From: Kandleria vitulina DSM 20405
GTDB lineage: Bacteria; Bacillota_I; Bacilli_A; Erysipelotrichales; Coprobacillaceae
Direction of reading: 5' to 3'
NCBI RefSeq assembly: GCF_000702065.1
Contig: NZ_JNKN01000006.1
Coordinates: 1-64,000, forward strand
Length of the DNA: 64,000 nucleotides
This document shows, one piece after another, positions 1 through 64,000 of the stretch. Numbering within the stretch: the first letter of the stretch is position 1; every line of letters begins with the position of its first letter. The notes below the pieces were generated by a model. It did no database searches. It saw only the letters and a program-made list of their open reading frames with translations, and was not told where the DNA came from. A program made the position numbers and the translations under genes.

Positions 1-2
1 TA

Positions 3-128
3 AGTGATGATTTGAAAAGTTTTGATATTGATAAATGTAATGGAAGATTTGAAAACTTCTATAGACTTCATAATTTAGAAGTAGACAGATTAACTGGCAA
101 GAATAATTTAAGCAGTATCTCAATTTAA
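3..128 (+). CDS. 3' end of an unidentified gene (partial)
   Basis: An open frame enters from the left edge and runs 41 codons to a TAA, ending in residues NNLSSISI. No start lies inside the window. The tail is polar and I do not recognise the family. It is followed by about 160 bases of non-coding DNA and then a decayed gene. It could also be chance open frame, so confidence is low. Confidence 0.35.
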   Translation, partial: SDDLKSFDIDKCNGRFENFYRLHNLEVDRLTGKNNLSSISI

Positions 129-322
129 AAAGAGAATATATAAATAGGTTTTGACACGAGCCTTATGCTATCGCTAATGGATGCAATGGTATCTTTGGTA
201 GTGAAAGTCTTATAGAAACTCATTAGTCTCATATGCTTTCGAGTATATTTGGAAGTGAATGTATATAAGAACCCAACGTGCTTTAGCCGTTGGAGTGTCA
301 GTGCAAAAACAATCATATCTAC
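129..322. other. Non-coding insertion-like segment with a perfect hairpin
   Basis: No gene is supported here. Near its right end is a perfect inverted repeat, CCAACG (273-278), loop TGCTTTAGC, CGTTGG (288-293). It lies about 30 bases before the point where aldo/keto reductase homology starts abruptly. Subterminal hairpins of this sort are typical of IS200/IS605-type ends, so I infer a relic of such an element; no transposase is recognisable. Confidence 0.3.
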
Positions 323-688
323 TTCTTTGCTTATATGGTATTAGAACAAGGTGCCTTATCAGGAAAATATGATACCAAGCATCCATTCCCAGCAGGATCA
401 CAAAGAGCTGAGGTCTATAATCCAGTACTAGATAAACTTGAAATCATGAATAAAAAACTAAAAGAAATCGCTGATGAATTACATGTATCAAGTGCTCAGA
501 TTCCTGTTGCTTATGCAATAAAAAAAGGAACTATTCCTATTGTTGGGGTTACAAAAGTTAATCATGTAGATGATGTTTTATCTACATTAAATATCAAATT
601 AACAGATAAACATATTAAAGAACTAGAAAATACAGCAGACCATCTTAACCTTAATCTTATTCGTATGTGGGAGAAAAAGATGGATTAA
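290..688 (+). pseudogene. Aldo/keto reductase, C-terminal fragment
   Basis: From about base 323 the frame reads FFAYMVLEQGALSGKYD and continues through the C-terminal third of the aldo/keto reductase fold, including VAYAIKKGTIPIVGVTK, the part of the family that binds the NADP phosphate. The catalytic Asp-Tyr-Lys-His tetrad and the first two thirds of the barrel are missing, so about 130 residues remain of roughly 310-330. The first ten residues of this frame are not family-like and come from the hairpin-bearing DNA upstream. I read it as a gene destroyed at its 5' end, not a functional enzyme. The family would reduce aldehydes or ketones with NADPH. Confidence 0.75.
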
Positions 689-703
689 TTTTTTATATTT
701 AGA

Positions 704-740
704 TTGACACATTGTCAACTAATAGCTGCTTTGGTACAAT
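704..740 (+). promoter_or_regulatory. Promoter overlapped by TetR-type operator palindrome
   Basis: TTGTCA (712-717), a 17-base spacer and TACAAT (735-740) form a good sigma-A-type promoter for the TetR gene at 768. The perfect palindrome TTGACACATTGTCAA (704-718) covers the -35 box. I infer an autoregulatory operator for that TetR protein. Confidence 0.6.
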
Positions 741-767
741 GGTAATATATAGATAAAGGAGTATATC

Positions 768-1388
768 ATGGCAGTTGAATTAAAAGAAACAATTGATAAG
801 AGAAGAGAAGAAATCATGGATGCTTGCGATAAGCTTTATGAAGAAAAAGGTTTTCAGGATATTACTATTAAAGATATAAGTGCTGAAACAAACTTTTCAA
901 GACCTTCAATCTATAACTACTTCCGTAGTAAGGAAGAAATATTTCTAGGATTGCTTACTAGAGAGTATGGAGAATGGAATCACAGTCTTTTAGAAATAGC
1001 TGAAGGCACTAAGACTTTAAATAAAGATGGACTTGCAAAAGCTATAGCGAAGTCATTAGAAAAAAGAAAAACCATGCTGAAGATTTCAGCGATGAACCTT
1101 TATGAAATAGAAGAAAATAGTCGCTATGAGTTACTTGTAGAATATAAAAAGGTATTCAAGGAATCATTAGAAATATTTGAAACCTGTCTAAAAAAATATA
1201 TAAGTGATTTTTCTAAAAGTAAACGCGAACGGATCAGATATGCATTCTTCCCTTACATGTATGGCGTTTATCCTTATGTATATCCTTCCAAGAAACAAAA
1301 GGATGCAATGGATGAAGTTGAATTAGAGTATTCTTCAGTCACAATCTATCAGTTGACATACCAGTTTTTAAAATTAATGTTTGAATAA
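768..1388 (+). CDS. TetR/AcrR-family transcriptional regulator
   Basis: The 206-residue protein has a classic N-terminal TetR helix-turn-helix at about residues 12-58 (IMDACDKLYEEKGFQDITIK, then SRPSIYNYFRSKEEIF). A divergent, helix-rich ligand-binding domain follows. Length is normal for the family. The start is set by AAAGGAG about 8 bases upstream. It lies 15 bases before a flavin-reductase-like gene and probably shares its transcript, so the likely targets are that gene, the ABM monooxygenase and itself through the palindrome at 704-718. The inducing ligand cannot be read from sequence. Confidence 0.9.
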   Translation: MAVELKETIDKRREEIMDACDKLYEEKGFQDITIKDISAETNFSRPSIYNYFRSKEEIFLGLLTREYGEWNHSLLEIAEGTKTLNKDGLAKAIAKSLEKRKTMLKISAMNLYEIEENSRYELLVEYKKVFKESLEIFETCLKKYISDFSKSKRERIRYAFFPYMYGVYPYVYPSKKQKDAMDEVELEYSSVTIYQLTYQFLKLMFE

Positions 1389-1403
1389 CAGGAGAAATAA
1401 ACT

Positions 1404-1943
1404 ATGAAAAAGAATATTGGTGCACAGTTAGCCTTATATCCAGCTCCCGTCATTGTGGTAGGAGCTATGGTGGATGGAAAGCCTAACTGGACATTGGTTG
1501 CCCATGCGGGCACTGTGGCACATAGTCATCTGATGGTATCGATGGTACAGTCACACTATACGAATAAAGGAATCAAGGACAATAAATTGTTTTCAGTTAA
1601 TATCGTTGATGAATCATGGCTTAAAAAAGCTGACAAGATGGGAGTTATCAGTGGAAATAAGGAAGATAAATCAGAGATGTTTTCTTATACATTAACAACA
1701 CAAGGAACACCACTTATTAATGATGCAAAGATTTCTATTGAATGTGAATTAGATCATAATTACGAATTAGAACATTTTGATAACTTCATTGGAAAAATTC
1801 TTTCTACTTATGTAGATGAATCTATTCTTAATGAAAAAGGAAAGATTGATTATCATATCTTCAAACCAGTATTATTTGAATTTCCTACCTATGAATATTT
1901 TGTTACTGGAGAAAAGGTTGGCGATTGTGCAAAGATGAATTAA
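1404..1943 (+). CDS. Flavin reductase-like (flavoredoxin) family protein
   Basis: This 179-residue protein matches the FMN-binding split-barrel flavin-reductase/flavoredoxin family. It begins MKKNIGAQLALYPAPVIVVG and has the AHAGTVAHSHLMVSM and HYTNKGIKDNKLFSVN stretches that line the FMN pocket. Members bind FMN and carry out electron transfer or flavin reduction in the cytoplasm; the physiological partner is unknown. It sits directly after the TetR gene with a good SD (AGGAGAAA), and an ABM monooxygenase follows, suggesting a small redox-stress or quinone-handling operon under TetR control. A paralogue-like protein is encoded at 62948. Confidence 0.85.
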   Translation: MKKNIGAQLALYPAPVIVVGAMVDGKPNWTLVAHAGTVAHSHLMVSMVQSHYTNKGIKDNKLFSVNIVDESWLKKADKMGVISGNKEDKSEMFSYTLTTQGTPLINDAKISIECELDHNYELEHFDNFIGKILSTYVDESILNEKGKIDYHIFKPVLFEFPTYEYFVTGEKVGDCAKMN

Positions 1944-2024
1944 TTAAGGAAAAGAGACATGGAAAAAAAGGAAAAGTATAGACATAACTATGATGAAAGA
2001 AACATATGAAATAGGAGGAAGACT

Positions 2025-2354
2025 ATGAGTATTACTGTGAATTTACGTTACAAAGGTAAAAATGGTGTCGCCATGAAATTTGTGCAGGAAATGATTTCAA
2101 GCGGAACGGTTGAAGCTATTAGAAAAGAGAAGGGGAATCTTAAATATGAGTATTTCCAGTCAATCGATGATGCGGAGACAGTCTTGCTGATTGATAGCTG
2201 GCAGGATCAGGAATCTATTGATATTCATCATGCTTCACCAATGATGAAAACCATTATGGATTTAAGAGAAAAATATGATCTTCATATGAGTGTTGAACGT
2301 TATAAATCAGACGATTCAATGCCAGAAACAGATCATCAATTTATAAGAAAATAA
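2025..2354 (+). CDS. Putative quinol monooxygenase (ABM domain)
   Basis: The 109-residue protein has the dimeric alpha-beta barrel of the antibiotic-biosynthesis monooxygenase (ABM/YgiN) family. It reads MSITVNLRYKGKNGVAMKFV, then KGNLKYEYFQSIDDAETVLLIDSWQDQESIDIHHASPMM, with the conserved W/H positions of the pocket. Family members oxidise quinols or aromatic substrates without cofactor. An AGGAGGA ribosome site fixes the start. It is the last gene of the TetR/flavin-reductase cluster and ends at a strong terminator. The substrate is unknown. Confidence 0.8.
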   Translation: MSITVNLRYKGKNGVAMKFVQEMISSGTVEAIRKEKGNLKYEYFQSIDDAETVLLIDSWQDQESIDIHHASPMMKTIMDLREKYDLHMSVERYKSDDSMPETDHQFIRK

Positions 2355-2355
2355 A

Positions 2356-2389
2356 AGCTGGCTATACATCTGTATAGTCAGCTTTTTTT
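2356..2389. terminator. Intrinsic terminator between convergent genes
   Basis: AGCTGGCTATACA pairs with TGTATAGTCAGCT around a two-to-four-base loop and is followed by a T run on the plus strand. It also contains the stop of the minus-strand LysR gene and probably works in both directions. Confidence 0.85.
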
Positions 2390-3259
2390 AAAGTTTTCAG
2401 TAATCTGTTTTAAGAAGAGTTCAGCGATAGGTGAAAAAGTCTGATATTTCTTCCATACAAGGTAAAGATTTGTTTCAAGTTGAGGATCAAGCGGACGAAA
2501 AACTAATCCACTTCCTGGTGATGTATCTATCAGCTTATCAAAAGTAAGAAGATAACCAAGATGCTCTTTTGCAAAAAGTGAGGCATTATAAGAAAGCTTG
2601 AAAGATCCTTCAAGATGAAGCTTATCCATCTTATCTTTTGCCCATCTAGGAATATCATTGATCCATGCCTGCCCTGAACAGAAAAGAGGAAGAGAAATAA
2701 GGTCATCGACATGAATCGTTTTCTTTTTTGATAATGGAACATCATCAGGCATCACAACACCCCATTTATCAGAGTAAGGGAAAATCAGAGATTCATATTT
2801 TGTTGTATCAGGAAGTTCTGCTAATACGACAAAGTCTAAGAGACCTTTATCTAGCTTTTCAAGCACCTGTTCACTATCTCCGCTTGAAATAGAATATTTA
2901 AGAGAAGGATACTGCTTTTTTAATGAACTGATCTCACGTGCAAGATATCGAATCTGATAAGATTCCGCTAAACCAAAATAAAGTTCACCACCGGTAATAT
3001 CATCAAGTGAAATAAATTCATTTTTGATACGATCAGCCATTAGTACAAGATCTTCAGCACGTTTTTTTAAAAGGATGCCTTCATCAGTGAGTTTTATGCT
3101 AAAAGAATGTCTAGTAAAAAGCTTTTTTCCTAGTTCCTCTTCTAAAGATTTCAATTGTTTAGATAAAGCTGGTTGACTTATATGTAAAATTTCAGCAGCT
3201 CTTGTCATATTTTCTTCTCTTGCAACTTCAAGAAAGTATCTGAGTGTTCTTATTTCCAT
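2378..3259 (-). CDS. LysR-family transcriptional regulator
   Basis: The 293-residue protein begins MEIRTLRYFLEVAREENMTR with the winged HTH AAEILHISQPALSKQLKSLEEELGKKLF (about residues 20-50), the hallmark of LysR regulators. A periplasmic-binding-like effector domain follows (residues ~90-290). It is transcribed away from the alpha/beta hydrolase gene at 3370 across a 110-base spacer with two related palindromes. In the usual LysR arrangement it would activate that divergent gene and repress itself. The ligand is unknown. Confidence 0.92.
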   Translation of the reverse strand: MEIRTLRYFLEVAREENMTRAAEILHISQPALSKQLKSLEEELGKKLFTRHSFSIKLTDEGILLKKRAEDLVLMADRIKNEFISLDDITGGELYFGLAESYQIRYLAREISSLKKQYPSLKYSISSGDSEQVLEKLDKGLLDFVVLAELPDTTKYESLIFPYSDKWGVVMPDDVPLSKKKTIHVDDLISLPLFCSGQAWINDIPRWAKDKMDKLHLEGSFKLSYNASLFAKEHLGYLLTFDKLIDTSPGSGLVFRPLDPQLETNLYLVWKKYQTFSPIAELFLKQITENFKKS

Positions 3260-3275
3260 GGCATTCTCCTATGAT

Positions 3276-3319
3276 ATAACTAATAGTTATTTTATGATAT
3301 TAATTATAACTATTAGTAA
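3276..3319. promoter_or_regulatory. Paired LysR-type operator sites
   Basis: ATAACTAATAGTTAT (3276-3290) is a perfect 15-base palindrome. A second, imperfect copy, ATAACTATTAGTAA, starts exactly 30 bases later (3306-3319), about three helical turns away on the same face. This fits a LysR recognition site plus activation site between the divergent genes. Confidence 0.6.
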
Positions 3320-3369
3320 AGCTGTTTACAAGATGATAAAGTAATATTGAAAAAAAGGAGGTAGTTACT

Positions 3370-4371
3370 ATGATTAAAAAAGAAGAACTTCAACTTACAA
3401 GTGAATGGGATAAAACATTTAAGAAGAGCGAAAAGGTCAATCATTCTAAAGTGACATTCGTGAACCGTTATGGAATCACATTGGCAGCTGATATGTATTG
3501 TCCTAAAGACGCCCAAGGGAAACTTCCTGCCATTGCGGTAAGCGGTCCATTTGGCGCTGTAAAGGAACAGTGTTCAGGATTATATGCACAAAATATGGCA
3601 GAAAGAGGATTTATCACTATTGCATTCGATCCTTCCTTTACTGGAGAAAGTGGGGGAACGCCAAGATATATGGCTTCACCTGATATCAATACTGAAGATT
3701 TCATGGCCGCTGTTGATTTCTTATCACTTCATGAACAAGTCGATCCAGATCGTATTGGCATCATCGGTATCTGTGGATGGGGTGGCATGGCTATCAATAC
3801 CGCAGCCCTTGATACAAGAATCAAGGCCACTGTTGCCTCTACAATGTATGATATGACTAGAGTCAATGCCAATGGATATTTTGATTCAGAAGACAGTGAA
3901 GAAGCACGCTATGAAAAGAAGAAAGCTATGTGTGCACAGCGTCTAGAAGATTTAAAGAATAATAACTATTCATTAGCCGGTGGAGTTGTCGAAACAATAA
4001 CAGAAGATATGCCTTTCTTTGTAAAGGACTATCATGCTTACTATAAAACAGAAAGAGGATACCATCCACGTTCTCTAAATTCCAATGGTGGATGGAACAT
4101 CATTGGCTGTGAATCATTTATGAATCAGCCTATCTTAAAATACAGTCATGAAATAAGAAGTGCGGTATTGCTTATTCATGGAGAAAAAGCTCATTCATGT
4201 TACTTCAGTAAAGATGCTTATGCCAACATGATTAAAGATAGTAATTATGCGGATAATAAAGAATTGATGATCATTCCAGAAGCTGTCCATACTGATTTAT
4301 ATGATGGTGGAGATAAAGACTATATTCCATTTGATAAGTTAGAAAGCTTCTTTAGAGAATATCTAAAATAA
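3370..4371 (+). CDS. Alpha/beta hydrolase with cysteine nucleophile elbow
   Basis: The 333-residue protein is an alpha/beta hydrolase of the YcjY/dienelactone-hydrolase-like group. The nucleophile elbow reads GICGWGGMA (about residues 136-144), so the usual serine is cysteine, as in dienelactone hydrolases and their relatives. A C-terminal LIHGEKAHSCYFS and PEAVHTDLYD supply the acid and histidine (HTD). It lacks a signal peptide and is cytoplasmic. It has a good SD and is divergent from the LysR gene that probably controls it. It overlaps the next gene by one base, implying translational coupling. The substrate is unknown. Confidence 0.85.
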   Translation: MIKKEELQLTSEWDKTFKKSEKVNHSKVTFVNRYGITLAADMYCPKDAQGKLPAIAVSGPFGAVKEQCSGLYAQNMAERGFITIAFDPSFTGESGGTPRYMASPDINTEDFMAAVDFLSLHEQVDPDRIGIIGICGWGGMAINTAALDTRIKATVASTMYDMTRVNANGYFDSEDSEEARYEKKKAMCAQRLEDLKNNNYSLAGGVVETITEDMPFFVKDYHAYYKTERGYHPRSLNSNGGWNIIGCESFMNQPILKYSHEIRSAVLLIHGEKAHSCYFSKDAYANMIKDSNYADNKELMIIPEAVHTDLYDGGDKDYIPFDKLESFFREYLK

Positions 4372-4715
4372 TGAAATTGTATATTAATAATAGTCCCCAA
4401 CAAGTAGAATGGGAACATAATGAAAGTGTAGAAGCATTATGTCAACGCATTAAAGAAAAGCCAATCACTATTCAAATGAGAAAATATGGGACTTTTGAAC
4501 AGGTAGGAACAATTGGAAATCTTCCTGCAGATGATCACTATATTTCAACATTGCCTGGTGATATTGTCTTATATAATCATAATCAGATAGTCATATTCTA
4601 TGATGAACATGCCTATCACTACACAAGATTAGGAAGAATAATTGGTAAGTCAAAAGAGGAACTCTATCAATTATTAGGAAAAGAAGATATCCTGTTAACT
4701 ATATATATAAATTAA
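4371..4715 (+). CDS. Cyclophilin-like fold protein
   Basis: The 114-residue protein matches the small cyclophilin-like family (Cyclophil_like2): a short beta-rich domain with QMRKYGTFEQVGTIGNLPADD, the STLPGDIVLYNHNQIVIFYDEH segment and a TRLGRII stretch. The fold resembles cyclophilin, but peptidyl-prolyl isomerase activity is not established for the group. Its start overlaps the stop of the alpha/beta hydrolase (TAATGA), so the two are translated together, and a strong terminator follows. Confidence 0.75.
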   Translation: MKLYINNSPQQVEWEHNESVEALCQRIKEKPITIQMRKYGTFEQVGTIGNLPADDHYISTLPGDIVLYNHNQIVIFYDEHAYHYTRLGRIIGKSKEELYQLLGKEDILLTIYIN

Positions 4716-4742
4716 GACACTGTATAAAACAGTGTCTTTTCT
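4714..4742 (+). terminator. Intrinsic terminator
   Basis: AAGACACTGT and ACAGTGTCTT form a perfect ten-base-pair stem followed by TTTTCTTT, directly after the cyclophilin-like gene. Confidence 0.9.
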
Positions 4743-4811
4743 TTATGGAGGGGAATAACTTGAATAGAAATTTTATTATGATATGATTTTATAATGAAAC
4801 AGGAGAAGATT

Positions 4812-5303
4812 ATGATTGAAACAGACGCAAAAGATGTATTTGCCTATTTGCATGAACCAGAAGTGAATTGCTTTATGAGTATGAAACTTGATACATTGGA
4901 AGATGCGGTTAATGAATTAAAGAGATGAAGTGGTGAAACTGAATTTCATTTGGCTATAGTATTAAAGGAAACAGGGAAGGTCATTGAAGAAATTGAAGCT
5001 TATCTAGAACCAGATGACGACAAAAATAGTGATACTTTTAGCCCTTGTTGGATGTTAAATAAGAATTATCAAGGAAAAGGTTGCTTTTCTTGATTACTTG
5101 TCTACTAAAAAAGAGCAAGACGTATTTATGCATATACAGAAGATTATAATGTCGCAAGTCAACGTCTATGCAAGAAATTAGGTATGCGTAAAGAAGGAGA
5201 ATTCAAGGAATTCATTTCCTTTGTTAAAAATCCAGATGGCACACCACATTATGAAAACACATTTCAGTTTGCGATACTAAAGAAAGAATGGGAGAAAAGA
5301 TAA
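4812..5303 (+). pseudogene. GNAT acetyltransferase pseudogene
   Basis: From ATG 4812 the frame reads MIETDAKDVFAYLHEPEVN, then hits TGA at 4926. It continues open (FHLAIVLKETGKVIEEIEAY, then MLNKNYQGKG) to another TGA near 5091. Homology resumes in another frame with AYTEDYNVASQRLCKKLGMR and ends EWEKR at 5303. This is a RimJ/RimL-like GNAT acetyltransferase with at least two nonsense lesions and a frameshift; the acetyl-CoA motif (QGKG) is next to a break. An SD and start survive, so the decay looks recent. It ends one base before the next gene. Confidence 0.8.
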
Positions 5304-5304
5304 T

Positions 5305-5904
5305 ATGTTAGAAAAAATGAAGTGGACAAGAGAACCAAAAGAGTATTCTATTTCACCAGATAGAATAGAAATAGTAACAGAACCACATACTGATTTATGG
5401 CAGAGAACCTACTATCATTTTAGAAATGACAATGCCCCAGTTCTCCAGATGGAAACAGATGAAAAGTATTTTTCATTTATTGTGAAAACACATTTTGAAG
5501 AAAGTCATCATCGTTTTGATCAGTGTGGTATTGTCATGTATCTTGATTCAGAAAACTGGCTAAAAGGTTCTATTGAATATGAAAATGATTCATTCCAGCA
5601 TCTAGGTTCAGTCGTCACTAATCATGGCTATTCAGATTGGGCAACAACGACAATTGATGCCAATATCAAAGAAATGTGGTATCGCTTTAGTCGAAGAGAA
5701 GATGACTACTGTATTGAATGCTCAACTGACGGTATTCACTTTTCACAGATGCGTGTATGCCATATGTGGGAAGGTGGCAGTACTATTCGCTTTGGGGTTT
5801 ATGCATGCAGTCCAGAAGATTCAAGCTTTAAAGCGGTATTTACTGATATGCAAATAACTGAGTGTGCCTGGAAGGCACATGATGGGCAAAAGCCTGATGA
5901 ATAA
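5305..5904 (+). CDS. DUF1349 domain protein (concanavalin-like fold)
   Basis: The 199-residue protein matches the DUF1349 family, a beta-sandwich like the laminin-G/concanavalin lectins. It has WQRTYYHFRNDNAPV, DQCGIVMYLDSENWLKGSIEY and a late CPEDSSFKAVF-type strand pair. Biochemical function is not established; some members bind or hydrolyse sugars. No signal peptide, so cytoplasmic. It starts one base after the GNAT pseudogene, probably a former two-gene unit, and a terminator follows. A protein of similar predicted fold lies at 6747. Confidence 0.8.
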   Translation: MLEKMKWTREPKEYSISPDRIEIVTEPHTDLWQRTYYHFRNDNAPVLQMETDEKYFSFIVKTHFEESHHRFDQCGIVMYLDSENWLKGSIEYENDSFQHLGSVVTNHGYSDWATTTIDANIKEMWYRFSRREDDYCIECSTDGIHFSQMRVCHMWEGGSTIRFGVYACSPEDSSFKAVFTDMQITECAWKAHDGQKPDE

Positions 5905-5907
5905 ACA

Positions 5908-5936
5908 TCATCTGATTTATAATCAGGTGATTTTTT
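5908..5936 (+). terminator. Intrinsic terminator
   Basis: TCATCTGATT pairs with AATCAGGTGA over a TAT loop and runs into six T residues after the DUF1349 gene. Confidence 0.85.
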
Positions 5937-5996
5937 ATATATTGAATATATATCTTTTTAAAAAATAATAATTGTATTAAAATATATATAGTATTT

Positions 5997-6251
5997 ATGT
6001 TCTATGACGTAACACTTATTTGCAGTATCAACATTTTTAAAGGGGAGGAATTTATAATTATACATTTTGATAAAAGTAGTGTTATTAAAATAGTACTGTA
6101 TGCAATTGAAATTGCGTTACTAACATGGATTGTAAGTGATAAAACACTTACATCTAAATTAGGTATAGTAGGTAAATTTGTATTATATTTCTTAGTGCTT
6201 TATTTTGGTACACAGCTCAATCGTCGATTGTTTAAGAAAAAATATCATTAA
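5997..6251 (+). CDS. Small hydrophobic membrane protein, start uncertain
   Basis: The frame encodes up to 84 residues with one or two membrane helices (IVLYAIEIALLTWIV and VGKFVLYFLVLYFG) and a basic tail (RRLFKKKYH). A strong SD (GGGGAGG, 6042-6048) sits inside it. The codons at the right distance are ATA (6054) and ATT (6057), not ATG; the only upstream ATG (5997) has no SD. Either a rare ATT start is used or the original ATG has been lost. The family is not recognised. Confidence 0.45.
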   Translation: MFYDVTLICSINIFKGEEFIIIHFDKSSVIKIVLYAIEIALLTWIVSDKTLTSKLGIVGKFVLYFLVLYFGTQLNRRLFKKKYH

Positions 6252-6389
6252 CCACTGTAGATCATAATTGCCCTCAGCAGTTTTAGTATTATTTAAAATT
6301 TAAATTGATTATTAAATGTTTCTATTGGATATCTTTAAATTCTTGTGAGAAGATGAGTATGTCAAAAATAAACACAAAGGAGAAATAAA

Positions 6390-6638
6390 ATGACAGAATT
6401 AGAAAAATTAGTAGCAAGAGAAGAATTAAAGACACTGGTAGATAACTATGCTACTGAATCAGATAGAAACAATCAGGATTATTATGTGAATGTATTTACT
6501 GAAGATTGTCATGTAAGAGTCTGTTTCAATAATGAGTTAGGAATGGATTTAACAAATGTACATGATCTTATTAAAGCATACAAAGGATTTGGTGCTGCTA
6601 AAGAATCATTCCATATGAATGCCATTATAGGAAAGTAA
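6390..6638 (+). pseudogene. SnoaL-like (NTF2-fold) protein, C-terminally truncated
   Basis: The first 82 residues look like an ordinary SnoaL-like domain: MTELEKLVAREELKTLVDNYATESDRNNQDYYVNVFTEDCHV, where the D/Y pair opens the cone-shaped pocket. The stop comes after FHMNAIIGK, where the family normally continues for another 50-60 residues with the second half of the sheet. The bases after the stop no longer code for it. The upstream SD (AAGGAG) is intact. I treat it as a truncated, probably inactive gene. Confidence 0.65.
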
Positions 6639-6746
6639 TTCAAGTCGTTGTTGAAGCATGAAAGTAGATGATGATTTTTCTATTATTTCTTCAATGGTAA
6701 AAGAACTCCTTTAGAAGATGCTATAATGATAAAAAGGAGTGATAAC

Positions 6747-7349
6747 GTGAACACATTAAAAGCAGTACATACTGATATATCATGCGAGGATAATATCATC
6801 AGAGTAGTAAAATCAGAAAAAATCAATGAGTATGATGAAAATACTTATGCTAGAGTATGTGATCTTCATTTCCATGATGGAGTTATTGAAGTCGATATGT
6901 TAAGTAGACTATTGCCAGATGCCCCAGATTTTGCAAGAGGATTTATCGGAATTGCATTTAGAATCAATGAAGATGATACACAATTTGAATCTTTCTATAT
7001 TCGACCAACCAATAGTGTCAATATGACAGATGATCATGTAAGAATTGCACATGGATGTCAGTATTTCTCTTATCCTAAGTATACCTTCGCTTATTTTAGA
7101 GAAAACAATATTACGAAATATGAGGCACCTATTCATAATGGACTGGATCAGTGGGTCCATCTTAAAGCAGTAATAAAAGGAGCACATGCTTCATTTTATC
7201 TTAACAATGAAGACACACCGACATTAGAAGTAAACGACATGTTCCATGGAAAAGAGGCAACAGGTGATATTGGTTTCTTTGTAGATATTGGTACAGAAGG
7301 GTTCTTTAAGAATCTTTGTGTAAACAATAAAAGAATTGATCTGTCATGA
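6747..7349 (+). CDS. Concanavalin-like/DUF1080-type beta-sandwich protein
   Basis: The GTG at 6747 is preferred because AAAAGGAG lies 8 bases upstream; this gives 200 residues. The pattern (DLHFHDGVIEVDMLSRL, RGFIGIAFRINEDDTQFESFYIRP, WVHLKAVIKGAHASFYLNNE, GDIGFFVDIGTEGFFKNL) is that of a laminin-G/concanavalin beta sandwich similar to DUF1080. Such domains usually bind sugars; no catalytic residues are evident. It lacks a signal peptide. Function is unknown. Confidence 0.65.
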   Translation: MNTLKAVHTDISCEDNIIRVVKSEKINEYDENTYARVCDLHFHDGVIEVDMLSRLLPDAPDFARGFIGIAFRINEDDTQFESFYIRPTNSVNMTDDHVRIAHGCQYFSYPKYTFAYFRENNITKYEAPIHNGLDQWVHLKAVIKGAHASFYLNNEDTPTLEVNDMFHGKEATGDIGFFVDIGTEGFFKNLCVNNKRIDLS

Positions 7350-7361
7350 AATATCTGGTTT

Positions 7362-7395
7362 TCCTTATTTGAAAGACCTGATTTTTGATTATCTC
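7362..7395 (+). terminator. Possible imperfect terminator
   Basis: An interrupted stem (CTGGTTTTC against GAAAGACCTG) followed by ATTTTT lies just after the concanavalin-like gene. The stem has mismatches, so this is tentative. Confidence 0.35.
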
Positions 7396-7439
7396 TTTTT
7401 TCCTGTTGTATAATCTCTTTATAGAAAAGAGAGGATATT

Positions 7440-7799
7440 ATGTCAATTATCATAAAAATATTAGCGACACTTGTCGCATTAGAATTCCTTTATATCATGT
7501 ATCTAGAAACATTTGCGACAGTTTCTAAGAAAACATCGGAAGTGTTTGGAATGAGACAGGAGGAACTACAGCGTAAATCGGTTAATACTTTATTTAAGAA
7601 TCAAGGCATTTACAATGGCCTGATTGCGGTATTGATTATCTTAGCTACATGGGTATTTGTAAGCAAGATGGCAGTAATGGTATTAATGGGATATATTATT
7701 CTTGTTGCGCTTTATGGAGGAATGACAAGTCATCCTAAGATTATTATCATGCAGGGTGGGTTAGCAATTTTAACATTAATTTTAAGCTTTATTTTATAA
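7440..7799 (+). CDS. DUF1304 small integral membrane protein
   Basis: The 119-residue protein fits DUF1304: four membrane helices, with an N-terminal LEFLYIMYLETFA followed by the conserved NQGIYNGLIA motif between helices 1 and 2 and LYGGMTSHPKIIIMQGG before the last helix. Function is not known for the family. It has an AGAGGATATT ribosome site and stands alone. Confidence 0.85.
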   Translation: MSIIIKILATLVALEFLYIMYLETFATVSKKTSEVFGMRQEELQRKSVNTLFKNQGIYNGLIAVLIILATWVFVSKMAVMVLMGYIILVALYGGMTSHPKIIIMQGGLAILTLILSFIL

Positions 7800-7907
7800 T
7801 TCGCTTTGATGTTCAATAAAAGTAGTATAAAATAGCTATAGGAATATTTCTTGTAGGAGACTATGTCTCCTTTTTGGAAATATTCTTTTTTTATTGGGGA
7901 GGATAAT

Positions 7908-8342
7908 ATGAACAAGTATATTAAAAGTGATTTAATGAGATATTATGGAAAATATGATTTATTGACATGTATAAGAGGCTATTTTAGAAACAGTACTTTT
8001 AGATTTCAATGTGCATTAAGGCTGTGTCAATCAAAAGGGATGATGAAACTGCTTGGATATTTTTTATGGGCAATAAATTGTACAAAAAAGACGATTCAGA
8101 TTTCTCGTCATACAAAAATAGGTTATGGCCTCTTTATTGGATATGGGGGTCTAATCATGATTAATTCCTCCGCTGTTATTGGAGATAATTGTAACTTATC
8201 GCAATTTGTGACGGTTGGCAGCAATCATAAGAAGGCGGCTACTATCGGTGATAATGTATATATTGGACCAAATGTATGCATAGTGGAAGATGTTCACATT
8301 GGCAATAATGTCTCAATTGGAGCATGGATGGATGGTGGATAA
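7908..8342 (+). CDS. Serine acetyltransferase-like hexapeptide protein, C-terminally truncated
   Basis: The ATG at 7908 follows GGGGAGG and gives 144 residues. The C-terminal half is a left-handed beta-helix of hexapeptide repeats (HTKIGYGLFIGYGGLIMINSS, IGDNVYIGPNVCI, IGNNVSIGA), as in CysE and polysaccharide O-acetyltransferases. The family normally ends with a coil GANAVV...GxPA(K/R). Here that last coil is replaced by WMDGG and a stop, so about 30 residues are lost. The break coincides with the start of the next, related gene, suggesting a deletion between tandem paralogues. Confidence 0.7.
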   Translation: MNKYIKSDLMRYYGKYDLLTCIRGYFRNSTFRFQCALRLCQSKGMMKLLGYFLWAINCTKKTIQISRHTKIGYGLFIGYGGLIMINSSAVIGDNCNLSQFVTVGSNHKKAATIGDNVYIGPNVCIVEDVHIGNNVSIGAWMDGG

Positions 8343-8344
8343 AC

Positions 8345-8884
8345 TTGATCAATAATAAAAAAGAATTAAAAGAATGGCTGCGTTATGAACGTAATCGTTA
8401 TTATATTAATCATTCTTTTCTTTCCATTTTTCTTCATTTAGCAGGAAGTGAAAAACATATAATCTGGGCTTTTCAAAGAAGATTGCGTATAAGCGAATAT
8501 TATCATAATACACATAAGCCTATAAGAGAATGTATAAGCCATCTGTTACTGAATCATTATCGCAATAAATATGGATTACGAATTGGTCTTAATGTCTGCA
8601 ATAAAGGATTACGCATTAAACATTTAGGATCCATTCTCATTAATGGAAATGCACGTATTGGCAAAGATGTCACTCTTCATATTCATACTGCAATTGTTGC
8701 TAAAGGAAATAGTGATGAAGTGCCTATCATTGGACATCGTTGTGTGATCGGAGTAGGAGCTACCATCGTGGGAGGCATCAGACTTGCGGATGGCGTTATG
8801 GTAGGTGCCAATGCTTTAGTATGTAAAGATGAATTACATGAAGATGTCACTATTGTTGGAAATCCAGCAAGACGAATTGTGTAA
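8345..8884 (+). CDS. Serine acetyltransferase-like hexapeptide acyltransferase
   Basis: The TTG at 8345 (after GGATGGTGG) gives 179 residues; an in-frame ATG at 8324 overlaps the previous gene. The N-terminal part is helical. The C-terminal part is a complete beta-helix (LGSILINGNARIGKDVTLHI, VGATIVGGIRLADGVMVGANALVCKDELHEDVTIVGNPARRIV) with the family C-terminus intact. Members acetylate serine or sugar hydroxyl/amino groups from acetyl-CoA. No cysteine synthase or sugar pathway gene is adjacent, so an exopolysaccharide role is as likely as cysteine synthesis. Confidence 0.75.
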   Translation: MINNKKELKEWLRYERNRYYINHSFLSIFLHLAGSEKHIIWAFQRRLRISEYYHNTHKPIRECISHLLLNHYRNKYGLRIGLNVCNKGLRIKHLGSILINGNARIGKDVTLHIHTAIVAKGNSDEVPIIGHRCVIGVGATIVGGIRLADGVMVGANALVCKDELHEDVTIVGNPARRIV

Positions 8885-8983
8885 GTAAAGTAGTTTACAG
8901 CTCTGTTTTTATATTTGTCTAAACTGTTTATATCGAACTTCAAAAAGAAATATGATACGATAAAAATCAGTGGGGGAAATTAT

Positions 8984-9802
8984 ATGAAAAAATATCGTTT
9001 TTCAATATTGATGCTGATCATATTTGAAACAATTGCCATTTCCTTATGGCTTACTAAGAACAATCTTTTTTATCTTGTAAACTTTAGTTACATTGGCTGT
9101 GCTATCTCGTTAGGAATATTTCTATTTACAAGAAACTATAAACATGCAAGACGCGTCGTTCAGCTTCTTGTAGGTCTATATATGCTCATTTATTTAGGAC
9201 TAATATCTCATGAAAATATGCAGATAGAAGGATTCTGGTATTACCTGTTTACAGGTGTATTTGAAGCAGCCACAATCCATTATGCGGTCGCTAAGATATT
9301 TGGTCCGCTGATTTTTGGAAGAGGCTGGTGCGGTTATGCCTGCTGGAGTGCCATGGTCTTTGATCTGTTGCCATATAAGGTACCGCAATCTCCAAGAAAA
9401 AAGATTGGATGGATCAGATATATCATGTTTGCATTATCTTTTCTCTTTGTGTCATTCTTGTTTTTAACACATGTCTCACACATTGAGAAAATCATGTTTT
9501 ATGCTTTCATCATTGGCAATATCTTCTACTATGTTGTAGGTATCACTTTAGCATTTCTATTTAAAGATAACAGAGCCTTCTGCAAATACATCTGTCCAAT
9601 CACCGTTTTTATGAAACCAATGAGTTATTTCTCATTATTTAGAATTACATGTGATCATGATAAATGTATTTCATGTGGAAAATGTAGAAGAGTATGCCCA
9701 ATGGAAGTAGATATGCTTGATGATTCAAGAAAAAGAAAAAATGGGACAGAATGTATCTTATGCAATGAATGTGTTAGGAATTGTCCAAAAAAAGCACTAT
9801 AA
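8984..9802 (+). CDS. NapH/YccM-like 4Fe-4S membrane protein
   Basis: ATG 8984 follows GTGGGGG and gives 272 residues. There are about six membrane helices, with a GRGWCGYACWS cysteine motif in a cytoplasmic loop and CKYICP later. The C-terminus has two ferredoxin-type clusters: CISCGKCRRVCP and CILCNECVRNCP. This is the layout of NapH/NosR/YccM-type quinol-side electron carriers, which pass electrons from membrane quinols or flavins to a partner reductase. No reductase gene is adjacent, so the acceptor is unknown. It ends at a strong terminator. Confidence 0.85.
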   Translation: MKKYRFSILMLIIFETIAISLWLTKNNLFYLVNFSYIGCAISLGIFLFTRNYKHARRVVQLLVGLYMLIYLGLISHENMQIEGFWYYLFTGVFEAATIHYAVAKIFGPLIFGRGWCGYACWSAMVFDLLPYKVPQSPRKKIGWIRYIMFALSFLFVSFLFLTHVSHIEKIMFYAFIIGNIFYYVVGITLAFLFKDNRAFCKYICPITVFMKPMSYFSLFRITCDHDKCISCGKCRRVCPMEVDMLDDSRKRKNGTECILCNECVRNCPKKAL

Positions 9803-9829
9803 AAAGAAGCGTTTTAACGCTTCTTTTTA
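9801..9829 (+). terminator. Intrinsic terminator
   Basis: AAAAAGAAGCGTT and AACGCTTCTTTTT form a stem with a U-rich tail right after the 4Fe-4S membrane protein. Confidence 0.9.
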
Positions 9830-9859
9830 TGTTTTATCAAAATAAATTCATTTTGACCC

Positions 9860-9887
9860 TTGATTTTCACTAACAACTGAGTACAAT
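9860..9887 (+). promoter_or_regulatory. groESL promoter
   Basis: TTGATT (9860-9865), a 16-base spacer and TACAAT (9882-9887) form a sigma-A-type promoter. Its start point would fall just before or inside the CIRCE repeat. Confidence 0.6.
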
Positions 9888-9897
9888 AACAATTGTG

Positions 9898-9924
9898 TTA
9901 GCACTCTACATGTTTAAGTGCTAA
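9898..9924. promoter_or_regulatory. CIRCE operator (HrcA binding site)
   Basis: TTAGCACTC (9898-9906), nine bases, then AAGTGCTAA (9916-9924) match the CIRCE consensus TTAGCACTC-N9-GAGTGCTAA with one change in the first base of the right arm. HrcA would repress groESL here under non-stress conditions. Confidence 0.95.
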
Positions 9925-9954
9925 CGGAGATATTTTCAGTTAGGAGGAATGCAT

Positions 9955-10242
9955 ATGAATATTAAGCCATTAGGCAATCGTGTTGTTTTAAAACAAACAA
10001 AAGTAGAGGAAAAAACATCTTCTGGAATCATTCTGACAGGAAATGCTCAAGAGAAGCCACAATATTTAGAGGTTGTAGCTGTTGGTCCTGGCATAAATGA
10101 TGCCAATGGGAACAAGATTCCTGTAGAGGTGTCAGTTGGACAGAAAGTGATCTGTCAGAAGTATTCAGGTTCAACTGTGAAGATGGATGATGAAGAATAT
10201 ACAATCATTAATGCGGAAGACATTCTTGCGATTATTGAATAA
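9955..10242 (+). CDS. groES: GroES co-chaperonin
   Basis: The 95-residue Cpn10 caps the GroEL ring. It starts MNIKPLGNRVVLKQ, with the mobile loop near KTSSGIILTGNAQEKPQ and the C-terminal NAEDILAIIE typical of the family. ATG 9955 is preferred over ATG 9949 because AGGAGG is only 2 bases from the latter. It sits behind a CIRCE element and 18 bases before groEL, so the pair is an HrcA-controlled operon. Confidence 0.96.
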   Translation: MNIKPLGNRVVLKQTKVEEKTSSGIILTGNAQEKPQYLEVVAVGPGINDANGNKIPVEVSVGQKVICQKYSGSTVKMDDEEYTIINAEDILAIIE

Positions 10243-11871
<1,629 letters not shown>

Positions 11872-11881
11872 TATAGATAAT

Positions 11882-11910
11882 CCCAGCTTGATGCTGGGGT
11901 TTATTTTTTT
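11882..11910 (+). terminator. Intrinsic terminator of groESL
   Basis: CCCAGC, loop TTGAT, GCTGGG, then TTTATTTTTTT. Confidence 0.9.
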
Positions 11911-12014
11911 CATTAAAACAAATGACCGCTTATCCGTTTTTCTTACCGTTAAGAGAAATAATATAGATAAATAACTATATAGATAATACAATGCTTGTGA
12001 AAGGAGATTTTATT

Positions 12015-12239
12015 ATGAACAGATTAGAAACAAGTTTAGCATTATACCAATGTCAGCTTAACAAGAAGTACGAAGATACAGTAGAAAACAAATGGTTCTG
12101 GTGCGTCTTTGCAATTGTGGTTCTTGTGGCAGTAGCAGCTTATGCTTTCTATTGTACAAGTAAAGGCTACAATTTTACTGGTAAAGTGAAACTTCATTGG
12201 CCTAAGATCTGGGAAATGGGTATCGGATGTTCACGTTAA
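12015..12239 (+). CDS. Four-cysteine single-span 74-aa peptide
   Basis: ATG 12015 follows AAAGGAG at good spacing; a longer frame from 11991 has no SD. The product has a polar, charged N-terminus of about 26 residues, one membrane helix (about 30-47), and a basic, aromatic tail with HWPKIWEMGIGCSR at the end. Cysteines lie at 13, 30, 47 and 72. It is the first gene of a five-to-six-gene operon with an ABC transporter, an HExxH membrane protein and a CPWC protein. I do not recognise the family. A secreted or processed peptide, or a small transporter subunit, is possible. Confidence 0.6.
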   Translation: MNRLETSLALYQCQLNKKYEDTVENKWFWCVFAIVVLVAVAAYAFYCTSKGYNFTGKVKLHWPKIWEMGIGCSR

Positions 12240-12967
12240 ACAAGGGCGCATTAGACGCCCTTCATATTTCACATCTTACAAAATCCTATAAGGATCATAA
12301 AGTGATCGATGATCTTTCTTTTACATTCAATAAGAGAGGTATCACTATTATTGTTGGAGTAAATGGAAGTGGAAAAACAACACTTTTTAATTTAATCAAT
12401 GATTTAGTAGATAAAGATGAAGGAACAATAACTTTATCCTCATTATCAGATGAAGATAAAAAAAAGGAATGCTTCTATATTCCATCTGACTTCTATCTGC
12501 CAGAGTATATGACAGGAAAAGAATATGTGGATTTTATTTTATCTCGTTATCCTTATTCCAATAAAGAAAATGTCAATTGGCTTATTCATCTTCTAGATTT
12601 TGATGAAGCCTATCACAAGCTTATTGAAACCTATTCTTATGGAATGAAAAAGAAAATACAGATTATCGCTGCAATAGCATCCAATACACACTACATTTTT
12701 GCAGATGAAGTTTTTAATGGGCTGGATTTTGAAACAGTGCTTCTTTTAGAAGAATTGTTTCAAAAGCTTTCAAATAAAAGAGCATTTGTGCTTATTACAC
12801 ATGAGATGCATCTTATTCAAAGATTTGATTGTGATTGTTACATGATGAAAGAAGGGAAACTTTATCATGTAGAAGATGATCCATTAAAGATGATAGAAGA
12901 AATTAAAGAAGAAAAAACATATCAGAAAAAAAGAGAACTTATTGATGAACACGTTATGTCTTTATAA
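12227..12967 (+). CDS. ABC transporter ATP-binding protein
   Basis: The 246-residue ATPase has Walker A GVNGSGKTT, a Q-loop region, a signature-like YSYGMKKKIQ, Walker B YIFADEVF and the H-loop ITHE. ATG 12227 lies inside the end of the 74-residue peptide gene, so translation is probably coupled. The first dozen residues include a stem-loop-forming stretch (12242-12262) and are less conserved-looking than the LHISHLTKSYKD that follows. It powers the permease encoded next. Sequence type resembles the bacteriocin/lantibiotic-export or self-protection class, but the substrate is unknown. Confidence 0.88.
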   Translation: MFTLNKGALDALHISHLTKSYKDHKVIDDLSFTFNKRGITIIVGVNGSGKTTLFNLINDLVDKDEGTITLSSLSDEDKKKECFYIPSDFYLPEYMTGKEYVDFILSRYPYSNKENVNWLIHLLDFDEAYHKLIETYSYGMKKKIQIIAAIASNTHYIFADEVFNGLDFETVLLLEELFQKLSNKRAFVLITHEMHLIQRFDCDCYMMKEGKLYHVEDDPLKMIEEIKEEKTYQKKRELIDEHVMSL

Positions 12968-14231
12968 GTTTTATTTTAAAGACTCCTTTCAAGGTATTTT
13001 ATCCCATCCTTTTTTACGAAAGAAATATATACGTATAATTCTTTCGCTAGGATTTATTTTCCTCTATTTCTTCTATTTCTATATAAATGTAAAACAGGTC
13101 AATATTGTGAAAAATATTGCAGACTCTACAACTTTAAATCAATTGATGATTGCTAAAAGACAGACGCTTTCAAGTCTCTATAACTTGACAGGCTTATTAG
13201 CTGGTCTCATATTTTTGCTATTGGAATCAGGAGTACATTTAAATGAGAAGTCTCTCTATTTTACAAAAGCACTGCCATTTAGTAAAAAAGACATTATAAA
13301 TAGTGAGAGACTCTTTTATTTAACATTGGCACTCATTTTATTTGAGCTCTATGTTTTTATCATAATACCCATGCTCGTTCTGATAACGACAAGACTCATA
13401 ACCGCAATGATTATTGTGATAAGCGCACATTTCTTTTTTATTGGAATATTTCAGATGCTGCGTTTTATCTATTCCTGTCTTCATCATCGATGGGGGAGAC
13501 GCATCTATCGCTTGATCTTGATTATTGTTTTCTACTTTCATTTTGTAGATATAAGATACAAGATCGATAGCTATATTGCCAATAAGCCCATTAATTTACT
13601 AGCAATCATGATGATATCAATGATAGTGGGAATAGCCCTTTTTCTCATGAGCTGGAGTATGCAGAAGGATCTTAATCTTTATATGAGAAGTGAATATAAG
13701 TTTATCCCTGCTTGTAGTCACTCTGTATATTTGTTGGCCCTTATTCGAACAAGATTCTTTAAGATTGTCTGCATTCTTGTTGCTGTTCTTTCTTTCTATT
13801 GTCATTTTGTTATTAAAGACAATGAAGGATTAAATTTCCTTCTCCCGTTCTTATCATTGATATTCTTGTATTATGGCAATACAACACTGTCATTAAGACG
13901 CATGTTTACACACTATAGAATCAAGCCCTTATATGAATTATTCTGGTTGACTCTGTTTATTTGTATTGCAGGAATACCTTCATTATTTGTTGGCATAATG
14001 ACACACCATAACGTACAGGTATTTCTTTACGGTTTCAATCTTTCCTTATCCGCATTAATTTTAGGTATCCTTTTGCCTAAACGAATAAGCAATATGAATG
14101 AACTCATAACTTCTATAGTGATCATCTTATTGATGATGATCTACTTGCTCGCAAATACATATGTGCTATGCGCTATTCTTATGATCTTATGGATTATTGC
14201 ATATTATACTTTGAAGGAGGCAACACAATGA
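12942..14231 (+). CDS. ABC transporter permease, ~10-12 membrane helices
   Basis: The 429-residue integral membrane protein starts inside the 3' end of the ATPase gene. It has repeated hydrophobic segments across its length (GFIFLYFFYFYIN, GLLAGLIFLLLESGV, LIFLYYGNTTLSL, IVIILLMMIYLLANT) and basic loops. No family-specific motif is visible, but position and topology make it the membrane partner of the ATPase. It overlaps that gene by 26 bases. The next small gene begins just before its stop. Confidence 0.75.
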   Translation: MMNTLCLYKFYFKDSFQGILSHPFLRKKYIRIILSLGFIFLYFFYFYINVKQVNIVKNIADSTTLNQLMIAKRQTLSSLYNLTGLLAGLIFLLLESGVHLNEKSLYFTKALPFSKKDIINSERLFYLTLALILFELYVFIIIPMLVLITTRLITAMIIVISAHFFFIGIFQMLRFIYSCLHHRWGRRIYRLILIIVFYFHFVDIRYKIDSYIANKPINLLAIMMISMIVGIALFLMSWSMQKDLNLYMRSEYKFIPACSHSVYLLALIRTRFFKIVCILVAVLSFYCHFVIKDNEGLNFLLPFLSLIFLYYGNTTLSLRRMFTHYRIKPLYELFWLTLFICIAGIPSLFVGIMTHHNVQVFLYGFNLSLSALILGILLPKRISNMNELITSIVIILLMMIYLLANTYVLCAILMILWIIAYYTLKEATQ

Positions 14232-14485
14232 AATATATGAAACAATTAAGCATCGCGTTAACAGTCTATCTGATTGTTTTCGTTCTAGATTTTATTCGCA
14301 CATTATTTACTATTCAGCACTCAGGTGTTGTCTACACAATGTTGGGTATGCGCATTACTACAAAAATGACAGCACATTCTTTAGAGAATGTATTTTTATT
14401 GACATATAAGAGTGCATTAACTCTTATTGTATTTGTTGCAGTGTGGATGGGCGTGTATTTCTTGATAAATAGAAAACATGCTTAA
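14228..14485 (+). CDS. 85-aa membrane protein of the ABC operon
   Basis: ATG 14228 follows GAAGGAGGC and overlaps the permease stop (ATGA). The 85-residue product has two membrane helices (IALTVYLIVFVLDFI and ALTLIVFVAVWMGVYFLI) joined by a loop with GVVYTMLGMRITT. I do not recognise the family. Its tight coupling suggests it is part of the same transport or immunity machine. Confidence 0.65.
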   Translation: MKYMKQLSIALTVYLIVFVLDFIRTLFTIQHSGVVYTMLGMRITTKMTAHSLENVFLLTYKSALTLIVFVAVWMGVYFLINRKHA

Positions 14486-14828
14486 TCTTATTCTAGAGAT
14501 TATAGTAGAAATCATAATCTCCATCTTATTGCATGAATCACTTCACTATCTTATTGCCCGTATGTTAAAGCTCAATCCTCAAGTCAAAATGCATAACCTT
14601 ATTCCGTCCATTACATATAAAAACACCCACGAAGATATAAAAAACCTACTTGTCGGAGCAGCACCACTTTTGATGGTTACATTGATTTTTATCCTTCCTA
14701 ATAATAAGTGGTTCGTATTTAAGGTCATGTGCTTTTGTCAGATCTTTAATATATTGCCCATATGCGCAGATGGTGAAGTTATTCTTTTATCCATTATTAA
14801 TCTATTAAAAAAACATGAAAAAAAGTAA
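14478..14828 (+). CDS. Membrane HExxH protein, M50/DUF3267-like
   Basis: The 116-residue membrane protein has HESLH at residues 19-23 within the first hydrophobic helix, and NILPICADGE at 91-100. These correspond to the HExxH and N-x-x-P-(x)3-DG metal-binding motifs of site-2-protease-like zinc peptidases. It is shorter than most M50 proteins (usually above 180 residues). It overlaps the genes on both sides (8 and 14 bases). In this operon it could process the 74-residue peptide within the membrane. That role is inferred. Confidence 0.65.
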   Translation: MLNLILEIIVEIIISILLHESLHYLIARMLKLNPQVKMHNLIPSITYKNTHEDIKNLLVGAAPLLMVTLIFILPNNKWFVFKVMCFCQIFNILPICADGEVILLSIINLLKKHEKK

Positions 14829-15612
14829 AGTAATTATTGGTATTGTTGTTTTCATTTTAACGTTGACACTGATTAATAGCTATGTCCAAAAATCAGAGAA
14901 TGCCATTGCCTACAATGATCATACACCACGTATGATCAAGACATCTCCAAGTGATATCATGAAACGCATCAGAGAAAAAAAGCAGGGCATCTACTATTTT
15001 GGATTTCCTGAATGTCCATGGTGTATCGAATTGTTGCCGACGCAGTTTGTATTAAAATGTAATCATAATTCCGGATGTGGAATGTATATATGCAAAGATA
15101 AATCCAAGATGAATGTGAAGAAAGTCAAGCGAGCACTAAGAAAAGGGTTAAATCAGGACTACTATCTTACATGTAGAGAGTGGCCTTATAAGAATGTAAA
15201 AAGAAAGATTGTCTGTGAACAGTTTATGGGAGATTCCCTGATTGACTATAAGATTCAATGTATAAATGGTCATGTTGATCATTTCATGGTCTGTTATGGA
15301 AGAACAGAAACAAAGCTTCCTGATTTTTATTATTTTGATAAGGACTGGAATTTTCTTCCATATAATCCTTATCTGACGGAGCTCGTAGATTTTGAAACCA
15401 TCAAGCCAAAACATATAGACGAAATGATTCGTATTGCAGAAATATTAGGGAAGGAATCACCTGCAATGAGGGTCGATCTTTATGAAATCAATGATCATGT
15501 CTACTTTGGGGAAATGACACTCTTTAATCACGGTGGCTTTGATGCAGAACTACCCTATGAAATAGATTTAATGTTAGGGAAGAAGCTACAGTTGCCTGAA
15601 AAAAAGAAATAA
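14815..15612 (+). CDS. Chimera: thioredoxin-like N-terminus joined to TupA-type ATP-grasp C-terminus
   Basis: The 265-residue protein has a signal-anchor (residues 6-22) and a thioredoxin-like start (IYYFGFPECPWCIELLP, with Cys67-Pro-Trp-Cys70), as in bacteriocin transport accessory proteins. At about residue 73 it switches to LPTQFVLKCNH and continues as the C-terminal two thirds of a TupA-like ATP-grasp (compare LPSQFVLKCTHG in the intact gene at 21243). The thioredoxin fold has lost its second half and the ATP-grasp about 110 N-terminal residues. The LLP/LPTQ junction suggests a short-homology deletion fused two genes. Function is doubtful. Confidence 0.75.
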   Translation: MKKSKVIIGIVVFILTLTLINSYVQKSENAIAYNDHTPRMIKTSPSDIMKRIREKKQGIYYFGFPECPWCIELLPTQFVLKCNHNSGCGMYICKDKSKMNVKKVKRALRKGLNQDYYLTCREWPYKNVKRKIVCEQFMGDSLIDYKIQCINGHVDHFMVCYGRTETKLPDFYYFDKDWNFLPYNPYLTELVDFETIKPKHIDEMIRIAEILGKESPAMRVDLYEINDHVYFGEMTLFNHGGFDAELPYEIDLMLGKKLQLPEKKK

Positions 15613-15943
15613 TTCCATATTTTGAAAATAACAAAAGAAGTCAAATCTTCGATTAAATATTTATTTAATTGAAATATGTATATAGGAAAATGACTTTTTT
15701 ATAATTTTAATAAGTTATCATAATAAAAATAATAAATAAAACTTAAAATCCTATCATTTTGATGGTTTGTGAATAAAAAAGACCTGTGATAGGATGTGAA
15801 AGCAACCGTTTTATAAGGTATTGCTTTTAAACAGATCCAAATGACTAATCGTCGCACTGTCGCGTTTTTCAAAAGATCATTCATAATCATTCAGTTCGCT
15901 TTTTATAGCGAACAGGCGAAGCACGTCTTAAGGGGGGATTTAT
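15613..15943 (+). promoter_or_regulatory. Long structured leader of the exopolysaccharide operon
   Basis: This 331-base gap contains no gene. It holds a long-range inverted repeat ATCCTATCA (15748-15756)/TGATAGGAT (15787-15795). A hairpin AAAGCAACC...GG-TA-TTGCTTT (15799-15827) ends in a short T run, and a second hairpin TTCGCT-TTTTAT-AGCGAA (15895-15912) lies near the ribosome site. A TATAAT (15700-15705) could be the -10 box, but no good -35 pairs with it. A structured leader directly before a LoaP gene fits processive antitermination of the operon; the exact LoaP target hairpin is inferred. Confidence 0.55.
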
Positions 15944-16453
15944 ATGTATGATAACTGGTATGTAATGCAGGTGAAGGTTGGAAAAGAGGAAAAGGTTGCT
16001 AATAAATGTCTTTCTTTAATTTCAAGAAATCTACTTCATGATTGTATTGTTTTAAAGTATCAATATAAAAAGCGTTATTTAGGTAGTTGGCATATCCTGG
16101 AAAAGATATTATTTCCAGGATATGTTTTTATTATTGCGGATGATATTGAAGAACTTTATGTCAAACTTGAAGAGATTCCTGAGTTTACCAGGCTTCTCAA
16201 GAAGAAAGACCTTCTTCCTATTCCTAAAGAAGAAGTCAATTATTTAATAGAGTATTCTAAGAATAATGTGGTAGAGATGTCCTATGGCTATATTAGTGAT
16301 AATCACTTGAATATCTTCAAGGGACCATTAAAGGGACATGAAAAACAGATCAAGAAGGTAGATCGTCATAAACGATTGGCTTATCTTGATGTGGATCTTC
16401 TTCATACTACATCAAAAGTAAAAATGGGATTAGAGATAATCTATAAAAATTAA
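15944..16453 (+). CDS. loaP: NusG-paralogue antiterminator (LoaP-like)
   Basis: The 169-residue protein has the NusG N-terminal domain (MYDNWYVMQVKVGKEEKVANKC, and LFPGYVFIIADD) and a C-terminal KOW-like segment (NIFKGPLKGHEKQIKKVDRHKRLAYLDV). It differs from housekeeping NusG in gene position: it is the first gene of an exopolysaccharide operon behind a long hairpin-rich leader, as for LoaP in other Bacillota. It should bind RNA polymerase and let it read through terminators in the 13-kb operon. An AGGGGGG ribosome site precedes it. Confidence 0.88.
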   Translation: MYDNWYVMQVKVGKEEKVANKCLSLISRNLLHDCIVLKYQYKKRYLGSWHILEKILFPGYVFIIADDIEELYVKLEEIPEFTRLLKKKDLLPIPKEEVNYLIEYSKNNVVEMSYGYISDNHLNIFKGPLKGHEKQIKKVDRHKRLAYLDVDLLHTTSKVKMGLEIIYKN

Positions 16454-16465
16454 AGGGGTGTGTGT

Positions 16466-18409
16466 GTGTTAAAACAGCTTAAGAATAATAAAGTCTTTTT
16501 ATTGTTACTGATATATGATATCGTTGTCGTTAATTTATCTTATTTTATTGCCTTAATGTTACGATTTGATTTAAGTTATTCACTTATTGAGCCAATCTAT
16601 TTAAAGACATGGCTACACTTTGTTCCCATTTATACAATATTTTCCATAGTTGTTTTTATTTACTTGAATTTATATAAAAGTATCTGGCGTTTTGCGAGCT
16701 ATATGGAACTTGTAAGAGTAGTAGGAGCCACGGTGGTGACTTCTTTTTTTCATATTACAATGACAATAATGTTATTGAATAGAATGCCTATTTCTTATTA
16801 TCTAATAGGAGGTCTCTTGCAGTTCTTATTCATGATCAGCATTCGTTTTTCTTATCGCTTTATCTTACTTATACGTTCACGTACAAGTAAGCCAAGTCAT
16901 CGAGTCATGCTCGTAGGAGCAGGGGATGCGGGAATGATGATCTTAAGAGATATCAGAAGAGCTAAGGAAGTCAATGAACGTGTTGTGTGCATCATCGATG
17001 ATGATGAACGCAAGTGGGATAAATATCTTGAAGATGTGCCCATCGTAGGGGGACGAAATGATATTGTTGCCAATGTTGAAGCGTATGACGTTGATAAGAT
17101 CTATATTGCCTTACCTAGTGCGAATGCAAAAGAACGAAAAGAAGTTCTAGAAATATGCAAGGATACTGATTGTGAAATTAAGGTGCTTCCAGGCATGTAT
17201 CAGTTAGTAAGCGGAGAAGTGAGAGTAAGTCATATGAAGAAAGTCTCAATTGAAGATCTTCTTGGTAGAGAACCAATCGATGCTGATCTAAGTGAAGTTT
17301 TCTCTTTTATTAATGAAAAGACTGTCCTCGTTACTGGTGGAGGAGGATCCATTGGATCAGAACTCTGTCGCCAGATCGCTAAAAATAATCCTAAGAAGCT
17401 GATTATTTTTGATATGTATGAAAATAATGTTTATGATCTTCAGCAGGAATTGAAATATCATTATCCTGAACTTGATTTTATTGTAGAAATTGGATCTGTG
17501 CGAGATTCCAGAAGACTCTGGGATCTTTTTAAGACATATCGTCCCGATATCGTCTACCACGCAGCTGCCCATAAGCATGTTCCATTGATGGAAGTGAGCC
17601 CTAATGAAGCCATCAAGAACAATGCGATTGGGACTTACAAGACAGCCTATGCAGCAATGATGAATGGCTGTAAGAGATTTGTACTAATAAGTACTGATAA
17701 GGCTGTTAACCCAACCAATATCATGGGAGCTTCAAAGCGACTTTGCGAGATGATCATTCAAGCCTTTGATGCAAAAATCAAGCGCAATGAAGTGCATCAG
17801 ATTCCTGAACTGTTTACACATTTTCAGGAAGATTTTGATGTCACTATTGAAGATGACTATGATCACATAGAAACAGAATTTGTAGCTGTAAGATTTGGAA
17901 ACGTTCTTGGATCCAACGGTTCAGTTGTACCATTGTTTAAAAAACAATTGGAAGCAGGTGGACCACTCACCGTCACTGATCCAAGAATGATACGTTACTT
18001 TATGACAATACCTGAAGCGGTATCGCTTGTCTTACTGGCTGGAACATTTGCCAAGGGAGGAGAAATCTTCGTATTGGATATGGGTTCACCAGTTAAGATA
18101 GATGACTTAGCGAAAAACTTAATTCGCTTTTCAGGATTCAAGCCCAATGTGGATATCAAGATTGTCTACACCGGATTAAGACCGGGAGAAAAGCTTTATG
18201 AAGAAAAGCTGATGGCCGAAGAAGGTCTACAAAAGACAGAAAACAATCTTATTTTTATTGGCAATCCTATTCCATTTGATATTGATGGCTTCCTAAAACA
18301 ATTGGAAACCATGATGAAAAAAGCATATGAGAATGACAGCAATATAAGGGAATATGTGGCTACGATGGTTAACACATATCATCCACGAAAGGAAACAGAC
18401 AATGTATAA
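16466..18409 (+). CDS. UDP-N-acetylglucosamine 4,6-dehydratase, PglF/CapD-like
   Basis: GTG 16466 has better spacing to AAAGGGG than GTG 16460 and gives 647 residues. It has four N-terminal membrane helices (to about residue 125), a CoA-binding-like Rossmann domain (HRVMLVGAGDAGMMILR) and a second Rossmann fold (VLVTGGGGSIGSELC) carrying STDKAVNPTNIMGASK. The Met in place of the usual catalytic Tyr and the Lys four residues on match PglF-type enzymes. It would make a UDP-4-keto-6-deoxy-hexosamine, which the next gene's aminotransferase would aminate. It overlaps that gene by 8 bases. Confidence 0.92.
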   Translation: MLKQLKNNKVFLLLLIYDIVVVNLSYFIALMLRFDLSYSLIEPIYLKTWLHFVPIYTIFSIVVFIYLNLYKSIWRFASYMELVRVVGATVVTSFFHITMTIMLLNRMPISYYLIGGLLQFLFMISIRFSYRFILLIRSRTSKPSHRVMLVGAGDAGMMILRDIRRAKEVNERVVCIIDDDERKWDKYLEDVPIVGGRNDIVANVEAYDVDKIYIALPSANAKERKEVLEICKDTDCEIKVLPGMYQLVSGEVRVSHMKKVSIEDLLGREPIDADLSEVFSFINEKTVLVTGGGGSIGSELCRQIAKNNPKKLIIFDMYENNVYDLQQELKYHYPELDFIVEIGSVRDSRRLWDLFKTYRPDIVYHAAAHKHVPLMEVSPNEAIKNNAIGTYKTAYAAMMNGCKRFVLISTDKAVNPTNIMGASKRLCEMIIQAFDAKIKRNEVHQIPELFTHFQEDFDVTIEDDYDHIETEFVAVRFGNVLGSNGSVVPLFKKQLEAGGPLTVTDPRMIRYFMTIPEAVSLVLLAGTFAKGGEIFVLDMGSPVKIDDLAKNLIRFSGFKPNVDIKIVYTGLRPGEKLYEEKLMAEEGLQKTENNLIFIGNPIPFDIDGFLKQLETMMKKAYENDSNIREYVATMVNTYHPRKETDNV

Positions 18410-19613
18410 CAAAAATAAATCACCACTCAATGAAAAAGTCTATCTGTCTTCTCCCACCATGCATGATCTTGAAATGCAATACATGGAAGAAGCCTATAAG
18501 ACCAATTGGATGTCAACTGTAGGAGAAAATATCAATACGTTAGAAAATCAGATTTCAAAAATGACGGATCATTACGCTGTTGCATTATCATCAGGTACAG
18601 CAGCCTTGCATATGGCTATGAAACTAGCAACAGAACGTGCCTATGGAAAAGGGGAAACATTAAGAGGACATCGTGTCTTCTGTTCTGACTTGACCTTTGA
18701 TGCATCCATCAATCCGATTCTTTATGAAGGCGGTATTCCCGTCTTTATCGATGTCGAAAAAGACAGCTGGAACATGGATCCTGACGCATTAAGAAAAGCC
18801 TTTGATACTTATCCAGAAGTTAAGATTGTCGCACTTGTGCATCTTTATGGTACACCTGCCAATATGGGAGAAATCATGAATATCATTAATGAACATGATG
18901 CTATTCTTATCGAAGATGCAGCCGAATCCATGGGAGCAACCTATAAAGGAAAGCAGACAGGAACATTTGGTCATTATGGATGCTACTCTTTTAATGGCAA
19001 TAAGATCATCACTGGTTCATCAGGAGGTGTCCTTATCTGTAAAGATGAAGAAGATGCCAATAAAGCAAGAAAATGGAGTACACAGTCACGTGAAAATGCG
19101 CCCTGGTATCAGCATGAGGAACTCGGCTACAACTATCGTATGTCCAACGTCATTGCCGGCGTTGTAAGAGGGCAGATGAATTACTTGCAAGAACACATCA
19201 ATCAAAAAAAGGATATCTATGAAAGATATAAAGAAGGATTAAGTGATCTTCCCGTGACACTAAATCCACTCATAAAAGAAGGACAGGCCAACAATTGGCT
19301 GACTTGTCTTCTGATCGATGAAGAGGCCATGTGCCCACAGATAAGAGATGATCATAATGTCCTTTATAAAAGCGAAAAGAACAAGACATGTCCACATGAA
19401 ATACTTGATGCATTAAATGAAATTAATGCAGAAGGAAGACCTATCTGGAAACCAATGCACATGCAGCCATTGTTCCACCGTTATCCATTTATTACATGTA
19501 CACATCTTGGAGAAGATCTTTTTAGAAGAGGACTCTGTCTTCCTTCTGACAATAAAATGACACCTGAAGTACAAGATTACATCATTGATGTCATACGCGC
19601 CTGCTTTGAATAG
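18402..19613 (+). CDS. DegT/DnrJ/EryC1 sugar aminotransferase (PglE-like)
   Basis: ATG 18402 overlaps the dehydratase stop; the 403-residue product has the PLP fold with GTAALHMAMKLA, DLTFDASINPILYEGGIPVFIDVE, IEDAAESMGATY and the Schiff-base lysine in FNGNKIITGSSGG. These enzymes transfer an amino group from glutamate to a 4-keto sugar nucleotide. Following a PglF-like dehydratase, the product would be a UDP-4-amino-4,6-dideoxy-N-acetylhexosamine. No PglD-like acetyltransferase is in the operon, so the amino group may stay free or be modified elsewhere. Confidence 0.92.
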   Translation: MYNKNKSPLNEKVYLSSPTMHDLEMQYMEEAYKTNWMSTVGENINTLENQISKMTDHYAVALSSGTAALHMAMKLATERAYGKGETLRGHRVFCSDLTFDASINPILYEGGIPVFIDVEKDSWNMDPDALRKAFDTYPEVKIVALVHLYGTPANMGEIMNIINEHDAILIEDAAESMGATYKGKQTGTFGHYGCYSFNGNKIITGSSGGVLICKDEEDANKARKWSTQSRENAPWYQHEELGYNYRMSNVIAGVVRGQMNYLQEHINQKKDIYERYKEGLSDLPVTLNPLIKEGQANNWLTCLLIDEEAMCPQIRDDHNVLYKSEKNKTCPHEILDALNEINAEGRPIWKPMHMQPLFHRYPFITCTHLGEDLFRRGLCLPSDNKMTPEVQDYIIDVIRACFE

Positions 19614-19624
19614 GGGGTGCTTTT

Positions 19625-21241
19625 TTGTCTCGTAAGAAAAAATACGCACTTGCATTAGGCCTTCTTGCCATTGTAGGTGTTCACTCACTAAAAAAACAAG
19701 CTCAGCGTACTAGCTATCAAGCAAAAGAGATTGAGCCGATTCCATTAAGAAAACAAGGATTCTATGAAAGACGCACTAAGCGTCTTTTTGATATCACCGC
19801 TTCTCTTCTTGCCCTTATCATCTTTTCACCACTCTATCTTCTTGTAGCTCTACTGGTAAGATGCAAGCTAGGATCTCCTGTTCTCTTTACACAAGAACGA
19901 CCAGGATTAATTGATAAAGAAGGAAAAGAAACCATCTTCAAGATGTATAAATTCCGTACCATGACTGATGAACGAGATGAACAGGGACAATTATTAAGCG
20001 ATGAAAAACGACTAACAAAGTTTGGAAAATGGCTACGTTCAACTTCACTAGATGAACTTCCTGAAGTCTTCAATATCTTAAATGGCACCATGTCAGTAGT
20101 AGGACCACGCCCACAGCTTGTCAGAGATATGGTCTTTATGAGCAAACAGGACCGTATTCGTCATAGCGCTAAACCCGGTCTTTCAGGATTGGCACAGGTC
20201 AATGGAAGAAATGCGATCAGCTGGGAAGATAAGCTTTCATGGGATCGACGCTATGTCGAAAAGGTGAGCTTTCTAGGTGATCTAAAGATCATCCTTTTAA
20301 CAGTAAAGAAAGCCTTCATTAAACAAGAAGGCATCTCCATGGACAATCATGCGACCGCATTGGATTATGGAGATTATCTTCTTGAAAGTGGTCAAATAGA
20401 AGAAATGGATTATGACATCAAACAATTTGAAGCCAAGAAAATTCAAAAAAACAATGTCAGAAAAGGCATAGAAGGATTGGTCTCTATTATTATGCCATCA
20501 TACAATACAGCCACTTTAATCAAGTCTTCTATTCAGTCCGTCCTTGATCAGACTTATCGTAATTGGGAACTTATCATCGTAGATGATTGTTCCACTGACC
20601 ATACTCAAGATGTATTGAAAGACATTCATGATCCACGTATTACCATTATTTACAATAAAACCAATGAAGGGGCAGCGATGTCTCGCAATAAGGCCTTACG
20701 TCTAGCTAAAGGACAGTGGATGGCCTTTTTAGATTCAGATGATCTTTGGCATAAAGATAAGCTCGAAAAGCAGCTTTCATTTATGAACAAGAACAATTAC
20801 AGCTTCTCTTATACCAACTATGAAGAAATCAATCATCGTGGAGGCAAGATGAATGTTGAAGTGAAAGGGCCAAAACGTATCACCATGAGAGGGATGTATC
20901 GCTATTGCTGGATGGGATGTTTAACGGTTATGTATGATGCCAACAAGGTGGGCGTCATTCAAATTGAAGATATCAAGAAAAACAACGATTATGCCATGTG
21001 GCTAAAAGTATCTCAAAAATGTGATTGTTTTCATCTAGATGAAACACTTGCCTCTTATCGAAGAGGCCGTCTTGACAGTATTTCTTCTAGTTCACTTTTA
21101 ACATTAATAACATGGCATTATCGTCTTTTCCGCATTGCTGAAAAGAAAAATCCAGTTATGAGTCTATTGTGTACATTACGCAATATGATATTTGGATTCT
21201 ACAAGAAAAAACGATATGTCAAGAAAGGGGAAAGGACATAG
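19625..21241 (+). CDS. Phosphoglycosyltransferase (PglC-like) fused to GT2 glycosyltransferase
   Basis: TTG 19625 follows GGGGGTG and gives 538 residues in two enzymes. Residues ~45-240 are a bacterial sugar transferase (RTKRLFDITASLLALIIFS re-entrant helix, KMYKFRTM, STSLDELPEVFNIL, MSVVGPRP, KPGLSGLAQVNGR). It would put the first phospho-sugar on undecaprenyl phosphate. After a linker, residues ~285-520 are a GT2 domain (SIIMPSYNTATLIKSSIQSVLDQTY, IIVDDCSTD, MAFLDSDDLW). The fusion would hand the lipid-linked first sugar straight to the second transferase. It follows the PglF/PglE pair, so the first sugar may be the diamino type. Confidence 0.92.
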   Translation: MSRKKKYALALGLLAIVGVHSLKKQAQRTSYQAKEIEPIPLRKQGFYERRTKRLFDITASLLALIIFSPLYLLVALLVRCKLGSPVLFTQERPGLIDKEGKETIFKMYKFRTMTDERDEQGQLLSDEKRLTKFGKWLRSTSLDELPEVFNILNGTMSVVGPRPQLVRDMVFMSKQDRIRHSAKPGLSGLAQVNGRNAISWEDKLSWDRRYVEKVSFLGDLKIILLTVKKAFIKQEGISMDNHATALDYGDYLLESGQIEEMDYDIKQFEAKKIQKNNVRKGIEGLVSIIMPSYNTATLIKSSIQSVLDQTYRNWELIIVDDCSTDHTQDVLKDIHDPRITIIYNKTNEGAAMSRNKALRLAKGQWMAFLDSDDLWHKDKLEKQLSFMNKNNYSFSYTNYEEINHRGGKMNVEVKGPKRITMRGMYRYCWMGCLTVMYDANKVGVIQIEDIKKNNDYAMWLKVSQKCDCFHLDETLASYRRGRLDSISSSSLLTLITWHYRLFRIAEKKNPVMSLLCTLRNMIFGFYKKKRYVKKGERT

Positions 21242-21242
21242 A

Positions 21243-22145
21243 ATGGAACGTGATTCACTGCTTTATAAATTAAGAAGAAAGACACAGGTAGCTGCCAGAT
21301 ATGTCTTATCAGATGAAACCTTATCAAAGATCTATTACCGTCTTGTCTTAGGCAAGACGCTTCATCTTAAAGATCCAAAGACATTCAATGAAAAGATTCA
21401 ATGGCTCAAATTGTATTATTATCCAAATGATAAAAATGTGATCAAAGCTACAGATAAATACACTGTAAGAGACTACATCAAAGAGAAAGGATATGGCCGC
21501 ATTCTCAATAAACTCATTGGTGTATGGGATGATGTCAATGACATCAATTGGGAACAGCTGCCTAGTCAGTTTGTACTAAAATGTACGCATGGCTGTGCCT
21601 ACAACATCGTTGTTTCAAACAAAGAAGAAGCAAATGAAAAGAAGATCAAGAAACAATTAAGAAAATGGCAAAAAGAAGACTTTGGCAACTTTAATATTGA
21701 AATACATTATTCAAAAATAAAAAGCCACAGAATCATCTGTGAAGAATTCTTAGGAGACGTCATCACAGATTATAAATTCTTCTGCTTTAATGGAGAACCA
21801 CAATTTATATATGTATCCACAGATCTTATTCATGATCGACAGGCACAATTAGGCTTTTTCACTCTTGATGGAGAAAAGATTCCTTTAAAAAGAGATGACT
21901 ACGCTGATATTGAACAAATGGAAAAACCATCCTTCTTCAACGATATATATATCGCTGCAAAAGATCTCAGTCAGGATTTTCCATTTGTACGTGTTGATTT
22001 CTTTATTGCCAACAATACCTTCTATTTTGCAGAACTTACCTTTACACCAGGAGCAGGCATGATGCCATTTAATCCTGATTTATATGATCAAGAGTGGGGG
22101 GAGATGCTTCATATTGAACATCTCATCAACAATGAAGACGCATAA
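21243..22145 (+). CDS. TupA-like ATP-grasp protein
   Basis: ATG 21243, just after the previous stop, gives 300 residues. It matches the ATP-grasp TupA family found in exopolysaccharide clusters: KTFNEKIQWLKLYYY, then LPSQFVLKCTHGCAYNIVV (phosphate-binding loop), CEEFLGDVITDYKFFCFNGEP and FVRVDFFIANNTFYFAELTFTPGAGM (metal ligands D and E). ATP-grasp enzymes ligate a carboxylate to an amine or thiol, so this one may add an amino-acid or similar substituent to the repeat unit. Truncated homologous sequence is fused into the gene at 14815. Confidence 0.85.
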   Translation: MERDSLLYKLRRKTQVAARYVLSDETLSKIYYRLVLGKTLHLKDPKTFNEKIQWLKLYYYPNDKNVIKATDKYTVRDYIKEKGYGRILNKLIGVWDDVNDINWEQLPSQFVLKCTHGCAYNIVVSNKEEANEKKIKKQLRKWQKEDFGNFNIEIHYSKIKSHRIICEEFLGDVITDYKFFCFNGEPQFIYVSTDLIHDRQAQLGFFTLDGEKIPLKRDDYADIEQMEKPSFFNDIYIAAKDLSQDFPFVRVDFFIANNTFYFAELTFTPGAGMMPFNPDLYDQEWGEMLHIEHLINNEDA

Positions 22146-23163
22146 GAAGGTGCTGATCATCGGACATTTTGCCCAAGGGCAAAATATGTGCGATGGTCAG
22201 ACAGTAAAGACATTGACGCTTTATGAAGAATTAAAAAAGAAGTCTTCATGGACTATCAATATTGTAGATACCTATATGAAAAAGAATCCAATAAGACTTC
22301 TTTTTACATCATTAAAAGCAATATTGACGCATAAGCAGATTATTGTTCTTTTATCAGGAAATGGCATGTCCTTTTATTTTCCTTTGCTTTATTTTTTTAC
22401 AAAAGTATTCAAGAAGGAGATCTATCATGATGTCATTGGTGGAAATCTTGATCAGTATGTCAAAGACAACCCAAAGTTTAAGAAGTACCTTAACAGTTTT
22501 GAAGTAAACTGGGTAGAAACCCATCTTTTAAAAAAGAAATTAGAAGATGTGGGTGTAACTAATTGTGTAGTTATCCCTAATTTTAAAAGACTGCCCATCA
22601 CTCAAATTGAAGTGGCCTATCATCCGCTCTTTAAATTCGTACTCTTTTCAAGAGTCATGAAAGAAAAGGGGGTAGAAGAAGCGATTGAAGCTGTTCAACT
22701 TATTAACCTTAAAAATAAGGTCTGCCAATTGGATATTTATGGACCCATCGATGAACAATATAAAGAACGCTTTGATTTCGTTATGAAACATGCTCCAGAA
22801 GAAGTGAGCTATAAAGGTGTTGTCAATTTCAATGAAAGTGTTTCTACATTAAAACATTATGATGCTCTTCTTTTTCCTACAACATGGAAAGGAGAAGGCT
22901 TCCCAGGAACACTTATTGATGCCTTTTCATCCGGGCTTCCCGTTATAGCTTCAAGATGGGCAAGCAATGAGGAAATAGTGGTTCACGGACAAAATGGATG
23001 GCTTTATCCTAAAGAAGACATCATGACATTAAGACAGGCAATGCTTACTTTTATGTATGATACAGAAATCTTAACAATGAAAAAACACGCACGTGAAAGT
23101 GCGCAGCTCTATCAGCCAGATCGTTATATTCAGATGATCATAGATACACTAGAAAGGAGATGA
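22132..23163 (+). CDS. Family 4 (GT-B) glycosyltransferase
   Basis: ATG 22132, inside the end of the ATP-grasp gene, gives 343 residues with the start MKTHKKVLIIGHFAQGQNMCDGQTVKTL. The GT-B fold shows FVLFSRVMKEKGVEEAIEAV and the C-terminal nucleotide-sugar motif FPTTWKGEGFPGTLIDAFSSGLPVIAS, with the E-x7-E pair loosely kept (GEGFPGTLID). It would add one sugar to the lipid-linked repeat. Donor and acceptor are unknown. Confidence 0.85.
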   Translation: MKTHKKVLIIGHFAQGQNMCDGQTVKTLTLYEELKKKSSWTINIVDTYMKKNPIRLLFTSLKAILTHKQIIVLLSGNGMSFYFPLLYFFTKVFKKEIYHDVIGGNLDQYVKDNPKFKKYLNSFEVNWVETHLLKKKLEDVGVTNCVVIPNFKRLPITQIEVAYHPLFKFVLFSRVMKEKGVEEAIEAVQLINLKNKVCQLDIYGPIDEQYKERFDFVMKHAPEEVSYKGVVNFNESVSTLKHYDALLFPTTWKGEGFPGTLIDAFSSGLPVIASRWASNEEIVVHGQNGWLYPKEDIMTLRQAMLTFMYDTEILTMKKHARESAQLYQPDRYIQMIIDTLERR

Positions 23164-24245
23164 TTATATTGAAACGTTTACTTTGCATTGTCAGTTCACT
23201 CGATATGGGAGGAGCTGAAACATTTCTTATGAAAATCAATAGAAGTCTTCCTTCTTCTTATCGTATGGACTTTATCGTCTCTACTAACGAAGGCGTCTAT
23301 GAAGAAGAAGTAAAAAAACTAGGAGGACGCATTTTTAGAATTCCACTTCGTACCTCTTCTCCAATAAAAAGCTATAAGGCGCTCAAGAAGATTGTCAGTG
23401 ATCACCATTATGATTACGTACTCAAACTATGCGATACGCCCATTGGCTACTTCGATCTTTTAGCATGCAAGAAAGGTGGTGCAACACATTTATGTGTACG
23501 CTCCTGCAATGCGAGCAGTCAGGATTCATTTTTAAGAAAAACCATCAACAACATATTAAGAAAACCTTTCAATCGCATTGCGACTACCAAGATTGCACCT
23601 TCTTCATTAGCAGGTGAATATACGTTTGGCAAGAATGAAGATTTCCATCTTCTTCATAATGGATTAGCATTAGAACAATACCGATTTAATAAAGAAGAAA
23701 GAGAACGTGTAAGAAAAGAGTGGAATATAGAAAACACATTCGTCATTGGTCATATCGGAAGATTCTCTCATCAGAAGAATCATGACTATCTTCTAGATAT
23801 CTTTGAAGAAGTCAGAAAAGAAAAAAACGCCAGACTGATGCTTATAGGGGAAGGCGAGCTTCTCTATGATATAAAAGAACGAGTCCAGCATTACAAAGAT
23901 GAAGTCATCTTCTGCGGTCTACAAAAAAATATTCCATCGCTTCTTTCAGCGATGGATCTTTTTGTATTTCCTTCATTTTATGAAGGTATGCCAAACACCG
24001 TCATAGAAGCACAAGCCAACGGCTTGCCTTGTCTTATTTCTGACACCATCACAAAGGAAGTGCTTCTTACTGATTTGATAGAGATGGTTTCTATTGAAGA
24101 GTCACCATCTTTATGGAAAGACAAGATAAAAATGAATAGGGAAAGAGAACGTACACATTATGTGGAGGAACTAAAAGAAAAAGGCTATGACATTGAAGAT
24201 GTAGTAAAGACATTTATCTCACTTATTTTTGAAGAGGAACTATGA
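23160..24245 (+). CDS. Family 4 glycosyltransferase
   Basis: The ATG at 23160 overlaps the previous stop (ATGA), and TTG 23169 is an alternative; the product is up to 361 residues. It starts LLCIVSSLDMGGAETFLMKIN, the common EpsF-type N-terminus. It has VIGHIGRFSHQKNHDYLLDIF and the donor-site motif FPSFYEGMPNTVIEAQANGLPCL with E-x7-E. It closely resembles the third GT4 at 25325, probably by duplication within the operon. Confidence 0.9.
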   Translation: MIILKRLLCIVSSLDMGGAETFLMKINRSLPSSYRMDFIVSTNEGVYEEEVKKLGGRIFRIPLRTSSPIKSYKALKKIVSDHHYDYVLKLCDTPIGYFDLLACKKGGATHLCVRSCNASSQDSFLRKTINNILRKPFNRIATTKIAPSSLAGEYTFGKNEDFHLLHNGLALEQYRFNKEERERVRKEWNIENTFVIGHIGRFSHQKNHDYLLDIFEEVRKEKNARLMLIGEGELLYDIKERVQHYKDEVIFCGLQKNIPSLLSAMDLFVFPSFYEGMPNTVIEAQANGLPCLISDTITKEVLLTDLIEMVSIEESPSLWKDKIKMNRERERTHYVEELKEKGYDIEDVVKTFISLIFEEEL

Positions 24246-25315
24246 CAGTCTACTTTATCTTCTTCTTGATCATGAGCCTTATTTGGTTAGCTCTATTCCC
24301 CTATATGGAAATAACGTACAATTCTGTCTCTAAATTACAAAAGCAGGTCTTCTGCTTTATAGTTGCGATTCTTTTGATTCTATTGGCTGGAGTTAGAAAG
24401 ACAAACATGGGGGCAGATACAACCGTCTATCTTCAGGCATTAAAGTACTATCAATCGCTTCCTAGAAATACGATTCTTAGTGCTCCGCTTGTTTATCCCT
24501 ATGACTTTGAACCGGGCTTTTTCCTATTAACAAAAATAGCAGCCCTATATTCCTTTTCACCAACGTTCTTTCTTTTTGTCATAGCAGCACTTATCTATAT
24601 ACCACTTTGTATATTTATAAGTCATTATTCTGAAAATCCTTACATCAGCATTCTTGTTTATTTTGCATTTGGCTTCTTTGGCTATAGTCTAGGTATCTTT
24701 AGACAGCTGATTGCGATTTCTTTTAGCCTGATGGCTTTTCACTTTATTCATAAAAAGCAGCTGCTTCCTTATATAGTAAGCATCCTGTTTGCATCATTGT
24801 TTCACACATCTGCATTGATCTTATTGCCATTTTATTTCTTATCAAGATTAAATCCAGAAAAAAAACATCTCTTCATCATTCTGTCAATAGAAGCAATTCT
24901 TTTGGTATTAGGAAGACCGCTCGCTCTTTTTATCATTAACAGTCTTCCTTTATATGCTAAATACATTGGCGGTAAATATGACACCTCCGATACGAGCTAT
25001 ACCATGTTAATGATCTACAATCTTATTCTGATTATTTCTTTCTTTATCAAAGATAAAGAAAAGAATCTACAATATGCAAGAAATGCCTTATTGATTGCGA
25101 TCATCATACTTTGTCTAAGCTATTCAATCACCATTTTAGGAAGAGCAGTACTCTATTACAGCATATTCCTAATTCTGCTTATTCCTGTCATTATTGATCG
25201 CATCATCGTCAATAACAAATTGTATTTTTATGGCATCTGTATTTTGTCATTAATATATTTCTTCTATTACATTACAAAAGGATCAATCATTGATCCTTAT
25301 CGATTCTTTTTTTAA
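24242..25315 (+). CDS. EpsG/Wzy-type polysaccharide polymerase
   Basis: The 357-residue membrane protein has about ten helices and the EpsG-family signature: LLAGVRKTNMGADTTVYLQ after the first helices, a periplasmic EPGFFLLTKIAALYS and GIFRQLIAISFSLMAF. These proteins join lipid-linked repeats outside the membrane. The start overlaps the stop of the preceding transferase by 4 bases. It is the only polymerase candidate in the cluster. Confidence 0.88.
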   Translation: MTVYFIFFLIMSLIWLALFPYMEITYNSVSKLQKQVFCFIVAILLILLAGVRKTNMGADTTVYLQALKYYQSLPRNTILSAPLVYPYDFEPGFFLLTKIAALYSFSPTFFLFVIAALIYIPLCIFISHYSENPYISILVYFAFGFFGYSLGIFRQLIAISFSLMAFHFIHKKQLLPYIVSILFASLFHTSALILLPFYFLSRLNPEKKHLFIILSIEAILLVLGRPLALFIINSLPLYAKYIGGKYDTSDTSYTMLMIYNLILIISFFIKDKEKNLQYARNALLIAIIILCLSYSITILGRAVLYYSIFLILLIPVIIDRIIVNNKLYFYGICILSLIYFFYYITKGSIIDPYRFFF

Positions 25316-25324
25316 GGAGGGTTT

Positions 25325-26455
25325 ATGATTAAACTCATGCATTTTATTCACGGATTCAATACCGGAGGAGCAGAGACACTCGTCAAGAACTATATGACAC
25401 ATATCGATCATTCTGTTTTTGATGTCACTGTCTTATGTATTGAACATTTTCCCGATTCTCCCTACGAAGACTATCTTAAAAGGCAGGGGATAAAGGTCAT
25501 CTATCTTTGTGATAATATCAAGCACTTTGATAGTCGTCGTCTAGATCATCGTATCCTCAATCATATAGAAATCTATCTTCAAGTAAGAAAACTTATTAGA
25601 GAGGTTTCTCCTGATATTATTCATTTTCATCTGGCTTTACAAAAATATATCCGTTTCGCCAAGCCAAAAAAGAATACAATCATGTTCTACACGCAACATT
25701 TTGATTTCTCAAGAATGATTGAAGATCGTATCCAGATGACACATCTCAAATGGGTCATCAGCCACTATCCTACTGAAATTATCGCCTTGCATAGTCAAAT
25801 GAAAAAAGAGATGTCTCATCTCATCTCTCCTCAATATATTGAGGTATTAAACAACGGTATTGATATTGATCAATATCAAAATCTTCCTTCAAAAGTAGAG
25901 AAGAGAAAAGCTCTTCATATTGATGAGAATGCACTTCTTATCGTTCATGTAGGACGCTTTGATAAGATCAAAAATCATGATTTCCTTCTTGATGTCTTTA
26001 ATGATATTAAGAAGAAGCGTCCGTCAGCTTCTCTTCTTCTGATTGGTTCAGGAACAGAGGAAAAGGCGATTCTTGATAAGGTGAAAAGACTTCATCTAAA
26101 AGATGATGTCCACATCTTATCTAACAGAGATGATGTCAATGAATGTCTTCAGATGGCCGATGGGGCAATCTTCCCATCATTTTCAGAAGGTATGCCTATT
26201 TCACTTGTAGAAATGCAGGCAGCGGGTTTACCGATTGTCACGTCAGATGTGATTTCAGAAGAGATCAAGGTCTCTAATCTGATTACTTTTCTTCCTTTAG
26301 GAAATGCAGCACAATGGGCTGATACATTGATTGATCATATCGAAAGAAGAGAAGAAGTCATCTATGATCACTTGGAAGAATGGGATATTAAAGAGAGCGT
26401 AAGAAAGCTTGAACGATTATATTTAGAAAGGTATGAAACATGGAATCACGAATAA
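25325..26455 (+). CDS. Family 4 glycosyltransferase
   Basis: The 376-residue GT-B enzyme starts MIKLMHFIHGFNTGGAETLVKNYM, has IVHVGRFDKIKNHDFLLDVF and the donor motif FPSFSEGMPISLVEMQAAGLPIV, and resembles the gene at 23160. AGGAGGG precedes the ATG. Its last 16 bases overlap the flippase gene. It is the third GT4 of the operon, so with the GT2 domain and the phosphoglycosyltransferase the repeat unit may have about five sugars. Confidence 0.9.
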   Translation: MIKLMHFIHGFNTGGAETLVKNYMTHIDHSVFDVTVLCIEHFPDSPYEDYLKRQGIKVIYLCDNIKHFDSRRLDHRILNHIEIYLQVRKLIREVSPDIIHFHLALQKYIRFAKPKKNTIMFYTQHFDFSRMIEDRIQMTHLKWVISHYPTEIIALHSQMKKEMSHLISPQYIEVLNNGIDIDQYQNLPSKVEKRKALHIDENALLIVHVGRFDKIKNHDFLLDVFNDIKKKRPSASLLLIGSGTEEKAILDKVKRLHLKDDVHILSNRDDVNECLQMADGAIFPSFSEGMPISLVEMQAAGLPIVTSDVISEEIKVSNLITFLPLGNAAQWADTLIDHIERREEVIYDHLEEWDIKESVRKLERLYLERYETWNHE

Positions 26456-27966
26456 AGAATACAAAAAGAAATCTTGTCAGTGGTTTTTTAAGACAGGGTG
26501 CCAATATCTTATTGCCGTTCTTGACAAGGACGATGGTACTTTATCTTCTTGGGGCAAAATACCAGGGGTTAAGCAGTCTCTTTCATTCCATTCTTCATGT
26601 CCTCAATCTTGCGGATTTAGGTTTTACGACAGCGATTGTCTTTGTGCTCTATAAGCCTGTCGCTTTAGATGATCATGAAAGCATCTGCGCTATTTTAGCT
26701 TATTTAAGAAAGATCTATTGGATCATCGGTGCAGTCTTCCTGCTTGGTGGCTTGTTTGTCATGCCGTTCTTGCCAAGTCTTATTTCAGGAAGCTATCCAC
26801 AAGATCTGAATATTTATTTATTATTTTTTATCTATCTTATTGATACAAGTCTTTCTTATATGCTTTTTGGCTACAAGAGTGTCCTATTAACCGCCATGCA
26901 AAGAGATGATGTTGTTAACAACATCTATACTTTCTCATCAACATTGTTGAGGATTGCACAGGTGATTATTCTCTTTATTGCCAAAGACTATATGTTATTT
27001 GTGGCATTGATGCCGCTTTGTACATTGTTAAATAACTTTTTGACGCAATACTTTGCCAATAAGTTATTTCCCCATCTTAAGCCGTTAGGACAAATTGATA
27101 AGACCACAAAAGAAAAGATCATGCGACAGGTTAAGGGAATCGTTGTCGATCGCATTGGCGATACAGCCCGCAACAGCATGGATTCTATTTTTCTTTCTGC
27201 TTATCTTGGTTTAACGACAGTGGCAATCTACGATAACTACTACTATATCTATAGTGCGCTCTATGGCATCACATTAATGATCATCAATGCGATGCAGGCC
27301 TCTGTGGGAAACAGTATTGTGAAAGAGAGCGTTGAGAAGAACTATCGTGATCTGTTTAAGTTTACATTTATCTTTGAATGGATCTGCGGCTGGATGGCTA
27401 TATGCATGTGCTGTCTCTATCAGCCCTTTATGGCCTTGTGGCTTCGTGATGCAAAGATGATTTTTCCAAATTACATCATGGTTATGTTCTGTCTTTATTT
27501 TTATCTTATCACCATGAACAATACACGTAATCTTTATACCTCGGGAGCAGGCCTCTATTGGGAGATGCGTGTCTGGTATATCATTGAAGCTATCGGTAAT
27601 ATCGTACTTAATGCGACACTGGGTTATTTCTATGGTGTTACCGGTATTATTCTTGCGACGATCATTACGATCGTGCTCTTTAATTTTATTGCCCGCAATG
27701 CGGTATTGTTTGCGCATTATTTTAAGTGCAGTTCACGTGAGTTCTATGTTAAGCATGGAACCTATGCACTGGTCACGATTGTAAATGGGGGCATTACTTA
27801 CTTTTTGACACGTCTTGTCCCAGTTGATGGTTTTATTGGTTTCATCATTATGATTGTACTTTGTGCCATCATCCCACATCTTCTTTATTATCTTGCTTAT
27901 CGTAAAAGTGATAGTTATCAGGAGATGGTTGCTTTTGTAAAGACAGTCATCAAGGTGAAACATTAA
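26440..27966 (+). CDS. Wzx-type polysaccharide flippase
   Basis: The 508-residue protein has about 14 membrane helices of the MOP/Wzx superfamily. It opens with a basic N-terminus (NTKRNLVSGFLRQGANILLPFLTRTMVLYLLGAKYQGLSSLF) and has VKGIVVDRIGDTARNSMDSIFLSAYLGLTTVAIYDNYYYI in the middle. It would move undecaprenyl-linked repeats across the membrane for the EpsG-like polymerase. It sits between the last transferase and the DUF2334 gene. Confidence 0.93.
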   Translation: MESRIKNTKRNLVSGFLRQGANILLPFLTRTMVLYLLGAKYQGLSSLFHSILHVLNLADLGFTTAIVFVLYKPVALDDHESICAILAYLRKIYWIIGAVFLLGGLFVMPFLPSLISGSYPQDLNIYLLFFIYLIDTSLSYMLFGYKSVLLTAMQRDDVVNNIYTFSSTLLRIAQVIILFIAKDYMLFVALMPLCTLLNNFLTQYFANKLFPHLKPLGQIDKTTKEKIMRQVKGIVVDRIGDTARNSMDSIFLSAYLGLTTVAIYDNYYYIYSALYGITLMIINAMQASVGNSIVKESVEKNYRDLFKFTFIFEWICGWMAICMCCLYQPFMALWLRDAKMIFPNYIMVMFCLYFYLITMNNTRNLYTSGAGLYWEMRVWYIIEAIGNIVLNATLGYFYGVTGIILATIITIVLFNFIARNAVLFAHYFKCSSREFYVKHGTYALVTIVNGGITYFLTRLVPVDGFIGFIIMIVLCAIIPHLLYYLAYRKSDSYQEMVAFVKTVIKVKH

Positions 27967-27978
27967 GGAGGTACAGAT

Positions 27979-28776
27979 TTGAAAAAAATACTTGTAAGAT
28001 TTGATGATCTTTGTCCCACAATGAACAAAGAACAATGGGAAAAAGCGAAAGTCCTGTTAAAACAATATGATGTCAAGCCACTATTAGGGGTTGTACCAGA
28101 ATGTCGAGATCCAGAGCTGCTTATTGATAAGGAAGATCTCCATTTCTGGGAAGAAATGAGATCCCTTCAAAAAGAAGGCTACACCCTTGCGATGCACGGC
28201 TGCTTTCATGAATGCATCCACCAAGGAAAGACCCTCGTGAGTGGACCAGGGTATTCAGAATTTGCAGGACGCAGCTACGAAGATCAATACGCAACCATAA
28301 AGAAAGGCAAAGAAATCCTAGAAGAACATGGCATACACACCACCATCTTCTTTGCTCCTCGCCATAGCTATGATCTTAATACATTGAAAGCTTTAGCAGC
28401 CAATGGCTTTACTCACATCTCCGATGGGAAAAGCCATACGGTGTGGAATAGGGAAGGGATCCTATGTGTACCATGTCGCTCAAGCGGATGCCCCGCCATT
28501 CGTTTTAACGGATACTATACAGCTGTCTTTCACGCCCATGAATGGGTGCGTGAAGACAAGGCTTTTGCCTATAAGGAATTTGTGTCTTTGTTAGAAAATC
28601 ATCATCAGGATATCGTTGATTTTAATGAATTTGCATCACGTAAAGAAGGTCATCCATTTGTTCAGATGATAAGTGAAAAAGCATTTATTTTTTATGAAAA
28701 CCATATTCGTCCAAAGCTCAGTGCTTTGCATGTCTTAATAAAGAGAAGGGGGAGAAAAAATGGAAGAAAGACTTGA
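27979..28776 (+). CDS. DUF2334/NodB-like polysaccharide deacetylase
   Basis: TTG 27979 after AAGGAGG gives 265 residues. The protein has the NodB-fold motifs RFDDLCP (FDD metal and base aspartates) and MHGCFHE (two zinc histidines), plus FFAPRHSYD (PRH) and a late VFHAHEW. These are the divalent-metal-dependent deacetylases that remove N- or O-acetyl groups from polysaccharides; no signal peptide is evident, so it may act on cytoplasmic lipid-linked precursors. It overlaps the Wzz-like gene by 17 bases. Confidence 0.82.
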   Translation: MKKILVRFDDLCPTMNKEQWEKAKVLLKQYDVKPLLGVVPECRDPELLIDKEDLHFWEEMRSLQKEGYTLAMHGCFHECIHQGKTLVSGPGYSEFAGRSYEDQYATIKKGKEILEEHGIHTTIFFAPRHSYDLNTLKALAANGFTHISDGKSHTVWNREGILCVPCRSSGCPAIRFNGYYTAVFHAHEWVREDKAFAYKEFVSLLENHHQDIVDFNEFASRKEGHPFVQMISEKAFIFYENHIRPKLSALHVLIKRRGRKNGRKT

Positions 28777-29353
28777 TCTGCGACAGCTTATTTCATATTT
28801 ATTTTCATATTGGTATATATTATTAATTTCATTGATATTGGGAGTAACAGGAGGAATTGTCTATCATAAATTTCTGACATCACCGCAATATCAGTCAACA
28901 GCTACCGTTTATATTAGAAGCAATCAGAAAGAGATTTCCTATGATGATCTACAGCTAAGCAATAGTCTAGCTTCCGATTATCAGCATATTTTTACCGCTA
29001 GTCCTAATTTAAAGGCGGTGATGTCTTCATTGCATCTTTCTTATGATGAAGATGAATTATTAGAAATGATCAATGTAGAACATCCAGCCGACACACGTAT
29101 TCTTAAGATTACAGTGACTTCCTCTGATAATGAAGAAGCAAAAAAAATAGCGGATGCTCTTGCGGAGGAAGGAATGAAGAGTATTCGTAAACTTGACGGA
29201 CAAGTTCCTTATCTTGTTCAGCAGGGGAAAGTATCTCATATCAATGTGGGAGCATCGCTAATGGAACATGTCACTCTCTTTGTCATTGGTGTTGTTGGTC
29301 TATGTGCGTTGCTTATCGTATTTAAATTCTTTATGAAAAAACCAGGCGAGTAG
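28760..29353 (+). CDS. Short Wzz/YveK-type chain-length protein without kinase-activating tail
   Basis: The 197-residue protein has two membrane helices (about 17-37 and 168-188) flanking an extracytoplasmic domain, as in Wzz/YveK/CapA polysaccharide co-polymerases. Its middle is similar to the protein at 42179 (YQSTATVYIRSNQKEISYDDLQLSNSLASDY against YQSSSMVYLRSSDKKISLESLQLSSNLTSDY). It stops 8 residues after the second helix (FFMKKPGE), so it lacks the cytoplasmic tail that activates the tyrosine kinase in its paralogue. It is the last gene of the operon. Confidence 0.88.
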   Translation: MEERLDLRQLISYLFSYWYILLISLILGVTGGIVYHKFLTSPQYQSTATVYIRSNQKEISYDDLQLSNSLASDYQHIFTASPNLKAVMSSLHLSYDEDELLEMINVEHPADTRILKITVTSSDNEEAKKIADALAEEGMKSIRKLDGQVPYLVQQGKVSHINVGASLMEHVTLFVIGVVGLCALLIVFKFFMKKPGE

Positions 29354-29366
29354 CCTGGTTTTTTTA
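29341..29366. terminator. Bidirectional terminator at the end of the exopolysaccharide operon
   Basis: ACCAGGC, loop GAGTA, GCCTGGT, then TTTTTTT on the plus strand and an A-rich flank on the other side serve both the operon and the convergent epimerase. Confidence 0.9.
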
Positions 29367-30449
29367 TTATTCATAGAAGTCTTTATACCACTTGGCAAAT
29401 GCCCGAAGACCTTCTCTAAGTGTTGTCTTTGGCTTGAAGTGGAAATCTCTTTCTAATGCGGATGTATCCGCATAAGTAATTGGTACATCTCCTGGCTGCA
29501 TAGCGACAAGTTCTTTATGTGCTTCAAAGTCATAGTCTTCAGGAAGCACTTTAGCACGTATGAGTTCTTCTTGAAGAATAGAGACGAAATCCAATAGATT
29601 TTCTGGATGAGAGTTTCCGATGTTATAAATAGAATAAGGTGGAAGAGGAAGACCATCTTCACCGTTCTTTCTTTCTGGTGCACCTTGCATGATACGCTGT
29701 ACTCCTTCAACGATATCATCTACAAAAGTGAAGTCACGCTTACAGTTTCCATAGTTGAAGATCTTGATTGTTTCACCTTTTAATAGCTTATTCGTAAATC
29801 CAAAATAAGCCATATCAGGACGACCTGCAGGACCATAGACCGTAAAGAATCTTAAGCCGGTGCATGGAATATTGTATAGCTTAGCGTAGGCATGAGCCAT
29901 AAGTTCATTGCTTTTCTTTGTAGCTGCATACAAAGAAACAGGATTATCAACTTGATCATCAGTGCTATATGGTACTTTCTTGTTTGTACCATAGACACTT
30001 GAAGAAGAGGCGTAGACAAGATGTTCTACGCCTTTCTTATTATTGTCATAAGAATGACGACAAGCTTCAAGAATATTAGAGAAACCAATCAGATTTGATG
30101 AAATATAGGCATCAGGGTTAGTGATAGAATAACGTACACCAGCCTGTGCAGCTAAATTCACTACAATATCTGGTTCATGATCTTTAAAGATAGTATTGAT
30201 TAACTGTGCATCTGATAAATCTCCTTTAATGAAAGTGTATGAAGAAGAAGGATGTAAAGAAGCTTCTTTTTCAATTTCTTTAAGACGCCAGTTTTTAATG
30301 TTTACATCGTAGTAATCATTTAAGTTATCTAATCCTACTATATGAATAGAAGAAATTGTTTTTAATAAAGAAAGAACAAGGTTGCTGCCAATAAAGCCAG
30401 CTGAACCTGTTACGAGAACAGTCTTTCCATTTAATTCTATATGTTCCAT
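29367..30449 (-). CDS. UDP-glucuronate 4-epimerase-like short-chain epimerase
   Basis: The 360-residue extended SDR has the NAD motif GSAGFIGSNL, LAAQAGVRYSITNPD, and the catalytic YAATK in SLYAATKKSNELMAHAY. These features and the C-terminal GRPDMAYFGFTNKLLKGE are those of UDP-glucuronate 4-epimerases, which make UDP-galacturonate. It lies 9 bases downstream of the UDP-glucose dehydrogenase gene in the same operon, so the pair turns UDP-glucose into UDP-glucuronate and then UDP-galacturonate for the polysaccharide. Confidence 0.9.
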   Translation of the reverse strand: MEHIELNGKTVLVTGSAGFIGSNLVLSLLKTISSIHIVGLDNLNDYYDVNIKNWRLKEIEKEASLHPSSSYTFIKGDLSDAQLINTIFKDHEPDIVVNLAAQAGVRYSITNPDAYISSNLIGFSNILEACRHSYDNNKKGVEHLVYASSSSVYGTNKKVPYSTDDQVDNPVSLYAATKKSNELMAHAYAKLYNIPCTGLRFFTVYGPAGRPDMAYFGFTNKLLKGETIKIFNYGNCKRDFTFVDDIVEGVQRIMQGAPERKNGEDGLPLPPYSIYNIGNSHPENLLDFVSILQEELIRAKVLPEDYDFEAHKELVAMQPGDVPITYADTSALERDFHFKPKTTLREGLRAFAKWYKDFYE

Positions 30450-30458
30450 AAAAACCTC

Positions 30459-31925
30459 CTAGTCTCTTCTAAATAGATCTCGTGTGTAGACTTTGTCTTT
30501 TACATCATCAAGACATGAATTGTATCTATTGGCAATGATGGCCTGTGAAATGCGTTTGAATTCATCTAGATCATTGATAACCTTGCTGCCAAAGAAAGTT
30601 GAATGATCAGGAAGAGTTGGTTCATAGATAACGACTGTTGCCCCTTTAGCCTTGATTCTCTTCATAACTCCCTGAATAGAAGATTGTCTAAAGTTATCAG
30701 AGTTAGATTTCATTGTTAAACGATATACCCCAATGATAACCTCTTTTTCTTTACTTTCATCATAGCTGCTGTTGGCTTCATAGGCACCTGCGATTTCAAG
30801 AACACGATCCGCAATGAAATCTTTTCTTGTCTTATTAGAAGCAACAATGGCTTCAATCATGTTCTGAGGAACATTTTCAAAGTTTGCTAACAATTGCTTA
30901 GTATCTTTTGGTAAGCAGTATCCACCATATCCAAATGAAGGGTTGTTGTAATGTGAACCGATACGAGGATCAAGACAGACACCGTTGATGATCTCTTGAG
31001 TATTTAAGTTCTTGCTTTCTGCATAAGTATCTAATTCATTGAAGTAGGAAACACGTAGTGCTAAATAAGTATTTGCAAAAAGCTTAACGGCTTCCGCTTC
31101 AGTGAAGCCCATAAATAATGTATCGATGTTTTCTTTTAAAGCACCTTCATTTAATAATTCCGCAAAGATTTCAGCTTCTTTTCTGCTTGATTCATCGCAT
31201 CCTACAATAATACGAGAAGGATAAAGGTTATCATAAAGAGCCTTTGATTCTCTTAAGAATTCAGGTGAGAAGATAATACGATCAGTGTGGAATTTTTCTC
31301 TAACAGTGTTTGTATATCCAACTGGAATGGTAGATTTAATAATCATTGTCGCATGAGGATTAACTTTTAATACTAAAGAAATAACATCTTCTACAGCTGA
31401 TGTATTAAAGAAGTTTTTCTTTGAATCATAGTTTGTAGGTGCTGCAATGACCACAAAGTCAGCTTTGCGATAAGCTTCTTCTCCATCAAGAGTTGCATGA
31501 AGATCTAATTCTTTTTCTTTAAGATATTTTTCAATATAGTCATCTTGAATAGGTGATTGATGATTATTGATCATATCTACTTTCTCTTTAACAATATCAA
31601 CAGCTTCTACATGATGATGCTGAGATAAAAGCGTAGCGATGGATAATCCTACATATCCTGTACCCGCAACAGCGATATTATAGTGTTTATTAATTGTTTT
31701 CTTGACTGATCTTTTTTCTTCAAAAAGATCAGTGATATCAAAATGAAGCTGTTCAGATAGTTTTTCAAGCTGTTCAATTGAAGGAACATAGTCCATCTTT
31801 TCTGCACGGCTGATCATAGCACGGTTGATGCCAGTTGCTTCTGAAAGCATTTTTTGTGTAAAGTTTAGTTCTTTTCTTTTTGAGATAAGCGTCTCACTTA
31901 GGCGCTTCTGGGATAAAGTTTTCAT
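30459..31925 (-). CDS. UDP-glucose 6-dehydrogenase with N-terminal XRE helix-turn-helix domain
   Basis: The 488-residue protein has two parts. Residues 7-67 are a Cro/XRE DNA-binding domain ([20 protein letters not shown], then [21 protein letters not shown]). Residues ~80-480 are a full nucleotide-sugar dehydrogenase: NAD motif [38 protein letters not shown] and the catalytic cysteine in [14 protein letters not shown]. It oxidises UDP-glucose (or a related UDP-sugar) to the uronate with two NAD+. The DNA-binding domain and the two identical-type palindromes flanking its promoter point to product- or NADH-sensitive autoregulation. An AAGGAGG precedes the ATG. Confidence 0.93.
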
Positions 31926-31938
31926 TACAGTCCTCCTT

Positions 31939-31957
31939 ATGTTATTTTAAATAACAT
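31939..31957. promoter_or_regulatory. Operator O1 of the HTH-dehydrogenase operon
   Basis: ATGTTATTTTAAATAACAT is a perfect palindrome (nine-base arms, one central base). It lies between the promoter -10 and the ribosome site of the minus-strand dehydrogenase gene, about +5 to +25. Bound repressor here would block the polymerase. Confidence 0.75.
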
Positions 31958-31969
31958 TTCATAGAAAAT

Positions 31970-31998
31970 ATTATACATTATATTTAAATTAAAATCAA
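31970..31998 (-). promoter_or_regulatory. Promoter of the HTH-dehydrogenase operon
   Basis: On the minus strand, TTGATT (31998-31993), a 17-base spacer and TATAAT (31975-31970) form a consensus-like promoter. It lies between operators O1 and O2. Confidence 0.75.
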
Positions 31999-32032
31999 TT
32001 TTAGGATATAAAAATAAGCTGCTTCATTACAA

Positions 32033-32051
32033 ATGTTATTTAAAATAACAA
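32033..32051. promoter_or_regulatory. Operator O2, second copy of the palindrome
   Basis: ATGTTATTTAAAATAACAA shares 17 of 19 positions with O1. Centres are 94 bases apart, close to nine helical turns, so dimers on O1 and O2 lie on one face and could loop out the promoter between them. O2 is also upstream of the divergent jetA promoter. Confidence 0.75.
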
Positions 32052-32148
32052 ATATAAAGTTTTAGACATAAAGTATGAAAAAAGCCATAGAATAAGGATG
32101 AAAACTTTTGTATAATAGAAATCACGTTTAGAAAAGAGGTGTTATGCG

Positions 32149-33519
32149 ATGAATTTCTGGAATCTATTTGATACCTTTGATAATGAGAAATTCTTTAATC
32201 CCTTAACAGGAGAAAACCGTACAATCTATTTTCAGATCATTCAGGCTTTAATAGCGATGGCTAATAGTAGAGAAGATCTTTATGAACAGGATGCTAAAAA
32301 CAAGATATTTGATTATCAGTCTCTTCTTGAAGAAGAAGCAATGGGAAGCACACCTAATGATATATTAAAATATTTTGAAGAATGTGGATGGATCCGAAGA
32401 GAACAGTCAAGAAACGGATTAGAATACTATGTTCGTATCACATCTGAGTGTCGTATCCTGATGGATGGATTGATGAGTGTAAGAAGAGGGGCTGACAACA
32501 GTAAAGGCCATATCTTTGCCATGTATGAAATTGTCAGAGCGGCAAGCGATGATACATTTGGCTACCGTCGATTAGAACCTTACAAGCAGATTCTAGAGCC
32601 ATTGGAAATGCATAAGAATGCCTTGAAAAATGAACTTATTGATTTACGTGATAATATCCTTGCATTAATCAAGAAGCTTCTTGATACCAATGAGCTTTCT
32701 CATATGGGACATCTTTTAAGTAAAGAAGAAATGATCAAGGATTTCTTTAACAACTACTTTAGATTAAAGAATGATGGGAATGTATTGGCTTTTATTCCTG
32801 TCATCATCAACTATTGTAGAAAGCTAGAATATGAAGATGATGCCTTAATAGAAAAGATGGTCTATGATGCACCACGTGAAGATCATGTCAACCAGGAAAC
32901 AATTCGTTTAAGACTCAGCAGCATTATAAGCTTTTTGGATTATAGCTATGAAGATAATATGAACATCATTGAAAACCGTATTGATGAATATTATGTACTT
33001 GCTAATCAGCGTATACGTATGCGTTTGACTTATCATGATAGTCTTCATCCAGCTATAGAACGTTTCTTCCAGATTGTAAACAACCATCCTGATCTAATGG
33101 AAGAAAGTGTAGAGAATATTAATAAGAAATGTATCAATATTGTCAATCAGTCTTTTATAGCAAGACAGTCATTTGATTTAAAGAAGAAAAGAGATATGCA
33201 TAAAGGACGAGTAATGCCAATTAAGCCCATTGTTATTGATGAAGATACAATCAAGAAAGAACAGGAACTATTATCTCGATCAATAAATAGAGCCTACTCT
33301 AAACATAATGTCGCAAAATATATGGATGGATGGCATATTAAGGAGAAGGTACATATCAATAAGGACATGATCAAGAATAAGAAAGATGTCTTAACCTTGA
33401 TTGCTGCACTGATGTATGTAAACAATGAAGATTTCCCATATGAAATCAATATTACCGATCAAAGATTAGTGACTGATTTTTGTGAAATGCCAGATATGAT
33501 TATAAGGAGAAGAAAATAA
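32149..33519 (+). CDS. jetA: Wadjet JetA-family protein (MukF/kleisin-like)
   Basis: The 456-residue protein resembles the JetA/DUF5716 kleisin-like family of type III Wadjet: it starts MNFWNLFDTFDNEKFFNPLTGENRTIYFQIIQALI and has a winged-helix stretch (SLLEEEAMGSTPNDILKYFEECGW) and long helices. It would bridge the heads of the JetC SMC dimer with JetB, giving a MukBEF-like complex. A TATAAT at 32111-32116 is the likely -10 box. The downstream gene starts on its stop codon (TAATG), and no JetD follows. Confidence 0.85.
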   Translation: MNFWNLFDTFDNEKFFNPLTGENRTIYFQIIQALIAMANSREDLYEQDAKNKIFDYQSLLEEEAMGSTPNDILKYFEECGWIRREQSRNGLEYYVRITSECRILMDGLMSVRRGADNSKGHIFAMYEIVRAASDDTFGYRRLEPYKQILEPLEMHKNALKNELIDLRDNILALIKKLLDTNELSHMGHLLSKEEMIKDFFNNYFRLKNDGNVLAFIPVIINYCRKLEYEDDALIEKMVYDAPREDHVNQETIRLRLSSIISFLDYSYEDNMNIIENRIDEYYVLANQRIRMRLTYHDSLHPAIERFFQIVNNHPDLMEESVENINKKCINIVNQSFIARQSFDLKKKRDMHKGRVMPIKPIVIDEDTIKKEQELLSRSINRAYSKHNVAKYMDGWHIKEKVHINKDMIKNKKDVLTLIAALMYVNNEDFPYEINITDQRLVTDFCEMPDMIIRRRK

Positions 33520-34136
33520 TGATAGTAGATGAAGAGATGTATAAAGTTGCTATTAGAAAACTATTAGGTTCAACTTTTATCATGCGAAGAAAAGATAAGA
33601 AGGTCTATGACTACATTATGGATAATGAACATCGAGAATTCATTATGTCTAGACTAGAAGAAATCGGCTATGGATTAGAGTGGAATGAAGAAGATGAAAT
33701 TGTTTCATTAATCGATCTCTCTTTACAAAATGGAGAAGAGACTCCTTATAATTTCCATCGTTTTTCTCCTCATACCATCTATATGCTTTTTGTATTGATG
33801 CTTATTTATGAAGAAAAGAAAGCCAATTGGGTAGAACGTATTATCGTAAACTTTGAAGAAGTACAAGATCGACTTCAGTCATTGCATCTTGACATTACGC
33901 CATCTGAAAAAAGAAATGCCTATAAGCAGTTTAGACGCTATAATTTGATTTCAGTTAAAGATAGAGATCTTCGTCTTAATGTAGAAGAAGGAGGAACACT
34001 AGAAATCTATCCTTCTATTATGTTTTGTATGAAAGAAGAACAGTTTGCATTGGTTTTAAAAGATCTAGAAGAAAAAATAAAGGAAAGGGAAGAAGGTGAA
34101 GACAATGATTACAATGACGAGAACATGGCTGATTAA
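33519..34136 (+). CDS. jetB: Wadjet JetB-family protein (MukE/KITE-like)
   Basis: The 205-residue protein lies between jetA and jetC and starts on the last base of the jetA stop. It has two winged-helix-like segments (DYIMDNEHREFIMSRLEEIGYGLEWNEEDEI, and LDITPSEKRNAYKQFRRYNLISVKDRDLRL) expected of the KITE/MukE subunit of Wadjet and MksBEF complexes. It would bind JetA and stabilise the SMC heads. The acidic tail (EEGEDNDYNDENMAD) overlaps the jetC start by about 30 bases, so translation is coupled. Confidence 0.78.
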   Translation: MIVDEEMYKVAIRKLLGSTFIMRRKDKKVYDYIMDNEHREFIMSRLEEIGYGLEWNEEDEIVSLIDLSLQNGEETPYNFHRFSPHTIYMLFVLMLIYEEKKANWVERIIVNFEEVQDRLQSLHLDITPSEKRNAYKQFRRYNLISVKDRDLRLNVEEGGTLEIYPSIMFCMKEEQFALVLKDLEEKIKEREEGEDNDYNDENMAD

Positions 34137-37100
34137 CTGGTATGGATTTGAAAACAGCATTGATCGTGTCGGATTAATGACCGATATTACCGGAAACAAT
34201 GGATCAGGAAAATCTGCCTGGCTTGATGCGATCAAGTATGCCTACATCGGTGATACTGGATTCAACAGTTCATCTGATGCGAAAGGTACAGGCTCGAAAA
34301 AAAGAACAATTGATTCTTATGTAAGAAAGCTTATCAATGCATCAAGAAATGAATATGGCAGACCGGTTTCTCAATATAATGAAGTCTATGCCTACATCAT
34401 GCTTGAATGGTATGATGATCTCAATGATCAATATTTAATTACCGGATGTATTATCAAAGATGATGCAGCTAACACTACAGAAACAAGATGGTTCAATATT
34501 GAAAATATGTCACTCGATGATATTCATCCATTAAGTGAAGACAATATTCCTTACACTTTTCAGCAGTTTAGAAAAGTCAATGACATCAGCTATGCGCCTA
34601 ATAAAGATGAAGCATTCAATGAAGCAATGTCACTATTGGGATTAAAGATTTCTACTTACAATGAAGGAAGAAAGAATTATTTAAGAAAACTTAAATCCAT
34701 TTTGACTTATGATCCAAAAGAAGTAGGAAAGATCAGTGATTTCATTAAGAACTATGTTCTTGATGATGAAAAGAAAGTTGATATTTCTAAATTAAAGAAA
34801 ACCAAGGAAGACATTGATGAACTTAATCGTACATTAACACGTTTAGATGAAGAAATCAGTTTTATCAAAAAGATCATTGATCAATATGATCAGTATCATC
34901 ATTATGATCATATTCTTCTTCTTGATGAAATCAAGAATGCCTACAAGCGAGTTGTAGAAGCAAAGAACACTATTGAGGATATCAATAATCAAATTGAAGA
35001 AAATAAAGAAAAAAGAGCAATTTGTGAAAAAGAAAATGAATCCTTAAATGATGAAATACTTCTTCTTGCTCAAGAAATAGAAGGATTAGATGAAACATTG
35101 GATGAATGGGATGTCACTAAGTCACTTCATCATTATAAAGATAGAGAATCACAGCTTGAAGAAAAGAGAAGACAGCTTCAATTTAAAAAGCGTGATCTAG
35201 AAGAGCTGATGGGACAGCTTAGCTATATTGAAAAGAAGATCAATACATTTAGTGAAGAGAATCATCTAGATGCACTTGATCATAAGATCATTTCTCAAAT
35301 AAAGACAAAGAAAAAAGAAGCAATCTTTAACTTGCGTCGTATTGTTGAAGAGTGTGCTTCTATCAATAATGCGAAAATACCACTTCTTGAACAAAAGAAA
35401 AGAAATGTTCATACACAAAGTGTGGAAGAAAAGGATATTATTGAAGCCTTATCAAAGAATAAGTTTGTCTACCATGAAGCAAAAGAGAATCTGGCTTTAA
35501 TTAAAGATATCAAGGATGTCTTTAAAAAGAAAAATATTGATTCACCAGTAGAAATGGTCTGCAAGTATGTTACTGAAATAGATGAAGAGTGGAGAGCGGT
35601 TATTGAAAACTATCTTGGATGGAGAAGATATGATATCATCGTTGATCCTTCTTATCTTGATATTGCTCAACAGGTAAGAAACAAGGGAAATTATCCTCAT
35701 GCAAGATTGGTCAATACGTATCAGCTAAAAGATTTTGAATGTGTAGAACAGTCATTGATGGAAAAGCTTTCTGTCAGCAATATTCATGCTGCTCGTTATC
35801 TTAAGTTCCTTCTTGGAAAGATTGTCGCTATTGAAGATGACAATGTAAAAGAATATCCACGAGGCATGAAAAAAGATGGGACTGCCAGTCTTAATATGAC
35901 AATCTTCTCTTTAGATTTTCATCATGTGAACGATTATGTCTTTGGAGAAAGTGCGTTATCTTTAAATATAGAGAAACATGAAAAACATTTGAATGAATTG
36001 ATGGCATGTCTTTCTTCATTAGAAAAGAATCAGCAGTACGCTCAGGATTTCAAGAATGATTTCCAGGCAATGCTTTCTATTTTGCATGATCAGTATGATT
36101 TTGATATTGATCTTCATATAGAAGAAAACAATGAGGCATTGCTTGCATGTCAAAGTCATGTTGAAGAACTGACAAGACAGATGCATGAAAATATTGATTT
36201 TGAAAACATCCGTCATCAAAGAGAATTAGCTCTTGAAAAGAAGAAGAACAATGAACAAAAAGTAGCGAATAATCGCTATGAGATGGACAATATTGATCGA
36301 CAGATCAAGAAGCTGAAGAGTGTGCTTGATACACGTAAAAAAGAAGTAGAAGAAGCAAAGCTGGCATTAGAGGATGCAAGAGAGAAAAATGAGATTACTG
36401 CCAATGAGGCTATTAATCAATATGAAGATTATCTTTCTTCTCATAAAGAAGGCAATGTTCTTCCTGAAAGCAAGGCAAAATCTCTTCATAAGAAAAGAGA
36501 ACAGCTGGTTGCAGGCATTATGGGATTACAGGGAGAATTTGGTGGAAAGTATTATTCTGAAGCCACTATTGTCAATACGTTAGAAGCAGAGAAGATGTTC
36601 CGTCATCGTTATAATGATATTCAGATGGGCAATATTGAAATGATCAAGACAGATTTGATTGAAAAGAAATCTCATTATCGTGAAAACTTCAAGAATGAGT
36701 TTGCCTTAAAGATCCTTAAGTTCTGTAATGATGCCATGATGGAATTAAAACGACTTAATAAGGAATTAAGTGAAACAGGCTATGATACACAGTATGTCTT
36801 TGATGTACATTTTAAAGATGATTCATCAGATTATGCATCAATCATTCGTTTTGGTAAGACATTAAGTGAAGGTCTGCTTACTTTTACATCAGGTAATGTC
36901 AATATTGAAGAATTAGATCAGGAAATGGATCAGATTGTAGATGATATCATCAATTCTGATGATATTGATGACTACGCTGATTATCGTAACTACTTGTCTT
37001 ATGATATTCTCTTCAGCAATGATACAATCAAGCAGGGAAGCTTATCTAAGCAGATTGGCAGCAACTCGGGTGCCGAACTGCAGATTCCTTATACTTTGAT

Positions 37101-37359
37101 CTTAATTTCAGCTTTATTGATGATCTATAATCATCGTGATAATTCATCACGTATTCTCTTTATTGATGAACCATTTGAAAAACTTAGTCCTGATAATGTC
37201 ATGAAGATGGTAAGATTCTTCAAGGAAAAGAAACTGCAGTGTTTCTTCTGTTCAGCAAGCAATCTTGGCGATATTGGACAGGAAGCAGATGTGATTTTAC
37301 AGGCTATAAAATATGGAAAAGACAATAGCATGAAACTATTGCCATATCATTTTAAATAG
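34105..37359 (+). CDS. jetC: Wadjet JetC-family SMC-like ATPase
   Basis: The start MITMTRTWLINWYGFENS (ATG 34105) gives 1084 residues; ATG 34114 is an alternative. The N-terminal head has Walker A TGNNGSGKSAWLDAIKY. Long coiled coils (about 240-480 and 640-830) flank a hinge-like centre (NYLGWRRYDIIVDPSYLDIAQQVRNKG). The C-terminal head has the signature-like GSNSGAELQIPYTLI and Walker B ILFIDEPFEKLSPDN. It would extrude or clamp DNA loops as an ATP-driven dimer. In complete Wadjet, JetD cuts the trapped plasmid; that gene is missing here. Confidence 0.88.
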   Translation: MITMTRTWLINWYGFENSIDRVGLMTDITGNNGSGKSAWLDAIKYAYIGDTGFNSSSDAKGTGSKKRTIDSYVRKLINASRNEYGRPVSQYNEVYAYIMLEWYDDLNDQYLITGCIIKDDAANTTETRWFNIENMSLDDIHPLSEDNIPYTFQQFRKVNDISYAPNKDEAFNEAMSLLGLKISTYNEGRKNYLRKLKSILTYDPKEVGKISDFIKNYVLDDEKKVDISKLKKTKEDIDELNRTLTRLDEEISFIKKIIDQYDQYHHYDHILLLDEIKNAYKRVVEAKNTIEDINNQIEENKEKRAICEKENESLNDEILLLAQEIEGLDETLDEWDVTKSLHHYKDRESQLEEKRRQLQFKKRDLEELMGQLSYIEKKINTFSEENHLDALDHKIISQIKTKKKEAIFNLRRIVEECASINNAKIPLLEQKKRNVHTQSVEEKDIIEALSKNKFVYHEAKENLALIKDIKDVFKKKNIDSPVEMVCKYVTEIDEEWRAVIENYLGWRRYDIIVDPSYLDIAQQVRNKGNYPHARLVNTYQLKDFECVEQSLMEKLSVSNIHAARYLKFLLGKIVAIEDDNVKEYPRGMKKDGTASLNMTIFSLDFHHVNDYVFGESALSLNIEKHEKHLNELMACLSSLEKNQQYAQDFKNDFQAMLSILHDQYDFDIDLHIEENNEALLACQSHVEELTRQMHENIDFENIRHQRELALEKKKNNEQKVANNRYEMDNIDRQIKKLKSVLDTRKKEVEEAKLALEDAREKNEITANEAINQYEDYLSSHKEGNVLPESKAKSLHKKREQLVAGIMGLQGEFGGKYYSEATIVNTLEAEKMFRHRYNDIQMGNIEMIKTDLIEKKSHYRENFKNEFALKILKFCNDAMMELKRLNKELSETGYDTQYVFDVHFKDDSSDYASIIRFGKTLSEGLLTFTSGNVNIEELDQEMDQIVDDIINSDDIDDYADYRNYLSYDILFSNDTIKQGSLSKQIGSNSGAELQIPYTLILISALLMIYNHRDNSSRILFIDEPFEKLSPDNVMKMVRFFKEKKLQCFFCSASNLGDIGQEADVILQAIKYGKDNSMKLLPYHFK

Positions 37360-37380
37360 GAATCTTCGGATTCCTTTTTT
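37358..37380 (+). terminator. Intrinsic terminator of jetABC
   Basis: AGGAATC, a TTCG tetraloop and GATTCCT, then TTTTT directly after the jetC stop, close the operon before any jetD. Confidence 0.9.
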
Positions 37381-37457
37381 CAATATGTAATAATTTTAAT
37401 ACAAAGCTTCTATTGTGAACTATAATATAGATATCGCAAAAAGAAAGGGTGATACAT

Positions 37458-38543
37458 ATGAAATTATTGCGTGCAATGAGAGAACCTCTTAAATATGTAC
37501 AAGGAAGAGATGCGACTTATCATTTTTATGATGAAATGCACTATATGGGACATAGATGGCTGTTTATCTGTTCCAACAGTGGATATAAGGCTTGCCATGA
37601 TGCATTAGAAACAAGCTTTAGGGATCATGATGACTATCGTCGCTATGAAGTATTTGGTGGTCTTTCAAGCAAAAGTGAAATTGAAAAAATGAAATCCATC
37701 GTTGAAGAAGACCATATTGACGTTGTCGTTGCAGTTGGTGGGGGATCAGCTGTCGATACAGCGAAAGCAACTGCTTATTATACAGGTAAACATATTGTCA
37801 TTATTCCAACTGTAGCAGCAACTGATGCCCCATGTACTGGTCTGTCAGTAATTTATAATGATGATGGCAGCTTCAATCAGTATTTATTCTATCCAACTAA
37901 CCCTGATGCGGTGATGGTAGATAGCCAGGTGATTGCCAATGCCCCAGTGCGCTTTTTGATTGCTGGTATGGGAGATGCCTTAGGTACTTATTTTGAAGGT
38001 CGTGCATCTTATCGTACTGAATCGTCAAGTCTTGAAGGAACAGGTATTACAAGAACCGGAATGGCGATTGCGAAAACTTGTTATGACACATTGCGAGAAT
38101 ATGGCTTACAGGCTGTTCGCTCTTGTGAGGAACATGTGGTGACACCAGCTTTGGATGCTATTATTGAAGCGAATGTCTATATGTCAGGAGTAGGTGCGGA
38201 CAATGTCAATTGTGCAGCAGCACATTCATTCTATAACGGTGTGACTTCACTTGGTGGACATAGTGCTGATCACGGATGCTGCGTGGCTTTTGGGACTCTT
38301 GTACAGCTGATTCTTGAAGGTGCTTCAAAAGAAGAATTTTATGAAGTGCAGAACTTCTGTAAAGAAGTAGGTCTTCCTACTACTTTATTGAAACTAGGCA
38401 TCACGAATCATGAAGATGTGCGCACTATTGCTAAAAATGCATGCGTTGAAGGAGAAACGATTCATAATCTTGCAGGTGATGTCACTCCTGATGAACTTTA
38501 TGATGCTATTATCTTAGCAGATGCCTTAGGACAAGAACTCTAA
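37458..38543 (+). CDS. gldA: Glycerol dehydrogenase (iron-containing alcohol dehydrogenase family)
   Basis: ATG 37458 after AAAGGGTG gives 361 residues. The NAD-binding GGGSAVDTAKATAYY and PTVAATDAPCTGLSVIY, the metal ligands in GMGDALGTYFEGRAS (Asp) and the histidines in GGHSADHG are those of GldA. It oxidises glycerol to dihydroxyacetone with NAD+. No dihydroxyacetone kinase or glycerol uptake gene is adjacent, so it stands alone. Confidence 0.9.
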   Translation: MKLLRAMREPLKYVQGRDATYHFYDEMHYMGHRWLFICSNSGYKACHDALETSFRDHDDYRRYEVFGGLSSKSEIEKMKSIVEEDHIDVVVAVGGGSAVDTAKATAYYTGKHIVIIPTVAATDAPCTGLSVIYNDDGSFNQYLFYPTNPDAVMVDSQVIANAPVRFLIAGMGDALGTYFEGRASYRTESSSLEGTGITRTGMAIAKTCYDTLREYGLQAVRSCEEHVVTPALDAIIEANVYMSGVGADNVNCAAAHSFYNGVTSLGGHSADHGCCVAFGTLVQLILEGASKEEFYEVQNFCKEVGLPTTLLKLGITNHEDVRTIAKNACVEGETIHNLAGDVTPDELYDAIILADALGQEL

Positions 38544-38599
38544 AGATTGACTTCCTCTTTCTTGTTGATTAAACTTGAAAACAATAAGGGGGAGAATAT

Positions 38600-39151
38600 A
38601 TGCATATTAGAGATGCCAAAATTGAAGATGCAAAACGTCTTATTGAAATCTATAACTACTATATTAAAAATACAGCCATCACATTTGAATATGATGAAGT
38701 GAGTGAAGATGAGTTTATTGATCGTATGAAGGAGATCATGTCTTTTTATCCTTATCTTGTCATTGAAGATGAAGGTCAAGTTCAAGGATATGCTTATGCT
38801 CATGCCTTCTATCCTCGTGCCGCCTATTCATGGTCATGTGAGCTAAGCATCTATCTTGATCACCACGCTAAAGGGAAAGGCTATGGACGTAAGCTTTATG
38901 AAGAGATAGAGAAGGCATTATTTAAAATGGGGATGACCAACCTTTATGCTTGCATTAGCGTTCCTGAAGTTGAAGATGAGACATTAACTAACAACAGTGC
39001 ACAGTTCCATGCACATTTAGGATTTCATAAAGTAGGTACATTTAAAAACTGTGGCTACAAGTTTGATCGCTGGTATCATATGATCTGGATGGAAAAAATC
39101 ATTAATGAACATGTTATTCATCCATCAATTAAAGCGTATAAAGATATATAA
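38600..39151 (+). CDS. GNAT acetyltransferase (phosphinothricin acetyltransferase-like)
   Basis: The 183-residue protein starts MHIRDAKIEDAKRLIEIYNYYIKNTAITFEYDEV, and has YAYAHAFYPRAAYSWSCELSIYLDHHAKGKGYGRKLYEEIE with the acetyl-CoA loop KGKGYGR. It ends with NSAQFHAHLGFHKVGTFKNCGYKFDRWYHMIWME. This matches the MnaT/phosphinothricin N-acetyltransferase group, which acetylates small amines. A GGGGGAG ribosome site fixes the start. Confidence 0.9.
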   Translation: MHIRDAKIEDAKRLIEIYNYYIKNTAITFEYDEVSEDEFIDRMKEIMSFYPYLVIEDEGQVQGYAYAHAFYPRAAYSWSCELSIYLDHHAKGKGYGRKLYEEIEKALFKMGMTNLYACISVPEVEDETLTNNSAQFHAHLGFHKVGTFKNCGYKFDRWYHMIWMEKIINEHVIHPSIKAYKDI

Positions 39152-39209
39152 TCCATTTTTCACAGTGATTTTACTTCCTTTTTCTATAATGAAGAAGAGG
39201 AGTGAAATT

Positions 39210-39677
39210 ATGATTGCGATAAAGCAATTGACAATTGAGAATGTAGATGAACTACTTAAGATGAGAAAACTCTCATTATCGCAGGTCTTTGAAGAAGAAA
39301 AGAAAGAGATGAGCGATGAGGAATGGTCAAGTCTTGAGAAAGAGACGAGACTGTATTATTTAGAAGAGCTTGTAGCCAATAGACATATTGCAGTGGCAGC
39401 TTATGAGGGTGAAGAGTTATTAGGATGGGGCGGTATGTGTCTTCATCGAGAAATGCCTTCACCTGATAATATGAGTGGTCAAAGTGGATATCTTATGAAT
39501 ATCTATACAAAAAAACAACACCGTGGAAAAGGTGTTGGTAAAGCCATCTGTCGTCATCTTATTCGTCTTGCAAAAAAGATTGGTATTGATAAGATCTATC
39601 TTGAAAGTACAGAAGAAGGTAAGCATCTTTATCGTAGGCTGGGCTTTCAGGATACGGAAGACTATATGAAACTATAA
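39210..39677 (+). CDS. GNAT acetyltransferase
   Basis: ATG 39210 follows GAGGAGTG and gives 155 residues; a longer frame is not supported by an SD. It has a standard GNAT core: MIAIKQLTIENVDELLKMRKLSL, GWGGMCLHRE, SGYLMNIYTKKQHRGKGVGKAICRHLIRLAKKIG (acetyl-CoA motif RGKGVG) and LYRRLGFQDTEDYM. Substrate unknown. It ends at a terminator shared with a small minus-strand gene. Confidence 0.88.
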   Translation: MIAIKQLTIENVDELLKMRKLSLSQVFEEEKKEMSDEEWSSLEKETRLYYLEELVANRHIAVAAYEGEELLGWGGMCLHREMPSPDNMSGQSGYLMNIYTKKQHRGKGVGKAICRHLIRLAKKIGIDKIYLESTEEGKHLYRRLGFQDTEDYMKL

Positions 39678-39706
39678 AGCAGGGAGAATTATCTCCTTGC
39701 TTTTTT
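39677..39706. terminator. Bidirectional terminator overlapping a minus-strand stop codon
   Basis: AAGCAGGGAGA and TCTCCTTGCTT pair around ATTA, followed by TTTTTT. The stop of the small membrane gene on the other strand is in the loop. An almost identical copy lies at 41736. Confidence 0.85.
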
Positions 39707-39883
39707 GTGTTCAATAAAAATATAAAACAAAAGTGAGAAAATAAAGAAAAATGCAGATAAGATGCTATAACAAAAAAAGAAATAGTCAAATATTGGGGAA
39801 GTTTCAGTTACGAACGATATAATGATAAGAATAATTAAAAGAATGCTGTTTAACGTAAGAATTCGTTGTATTAATCTGTTCAT
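39689..39883 (-). CDS. Small two-span membrane protein
   Basis: The 64-residue product has two hydrophobic helices (ILLIILIIISFV and FFFCYSILSAFFFIFSLLFYIF) and a basic end (EHKKARR). AGGAGAAAAG lies just before the ATG on the minus strand. I do not recognise the family. A frameshifted second copy with the same terminator is at 41749-41942, so the gene was duplicated. It would be too small to place without that conservation. Confidence 0.6.
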   Translation of the reverse strand: MNRLIQRILTLNSILLIILIIISFVTETSPIFDYFFFCYSILSAFFFIFSLLFYIFIEHKKARR

Positions 39884-40106
39884 TGTTCTTTTCTCCTTGT
39901 ATGTATCTTATTCTATCATCTGTAAAGATACTTACAATATTTATACATTTAAAATAATGTTTTGAAGAGACATCTGAATAGTAGCATTATTTTAATGTGT
40001 TATTGTCAATAAACTTTTAAAAAAGTAAAATTTGTAATAAAATTAACATGGGATTGACTAATAAATGACATTAAGTTGATTCACGCACACAATATGGATT
40101 TTAAGG

Positions 40107-40643
40107 GTGTGGATTCATCAGTTGAAACAAAAAAGTATTTTGATGATGAATATCCCAATTGCACATTATGGATCAATGGATCTTGATTCACTTGAAATGT
40201 TGCAGGATATTGTTGGTACATTGCAAGTAAAAGTGCCAAATGATTCACTTGCAAAAGTAAGCGGGATGAAAAAAAGTGACGTTGTTACGATTACCAAAGA
40301 CAATGTTGAAGAATTTGTTAGAACTAGAGATACAGACAAAGATTATTATGCACAGAATCGACCTGCTCGTCAGCAGGTATACAATGAAGCTTTCTATGCG
40401 AAGATTAAATCGATGCTTGAAGATGATTTTGAAGAAACTGTTACTAAATTATATGGATTTGTATCGCGTATTGTTACCAATGTATCCTATCAGGATATTG
40501 TTGCTTTTGGTAATATGATGCTCGAATATAAATACTCATCTGATCAAAATTATGTCTTGCCAGGAAAGAATGGCAAGGATAGTGATTATGATGCATATTA
40601 CCTTGACTAATCATCTCTAAAAGATATGATTGTCAAAAAATAA
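40107..40643 (+). pseudogene. 5'-truncated LytR-CpsA-Psr copy
   Basis: From about 40145 the frame (MNIPIAHYGSMDLDSLEMLQDIVGTLQVKVPND onwards) is a near-identical copy of the last 170 residues of the LCP protein at 43562 (VSRIVTNVSYQDIV, GNMMLEYKYSSDQNYVLPGKNGKD). It lacks the membrane anchor and the first half of the LCP domain with its catalytic arginines. It also has a nonsense change: CAA of the parent is TAA at 40608, though homology runs on to 40643. The copy must come from a duplication or a recombination event with the capsule operon. Confidence 0.88.
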
Positions 40644-40690
40644 ACTAAAGGAGGTTATCATTTGATGAAAAAAAGAAAACAGGAAGGAGA

Positions 40691-41686
40691 GTGCTGAGCT
40701 TTTTGCTCACGCTGGCAATGGTTGTCGGGCTATTGTCGGGGATGAGACTGACTGCAATTGCAGCAGAAAACAGTACAGATTACACCCTCACCATCCCGTC
40801 CACGCTGACGGTTGCGAACAGCGGCTGGAACGCCACGGACGGCATCAGTGCCACGGGTTCACTGGCCGACGGCAAGAAGCTGACCGTGACCGCAAGCTCC
40901 GAAAATAGCTGGGCGCTCAAGTCCGGCGACAACTCCGTGGGCTACAACCTGGCGACTGCCACGGGCACTTACAGCGGCAGCGCAACACCCGCCTCTTGGG
41001 AGTTCACCGAGCTTTCCAATACCGCAGCGACCAAGCCCATGGGCATCATCGTGGAGGATTACACCAACAAGCCCGCTGGCACCTATCAGGACACCGTGAC
41101 CTTTACGGCGAAGGTGGAAAACACGGGTATTCCCGTATCCAGCGTTACCATCAACAACGCCCCAACGGAAGCCCTTTTCGTCAATTCTACGGGAACGCTC
41201 ACGGCAACCGTTTCGCCAAATGACGCGACGGATAAGACCGTCACATGGTCGAGCAGCGACCCCGACTATGTGAGTATCAACGAGACAACAGGCGAATACA
41301 CGATCATGGGAAAAAAAGGCTACGGCTCGGCTACTATCACTGCAACGGCAGGTGATAAAACAGCTACCTGCACCATAACAGGAAAGGTTCACCATACCTC
41401 ACTGCAAGCCGGAGATATAATCCGTGTAGGAGAAACGATTTATACTGGCGGTAGCTGGTCTGTTAATATTAAGCCAGTTACGAGCTTTGGGACTTATGCC
41501 GGAGTAATCACATTGGTTGAAGATGAAACAAATGGTAAATTATACTATAAATTTAGTCGTGGAAGTAATAACTCTATGCCAAACTGGACAAGCTTTAGAG
41601 TAACAGATAATACTGACGGGCTTTATATAGTAAGTGGTACAGGTACAGGTTCAGATAGGTTTGTATTTGGAGTCCATACGAAATAA
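40691..41686 (+). CDS. GC-rich, laterally acquired secreted Big_2 surface protein with disrupted start
   Basis: The open frame gives 331 residues: signal peptide (LSFLLTLAMVVGLLSGMRLTAIAAE), a domain with TLTIPSTLTVANSGW, a Big_2 Ig-like domain (VSSVTINNAP, LFVNSTGTLTATVSPNDATDKTVTWSSSDPDYVSINETTGEYTIMGKKGYGSATITATAGDKTATCTIT) and a last beta-rich domain. Bases 40700-41390 are about 50-67% GC, unlike the rest of the window. The final 280 bases are near 28% GC. The ATG at 40665, with AAAGGAGG at good distance, is out of frame by one A in a poly-A run. Expression from GTG 40691 is doubtful. Confidence 0.6.
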   Translation: MLSFLLTLAMVVGLLSGMRLTAIAAENSTDYTLTIPSTLTVANSGWNATDGISATGSLADGKKLTVTASSENSWALKSGDNSVGYNLATATGTYSGSATPASWEFTELSNTAATKPMGIIVEDYTNKPAGTYQDTVTFTAKVENTGIPVSSVTINNAPTEALFVNSTGTLTATVSPNDATDKTVTWSSSDPDYVSINETTGEYTIMGKKGYGSATITATAGDKTATCTITGKVHHTSLQAGDIIRVGETIYTGGSWSVNIKPVTSFGTYAGVITLVEDETNGKLYYKFSRGSNNSMPNWTSFRVTDNTDGLYIVSGTGTGSDRFVFGVHTK

Positions 41687-41735
41687 CACCATTTTATTAT
41701 TGAGCCCAAAATGTCCATTTTGTAAACAGCCTGAA
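41687..41735. other. Short spacer after the Big_2 gene
   Basis: No gene or clear signal is visible. The next feature is the duplicated terminator. Confidence 0.4.
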
Positions 41736-41766
41736 AAGCAAGGAGAAATTATCTCCTTGCTTTTTT
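41736..41766. terminator. Duplicated terminator copy
   Basis: AAGCAAGGAGA and TCTCCTTGCTT pair around AATTA with a TTTT tail. It matches the terminator at 39677 almost base for base. Confidence 0.8.
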
Positions 41767-41942
41767 GCGTTCAGTAAAATAATAAATGATGATAACAGCT
41801 ATAAAATAGCTGGCAGAAGCTATGCTGTAATAAAAGAAGAAAATGTCAAATAAATCAGATGTGTTCATTAAAATAGCAATGCTGATGAAAAAAACAGTAC
41901 GAAACAGTTTGCAATAAGAATACGATGCAGAACTCTATTCAT
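41749..41942 (-). pseudogene. Frameshifted copy of the small two-span membrane protein
   Basis: On the minus strand from ATG 41942 it reads MNRVLHRILIANCFVLFFSS, then stops. After a run of seven T, another frame continues as ISIAILMNTSDLFDIFFFYYSI and ends ERKKARR in register with the intact gene at 39689. One extra base in the T run would restore the frame. A homopolymer slip, or an assembly error, could account for it. Confidence 0.75.
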
Positions 41943-42000
41943 GATTCACGCTCCTTTGTTTTATTCTAACAGTTATATGATGTTGACAAGACTTATGCTC

Positions 42001-42030
42001 TTGAACAAAAAGAGATACTGTTTTTATAAT
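42001..42030 (+). promoter_or_regulatory. Promoter of the second capsule operon
   Basis: TTGAAC (42001-42006), an 18-base spacer and TATAAT (42025-42030) form a promoter about 150 bases before the Wzz-type gene. Confidence 0.6.
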
Positions 42031-42048
42031 TATAAGATTATTCACGTA

Positions 42049-42069
42049 CTACCGTTCGGTAGCTTTTTT
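42049..42069 (+). terminator. Possible attenuator in the capsule operon leader
   Basis: CTACCG, TT, CGGTAG followed by CTTTTTTCC lies about 12-25 bases after the predicted start site and before the first gene. A terminator here, with no gene to terminate upstream, suggests transcription attenuation or antitermination. Confidence 0.55.
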
Positions 42070-42178
42070 CCATTTTTTTTAATTTGATCTTCTTTTAAAA
42101 AGTAATTTTTATGTTATAATATTTTTATATTTTACAAAAAATGCCGTTTATCAGTATTTTGGTTATAGGAGGGGTAGT

Positions 42179-42919
42179 GTGAATTCAGCAAATGAATCAC
42201 TTAAACAGTTTAACGATGATGTCTATGAGATTGATCTTAAAGCTTTGTTTATAAAGATCAAGACATTATGGTACTTTGTCGTTGTATGTGCATTAGCAGG
42301 AGGTATCTTAGGATTATCTTATTTTACATTTTTGTCAACACCACATTATCAGTCTAGTTCGATGGTGTATTTAAGAAGCTCGGATAAAAAGATTTCATTG
42401 GAATCTTTACAGTTGAGTTCTAACTTAACATCAGATTATGAAATTATTTTTACATCGAGACCTAATCTTGAGGCAGTTATTAATAAGCTTTCATTAAAGT
42501 ATACAACAAAGCAGCTTAATAATATGATAAAGATTGAAAATCCTCAGGAAACACGTATTTTAAAGATTTCTGTTACTTCTGATAGTGCTACAGAAGCGAT
42601 GAAAATCTGTAATGCTCTTGTAGAAGAAGGAATGGATGACATTCGTGAGATTGATTCACAGGAACCATATCGTATTGAAAAAGCAATTGTTAATAATGAA
42701 AGAGTAGGACTTAGTCTTTTGAAATCAACTGCTTTAGGTGGCTTAATTGGTATGCTGCTTTGTTTAGGATATATTACATTGCGTTTTGTACTTGATGATG
42801 CATTTACGAGTGTTGAAGATGTGGAAGCAACACTTGATCTTCCAGTATTAGCGGTTGTAGTAGACGATAAAGCATTGCATTATGTCAAGAAATCTGGAAA
42901 GAAGAGAGGTAAGAAATAA
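42179..42919 (+). CDS. Wzz/YveK capsular tyrosine-kinase modulator
   Basis: GTG 42179 after AGGAGGGG gives 246 residues: cytoplasmic N-terminus, helix 1 (about 31-51), an extracytoplasmic domain, helix 2 (about 180-200), and a C-terminal juxtamembrane tail (TLRFVLDDAFTSVEDVEATLDLPVLAVVVDDKALHYVKK). That tail activates the cytoplasmic tyrosine kinase encoded by the next gene. The similar protein at 28760 lacks it. Chain-length control and kinase activation are the family roles. It overlaps cpsD by one base. Confidence 0.93.
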   Translation: MNSANESLKQFNDDVYEIDLKALFIKIKTLWYFVVVCALAGGILGLSYFTFLSTPHYQSSSMVYLRSSDKKISLESLQLSSNLTSDYEIIFTSRPNLEAVINKLSLKYTTKQLNNMIKIENPQETRILKISVTSDSATEAMKICNALVEEGMDDIREIDSQEPYRIEKAIVNNERVGLSLLKSTALGGLIGMLLCLGYITLRFVLDDAFTSVEDVEATLDLPVLAVVVDDKALHYVKKSGKKRGKK

Positions 42920-43602
42920 TGGAAGAGAAAAATTTTATTGAAATTGAAACACAGATCATTACAACTCATTCTTCTTCTCTTGAATCATTTAAGAAGCTAA
43001 GAACAAATTTAATGTATACGGATAATCTGAAAGTGATTTCATTGACATCTTCTATTCCTGATGAGGGAAAGACTGTTATTGCCTTTAATTTAGCATATGC
43101 TTTTGCTCAGATGGGCAAGAAGGTCTGTCTTGTGGATTGTGATTTAAGAAGATCATCTTTAAAAGAGTATCTAATGCTTACTAAGCATCATGATGGTGTT
43201 TCTGAACTTTTAACTAATCAAGGAAAAGATGGTCTAAACAGTACTAATATCGATAATCTCTATATCATGTTGGCAGGTAAGACACCGCCAAATCCATCAG
43301 AGATTCTTTCGTCTTCTCATTTTACAGATATGATTGAATCTTTAAGAGAACAGTTTGATTATGTGATTATCGATACACCACCTGTAGCGGCTGGATCTGA
43401 TGCAACTGTTGTATCACGCGCAGTTGATGGAACTGTATTCGTTTTAAGAAATGAATTCACTTCAAAGAAGGTTGCCAAGCGTGCAATTGGTGAATTAACA
43501 AATAACGGAGGAAGAGTTGTAGGGGTTGTCCTGAGTCGAGTAAAAGCTTCTTCCCAGGATTATGGCCGCTATGGCTACTATGGATATTATGGATATTATT
43601 AA
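42919..43602 (+). CDS. BY-kinase CpsD/YveL (tyrosine autokinase)
   Basis: The 227-residue cytoplasmic kinase has Walker A-like SSIPDEGKTVIAFNLAYAFAQMG, Walker A' VCLVDCDLRRSS, and Walker B FDYVIIDTPPVAAGSDA. It ends with the tyrosine cluster YGRYGYYGYYGYY, the autophosphorylation tail. It needs the Wzz-type protein upstream for activity, and the CpsB phosphatase at 45143 would reverse it. The tail's coding sequence overlaps the start of the LCP gene by 41 bases. Confidence 0.95.
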   Translation: MEEKNFIEIETQIITTHSSSLESFKKLRTNLMYTDNLKVISLTSSIPDEGKTVIAFNLAYAFAQMGKKVCLVDCDLRRSSLKEYLMLTKHHDGVSELLTNQGKDGLNSTNIDNLYIMLAGKTPPNPSEILSSSHFTDMIESLREQFDYVIIDTPPVAAGSDATVVSRAVDGTVFVLRNEFTSKKVAKRAIGELTNNGGRVVGVVLSRVKASSQDYGRYGYYGYYGYY

Positions 43603-44563
43603 AGAACAGAAACGAAAAAAGTTTGCGTTCTTTCTTATCGGATTATTGTCAGTCGCATTGTGTATTGGACTTGTTGCAACTTATCATAAAGGTGAAAGTA
43701 CTAAGGTTAATAAGGATTCTGATTATCGTCATATTAGTTATCATGGAAAGAGCTATAAGTACAATACGTCAATCATTTCAATTCTTTTGTTAGGAATTGA
43801 TAAGACGGAAAAGAACCCGGAAACAGAAAATGAACTTGGACAGTCTGATGCAATGGGATTATTGGTTTTTGACCGTGCAAAGAAGCAGGTGAAATTGATT
43901 TCTATTCCCCGTGATTCTATAACATCAATTGAAAAGACTGATTTTGATGGAGAATCATTAGGATGGGAAAAAGATCATATCAATCTTGCTTATGCTTATG
44001 GTACGGATGAGAAATCTGGATGTATGAAAGCCATGCGTGCTGTCTCTAAGATGATGATGGATATTCCGATTGCTCGCTATGGGTCAATGGATCTTGATTC
44101 CCTCAAACTGCTGCAGGATATTGTTGGTACATTACAAGTAAAGGTACCAAATGATTCACTTGCAAAAGTAAATGGAATGAAAAAGGGCGATGTTGTGAAA
44201 ATCACAAAAGAAAATGTTGAAACATTTGTCAGAACCAGAGACACAGATAAGGATTATTCTGCACAGGATCGACTTGCTCGTCAGCAGGCATACTATGAAG
44301 CTTTCTATGCAAAGATAAAAGCGATGCTTAGTGATGATTTCGAATCGACTGTTGCTAAATTGTATGGATTTGTATCACGTATCGTTACTAATGTGTCCTA
44401 TCAGGATATCGTCACATTTGGCAATATGATGCTTGAATATAAATACACATCTGATCAAAACTATGTCTTGCCTGGAAAGAATGGCAAGGATGGCGATTAT
44501 GATGCATATTACCTTGATCAATCATCTCTAAAAGATATGATTGTCAAAATATATTATGAATAG
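43562..44563 (+). CDS. LytR-CpsA-Psr (LCP) family glycopolymer ligase
   Basis: Up to 333 residues; ATG 43562, 43571, 43580 and 43589 are all in frame, with only a weak AGGA before the first. A membrane anchor (FAFFLIGLLSVALCIGLVATY) is followed by the LCP domain: ISILLLGIDKTEK, SDAMGLLVFDRAKKQVKLISIPRDS and later SMDLDSLKLLQDIVG. LCP enzymes transfer lipid-linked glycopolymers to peptidoglycan; the arginine in IPRDS is a conserved pyrophosphate contact. It shares 41 bases with cpsD. A duplicated, truncated copy lies at 40107. Confidence 0.93.
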   Translation: MAAMATMDIMDIIKEQKRKKFAFFLIGLLSVALCIGLVATYHKGESTKVNKDSDYRHISYHGKSYKYNTSIISILLLGIDKTEKNPETENELGQSDAMGLLVFDRAKKQVKLISIPRDSITSIEKTDFDGESLGWEKDHINLAYAYGTDEKSGCMKAMRAVSKMMMDIPIARYGSMDLDSLKLLQDIVGTLQVKVPNDSLAKVNGMKKGDVVKITKENVETFVRTRDTDKDYSAQDRLARQQAYYEAFYAKIKAMLSDDFESTVAKLYGFVSRIVTNVSYQDIVTFGNMMLEYKYTSDQNYVLPGKNGKDGDYDAYYLDQSSLKDMIVKIYYE

Positions 44564-44575
44564 GAGGAGAGTATT

Positions 44576-45067
44576 ATGAAAAAATTCATGATGGCATTTG
44601 TGCTTGCGTTCGCAATGGTTTTCTCTACGTTCGCAGGTGTCAATGCGGCTGGATCAAAGACAGCAAGCTTAGCGCTTAAAAAAGCAAGCAAGAGCGGAGT
44701 TGCTTTATCTAGCAAGATTACTTCAAAGAAAGGGGTAGCTGCTAAGTATAACAAAAAATCTACTTCAGTAGCTAAGGCACTTAAGGGACAGAAAGTTGTT
44801 AAAGCTAAAGGCGTTAAATTAAGCAAGTTGAAAAAACTTTCTAAGATGGTTCGTATCTATAGAAAAAAGAATAAATCATCTAAGAACACTAAAGTAACTC
44901 TTAAAGTACCTAACCTTTCTAAGAAAGTAAAGAAAGTTTATGCATTACATTACAATGCAAAAGCTAAAAAATGGTACATCACTAAGTTAACTATTAACCG
45001 TAAGAACAAAACTGTTACTGGTAAATGGAACAGACTTGGTACTACTGCATTAGTTTATACAGCTTAA
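44576..45067 (+). CDS. Secreted lysine-rich cationic protein
   Basis: The 163-residue product has a signal peptide (MKKFMMAFVLAFAMVFSTFAGVNAA). The mature part is strongly basic and Lys/Ser-rich: KKASKSGVALSSKITSKKG, KSTSVAKALKGQKVVKAKG, and RKKNKSSKNTKVTLKVPNLSKKVKKVY. It has no cysteine and no recognised domain; the last 50 residues look beta-rich (WYITKLTINRKNKTVTGKW). An AGGAGGAG ribosome site follows the LCP stop by a few bases. Such a protein could bind the anionic polymer that LCP attaches. The family is unknown to me. Confidence 0.7.
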   Translation: MKKFMMAFVLAFAMVFSTFAGVNAAGSKTASLALKKASKSGVALSSKITSKKGVAAKYNKKSTSVAKALKGQKVVKAKGVKLSKLKKLSKMVRIYRKKNKSSKNTKVTLKVPNLSKKVKKVYALHYNAKAKKWYITKLTINRKNKTVTGKWNRLGTTALVYTA

Positions 45068-45074
45068 TGTAATA

Positions 45075-45112
45075 AAAAAGAGATAATCCTCTATGGGATT
45101 ATCTCTTTTTTT
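45075..45112 (+). terminator. Intrinsic terminator
   Basis: AAAAAGAGATAATCC, loop, GGGATTATCTCTTTTT with a long T tail, between the Lys-rich gene and the phosphatase. Confidence 0.92.
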
Positions 45113-45142
45113 ATGGTAAAATGACTACTAGAGGTGATTCAA

Positions 45143-45928
45143 ATGGGGTATGTAGATATTCATGGCCATTATGCATGGGACATCGATGATGGAATCTCTA
45201 CAAAAAACGAAGCAGAGCAAGCTCTTGCTTTAGCTCGGGAACAAGGAATCTCTGACATAGTTGCGACACCACATTTTACAAGTGGCTTCATGAGCAGCGA
45301 TATCAAAGACATTGCGTTAGATCGCATCAATGAATTAAAAGAATTAGCAAGACAGTTTGATATCAACGTCTATAGTGGATGTGAACTGATGCTTAATGAA
45401 AACAGTACTGAAGTTGTAGAAAAAGACTTATTTCTTCCAATAGAAAATACGCATTATGTTTTATGTGAATACAATGTTATCAAGCCAACAGATAGCTTTA
45501 TGGAACATTTTGATGATTATCTACGTGCAATCATTAAAAAGGGCTATATTCCCATCGTGGCACATATTGAACGATATTTCCATAGCGTATTAGACATTGA
45601 TTATGTACAGTATCTCATCGATTTAGGATGTGTGATCCAGGTCAATACTACAAGCATACTTGATAAGCAGTCTCTCCATCATAAAAATGCGATGACATTA
45701 CTTGATCGCAATATGGTACATGTGATCGGCACTGATACACATAGAGCGCAGGGAGGACGTATTCCTAATATGCAAGAATGTTATAAGTATCTTGTAAAAT
45801 ACGGATATCCTAAAGCATATTGCCAGTTGTTAATGGATGAAAATGCGCATCAGATTTTATTGGATAAGCCTATTACTCATCCAAAATATAAAAGACATTT
45901 AATCAAGAAAATGCTTCATCATAAATAG
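45143..45928 (+). CDS. CpsB/YwqE-type tyrosine-protein phosphatase (PHP family)
   Basis: ATG 45143 after AGAGGTGAT gives 261 residues; GTG 45134 is in frame but overlaps the SD. The PHP metal motifs are DIHGHYAWDIDDG, ATPHFTSGFM, SGCELMLNE, VAHIERYFH and GTDTHRAQGGR. Mn-dependent CpsB/CapC enzymes dephosphorylate the CpsD tyrosine tail, so it completes the kinase-phosphatase switch encoded just upstream. It sits after a terminator, with its own ribosome site. Confidence 0.9.
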   Translation: MGYVDIHGHYAWDIDDGISTKNEAEQALALAREQGISDIVATPHFTSGFMSSDIKDIALDRINELKELARQFDINVYSGCELMLNENSTEVVEKDLFLPIENTHYVLCEYNVIKPTDSFMEHFDDYLRAIIKKGYIPIVAHIERYFHSVLDIDYVQYLIDLGCVIQVNTTSILDKQSLHHKNAMTLLDRNMVHVIGTDTHRAQGGRIPNMQECYKYLVKYGYPKAYCQLLMDENAHQILLDKPITHPKYKRHLIKKMLHHK

Positions 45929-45952
45929 TGCTCATAAAAAGCACTATTTTTT
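45923..45952 (+). terminator. Intrinsic terminator
   Basis: AAATAGTGC and GCACTATTT stem, loop TCATAAAAA, then TTTT after the phosphatase gene. Confidence 0.88.
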
Positions 45953-46019
45953 CGTTTTGTGAAAATGAGGATAGAATAGGGAGTTTCTCATGTTAACCTT
46001 AATATAAAGGGGGGCTCAT

Positions 46020-46802
46020 ATGAGAATATCATCTTCGGATTATGCTATTGAACATTGTTTTTTCACTCATCTCGATGAAGTACGCCACTACCATGATTCC
46101 TTGAAGATCAACTACATCTTAAAAGGAAAACTAAAATATACGGTAGAGGGAGAAGAAACTATTGTAGAGAAGGGTGATCTTTGCCTCGTTAATAATAATG
46201 TTTTTCATGAAGCGATTTTACTTGAAGACACAGAAATGCTTTCTTTGATAATCAATCATCGCTTCTTGTCATGGATGCTTAATCATAAGTATTTTGGTTT
46301 TGCGATAAGAAAAAATCCGTATCGCACGCCAGAGCTTATACTTATTCTTTTGAAAGTCTATTCTTATCATAAAAAAGATAGGATGCTTGAAACGTATTTA
46401 TTATTGTTGAAGATGATAAAGATTTTAAAAGAAGAAACAGGAATAGTATCTACTGATTCATTTTCTTCTAATGTTCTTCTTTTTGTTCAGCAATATATTG
46501 ATAGACATTATCAGAATCATATTAATCTGGAAGCTCTATCTGAATTGACGCATTATAATGAAAGCTATCTTTCTACACAGTTCAAGAAGACGTTTGGTAT
46601 TGGCATCAATGAGTACTTAAGAAATGTACGTATGGAACATGCCTTATTGGACCTTATGGAAAGTGATAAGAAGATATTGGAGATAGCTTTTCAGAATGGC
46701 TTTGAAAGCATTCAGTCTTTTAATAGAATCTTCAAGAAGCTTTATGATGAGACACCTAAGAACTATCGTGAAAGAAGTAGAGAAATGGTATGTCCTTCCT
46801 AG
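46020..46802 (+). CDS. AraC-family transcriptional regulator
   Basis: The 260-residue protein has an N-terminal cupin (YILKGKLKYTVEGEETIVEKGDLCLVNNNVFHEA) and two C-terminal helix-turn-helix motifs (NLEALSELTHYNESYLSTQFKKTFG and ILEIAFQNGFESIQSFNRIFKKLY). These are AraC/XylS hallmarks. The cupin would bind a small ligand, typically a sugar. An AAAGGGGGG ribosome site precedes it. It is followed by a secreted esterase, which it may regulate. Confidence 0.92.
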   Translation: MRISSSDYAIEHCFFTHLDEVRHYHDSLKINYILKGKLKYTVEGEETIVEKGDLCLVNNNVFHEAILLEDTEMLSLIINHRFLSWMLNHKYFGFAIRKNPYRTPELILILLKVYSYHKKDRMLETYLLLLKMIKILKEETGIVSTDSFSSNVLLFVQQYIDRHYQNHINLEALSELTHYNESYLSTQFKKTFGIGINEYLRNVRMEHALLDLMESDKKILEIAFQNGFESIQSFNRIFKKLYDETPKNYRERSREMVCPS

Positions 46803-46859
46803 AAAACTGGGAAGACATGTCATTCTCTTTTTCTTTACAATAATTATAAGGAGGGCATT

Positions 46860-48134
46860 ATGATGAAAAAGATAATGACTATTGTACTATCTGGCATAAT
46901 GATGCTTTCATTTATGATTATGCCAATTCATGCCTCTTCATCATACCAGGCACAGCTTTATGCGAGCGTTACTGATGCAGGTGAAGTGGTCGATCGTATT
47001 GTTATTGATTTTCATTCCTTGAAGTCCCTGAAAGGTATCACTAAGAACAGTTTTACGATCAATGCGAAAAGCATTGTGGATTTTGGAGTAGATAAAGGAA
47101 ATGTCTACTATGATACCAACAGAACCATCGAGAAAGTAAAAAAGATGGGCAAGAAAGTGATACTGTATTTAAATCAAGGAGAAGGCTCTACATTGACATG
47201 GCTCACTGAACAGCGTAATTATCCTGGTAAGCTGATTTATACGATTACGCTTAATCATGATTTGTATTCTATCAAGAAGGAGGATGTGAGATTTATTATT
47301 AAGAAGAAGATCATCAATGAAGAAACATCCAAGTTCAGAAGTGTCAAAGGACACTACGGATTGAATTATCAGTTCTATAATGCCAATAGCAGACGTCTTA
47401 TAGTGTGGTTCCACGGCAATGGAGAAGGAGATATCAAGGGACAGACTCATAATAATGTCGCACAGATGCTCGCTAATCGTGGAACTGTTGGATGGGCTAC
47501 AAAAGAAGCACAAAGAACATTTAAAGGCGCTAATGTGATGGCATTCCAGGTACCAGATACTTGGTATAATGCTGATAGTGAGAATCTGCTTGAAAGGGCC
47601 TATAAGGAAATTATATTTGTAGCAAAGAAATATCGTATCAATAAGATCATGGTATCAGGAGCTTCAGCTGGTGGCTATATGTCAACACGCATGATTATTC
47701 GCTATCCATGTCTCTTTGATACAGGTATCATCATTTGTCCAGCAATTGTCAATCAAGTCTCAAATGAGGATATTTTGACAATGAAGAAGGCCAAGACTTC
47801 CATATGGCTTGTTCAGGGAGAAACAGATGCATCTGTCGATCCTAAACAAAGTTCTAAGCGTATGTGGTCACTATTAAGTGAAGGACAAAGAGTACATCAG
47901 CGTACTGATCGCTTTGGCTATACAACATATGAAACTGCTAATGACAGATTGAAGCTGACGCTCTATAAGACATATGATGGAAAGATTAAAGTGTATGAAG
48001 ACTATAACTATGATCATAGACGAGAAGCTGTCTACTACAATGATCATTGGACATGGATCTATGTCATGAGAAATCATCCACGTAGTGTTAAAGGAATAAG
48101 TATCTTTAATTGGGCATCACGTTATATGAAGTAA
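46860..48134 (+). CDS. Secreted alpha/beta hydrolase (esterase-like)
   Basis: The 424-residue protein has a signal peptide (MMKKIMTIVLSGIMMLSFMIMPIHASS). An N-terminal beta domain (about 30-160) precedes an alpha/beta hydrolase: WFHGNGEGD near residue 183, nucleophile elbow GASAGGYMS (about 267-275), and the late ETDASVDPKQSS and HW region. It resembles PHB-depolymerase/Est1-type esterases that cut ester bonds on polymers or sugars outside the cell. An SD (AGGAGGGC) sets the start; a terminator follows. Confidence 0.85.
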   Translation: MMKKIMTIVLSGIMMLSFMIMPIHASSSYQAQLYASVTDAGEVVDRIVIDFHSLKSLKGITKNSFTINAKSIVDFGVDKGNVYYDTNRTIEKVKKMGKKVILYLNQGEGSTLTWLTEQRNYPGKLIYTITLNHDLYSIKKEDVRFIIKKKIINEETSKFRSVKGHYGLNYQFYNANSRRLIVWFHGNGEGDIKGQTHNNVAQMLANRGTVGWATKEAQRTFKGANVMAFQVPDTWYNADSENLLERAYKEIIFVAKKYRINKIMVSGASAGGYMSTRMIIRYPCLFDTGIIICPAIVNQVSNEDILTMKKAKTSIWLVQGETDASVDPKQSSKRMWSLLSEGQRVHQRTDRFGYTTYETANDRLKLTLYKTYDGKIKVYEDYNYDHRREAVYYNDHWTWIYVMRNHPRSVKGISIFNWASRYMK

Positions 48135-48157
48135 AGCGCAAGAATTTGCGCTTTTTT
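48133..48157 (+). terminator. Intrinsic terminator
   Basis: AAAGCGCAA and TTGCGCTTT stem followed by TTTTCTTTTT. Confidence 0.9.
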
Positions 48158-48390
48158 CTTTTTAGAAGATAAAACTTTCTATATTGATTTGAAATATGTT
48201 ATCCTTAAAGAAAGAGTAACAGATAAGTATTGCAAAACCTAGGAAGAAGTAGGAAAATATAAAGGTAGTTTAGTTCATGATGATTTAGAAAATAGCAACA
48301 CGCATTTACGATTATTTCTATAAGACTTGCTTTTTTTTCTATAACGTAATATATTAATATTTGTTATAATAGGCAAAAGGGGATGGATTT

Positions 48391-50187
48391 ATGGCAGGAC
48401 AGAATGTCAGTGATTTAAAGCTTGTAATAATTGAGCTAGATGGATGTATCTTTCCATTAAATCATTATCGTTATAACTTTTACAAAAACTTATGCAAGAA
48501 ACAAAAGGTCGCAATGGATCGACAGACTTTCTATAATGCCTTGGGAAACATGTTTACCATGTATGATTCATTGCCTCTATCTAGTACGACGAACTCATCT
48601 TCGTTTAACCAGACTGTAGAAAAAGACCTATATGATTATCTTGAGGTGAAAGGCATTAAGCCTAATGATGGCGTAATGGAACTTTTGGAATATCTTAAAC
48701 AGAAAGATATTAAGATTGCGGTTGTTTCAACGCATAAGACAAAAGATGCTATTCGTTATCTTGAAAAAGGAAAACTATATAATAGAATCGACTACGTTAT
48801 TGGTACAGATACTAAGCTTCAGCCATTCCCATCAACGGACATTATCGATTTTCTCATTGAAAAATATGGCGTAAATAAGTCTCAGACATTGCTTATTACT
48901 TCTATTGGACAATTGTTGGATTCAGGACATGCAGCTGGCATTAATCTTATTTATGTAGAAGATCTTGTAAAGGCTGGAGATAAGGAACATACAATCTCTT
49001 ACGAAGTATCTAAGAGCATGTATGAAACATTGAATGACATTATCTTTGGACGCTATGAAGACTTCTCAATGTATCAGTCCATTCTTGGAATGGATGATAA
49101 TATGTCACCAGAAGAGCTTCATTCCGTAAGAGGACATCTTGCAGATGTCTACAGTGGAGATAATGACTTGATGGATATCGTCAACAAGACATATGAATGG
49201 CGACTTTCAGAATTGAATGTTGATCCGGTAGCTTTAGATGATGAAATCTCTAAGACACAGCAACTTAAGATCATCAAGCAAGAAGAGCTTGAAAAAGAAG
49301 CACAACGTCTTGAAGAAGAAAAACGTCAACAGGAAGAAGTTCCTGAGGAGTTACCAGCTGAAGAAGAGGAAGAACTTCCACTTGATGATACTGAAGAATC
49401 AACATCAGAACTTTCATTGGAAGATGAACTTGCAGGTCTAGAAGACATGCTTTCAGCTATTGAACGTGGTGCTCAGGAAAATGAAGAAGCTGCTGAAGAG
49501 TTAGTTGAAGATGAAGAAGATGATCTTGAAGCAGAACTCAAGGCTCTTGAAGATTCTCTTCCTTCACTTGATGAAGAGGAAGAAGAACCTGCAGAAGAAG
49601 ATGAAGAATTTGTTGAAGAAGAAGCAACTAAGGAATTTAAGCCAGTTGATAAGCCTAAAGAATTTTTCTTCCCAGATGATGATGAAACATCATTGTCTTT
49701 AGATAAGCAGGCTACTGGTGAATTGGATTCTGTTATTGATAAGATCTTTAGTGAAGAAGAAAAAGAAACTGAAGAAGAAAAAGAAACTGATAAAGAAGAA
49801 CCAAAGAAAAAGAAAGTTACACTTGAAAAAGTGGGATCTGCTTTAATGAATATTCTTTATACATTCTCTCTTTCACTTGTTATTCTTGTTGTTGGATTAT
49901 TGATCTATACAAGTTTACAGGCATCATTTGAACATGGGGTACTTTCATTTGTGAAAGATATCTATCTTGTTTATAGCAATATTGCCAATGCTTTCATGTC
50001 AGCAATCTTAACAGTGCTACATGCCATTATTCCACCAATTCCAAGCTATGCGAATTGGATGAAAAACAATGGTGTTATCTCATCAGCTGCTGCTGGTGTC
50101 GCAAATGTGTATTTCTTCAATACTTTCATTATTGCGATTGTAGAAGTTGTTGTTTACTTTATTAACAAGAAAAAAGATAAAGAATAA
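48391..50187 (+). CDS. Membrane-anchored HAD-like pseudoenzyme with long acidic linker
   Basis: The 598-residue protein has three parts. Residues ~10-210 are HAD-like (VIIELDGCIFPL; VVSTHKTKDAIRYLEKGKLYNRIDYVIGTD; ITSIGQLLDSGHAAGINLIYV). The catalytic Asp of DxD is Glu15 (ELD) here, so it is probably not a phosphatase. Residues ~280-490 are an acidic, Glu-rich coil-like linker (for example PEELPAEEEEELPLDD). The C-terminus has two membrane helices (about 500-530 and 575-592) with a basic tail. A TATAAT (48365-48370) precedes the start. It stands alone between terminators. Function is unknown. Confidence 0.75.
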   Translation: MAGQNVSDLKLVIIELDGCIFPLNHYRYNFYKNLCKKQKVAMDRQTFYNALGNMFTMYDSLPLSSTTNSSSFNQTVEKDLYDYLEVKGIKPNDGVMELLEYLKQKDIKIAVVSTHKTKDAIRYLEKGKLYNRIDYVIGTDTKLQPFPSTDIIDFLIEKYGVNKSQTLLITSIGQLLDSGHAAGINLIYVEDLVKAGDKEHTISYEVSKSMYETLNDIIFGRYEDFSMYQSILGMDDNMSPEELHSVRGHLADVYSGDNDLMDIVNKTYEWRLSELNVDPVALDDEISKTQQLKIIKQEELEKEAQRLEEEKRQQEEVPEELPAEEEEELPLDDTEESTSELSLEDELAGLEDMLSAIERGAQENEEAAEELVEDEEDDLEAELKALEDSLPSLDEEEEEPAEEDEEFVEEEATKEFKPVDKPKEFFFPDDDETSLSLDKQATGELDSVIDKIFSEEEKETEEEKETDKEEPKKKKVTLEKVGSALMNILYTFSLSLVILVVGLLIYTSLQASFEHGVLSFVKDIYLVYSNIANAFMSAILTVLHAIIPPIPSYANWMKNNGVISSAAAGVANVYFFNTFIIAIVEVVVYFINKKKDKE

Positions 50188-50214
50188 GACCGCTAAGATT
50201 AGCGGTCTTTATTT
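50186..50214. terminator. Bidirectional terminator
   Basis: AAGACCGCTAA and TTAGCGGTCTT form a perfect stem with T-rich flanks on both strands, between convergent genes. Confidence 0.9.
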
Positions 50215-50729
50215 ATATAGGCATATTGAATTGCCATGATTGTCTTTGCATCCATTATTTCAGATGTAAGGACTTTTTTATATGCTTCATCTAATGGCAT
50301 CTTAATAAGATTAATGAATTCATCTTCATCTTGAGGAAGAGAATCATCTACTTCCTTAAAATCTTTTGCTTCATAGATATAAAGCACTTCACTACAATAT
50401 CCCGGAGTAGGGAGAGCCTTAAAAATCAGATTCATTGAAGAAGCACGTCTGTTTGTCTCTTCTTCAAATTCCCTGAAGCAGGCTTCATCAGGATTTTCTC
50501 CTTTTTCAAGCTTTCCGGCAGGAATCTCTAAAGTATCGATGCCATTCGGATAGCGGTATTGTTTAACAAGAAGGATACAGCCATCTTCAATGGCAAGAAT
50601 GCCCACACCTCCACGGTGAAGCACCACTTCTCTTAAGGCAGTATTGCCATCAGGAAGTCTTACTTCATCATGAGTAACAGTGATGACTTTTCCTTCAAAG
50701 ATTGTCTTAGAACGCAATTTTTCTTCCAT
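50199..50729 (-). CDS. Nudix hydrolase, ADP-ribose pyrophosphatase-like
   Basis: The 176-residue protein has the Nudix box GKLEKGENPDEACFREFEEETN (about residues 87-108, key E residues in REFEEE) in the NudF/ADP-ribose pyrophosphatase context (YRYPNGIDTLEIPAGKLEKG). It would cut ADP-ribose or another nucleoside diphosphate-X. The canonical G after EEET is N here. It starts after AGGTAC on the minus strand, and an orphan small RNA lies just upstream of it. Confidence 0.88.
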   Translation of the reverse strand: MEEKLRSKTIFEGKVITVTHDEVRLPDGNTALREVVLHRGGVGILAIEDGCILLVKQYRYPNGIDTLEIPAGKLEKGENPDEACFREFEEETNRRASSMNLIFKALPTPGYCSEVLYIYEAKDFKEVDDSLPQDEDEFINLIKMPLDEAYKKVLTSEIMDAKTIMAIQYAYINKDR

Positions 50730-50763
50730 AATATGTACCTCGCTTTATAAATTATAACATAAA

Positions 50764-50853
50764 GAAAAAAGAAAGTAATGCGGGGGATGCATTGCTTTCT
50801 TCTAAGATCACACAGAATGTGATGTCTAGAGGGCCATATTATGGTTTCTACCC
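50764..50853 (-). ncRNA. Candidate ~90-nt small RNA with own promoter and terminator
   Basis: On the minus strand, TTTACA (50888-50883), a 17-base spacer and TATCAT (50865-50860) form a promoter. The predicted start is near 50853 and the RNA begins near GGGUAGAAACC. An internal hairpin (ATCACA/TGTGAT around 50806-50823) is followed by a strong terminator stem GAAAGCAATGC/GCATTACTTTC (50799-50771) with six T. No open frame of useful length is in it. I cannot assign it to a known RNA family. Confidence 0.6.
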
Positions 50854-50882
50854 ATAGTTATGATAACAAAACATAGTTTTGA

Positions 50883-50888
50883 TGTAAA
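50883..50888 (-). promoter_or_regulatory. -35 box of the small RNA
   Basis: TTTACA on the minus strand, 17 bases before TATCAT (50865-50860). Confidence 0.5.
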
Positions 50889-50926
50889 GGCTTTCATAAA
50901 TATTTTTTATTTTTGTCAATCGGATA

Positions 50927-50935
50927 TGCTATAAT
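50927..50935 (+). promoter_or_regulatory. Extended -10 promoter of the RluA-type gene
   Basis: TGCTATAAT is an extended -10 element (TG-N-TATAAT) immediately before the start of the pseudouridine synthase. The usual -35 is not at the right distance. Confidence 0.55.
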
Positions 50936-50951
50936 GTTGGCGGTGGTAAAA

Positions 50952-51920
50952 ATGAAGAAATTAATTATTGATCAAAATAACGAAAATCAGCGTATAGATA
51001 AGTATTTAAAGAAGCTTTTGTGTAAAGCGCCATCTTCTCTTGTCTATAAGATGCTAAGAAAAAAAGATGTCAAAGTAAATGGGAAACGTGTCAAGGAAAA
51101 CCATATTCTTCATCTAGGAGATGAGGTTTCTCTTTTCTTATATGATGATAAGTTTAAAGAATATACTTCACCCCTTACAATTCACGATCTTCCAATCACA
51201 TTTGATGTAGTCTATGAAGATGAACATATCCTCATTGTCAATAAGCCAGCAGGCTTACTAGTGCAGCCGGATATCAATGAAGATATGAACACACTTTCTA
51301 ATCAGGTGCTGACATACCTTTATCAAAAGGGCGAATATGATCCTGAAGCTGATCTTGGCTTTACGCCAGGACCAGTTCATCGTCTTGACCGCAATACCAG
51401 TGGATTAGTCATGTTTGGTAAGGATATGCGTGCCTTGCAGGATCTTAATGAAATGATGAAAAAACGTCATTGCATTGAAAAGACATATCGCACAATTGTA
51501 AAAGGCTATGTAAAAGATCAGGAACTGATTGACTATGTTATCAAGGATGAAAAAGAAATGAAGATGCATATTGTCCCTTCGACAACACCTAACAGTCTAA
51601 AGATGCATACAAAGGTGCACGCTCTTATTTCTACAAAAGACTACTCCTTGATTGAAGTAGGACTAGTCACTGGTCGTACACATCAGATTCGTGTGCACTT
51701 GTCTAGTATCAATCATCCCTTGATGGGTGATAAGAAATACGGTGATTTCGAATGGAATAAACAAATCAAGAAAGAGTTCCATCTTAATTCACAGCTGCTT
51801 CATGCTTATTCATTATCTTTTGTAAATCCAATTGGCAGCATGAAGTATATGAAAGGAAAGACAATCACATGTCAGGTTCCTCAGAAATTTAAAGAGATTC
51901 AAGAAAAATATTTCAAATAA
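50952..51920 (+). CDS. RluA-family pseudouridine synthase
   Basis: ATG 50952 (a longer frame from 50913 has no SD) gives 322 residues. The S4 domain (NQRIDKYLKKLLCKAPSSLVYKMLRKKDVKVNGK) is followed by the catalytic RLDRNTSGLVMFGKD (the Asp of HRLDRNTSG) and GRTHQIRVHL with the RluA-type substrate contacts. It isomerises uridines in rRNA, most likely 23S rRNA; the exact site cannot be told from sequence. Confidence 0.93.
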   Translation: MKKLIIDQNNENQRIDKYLKKLLCKAPSSLVYKMLRKKDVKVNGKRVKENHILHLGDEVSLFLYDDKFKEYTSPLTIHDLPITFDVVYEDEHILIVNKPAGLLVQPDINEDMNTLSNQVLTYLYQKGEYDPEADLGFTPGPVHRLDRNTSGLVMFGKDMRALQDLNEMMKKRHCIEKTYRTIVKGYVKDQELIDYVIKDEKEMKMHIVPSTTPNSLKMHTKVHALISTKDYSLIEVGLVTGRTHQIRVHLSSINHPLMGDKKYGDFEWNKQIKKEFHLNSQLLHAYSLSFVNPIGSMKYMKGKTITCQVPQKFKEIQEKYFK

Positions 51921-52082
51921 ATTTATATTTTCTCTTAAATGACATAAGGTATTTTGTATCTATCTCGATTGTTTTATTGAAAGAGAACATTGAGTAGAGA
52001 ATTCATAAAAATACTTTAAATAACCTCTTCTCAATAAATTATTTCACAGGTATAATAATAGAATAGAGGAGGAAATAAACTG

Positions 52083-53003
52083 ATGAAATTTTATATCGGA
52101 GTCGATCTAGGTGGTACTAATGTACGTGCCTTATTAGTAGACGAAAATGGACAGACATACAGCGAAGTAAAAGAAAGCACAGAAAAAGAACATGGTGTAG
52201 ATTATGTCTGCTCTAAAATTTCAAGAATGATCCGTACATTGGATTATGATGCTTGCAATGGTTTTGAAAATGTAGAAGGAATCGGTATTGGAGTTCCAGG
52301 CCCAGTAGATACTGTTAAAGGCGTTATGATTATGGCAAGCAATCTGCCAGGATTTGAAGGTTATCCAATCGTAGATAAACTTAAAGAAGAATTCAATAAA
52401 CCAGTATTCTTAGATAATGATGCAAATGTAGCTGGTTTAGCAGAAGCTATTCTTGGTGCAGGTAAAGGATATCCTACTTGTTACTTTATTACTGTATCAA
52501 CTGGTATCGGCGGTGCCTTCATCGTTGATGGTAAATTAGTTTCTGGTGGTCGTGGACATGCCGGAGAAATTGGAAACATTATTGTAAAACCAGGTGGATA
52601 TAAACAGGGGGCATTAAATGCTGGTGCAGCTGAAGGTGAATGTTCAGGTACTGCAATTACTAGAAAAGGTGTTGCCGCCCTTGGGGAAGATAAAGTAAAA
52701 CATGCAGGTAATGTCTTTGATTTAGCAGCAGCTGGAGATGCACAGGCTAAAGCAATCTGTGATGAAGCCGTTGATGAATTATCTACTTTATTGGCAAACA
52801 TTGCACATACAGTAGATCCACACTGCTTCGTTCTTGGTGGCGGTGTCATGAAAGCTAGAGATTATTTCTGGGATACATTAAACGAACAGTTCAATGCTAA
52901 AATTCATGCAGGTATGAGAAATCATATTCCACTATTATTAAAGAAATTAGATGACTGTGGTGCTATTGGAGCAGCAATGTTGCCAATGTCTCAGTTAGAC
53001 TAA
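52083..53003 (+). CDS. ROK-family sugar kinase (glucokinase-like) lacking the zinc motif
   Basis: The 306-residue protein starts MKFYIGVDLGGTNVRALLVDENG, with GIGVPGPVDTVKG, FLDNDANVAGLAEAILGAGKG and STGIGGAFIVDGKLVSGGRGHAGEIGN, the ROK fold of glucokinases. The ROK zinc motif, normally CxCGxxGC after the GH(A)GEIGN histidine, is absent: the stretch reads GGYKQGALNAGAAEGECSG, with only one cysteine. Glucose is the best guess for the substrate. A strong SD (GAGGAGGAA) fixes the start. Confidence 0.88.
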   Translation: MKFYIGVDLGGTNVRALLVDENGQTYSEVKESTEKEHGVDYVCSKISRMIRTLDYDACNGFENVEGIGIGVPGPVDTVKGVMIMASNLPGFEGYPIVDKLKEEFNKPVFLDNDANVAGLAEAILGAGKGYPTCYFITVSTGIGGAFIVDGKLVSGGRGHAGEIGNIIVKPGGYKQGALNAGAAEGECSGTAITRKGVAALGEDKVKHAGNVFDLAAAGDAQAKAICDEAVDELSTLLANIAHTVDPHCFVLGGGVMKARDYFWDTLNEQFNAKIHAGMRNHIPLLLKKLDDCGAIGAAMLPMSQLD

Positions 53004-53005
53004 TA

Positions 53006-53030
53006 AGATGGGATTATTCCCATCTTTTTT
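53006..53030 (+). terminator. Intrinsic terminator
   Basis: AAGATGGGA and TCCCATCTT stem with a TTTT tail after the ROK kinase. Confidence 0.88.
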
Positions 53031-53079
53031 GATATAATGAAATATATATTAAGGTATTTTCATACCTCAGGAGGTTAAT

Positions 53080-55695
53080 ATGAAAGACTGGTATCAGATG
53101 AATGAAGAAGAGCTACTAAAATATCTCGATGCTTCTCTTGATGGACTTAGCAGCAAACAAGTGCAGGAGCGTATAAATAAGTATGGAGAAAATAAGCTTG
53201 AAGAATCAAAGAAGGATTCTATCTTCATGATTTTTATAAAACAGTTTGCGGATCTTCTTGTCGTCATCTTGCTTATTGCGGCTATTATTTCCTTGTTCAC
53301 TAAAGATGTAAAAAGTGCTGGTGTCATTATTGCGGTTCTTATATTGAATGCAACACTTGGTACATGGCAGAGCGTTGTTGCTAATAAATCTCTTGATGCC
53401 TTGAAGGCCATGTCTTCACCACATGTCAAGGTCAAGCGTGATGGCAACATTCATCAGCTTGCATCTAAGGAGATTGTACCAGGCGATGTTGTTTTGCTTG
53501 AAGCGGGGGATATGATCTGCGCGGATGCGCGACTTATTGACGAAGCTTCGCTTCAGGTCAATGAAAGTGCCTTGACTGGCGAGTCTTTACCGATTGATAA
53601 GAAGGTGGATGTTATTTCTAAGGCGTCTCTTGCAGATCGTATCAATATGGTTTATTCTGGTACGCTTGTAACGGCGGGAAGAGGAGAAGCTATCGTGGTG
53701 GCTACTGGAATGCAAAGTGAGCTTGGAAAGATTGCCACCTTGATGAATGATACAAAAGCTAAACGTACCCCTTTACAAAAGACAATTGATCGCTTCAGCA
53801 AGCGTCTTGCGATAGGGATTCTCTTGATATCAGCCATCGTCTTAGTTTTGCAGCTTTATCGTGGTACACCACTTATGGAGGCTCTTCTATTTGCGGTTGC
53901 TTTAGCGGTTGCCGCTATACCGGAAGCATTAGGTTCCATCATCACAATTGTGCAGGCAATGGGCATGCGCAAGATGGCAGAAGAACAGGCTATTGTAAAA
54001 GAACTCTCAGCTGTTGAGACATTAGGAAGCGTTTCAGTCATCTGTTCAGATAAGACGGGAACATTGACACAAAACAAGATGACAGTGGCGGATGTCTATC
54101 TTGATCATGAACGCATTGATCCTAATAATCTTTCATTAGAAAAGAAAATTCATCGACGTTTTCTTTATGCCTGTGTTCTTGCCAATGATGCAAGCATTGT
54201 CGAAGGAGAAGGAATAGGGGATCCAACGGAGTATGCACTGATTGATATGTATCATCATGTCAAAGGCATTCGTCATCCACAAAGTGGGCATCTGTTAAGT
54301 GAAGGAATGGTACGTGACTTACTGCCACGTATTGATGAAGTTCCTTTTGATTCAGAAAGAAAGCTGATGTCTACTAGACATAATATGAAAGGAAAGATGA
54401 CAATCTTTACTAAAGGGGCAGTTGATGTTCTTTTAAATAGATGTAAATCCATCATGACAAGTGAAGGCGTAAGAGCTATTACAAAAGAAGATATTGAGGC
54501 AATCATGAAGATGAATCATTCCTTCTCAAATGATGGACTTCGCGTTCTTGCTTTTGCCTATAAAGAATCAAAAGAAAAACTCACGCTCTCAAGTGAAAAT
54601 GGCTATACCTTCATAGGTCTCGTCTCATTGATCGACCCGCCACGCCATTCAGCCTTAGAAGCGGTGGCGCAAGCGAAAGCGGCAGGCATCCGCACGGTGA
54701 TGATTACCGGTGATCATAAAGATACAGCGGTAGCGATTGGCAAAAAGATCGGTCTATTTAGCGAAGGCGATAAAGCTGTCACAGGTGAAGAGCTAGATGA
54801 AATGAGCGATGAAACACTGGCTAGGGAAATAGCCACTATTTCCGTCTATGCCAGAGTCTCTCCACAGCACAAGATTCGCATTGTCGAAGCTTGGCAGAAA
54901 AGTGGACAGATTGTCTCAATGACAGGGGACGGCGTGAATGATGCACCTGCACTTAAGAAAGCAGATATCGGTGTGGCCATGGGCATCACTGGTACAGAAG
55001 TATCAAAAGATGCAGCGTCAATGATTTTGGCAGATGATCATTTTGCGACAATCATCAAGGCGGTACGCAATGGTCGTGTTATCTATGACAATATCAAAAA
55101 TGCCATTTTGTTCCTGTTGTCAGGAAACCTGTCCGCCATCCTTTGTGTGCTTATGACCTCGCTTTTATCTTTGCCATTGCCATTTTATGCGGTACAGCTG
55201 CTCTTCATTAATCTTGTGACAGATTCTCTTCCTGCCTTGGCTATTGGGGTGGAACCTGGACATGAAGTGATGAACAGAAAGCCGAGAGATCCGCATGCTT
55301 CACTGATGGATAAGGTGTTTATTAAAACGATGATCATACAAGCACTACTGCTTTTTGTATTTGTGATGTCATCTTATTATGTTGGCTTATCTTCATCGTT
55401 CGCACATGCTTCATCCATGGCTTTCTTGACATTGACATTAGCTAGACTTTTTCATGGTTTAAATTCAAGAGGAAAAGAAAGTCTTTATCGTTTAGGATTA
55501 AAGAACAAGTATTGTTTTTATGCGATTGGGGTAGGCATTGTGCTTGTGTTGGGCGTTTCTTTAACTGATTATGGAAGAATGCTTTTTAAAGTAGAAAGAC
55601 TATCCTATATGCAATGGGGAGCAGTCATATTGTTTGCATTGTTGCCGACAATATTGATACAATTATATAGGCTTATCAGGGAATACCAGTCTTAA
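53080..55695 (+). CDS. Calcium-type P-type ATPase
   Basis: The 871-residue P2-type ATPase has TGES (actuator), the phosphorylation site CSDKTGTLTQNKM, the hinge MTGDGVNDAPALKKADIG and about ten membrane helices. Helix 4 reads AAIPEALGSIITIVQAMG rather than the classic PEGLPA of SERCA, a variant known from bacterial calcium pumps; helix 6 has NLVTDSLPALAIG with the D/N ligands. It would expel Ca2+ (or Mn2+) at the cost of ATP. It has its own ribosome site (CAGGAGGTT) and stands between terminators. Confidence 0.9.
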   Translation: MKDWYQMNEEELLKYLDASLDGLSSKQVQERINKYGENKLEESKKDSIFMIFIKQFADLLVVILLIAAIISLFTKDVKSAGVIIAVLILNATLGTWQSVVANKSLDALKAMSSPHVKVKRDGNIHQLASKEIVPGDVVLLEAGDMICADARLIDEASLQVNESALTGESLPIDKKVDVISKASLADRINMVYSGTLVTAGRGEAIVVATGMQSELGKIATLMNDTKAKRTPLQKTIDRFSKRLAIGILLISAIVLVLQLYRGTPLMEALLFAVALAVAAIPEALGSIITIVQAMGMRKMAEEQAIVKELSAVETLGSVSVICSDKTGTLTQNKMTVADVYLDHERIDPNNLSLEKKIHRRFLYACVLANDASIVEGEGIGDPTEYALIDMYHHVKGIRHPQSGHLLSEGMVRDLLPRIDEVPFDSERKLMSTRHNMKGKMTIFTKGAVDVLLNRCKSIMTSEGVRAITKEDIEAIMKMNHSFSNDGLRVLAFAYKESKEKLTLSSENGYTFIGLVSLIDPPRHSALEAVAQAKAAGIRTVMITGDHKDTAVAIGKKIGLFSEGDKAVTGEELDEMSDETLAREIATISVYARVSPQHKIRIVEAWQKSGQIVSMTGDGVNDAPALKKADIGVAMGITGTEVSKDAASMILADDHFATIIKAVRNGRVIYDNIKNAILFLLSGNLSAILCVLMTSLLSLPLPFYAVQLLFINLVTDSLPALAIGVEPGHEVMNRKPRDPHASLMDKVFIKTMIIQALLLFVFVMSSYYVGLSSSFAHASSMAFLTLTLARLFHGLNSRGKESLYRLGLKNKYCFYAIGVGIVLVLGVSLTDYGRMLFKVERLSYMQWGAVILFALLPTILIQLYRLIREYQS

Positions 55696-55712
55696 TAGGC
55701 TGGTATTTTTTC
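55682..55712 (+). terminator. Intrinsic terminator
   Basis: AATACCAG and CTGGTATT stem with a TTTTT tail at the end of the ATPase gene; the stop codon lies in the loop. Confidence 0.85.
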
Positions 55713-55779
55713 TCTTGATAAAAGCTCTTTTTTTATATTTACAAATGTGTTAGAATGAGGGACGCAAGGAGGATAAGAT

Positions 55780-56913
55780 ATGAGTCAAAGAGTTGTATTA
55801 GGTTTAAGTGGGGGAGTGGACAGTGCAGTTGCTGCTTACTTGCTTAAAAAACAAGGATACGAAGTTATTTGTGTCTTTATGAGAAACTGGGATAGTTCTC
55901 TTAATAATGATATCTTAGGAAATCCAAATAATGATGCATCTGTATGTCCGCAAGAACAGGACTACAATGATGCCTGCAAGGTAGCAGAACATCTTGGTTT
56001 AGAAATCAGAAGAGTTGATTTTATTAAGGAATACTGGGATTCAGTTTTCACTTATTTCTTAGAAGAATATGCTAAAGGAAGAACACCTAATCCAGATATT
56101 CTATGTAATAAACATATTAAATTTAAGGCATTCTTAGATTATGCCAAAAAGATTGATGCTGATTATATTGCGACAGGGCATTATGCACGTGTTGAACATC
56201 ATGAAGGTGAAGACAGCGTAATGCTACGTGGTGTAGATAATAATAAAGATCAGACATACTTCTTATGTCAGTTGGCACAGTTCCAGCTAAAAGAAGCTTT
56301 ATTCCCAATTGGAGAATTGACAAAGCCTGAAGTAAGAAAGATTGCCGAAGAGCTTGATTTACCAGTTGCTCATAAAAAGGATTCTACTGGAATCTGTTTT
56401 ATTGGGGAAAGAGATTTCAAGGAGTTCTTAAAGAATTATATTCCTGCTAAGCCAGGAAAGATTGTCAATTATGAAAATAAGGAAGTCATTGGTGAACATC
56501 AGGGTATCATGTATTATACAATTGGACAAAGAAAGGGTCTTAACATTGGTGGAAAAGGTGGACCTTGGTTTGTCATTGGTAAAGAATATGATGATAATAT
56601 TCTTTATGTTGCTCAGGGAGATTCCAATGATTGGCTATTGTCAGATGAAGCATTGATTACTGATGTAAACTGGATTTCTTCAAAGAAAGTAGAAGGAGAC
56701 TTTGACTGTACTGCTAAATTCAGATACAGACAGAAAGATAATGATGTCTCTATTCGCTTTATTGATGACACTACAATCTATGTGACATTCAAGAAACCAG
56801 TTAAGGCTGTGACACCTGGACAGGCCGCTGTCTTCTATGATGGTGATGTATGTCTTGGTGGAGGAACTATTGAGAAAGTCTATAAAGACAACAAGGAGAT
56901 TGAATATTTATAA
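55780..56913 (+). CDS. mnmA: tRNA 2-thiouridylase MnmA
   Basis: The 377-residue protein has the P-loop GLSGGVDSAVAAYLL, the first catalytic cysteine in PNPDILCNKHIKFKAF and the second in DSTGICFIGER, plus GQRKGLNIGG. MnmA puts the 2-thio group on the wobble uridine of tRNA(Lys, Glu, Gln), using a sulfur relay from a cysteine desulfurase. AAGGAGG precedes it. Its stop overlaps the recD2 start by one base, so the two are co-translated. Confidence 0.97.
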   Translation: MSQRVVLGLSGGVDSAVAAYLLKKQGYEVICVFMRNWDSSLNNDILGNPNNDASVCPQEQDYNDACKVAEHLGLEIRRVDFIKEYWDSVFTYFLEEYAKGRTPNPDILCNKHIKFKAFLDYAKKIDADYIATGHYARVEHHEGEDSVMLRGVDNNKDQTYFLCQLAQFQLKEALFPIGELTKPEVRKIAEELDLPVAHKKDSTGICFIGERDFKEFLKNYIPAKPGKIVNYENKEVIGEHQGIMYYTIGQRKGLNIGGKGGPWFVIGKEYDDNILYVAQGDSNDWLLSDEALITDVNWISSKKVEGDFDCTAKFRYRQKDNDVSIRFIDDTTIYVTFKKPVKAVTPGQAAVFYDGDVCLGGGTIEKVYKDNKEIEYL

Positions 56914-59114
56914 TGATTGCTTATTCTGGAACTATTACCCGTATTATATTTTATAGCGAAGAGACAAAGTTCATCGTGGCACGTTTTGATGCTGATGAAG
57001 AAGATAAGCCATTTGCAATTACTGGCAATATGTCCTATGTCAATACTGATGATCGCTACCGTATTACCGGAGATTTTGTCATTCATCCACGCTATGGAAA
57101 ACAGTTCCAGATTCAATCGTATGAAATCTTGCTAGCGGATGATCATGATGAGATCATCCGCTATTTGTCTTCTCCGTTGTTTAAGGGGATTGGCAAAAAG
57201 CAGGCTGAACTTATTGTAGATACTTTAGGTGAAGATTGTTTGAATCAGATCAAGAAGGATCCTACTTGTCTTCATATTGTAAGAGGAATGAGTGAGAAGA
57301 AGGTTAAGACCATTGTGGATGTATTAACTAATCAGGACTATGATCAGGAAGTTCTCTCTTTCTTTATGGGACATGGTATTTCTACGAGACATCTTTCATT
57401 GATACAGGGATTCTATAAGGAAAAGACATTGGATGTCTTAAAATCAAATCCCTATCAGCTGATTGATGATATAGATGGTATCGGTTTTAAGAGTGCTGAT
57501 ACATTAGCGATGAAGATGAAGTTTGATCCTAAATCACCATATCGTATTAAGGCAGCTATTGCGGATGCATTAATGCAAGCATGCTTTAGAACGGGATCTA
57601 CGTATTCTGATATTTCTACATTACATCGTATTTTTCATCGTTTTCTTCCAGAAGTGGATAATGAGACATTTGAAGATAGTCTTTATGCATTGATTGAGGA
57701 TAAAAAGATCATTCAGAAGATTGAGAAATATTATCCAAAAGATCTTTATGATTCAGAGAAAAGCATTGCTAATCTTTTTAAGAAGTTTTCCCGTCTTCCT
57801 AAAGGTCAAGTAGAAGAATCGCTTATTGATGAACGTATTGAAGAAGTAGAAGATGAGCTAGGCATCAATTATGATGAAACACAAAGAAATGCGATTCATA
57901 CTTTTATTAATGAACCAGCAATGATCTTAACAGGGGGACCGGGTACAGGGAAGACCACTGTTGTACAGGGAATATTGAAGGTCTTTAAGCAGATGCATCC
58001 TGAACTTCATATTGATTTAGTAGCACCTACAGGAAGAGCCGCAAAACGCTTGTCAGAACTTACAGGAATTGAAGCATCAACGATTCACAGATTATTGAAA
58101 TGGGATCTTCATGCCAATACGTTCATGATGAATAAAAATAATCCTTTGGACACGGATCTGCTTGTTATTGATGAGTTTTCCATGGTGGATAGTCTATTGT
58201 TTGCAAGAGTGCTAGAAGCAGGAACCCATATAAAGAAAATTCTTCTTATTGGTGATGATCAGCAGTTGCCAAGTGTTGCTCCAGGTAATGTGTTAAGAGA
58301 TCTTCTTGCTTCTAAGAAGGTAGAAGTTGTCGCATTGAATACGATTCATCGTCAAGAAGAAGGAAGCGGCATTGTAAGATTGGCGCATGCTATTAGAAAT
58401 GATGAATATGATGTTTCTTTATTTGATCAATATGAAGATATTTCATTTAAGACATGTCTGAATTATGAAGTTGTTAAAGAAACATTAGCGCTTGTTTCTT
58501 CATTGTTGGATGATGGCTATGAAATGAATGACATACAAGTGCTTTCTCCAATGTATAATGGAGTGGCTGGTATTGATGCCTTAAATGAGGCATTGCAGAA
58601 TCTATTGAATCCTTCTTCTTACATGAAAGAGGAGCTTAAGGTAGGCAGAAGATTATTTAGAGAAGGGGATAAGATTCTTCAATTGAAGAATCGTCCTGAT
58701 GAGAATGTCTTTAATGGTGACATTGGAACATTGGTAGAGATTATCTTCAAGGATGGAGAAGAGTATCTAAGTGATACGCTTGTCGTAGATTTTGATGGTA
58801 TCATGATTGAATATACCGCCAATGATTTTATTCAGATTACGCATGCTTACTGTATGTCTGTACATAAATCACAGGGGAATGAATTCCCGGTTGTGATCAT
58901 GAGCATTCTTCCTGATTATTCGATTATGATGAGAAAGAATTTGATCTATACGGGACTTACACGCGCTAAAAGAGAATTGTATCTATTGGGAAATCCTCAG
59001 GTCTTTAAGAAGGCATTAAGCTTAGATGTGGATAATCATCGTCATACGACATTGGTAGAAGAGATGGCTTCATCATCTATCAAGATTTCTGATTTTGAGG
59101 ATACACCATTCTAA
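56913..59114 (+). CDS. recD2: RecD2 helicase
   Basis: The 733-residue protein has an N-terminal OB-like and HhH region (GTITRIIFYSEETKFIVARF; LFKGIGKKQAELIVDTLG; IDGIGFKSADTLAMKM) followed by a superfamily-1B helicase core with Walker A GGPGTGKTTVVQG, Walker B VIDEFSM and a C-terminal VHKSQGNEFPVVI and TGLTRAKRELYLLG. RecD2 is a 5'-3' helicase acting in replication-linked repair in bacteria without RecBC. Its start is the last base of the mnmA stop. Confidence 0.95.
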   Translation: MIAYSGTITRIIFYSEETKFIVARFDADEEDKPFAITGNMSYVNTDDRYRITGDFVIHPRYGKQFQIQSYEILLADDHDEIIRYLSSPLFKGIGKKQAELIVDTLGEDCLNQIKKDPTCLHIVRGMSEKKVKTIVDVLTNQDYDQEVLSFFMGHGISTRHLSLIQGFYKEKTLDVLKSNPYQLIDDIDGIGFKSADTLAMKMKFDPKSPYRIKAAIADALMQACFRTGSTYSDISTLHRIFHRFLPEVDNETFEDSLYALIEDKKIIQKIEKYYPKDLYDSEKSIANLFKKFSRLPKGQVEESLIDERIEEVEDELGINYDETQRNAIHTFINEPAMILTGGPGTGKTTVVQGILKVFKQMHPELHIDLVAPTGRAAKRLSELTGIEASTIHRLLKWDLHANTFMMNKNNPLDTDLLVIDEFSMVDSLLFARVLEAGTHIKKILLIGDDQQLPSVAPGNVLRDLLASKKVEVVALNTIHRQEEGSGIVRLAHAIRNDEYDVSLFDQYEDISFKTCLNYEVVKETLALVSSLLDDGYEMNDIQVLSPMYNGVAGIDALNEALQNLLNPSSYMKEELKVGRRLFREGDKILQLKNRPDENVFNGDIGTLVEIIFKDGEEYLSDTLVVDFDGIMIEYTANDFIQITHAYCMSVHKSQGNEFPVVIMSILPDYSIMMRKNLIYTGLTRAKRELYLLGNPQVFKKALSLDVDNHRHTTLVEEMASSSIKISDFEDTPF

Positions 59115-59143
59115 AAATGAAGACGTTTTTTCGTCTTCATTTT
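59114..59143 (+). terminator. Intrinsic terminator
   Basis: AAAATGAAGACG, TTTTTT, CGTCTTCATTTT, then TTT; very strong, after recD2. Confidence 0.92.
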
Positions 59144-59206
59144 TTATATTGAGAAATGTACTTCTTTTTGATATAGTGTATACATTAAAAAAGGAGATTG
59201 AGATTT

Positions 59207-60148
59207 ATGGGAATCGTAGTAGTAGGTGCAGTATTTGTGGATATTAAAGGATATCCAATTGCTCAATATATTCCGTCAGGAAGAAATGCAGGACGTGTGA
59301 CACAGGTTCATGGTGGTGTCAGCAGAAATGTTGCTGAAGATATCGCCAATGTGGAATTAAGACCAACATTTGTCAGTGTAGTTGATAAGAGTGGCATTTC
59401 TGATGATGTTATCAATAAGCTTCAAAGACATAAGGTCAACACTGATTATATCTTAAGAACTGAAGATGGACTTGGGACATGGTTAGCTGTATTTGATAAT
59501 GACGGTGATGTTGTTGCATCCATTTCTAAACGTCCAAGTTTGGATGGTATTGCGACAATTCTTGAAGAACATGGTGATGAAATCATCAAAGATGCGGATA
59601 GTATCGTTGTTGAGATTGATATGGAACCAAAGATTCTTAATATTCTCTTTGATTTAGCTGAAAAATATAAAAAGCGCATTTATGCGATTGTTTCTAATAT
59701 GAGTATTGCGGTTGAAAGAAGAGATCTTATCAAGAAGACTGATTGTTTTGTTTGTAATCTTCAAGAAGCAAGTATGTTCTTCTCTGAAGACTATGAAGAA
59801 AATACACCGGAAGAAATGGCTAGAATTTTAGCTGGTAAATTAAAGACTGCTCAGCTTAAGTCAATGGTTGTGACAATGGGAGGAGAAGGTGCTGTTTATG
59901 CTACTTGTACTGGTGAATCTGGTGTAACACCTCCTCAGAAGGTTAATGTTATTGATACAACAGGATGTGGAGATTCATTCTTTGCAGGTGTTGTTATTGG
60001 GTTGACATATGGAAAAACATTGGGAGAATCATGTGTTATTGGTACACGTATTGCTTCTTCTGTTATTGCAACAAAAGAGAATGTCTGTCCAAGATTCTTG
60101 CCTGAAGAATTTGATATTGATCCTACTAAATTTGGTATCACTTTATAA
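59207..60148 (+). CDS. PfkB-family carbohydrate/nucleoside kinase
   Basis: ATG 59207 follows AAAGGAG; a TTG at 59198 is less likely. The 313-residue protein has the family start IVVVGAVFVDIKGYP, the RVTQVHGGVSRNVAEDIAN substrate motif, and the C-terminal DTTGCGDSFFAGVVIGL (anion hole and catalytic Asp). The family's usual GAGDSF is GCGDSF here. It phosphorylates a sugar or nucleoside; pseudouridine or ribose kinase are possible. No sugar operon is adjacent. Confidence 0.9.
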   Translation: MGIVVVGAVFVDIKGYPIAQYIPSGRNAGRVTQVHGGVSRNVAEDIANVELRPTFVSVVDKSGISDDVINKLQRHKVNTDYILRTEDGLGTWLAVFDNDGDVVASISKRPSLDGIATILEEHGDEIIKDADSIVVEIDMEPKILNILFDLAEKYKKRIYAIVSNMSIAVERRDLIKKTDCFVCNLQEASMFFSEDYEENTPEEMARILAGKLKTAQLKSMVVTMGGEGAVYATCTGESGVTPPQKVNVIDTTGCGDSFFAGVVIGLTYGKTLGESCVIGTRIASSVIATKENVCPRFLPEEFDIDPTKFGITL

Positions 60149-60213
60149 TTGCTTCATGGATAAAAAAGTATTAAACTAAAAACATAAAAAATCAACTCGA
60201 AGGAGAGATGAAT

Positions 60214-60987
60214 ATGTTAAAAAATCCAGAAAAGACAAAAAATGAAATTGTATCATGGATCCAGAAATACTTTGAAGAAAATGGACCTGAATGTACTGCC
60301 GTTGTTGGTATTTCAGGTGGGAAAGATTCCAGTATAACTGCTGCCCTTTGTAAAGAAGCTTTAGGTAAAGACAGAGTACTTGGGGTTCTTATGCCAAATG
60401 GGGTACAGAGTGATATTGATGATTCACGTCATCTTGTAGAAGCATTGGATATTCCTCATGTTGAATTGAATATTGAAGAAGCATTCAATGGCATGAAACA
60501 TATGATTGAATCATCTGATGAATTAAAAGCTATCACAAATAGAGATGAATTAAGCAATGACACAAAAGTTAATCTTCCACCAAGATTACGTATGGCTACT
60601 TTATATGCAGTTGCACAGATGCTTCCTAATGGTGGTCGTGTAGCAAATACATGTAATAATTCAGAAGATTATGTTGGCTATTCTACAAAATACGGTGATG
60701 CTGCTGGAGACTTCAGTCCACTTGCACATGTCTTGGTAGAAGAAGTTCGTCAGTTGGGAAGAGTGCTTGGTCTTCCTTCTTATTTAGTAGAAAAGACACC
60801 AAGTGATGGATTAAGTGGCATGAGCGATGAAGATAAGCTTGGCTTTACTTATGAAACATTGGATCATTACATCTTAACTGGTGAAATTGATGATGAAAAA
60901 ACAAAAGAACGCATTGATCGCATGCATAAGCTTAATCTTCATAAGTTAAGAATTATGCCATCATTCGATACTTCTAATGAAAGATAA
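60214..60987 (+). CDS. nadE: NH3-dependent NAD+ synthetase
   Basis: ATG 60214 is at better spacing to GAAGGAGA than ATG 60208; the product has 257 residues. It has the pyrophosphatase motif VVGISGGKDSSITAALC and NSEDYVGYSTKYGDAAGDFSPLAHVLVEEVRQLGRVLG. It makes NAD+ from deamido-NAD and ammonia with ATP; the glutaminase domain of glutamine-dependent enzymes is absent. Its 3' end abuts a Nudix gene, so the pair may share an NAD-related role. Confidence 0.95.
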   Translation: MLKNPEKTKNEIVSWIQKYFEENGPECTAVVGISGGKDSSITAALCKEALGKDRVLGVLMPNGVQSDIDDSRHLVEALDIPHVELNIEEAFNGMKHMIESSDELKAITNRDELSNDTKVNLPPRLRMATLYAVAQMLPNGGRVANTCNNSEDYVGYSTKYGDAAGDFSPLAHVLVEEVRQLGRVLGLPSYLVEKTPSDGLSGMSDEDKLGFTYETLDHYILTGEIDDEKTKERIDRMHKLNLHKLRIMPSFDTSNER

Positions 60988-61468
60988 AATGATGAGCGAA
61001 GAAGAATATCTTGCTAATTATGATGATTCACGCTATCCGAAACCATCGGTTACTGCTGATATTGTTATCTTGGCAGGAAATGAGATATTATTGATCAAAA
61101 GAGGAAATCATCCTTTTATGGGGAAATGGGCAACACCTGGTGGGTTTGCCAATAAGAATGAAGAATTGGTGATGACTGCTAAAAGAGAGTTAGAAGAGGA
61201 AACTGGTATTACAGGTGTTTCTCTTTCTCTTGTTGGTGTTTATTCAAAGCCAGGAAGAGATCCACGCGGATGGGTTATTTCTACAGCTTATAAAGCTACT
61301 ATCAACAAGGAAGATATAAGTGTTAAAGCAGCAGATGATGCTGCGGATGCAAGATGGTTTACCATCATGGATGATATGACACTTGTATCTGGTGATCTTC
61401 ATCTTACATTGGATGATCTGGCATTTGATCATAAAGATATTATCAAAGATGCACTTAAAAGAGCCTAA
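60977..61468 (+). CDS. Nudix hydrolase
   Basis: Up to 163 residues; ATG 60989 or 60992, after the nadE stop, are also possible starts. It has a canonical Nudix box, GGFANKNEELVMTAKRELEEETGI, after NHPFMGKWATPGG. It follows nadE with overlap or 2-4 base spacing, so it may act on NADH, ADP-ribose or another NAD-related pyrophosphate. A terminator follows. Confidence 0.9.
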   Translation: MKDKMMSEEEYLANYDDSRYPKPSVTADIVILAGNEILLIKRGNHPFMGKWATPGGFANKNEELVMTAKRELEEETGITGVSLSLVGVYSKPGRDPRGWVISTAYKATINKEDISVKAADDAADARWFTIMDDMTLVSGDLHLTLDDLAFDHKDIIKDALKRA

Positions 61469-61481
61469 GGGCTCTTTTTTT
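61457..61481 (+). terminator. Intrinsic terminator overlapping the Nudix stop codon
   Basis: AAAGAGCC, loop with the TAA stop, GGCTCTTT, then TTTT. Confidence 0.9.
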
Positions 61482-61585
61482 CATAATAATTGGTCATATA
61501 CTTGTCATATACTATCTAATATCCTAAAGTACGTTGACAAATAGTCATTTACAGGAGATACTGAGGACAAAGGAAGGTAAAAAGC

Positions 61586-62911
61586 ATGGCTACATTACAA
61601 AAAAAATACGATGAATTGCTGAAAAAATACAATAAGCTCAAAGAAGAAAAAGAGATAGCCCAAGCGGCTCTTGATCTCACTGACCATGTTATTTCTGTAA
61701 TTGACATTCCTAACCATACATTGTTTAAATTTCAAAAAGAAAATGAGAATCTTCTCAAAGCGCCCCATATCACGGATGTGCCCTATTCCATTGTGGCGCT
61801 TGGCATTATCCACCCCGATGATTGTGAAAACTACATAAATCTCTTTAAGGAGTTTTATGGAGGTTCACCTTCTGGTAAGTTAGCATTAAGAATTAAGACC
61901 ATCGATAAAGGATGGAATTGGTATATGTTTTATTACAAGACAATCTTTGATATGAATAAGACACCTATCAAGGCGATTAGTTTTTTAGAAGATATCAATG
62001 ATCAAAAAACAGCTGAAGAACAGTTTGAACAGTATAAAAAAGCAGTTAATGAAGGAAATCATTTGACTTGGGAAGCTAACTTAAGTAAAAATGAAGTCAT
62101 TTCCTATGATGCACACACTGATCATATTATCAAGAATAAAAAAAGCTATTCGGAACTATTGAAAGGTGCCTTTTCTCTTTTCGCTAATGTGAATATCACT
62201 GAAGAATTAGCTCAGCTATTCGCAAGAGATAAGCTCATTGAAACTTATAAAAGAGGAGAAAAAGAAGTTACTTATCAATTTAAGTTTGAAGATAAGCGCA
62301 CCAATGAGATCAGCTGGTATCGTGCAACCGCATATCTGACTTCGCAAGAAGAAGATATTTTTGTCATTATGTCCATCATTGATATTACTAAGCATGTAGA
62401 TGAACATCTTAAATTAGAAAAGAAAGCGGAACAGGATTATCTTACAGGACTCTTGAATAGAGAGACTGTTCAAGAACGTATTAACTACATTTTAAATGAT
62501 GATGGTCTTCATGCTATGATTATGGCTGATATTGATAACTTCAAGTTCTACAATGATCAACACGGACATATCTTTGGAGATGAAATCATCAAATGTGTTG
62601 CGCAATCAATGAAAGAGACATTTAGAACATCTGATATTATTGGACGTATTGGTGGAGATGAATTTGTGATCTTTATGAAAGATGTCAGAAGCCAGGATGA
62701 CGTTCTTTCTCGTTTAGGTCATCTACAAAAAAGATTGATAGAAATCACTCATGAACATATTAAAGGAAAAGATGTAACCCTTTCTTTAGGCGTTACGCTT
62801 TCAAGTAAAGATGATACATTCCTATCAATGTACAAACGTGCTGATGAAGCATTATATCAAAGCAAGAAAGATGGCAAGAACTGCATTCGATTTCACTTAT
62901 TGCAAAGTTAA
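61586..62911 (+). CDS. PAS-GGDEF diguanylate cyclase
   Basis: The 441-residue protein starts with a coiled coil (about 1-35). One or two PAS-like domains follow (NLLKAPHITDVPYSIVALGIIHPDD; FSLFANVNITEELAQLF). The C-terminal GGDEF domain has IMADIDNFKFYNDQHGHIFGDEIIK and IGRIGGDEFVIFMKD. The GGDEF signature is intact and RTSD five residues before it is a complete I-site for c-di-GMP feedback. No membrane helix is visible, so it is cytoplasmic. It makes c-di-GMP in response to an unknown signal. Confidence 0.92.
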   Translation: MATLQKKYDELLKKYNKLKEEKEIAQAALDLTDHVISVIDIPNHTLFKFQKENENLLKAPHITDVPYSIVALGIIHPDDCENYINLFKEFYGGSPSGKLALRIKTIDKGWNWYMFYYKTIFDMNKTPIKAISFLEDINDQKTAEEQFEQYKKAVNEGNHLTWEANLSKNEVISYDAHTDHIIKNKKSYSELLKGAFSLFANVNITEELAQLFARDKLIETYKRGEKEVTYQFKFEDKRTNEISWYRATAYLTSQEEDIFVIMSIIDITKHVDEHLKLEKKAEQDYLTGLLNRETVQERINYILNDDGLHAMIMADIDNFKFYNDQHGHIFGDEIIKCVAQSMKETFRTSDIIGRIGGDEFVIFMKDVRSQDDVLSRLGHLQKRLIEITHEHIKGKDVTLSLGVTLSSKDDTFLSMYKRADEALYQSKKDGKNCIRFHLLQS

Positions 62912-62947
62912 TCCCTATGACATAAAATAGACAAAGAGGTGAAATAA

Positions 62948-63424
62948 ATGGAAAACTTAAACATGGATGTATTTACCTGTTTTTCTAAAGATTGGGCATT
63001 AGTCACTTGTGGTGAAAAAGAAGACTACAATACAATGCTCATTGGATGGGGTGGACTTGGTACAATGTGGGCGAAGCCATCATGTACCATTTATATTAGA
63101 GATTCAAGATATACAAAAGAGTATCTTGATAAAAATGAATACTTTACTGTCTCATTCTTCCCAAAAGGTCATGAAAAAGATCTTGGCTATCTTGGAAGAG
63201 TATCAGGAAGAGATGAAGACAAGATTGCTCATACATCATTGACACCAATGAGTGTTAATCATGGAATGAGCTTTAAAGAAGCAAAGCTTACGCTAGTATG
63301 CAAAACAATGTATAAACAAAGAATGGAATTATCACAGTTAAGCGAAGACATGCAAGAACGTTTCTATAAAGATGGAGACCTTCATAACATGTATATTGCT
63401 GAAGTAGTAGAAGTAATTCAATAA
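62948..63424 (+). CDS. Flavin reductase-like (flavoredoxin) family protein
   Basis: The 158-residue protein has NTMLIGWGGLGTMWAKPSCTIYIRDSRYTKEYLDKNEYFTVSFF, the family's FMN-pocket motifs. It is shorter and only distantly like the copy at 1404. It would bind FMN and reduce or carry electrons to an unknown partner. A strong SD (AGAGGTGAAA) precedes it and a terminator follows. Confidence 0.88.
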   Translation: MENLNMDVFTCFSKDWALVTCGEKEDYNTMLIGWGGLGTMWAKPSCTIYIRDSRYTKEYLDKNEYFTVSFFPKGHEKDLGYLGRVSGRDEDKIAHTSLTPMSVNHGMSFKEAKLTLVCKTMYKQRMELSQLSEDMQERFYKDGDLHNMYIAEVVEVIQ

Positions 63425-63446
63425 GACGACCAATGGTCGTCTTTTT
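63423..63446 (+). terminator. Intrinsic terminator
   Basis: AAGACGACC, AAT, GGTCGTCTT, TTT after the flavin-reductase-like gene. Confidence 0.9.
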
Positions 63447-63526
63447 ATTATAATGTTAGATTTCAAAATAAATACATGATAAAATATACATAGAAAAACT
63501 TATTATATAAATGGTAGGAGACTATT

Positions 63527-63820
63527 ATGTTAGAAACATTGTTAAAAAAGAGAGATTTTCCGCTGATCGTCTTTTTAGGTTATCCACAGACAATATTGGA
63601 TGTTATCTCATCAATTGTTTTTTTTATTCATTGTTATGTATCATTAGTTTTAAAAGCGCCATCGTTTGTATCTCTATTGTTTCTGATCTATTTTAGAGTG
63701 GTGTATTATATCATCAAGAACAATACAGATAATAAAAAGTATCGAATCTCACTTGATCTCGCAAAAAATGGGAGTGTCTTTTGCGTGATTTCTTTCTTGT
63801 TTAAAATCATTATAAAATAG
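63527..63820 (+). CDS. Small hypothetical membrane protein
   Basis: The 97-residue protein starts after AGGAG and has three hydrophobic stretches (DVISSIVFFIHCYVSL, SFVSLLFLIYFRVVYYII and SVFCVISFLFKIII). It has no known domain to my eye. It stands alone and ends in a strong terminator. Confidence 0.65.
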   Translation: MLETLLKKRDFPLIVFLGYPQTILDVISSIVFFIHCYVSLVLKAPSFVSLLFLIYFRVVYYIIKNNTDNKKYRISLDLAKNGSVFCVISFLFKIIIK

Positions 63821-63825
63821 TAAGG

Positions 63826-63859
63826 ACGTCAGCTTTATTGATAAAGTTGACGTTTTTTT
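63826..63859 (+). terminator. Intrinsic terminator
   Basis: ACGTCAGCTTTAT and ATAAAGTTGACGT with a TTTTTT tail. Confidence 0.88.
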
Positions 63860-63869
63860 ATGTCTCATC

Positions 63870-63927
63870 TTGTAAACGGTTACATAATTGTGTTAGAATG
63901 GAAACTGAAAAGAGAAAAATAGTTTCC
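63870..63927 (+). promoter_or_regulatory. Promoter and inverted repeats before the TetR gene
   Basis: TTGTAA (63870-63875), 18 bases and TAGAAT (63894-63899) are a plausible promoter. TGTAA-ACGG-TTACA overlaps the -35 region, and GGAAACT (63900-63906)/AGTTTCC (63921-63927) lies after the -10. Either could be the operator of the TetR protein that follows. Confidence 0.45.
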
Positions 63928-63938
63928 GAGGTGTCTAA

Positions 63939-64000
63939 ATGGATAAAGAAAGAATATTAAAAGCAACACTTGATGTGTATAAGGAAAAAGGAATCAAGTT
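63939..64000 (+). CDS. N-terminus of a TetR-family regulator (partial)
   Basis: The frame begins MDKERILKATLDVYKEKGIKF and runs off the edge. Residues 3-20 match the first helix of a TetR DNA-binding domain. A ribosome-like CCGAGGTG lies just before the ATG. Confidence 0.65.
   Translation, partial: MDKERILKATLDVYKEKGIK

What the first reader, a model, noticed from the sequence alone, without database searches (positions are those of the whole stretch)
32149..37380. JetABC complex with no JetD nuclease
The three genes fit Wadjet JetA, JetB and JetC. The jetC stop is followed at once by a terminator and then gldA. In known Wadjet systems JetD is the DNA-cutting subunit. Without it the complex could act as a chromosome-organising SMC, like MksBEF lacking MksG, or use a nuclease encoded elsewhere.
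Basis: partly seen in the sequence, partly recalled or inferred. Interest (0 to 1): 0.75.

Follow-up and report, generated by a model that had tools for sequence, protein, structure and literature searches.

The report
Plasmid-defence motor missing its DNA cutter
A gut-type bacterium carries the three motor genes of the Wadjet plasmid-defence machine but no gene anywhere in its genome for the part that cuts DNA, and the same nuclease-free version turns out to be common in related small-genome bacteria, where it appears to have replaced the usual chromosome-folding complex.

Summary
Confirmed: window 32149-37359 holds an intact jetA-jetB-jetC operon closed by a terminator. No JetD was found in the window, on its contig or in the 99.93%-complete host genome, with three different profiles. 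Ten of ten JetC-bearing relatives from the same family carry jetD directly after jetC, so the absence is real for this locus.

The complex cannot restrict plasmids in the known Wadjet way. The host also has its own Smc and ScpA, so this would be a second SMC complex. Its JetC is very divergent (about 22% identity to any relative) and lacks the D-loop aspartate, so a fading remnant is not excluded.

The wider result matters more. In related Bacilli (Acholeplasmataceae, Anaeroplasmataceae and kin), JetABC without JetD is the rule. Of 47 sampled genomes with JetC but no ScpA or Smc hinge, 42 have no JetD. Trees require at least two independent JetD losses. There JetABC looks like the only condensin. 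Nuclease-less Wadjet-group complexes (MukBEF, some MksBEF) are already known, so the window locus is a new member of a known kind. I found no description of the Smc replacement in these families.

The parts
32149..33519 (+). jetA: kleisin subunit, 456 aa
   Evidence: Pfam PF18982 E 4e-49, PADLOC JetA1 248 bits; AlphaFold model matches Wadjet-II JetA and MukF chains
33519..34136 (+). jetB: KITE subunit, 205 aa
   Evidence: DUF4194 E 3e-17, PADLOC JetB1; AlphaFold model matches JetB and MukE chains
34105..37359 (+). jetC: SMC ATPase, 1084 aa from ATG (ORF listing opens at GTG 34096)
   Evidence: PADLOC JetC1 PDLC00516 1446 bits; family profile matches solved JetC 9qxt/8as8 over full length, E 8e-39; Walker A K36/S37 and Walker B D1021/E1022 kept; T38A, T992L and D-loop D1028S changed
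37358..37375 (+). intrinsic terminator, stem AGGAATC-TTCG-GATTCCT then T run
   Evidence: fold -8.8 kcal/mol, z -3.0
37449..38543 (+). GldA-like iron-containing dehydrogenase; downstream neighbour, not part of the system
   Evidence: Pfam Fe-ADH E 9e-25
30459..31925 (-). HTH plus UDP-glucose dehydrogenase fusion; divergent upstream neighbour, not part of the system
   Evidence: Pfam HTH_3 and UDPG_MGDP_dh domains

Best explanation
The locus encodes a nuclease-free Wadjet-group SMC complex: JetC ATPase dimer, JetA kleisin, JetB KITE. It most likely binds and extrudes DNA loops as an accessory condensin beside the host's Smc-ScpAB, in the manner of MksBEF without MksG, and does not cut plasmids. 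Shown: intact genes, subunit folds, absence of JetD, presence of Smc and ScpA. Inferred: DNA translocation, a chromosomal role, and that JetD was lost from a four-gene ancestor.
For: Intact operon with full-length subunits and Walker A/B catalytic residues kept. No JetD by three profiles, while 10 of 10 JetC-bearing relatives in the same family have it adjacent. The same D-less three-gene arrangement is stable in two other Bacilli lineages that lack Smc and ScpA, where the operon sits with housekeeping genes such as sepF, rsmE or ptsI. Several Wadjet-group complexes, MukBEF included, lack MksG/JetD (PMC7617805). MksB promotes long-range chromosomal contacts beside Smc in Borrelia (PMC10406323).
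Against: The window's JetC is the most deviant of 133 JetCs at conserved columns (29 of 83; median 1), including the D-loop aspartate and the Thr after GKS, so its ATPase may be weak or altered. The host already has Smc and ScpA. The tree does not place it with the D-less clades. No close relative was found, so purifying selection could not be measured.
Confidence: 0.5

Rival explanations
1. It is a Wadjet remnant: JetD was lost, and the remaining three genes are under relaxed selection and on the way out.
For: Very long branch and many losses of conserved residues in JetC; all other JetC operons examined in the family still have JetD.
Against: All three ORFs are full length, with gene overlap, terminator and catalytic residues kept. 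The protein scores 1446 bits to a PADLOC profile of its own, which suggests that similar proteins exist elsewhere.
Confidence: 0.27
2. The complex still restricts plasmids using an unlinked or unrelated nuclease.
For: G295 has a JetD on a contig other than that of its listed JetC; Toprim and other nucleases exist in most genomes (established knowledge).
Against: No JetD-like protein in G000 even at E <= 1; no PADLOC nuclease hit among the seven neighbouring genes scanned; JetD is the only known partner.
Confidence: 0.1
3. A divergent or unassembled jetD exists and the system is ordinary Wadjet.
For: The genome is in 75 contigs; the window JetC belongs to a separate PADLOC cluster whose JetD, if any, could be divergent.
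Against: Completeness is 99.93%, the operon is inside a contig and closed by a terminator, and the JetD profile scored every linked JetD among the named loci at 130-590 bits across phyla.
Confidence: 0.08

Closest known systems
Wadjet type I (JetABCD / MksBEFG)
   Same: JetA, JetB and JetC families, gene order, subunit lengths, jetB/jetC overlap
   Different: No JetD/MksG nuclease in operon or genome; JetC in a separate PADLOC cluster (PDLC00516; relatives checked are PDLC00519) with altered ATPase motifs
MksBEF without MksG, and MukBEF
   Same: SMC plus kleisin plus KITE operon with no nuclease; may coexist with Smc-ScpAB as MksBEF does in Pseudomonas
   Different: Sequence is nearest to type I JetABC, not to MukBEF; function untested
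JetD-less JetABC of Acholeplasmataceae and Anaeroplasmataceae (found here)
   Same: Same three-gene operon, no JetD in the genome
   Different: Those hosts lack Smc and ScpA; the window host has both; JetC only about 20% identical

Membership tests
Wadjet type I (JetABCD) | JetA kleisin | tested here: met
   PF18982 E 4e-49; fold match
Wadjet type I (JetABCD) | JetB KITE | tested here: met
   PF13835 E 3e-17; fold match to JetB 8dk1/8as8
Wadjet type I (JetABCD) | JetC SMC ATPase | tested here: met
   PADLOC JetC1 1446 bits; catalytic Walker residues kept
Wadjet type I (JetABCD) | JetD Toprim nuclease linked or in the genome | tested here: not met
Wadjet type I (JetABCD) | Cleavage of small circular plasmids | not testable with these tools
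   needs transformation or cleavage assay
Wadjet type II | JetC2-type ATPase (about 1360 aa) | tested here: not met
   JetC2 profiles score at most 48 bits against 1446 for JetC1; protein is 1084 aa
Nuclease-less MksBEF/MukBEF-like condensin | SMC, kleisin and KITE genes in one operon without MksG/JetD | tested here: met
Nuclease-less MksBEF/MukBEF-like condensin | Intact ABC ATPase motifs | tested here: inconclusive
   Walker A Lys/Ser and Walker B Asp/Glu kept; Thr38, signature Thr992 and D-loop Asp1028 changed
Nuclease-less MksBEF/MukBEF-like condensin | Role in chromosome organisation | not testable with these tools
   no phenotype data

The most novel reading that the evidence does not exclude
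Wadjet has been converted from plasmid defence into a housekeeping condensin at least twice in small-genome Bacilli, losing JetD and taking the place of Smc-ScpAB. The window locus is a third, independent case, caught while Smc-ScpAB is still present.
Probability: 0.3. Interest if true: 0.82.

Novelty: new member of a known kind. Interest (0 to 1): 0.6.

Why it matters
Whether condensins such as MukBEF arose from defence systems like Wadjet is an open question (PMC10586767). Two separate lineages in which JetD and Smc-ScpAB are both missing while JetABC is kept give a natural test: JetABC should be essential there and dispensable where Smc-ScpAB is present. It also warns annotators: defence catalogues label these JetC proteins Wadjet although the cutting subunit is absent.

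Tried and rejected
Single-sequence scans of genome and viral contigs with the window JetC, and of plasmids with JetA, found no relative; a plasmid search with JetC gave only about 20-24% identity, and a profile scan of viral contigs found none. JetD profile A1 found no solved structure by sequence. Looked for a JetD-docking signature in JetA and JetB N-termini: JetD-plus and JetD-minus proteins look alike there, so no test came of it. A single origin of JetD-less JetABC in Acholeplasmataceae plus Anaeroplasmataceae was rejected (AU p 3e-5). Grouping the window with the D-less or the D-plus clades could not be rejected either way (AU p 0.09-0.19).

Full report
Observation. The window holds an intact jetA (32149-33519), jetB (33519-34136) and jetC (ATG 34105-37359) operon, followed by a hairpin terminator at 37358-37375 and a GldA-like gene. 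JetA and JetB are recognised by Pfam and PADLOC, and their AlphaFold models (moderate confidence, pLDDT about 74) have Wadjet JetA/JetB and MukF/MukE among their best matches in the PDB. A JetC family profile matches solved JetC chains over the full length.

JetD is absent. PF09983 and PF11795 find nothing in the host genome, nor does PF09983 at E <= 1. A profile from nine JetD proteins, which recovers linked JetDs at 130-590 bits across phyla, finds none in the host. No significant JetD trace was found in the window or on its contig up to 79 kb. In the same family, 10 of 10 other JetC genomes examined have jetD directly after jetC. The genome is 99.93% complete and the operon is not at a contig end.

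Comparison. In a sample of 392 genomes of the phylum, 56 have a strong JetC match and 258 have ScpA. Of the 56, 47 lack ScpA; those 47 also lack any SMC hinge other than the one inside JetC itself. JetC presence and ScpA absence go together (47 and 9 against 87 and 249; Fisher p about 1e-16, ignoring phylogeny). Of the 47, 42 have no JetD over the cut-off. The exceptions are G181, G346 and G352, with JetD linked to JetC and no ScpA or Smc, and G199 and G295, where JetD lies away from the best JetC; G199 has a second JetC beside its JetD. The D-less operons sit with housekeeping genes: sepF follows jetC in all 11 f21 loci fetched, rsmE and mtaB in f22, ptsI or pepC in much of f11 (sepF, ptsI and rsmE domains confirmed; pepC and mtaB named by eye).

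Names. Contig lengths that coincide with titled records suggest f21 is Anaeroplasmataceae, f11 Acholeplasmataceae (for example Peloplasma aerotolerans) and the window's family f1 the group of Thomasclavelia and Massilimicrobiota, i.e. Coprobacillaceae. Among 80 titled JetC loci, 59 have JetD next to JetC (Clostridia, Spirochaetia, Coprobacillaceae, Haloplasmataceae and others). The 18 informative D-less loci are labelled Mycoplasmatota, nearly all Acholeplasmatales or Anaeroplasmatales, or, for the four with other labels, group with them in the tree; three more end too close to jetC to tell.

Trees. Two D-less clades are separated by D-plus lineages, and one clade is rejected (AU p 3e-5). That implies at least two JetD losses if the four-gene form is ancestral. 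The window JetC is on a very long branch and cannot be placed. It belongs to PADLOC cluster PDLC00516, while four relatives checked, D-plus and D-less, belong to PDLC00519. It has 29 deviations at 83 conserved columns, against a median of 1; the next most deviant, L022, does have JetD, so deviation alone does not mean loss of function.

Reading. The window complex is best seen as a nuclease-free Wadjet-group SMC complex beside Smc-ScpAB, with a remnant as the main rival. The literature already says several Wadjet-group members lack MksG/JetD (PMC7617805) and treats the evolutionary link between defence and condensin complexes as unresolved (PMC10586767). I found no paper in the held library describing loss of Smc-ScpAB with retention of D-less JetABC in these Bacilli families; the library is partial, so this is not proof of novelty.

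Limits. JetC in the phylum sample was scored at E <= 1e-70, so 87 ScpA-less genomes without a listed JetC may hold weaker ones. Smc absence rests on hinge and ScpA profiles.

Noticed in passing
window 30459-31925 (-) and 31940-32050: An XRE-type HTH is fused to a UDP-glucose dehydrogenase, and two perfect palindromes TGTTATTTNAAATAACA (31940, 32034) lie between it and jetA; shuffles gave at most one match. They look like operators.
   Followed up: partly
genomes f21, f22, f11, f20, f8, f4: Small-genome Bacilli with JetABC but no Smc hinge, no ScpA and mostly no JetD: JetABC appears to be the only condensin.
   Followed up: yes
G199: C16 and C10: One genome carries a D-less jetABC followed by sepF and a separate JetC-JetD locus.
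   Followed up: partly
G181, G346, G352: Genomes without Smc and ScpA whose JetC is linked to JetD: exceptions to the D-less pattern.
   Followed up: no
L104 (G066): A second genome with Smc and ScpA and a D-less jetABC, like the window; a weak JetD_C match lies on another contig.
   Followed up: partly
L021 (G020): jetC is split by a stop codon into two ORFs (one search reports one TGA inside the match), with jetD still present.
   Followed up: no
L152, L173: Metagenome bins labelled Clostridium and Erysipelotrichaceae carry JetC that groups with Anaeroplasmataceae; labels may be wrong.
   Followed up: no
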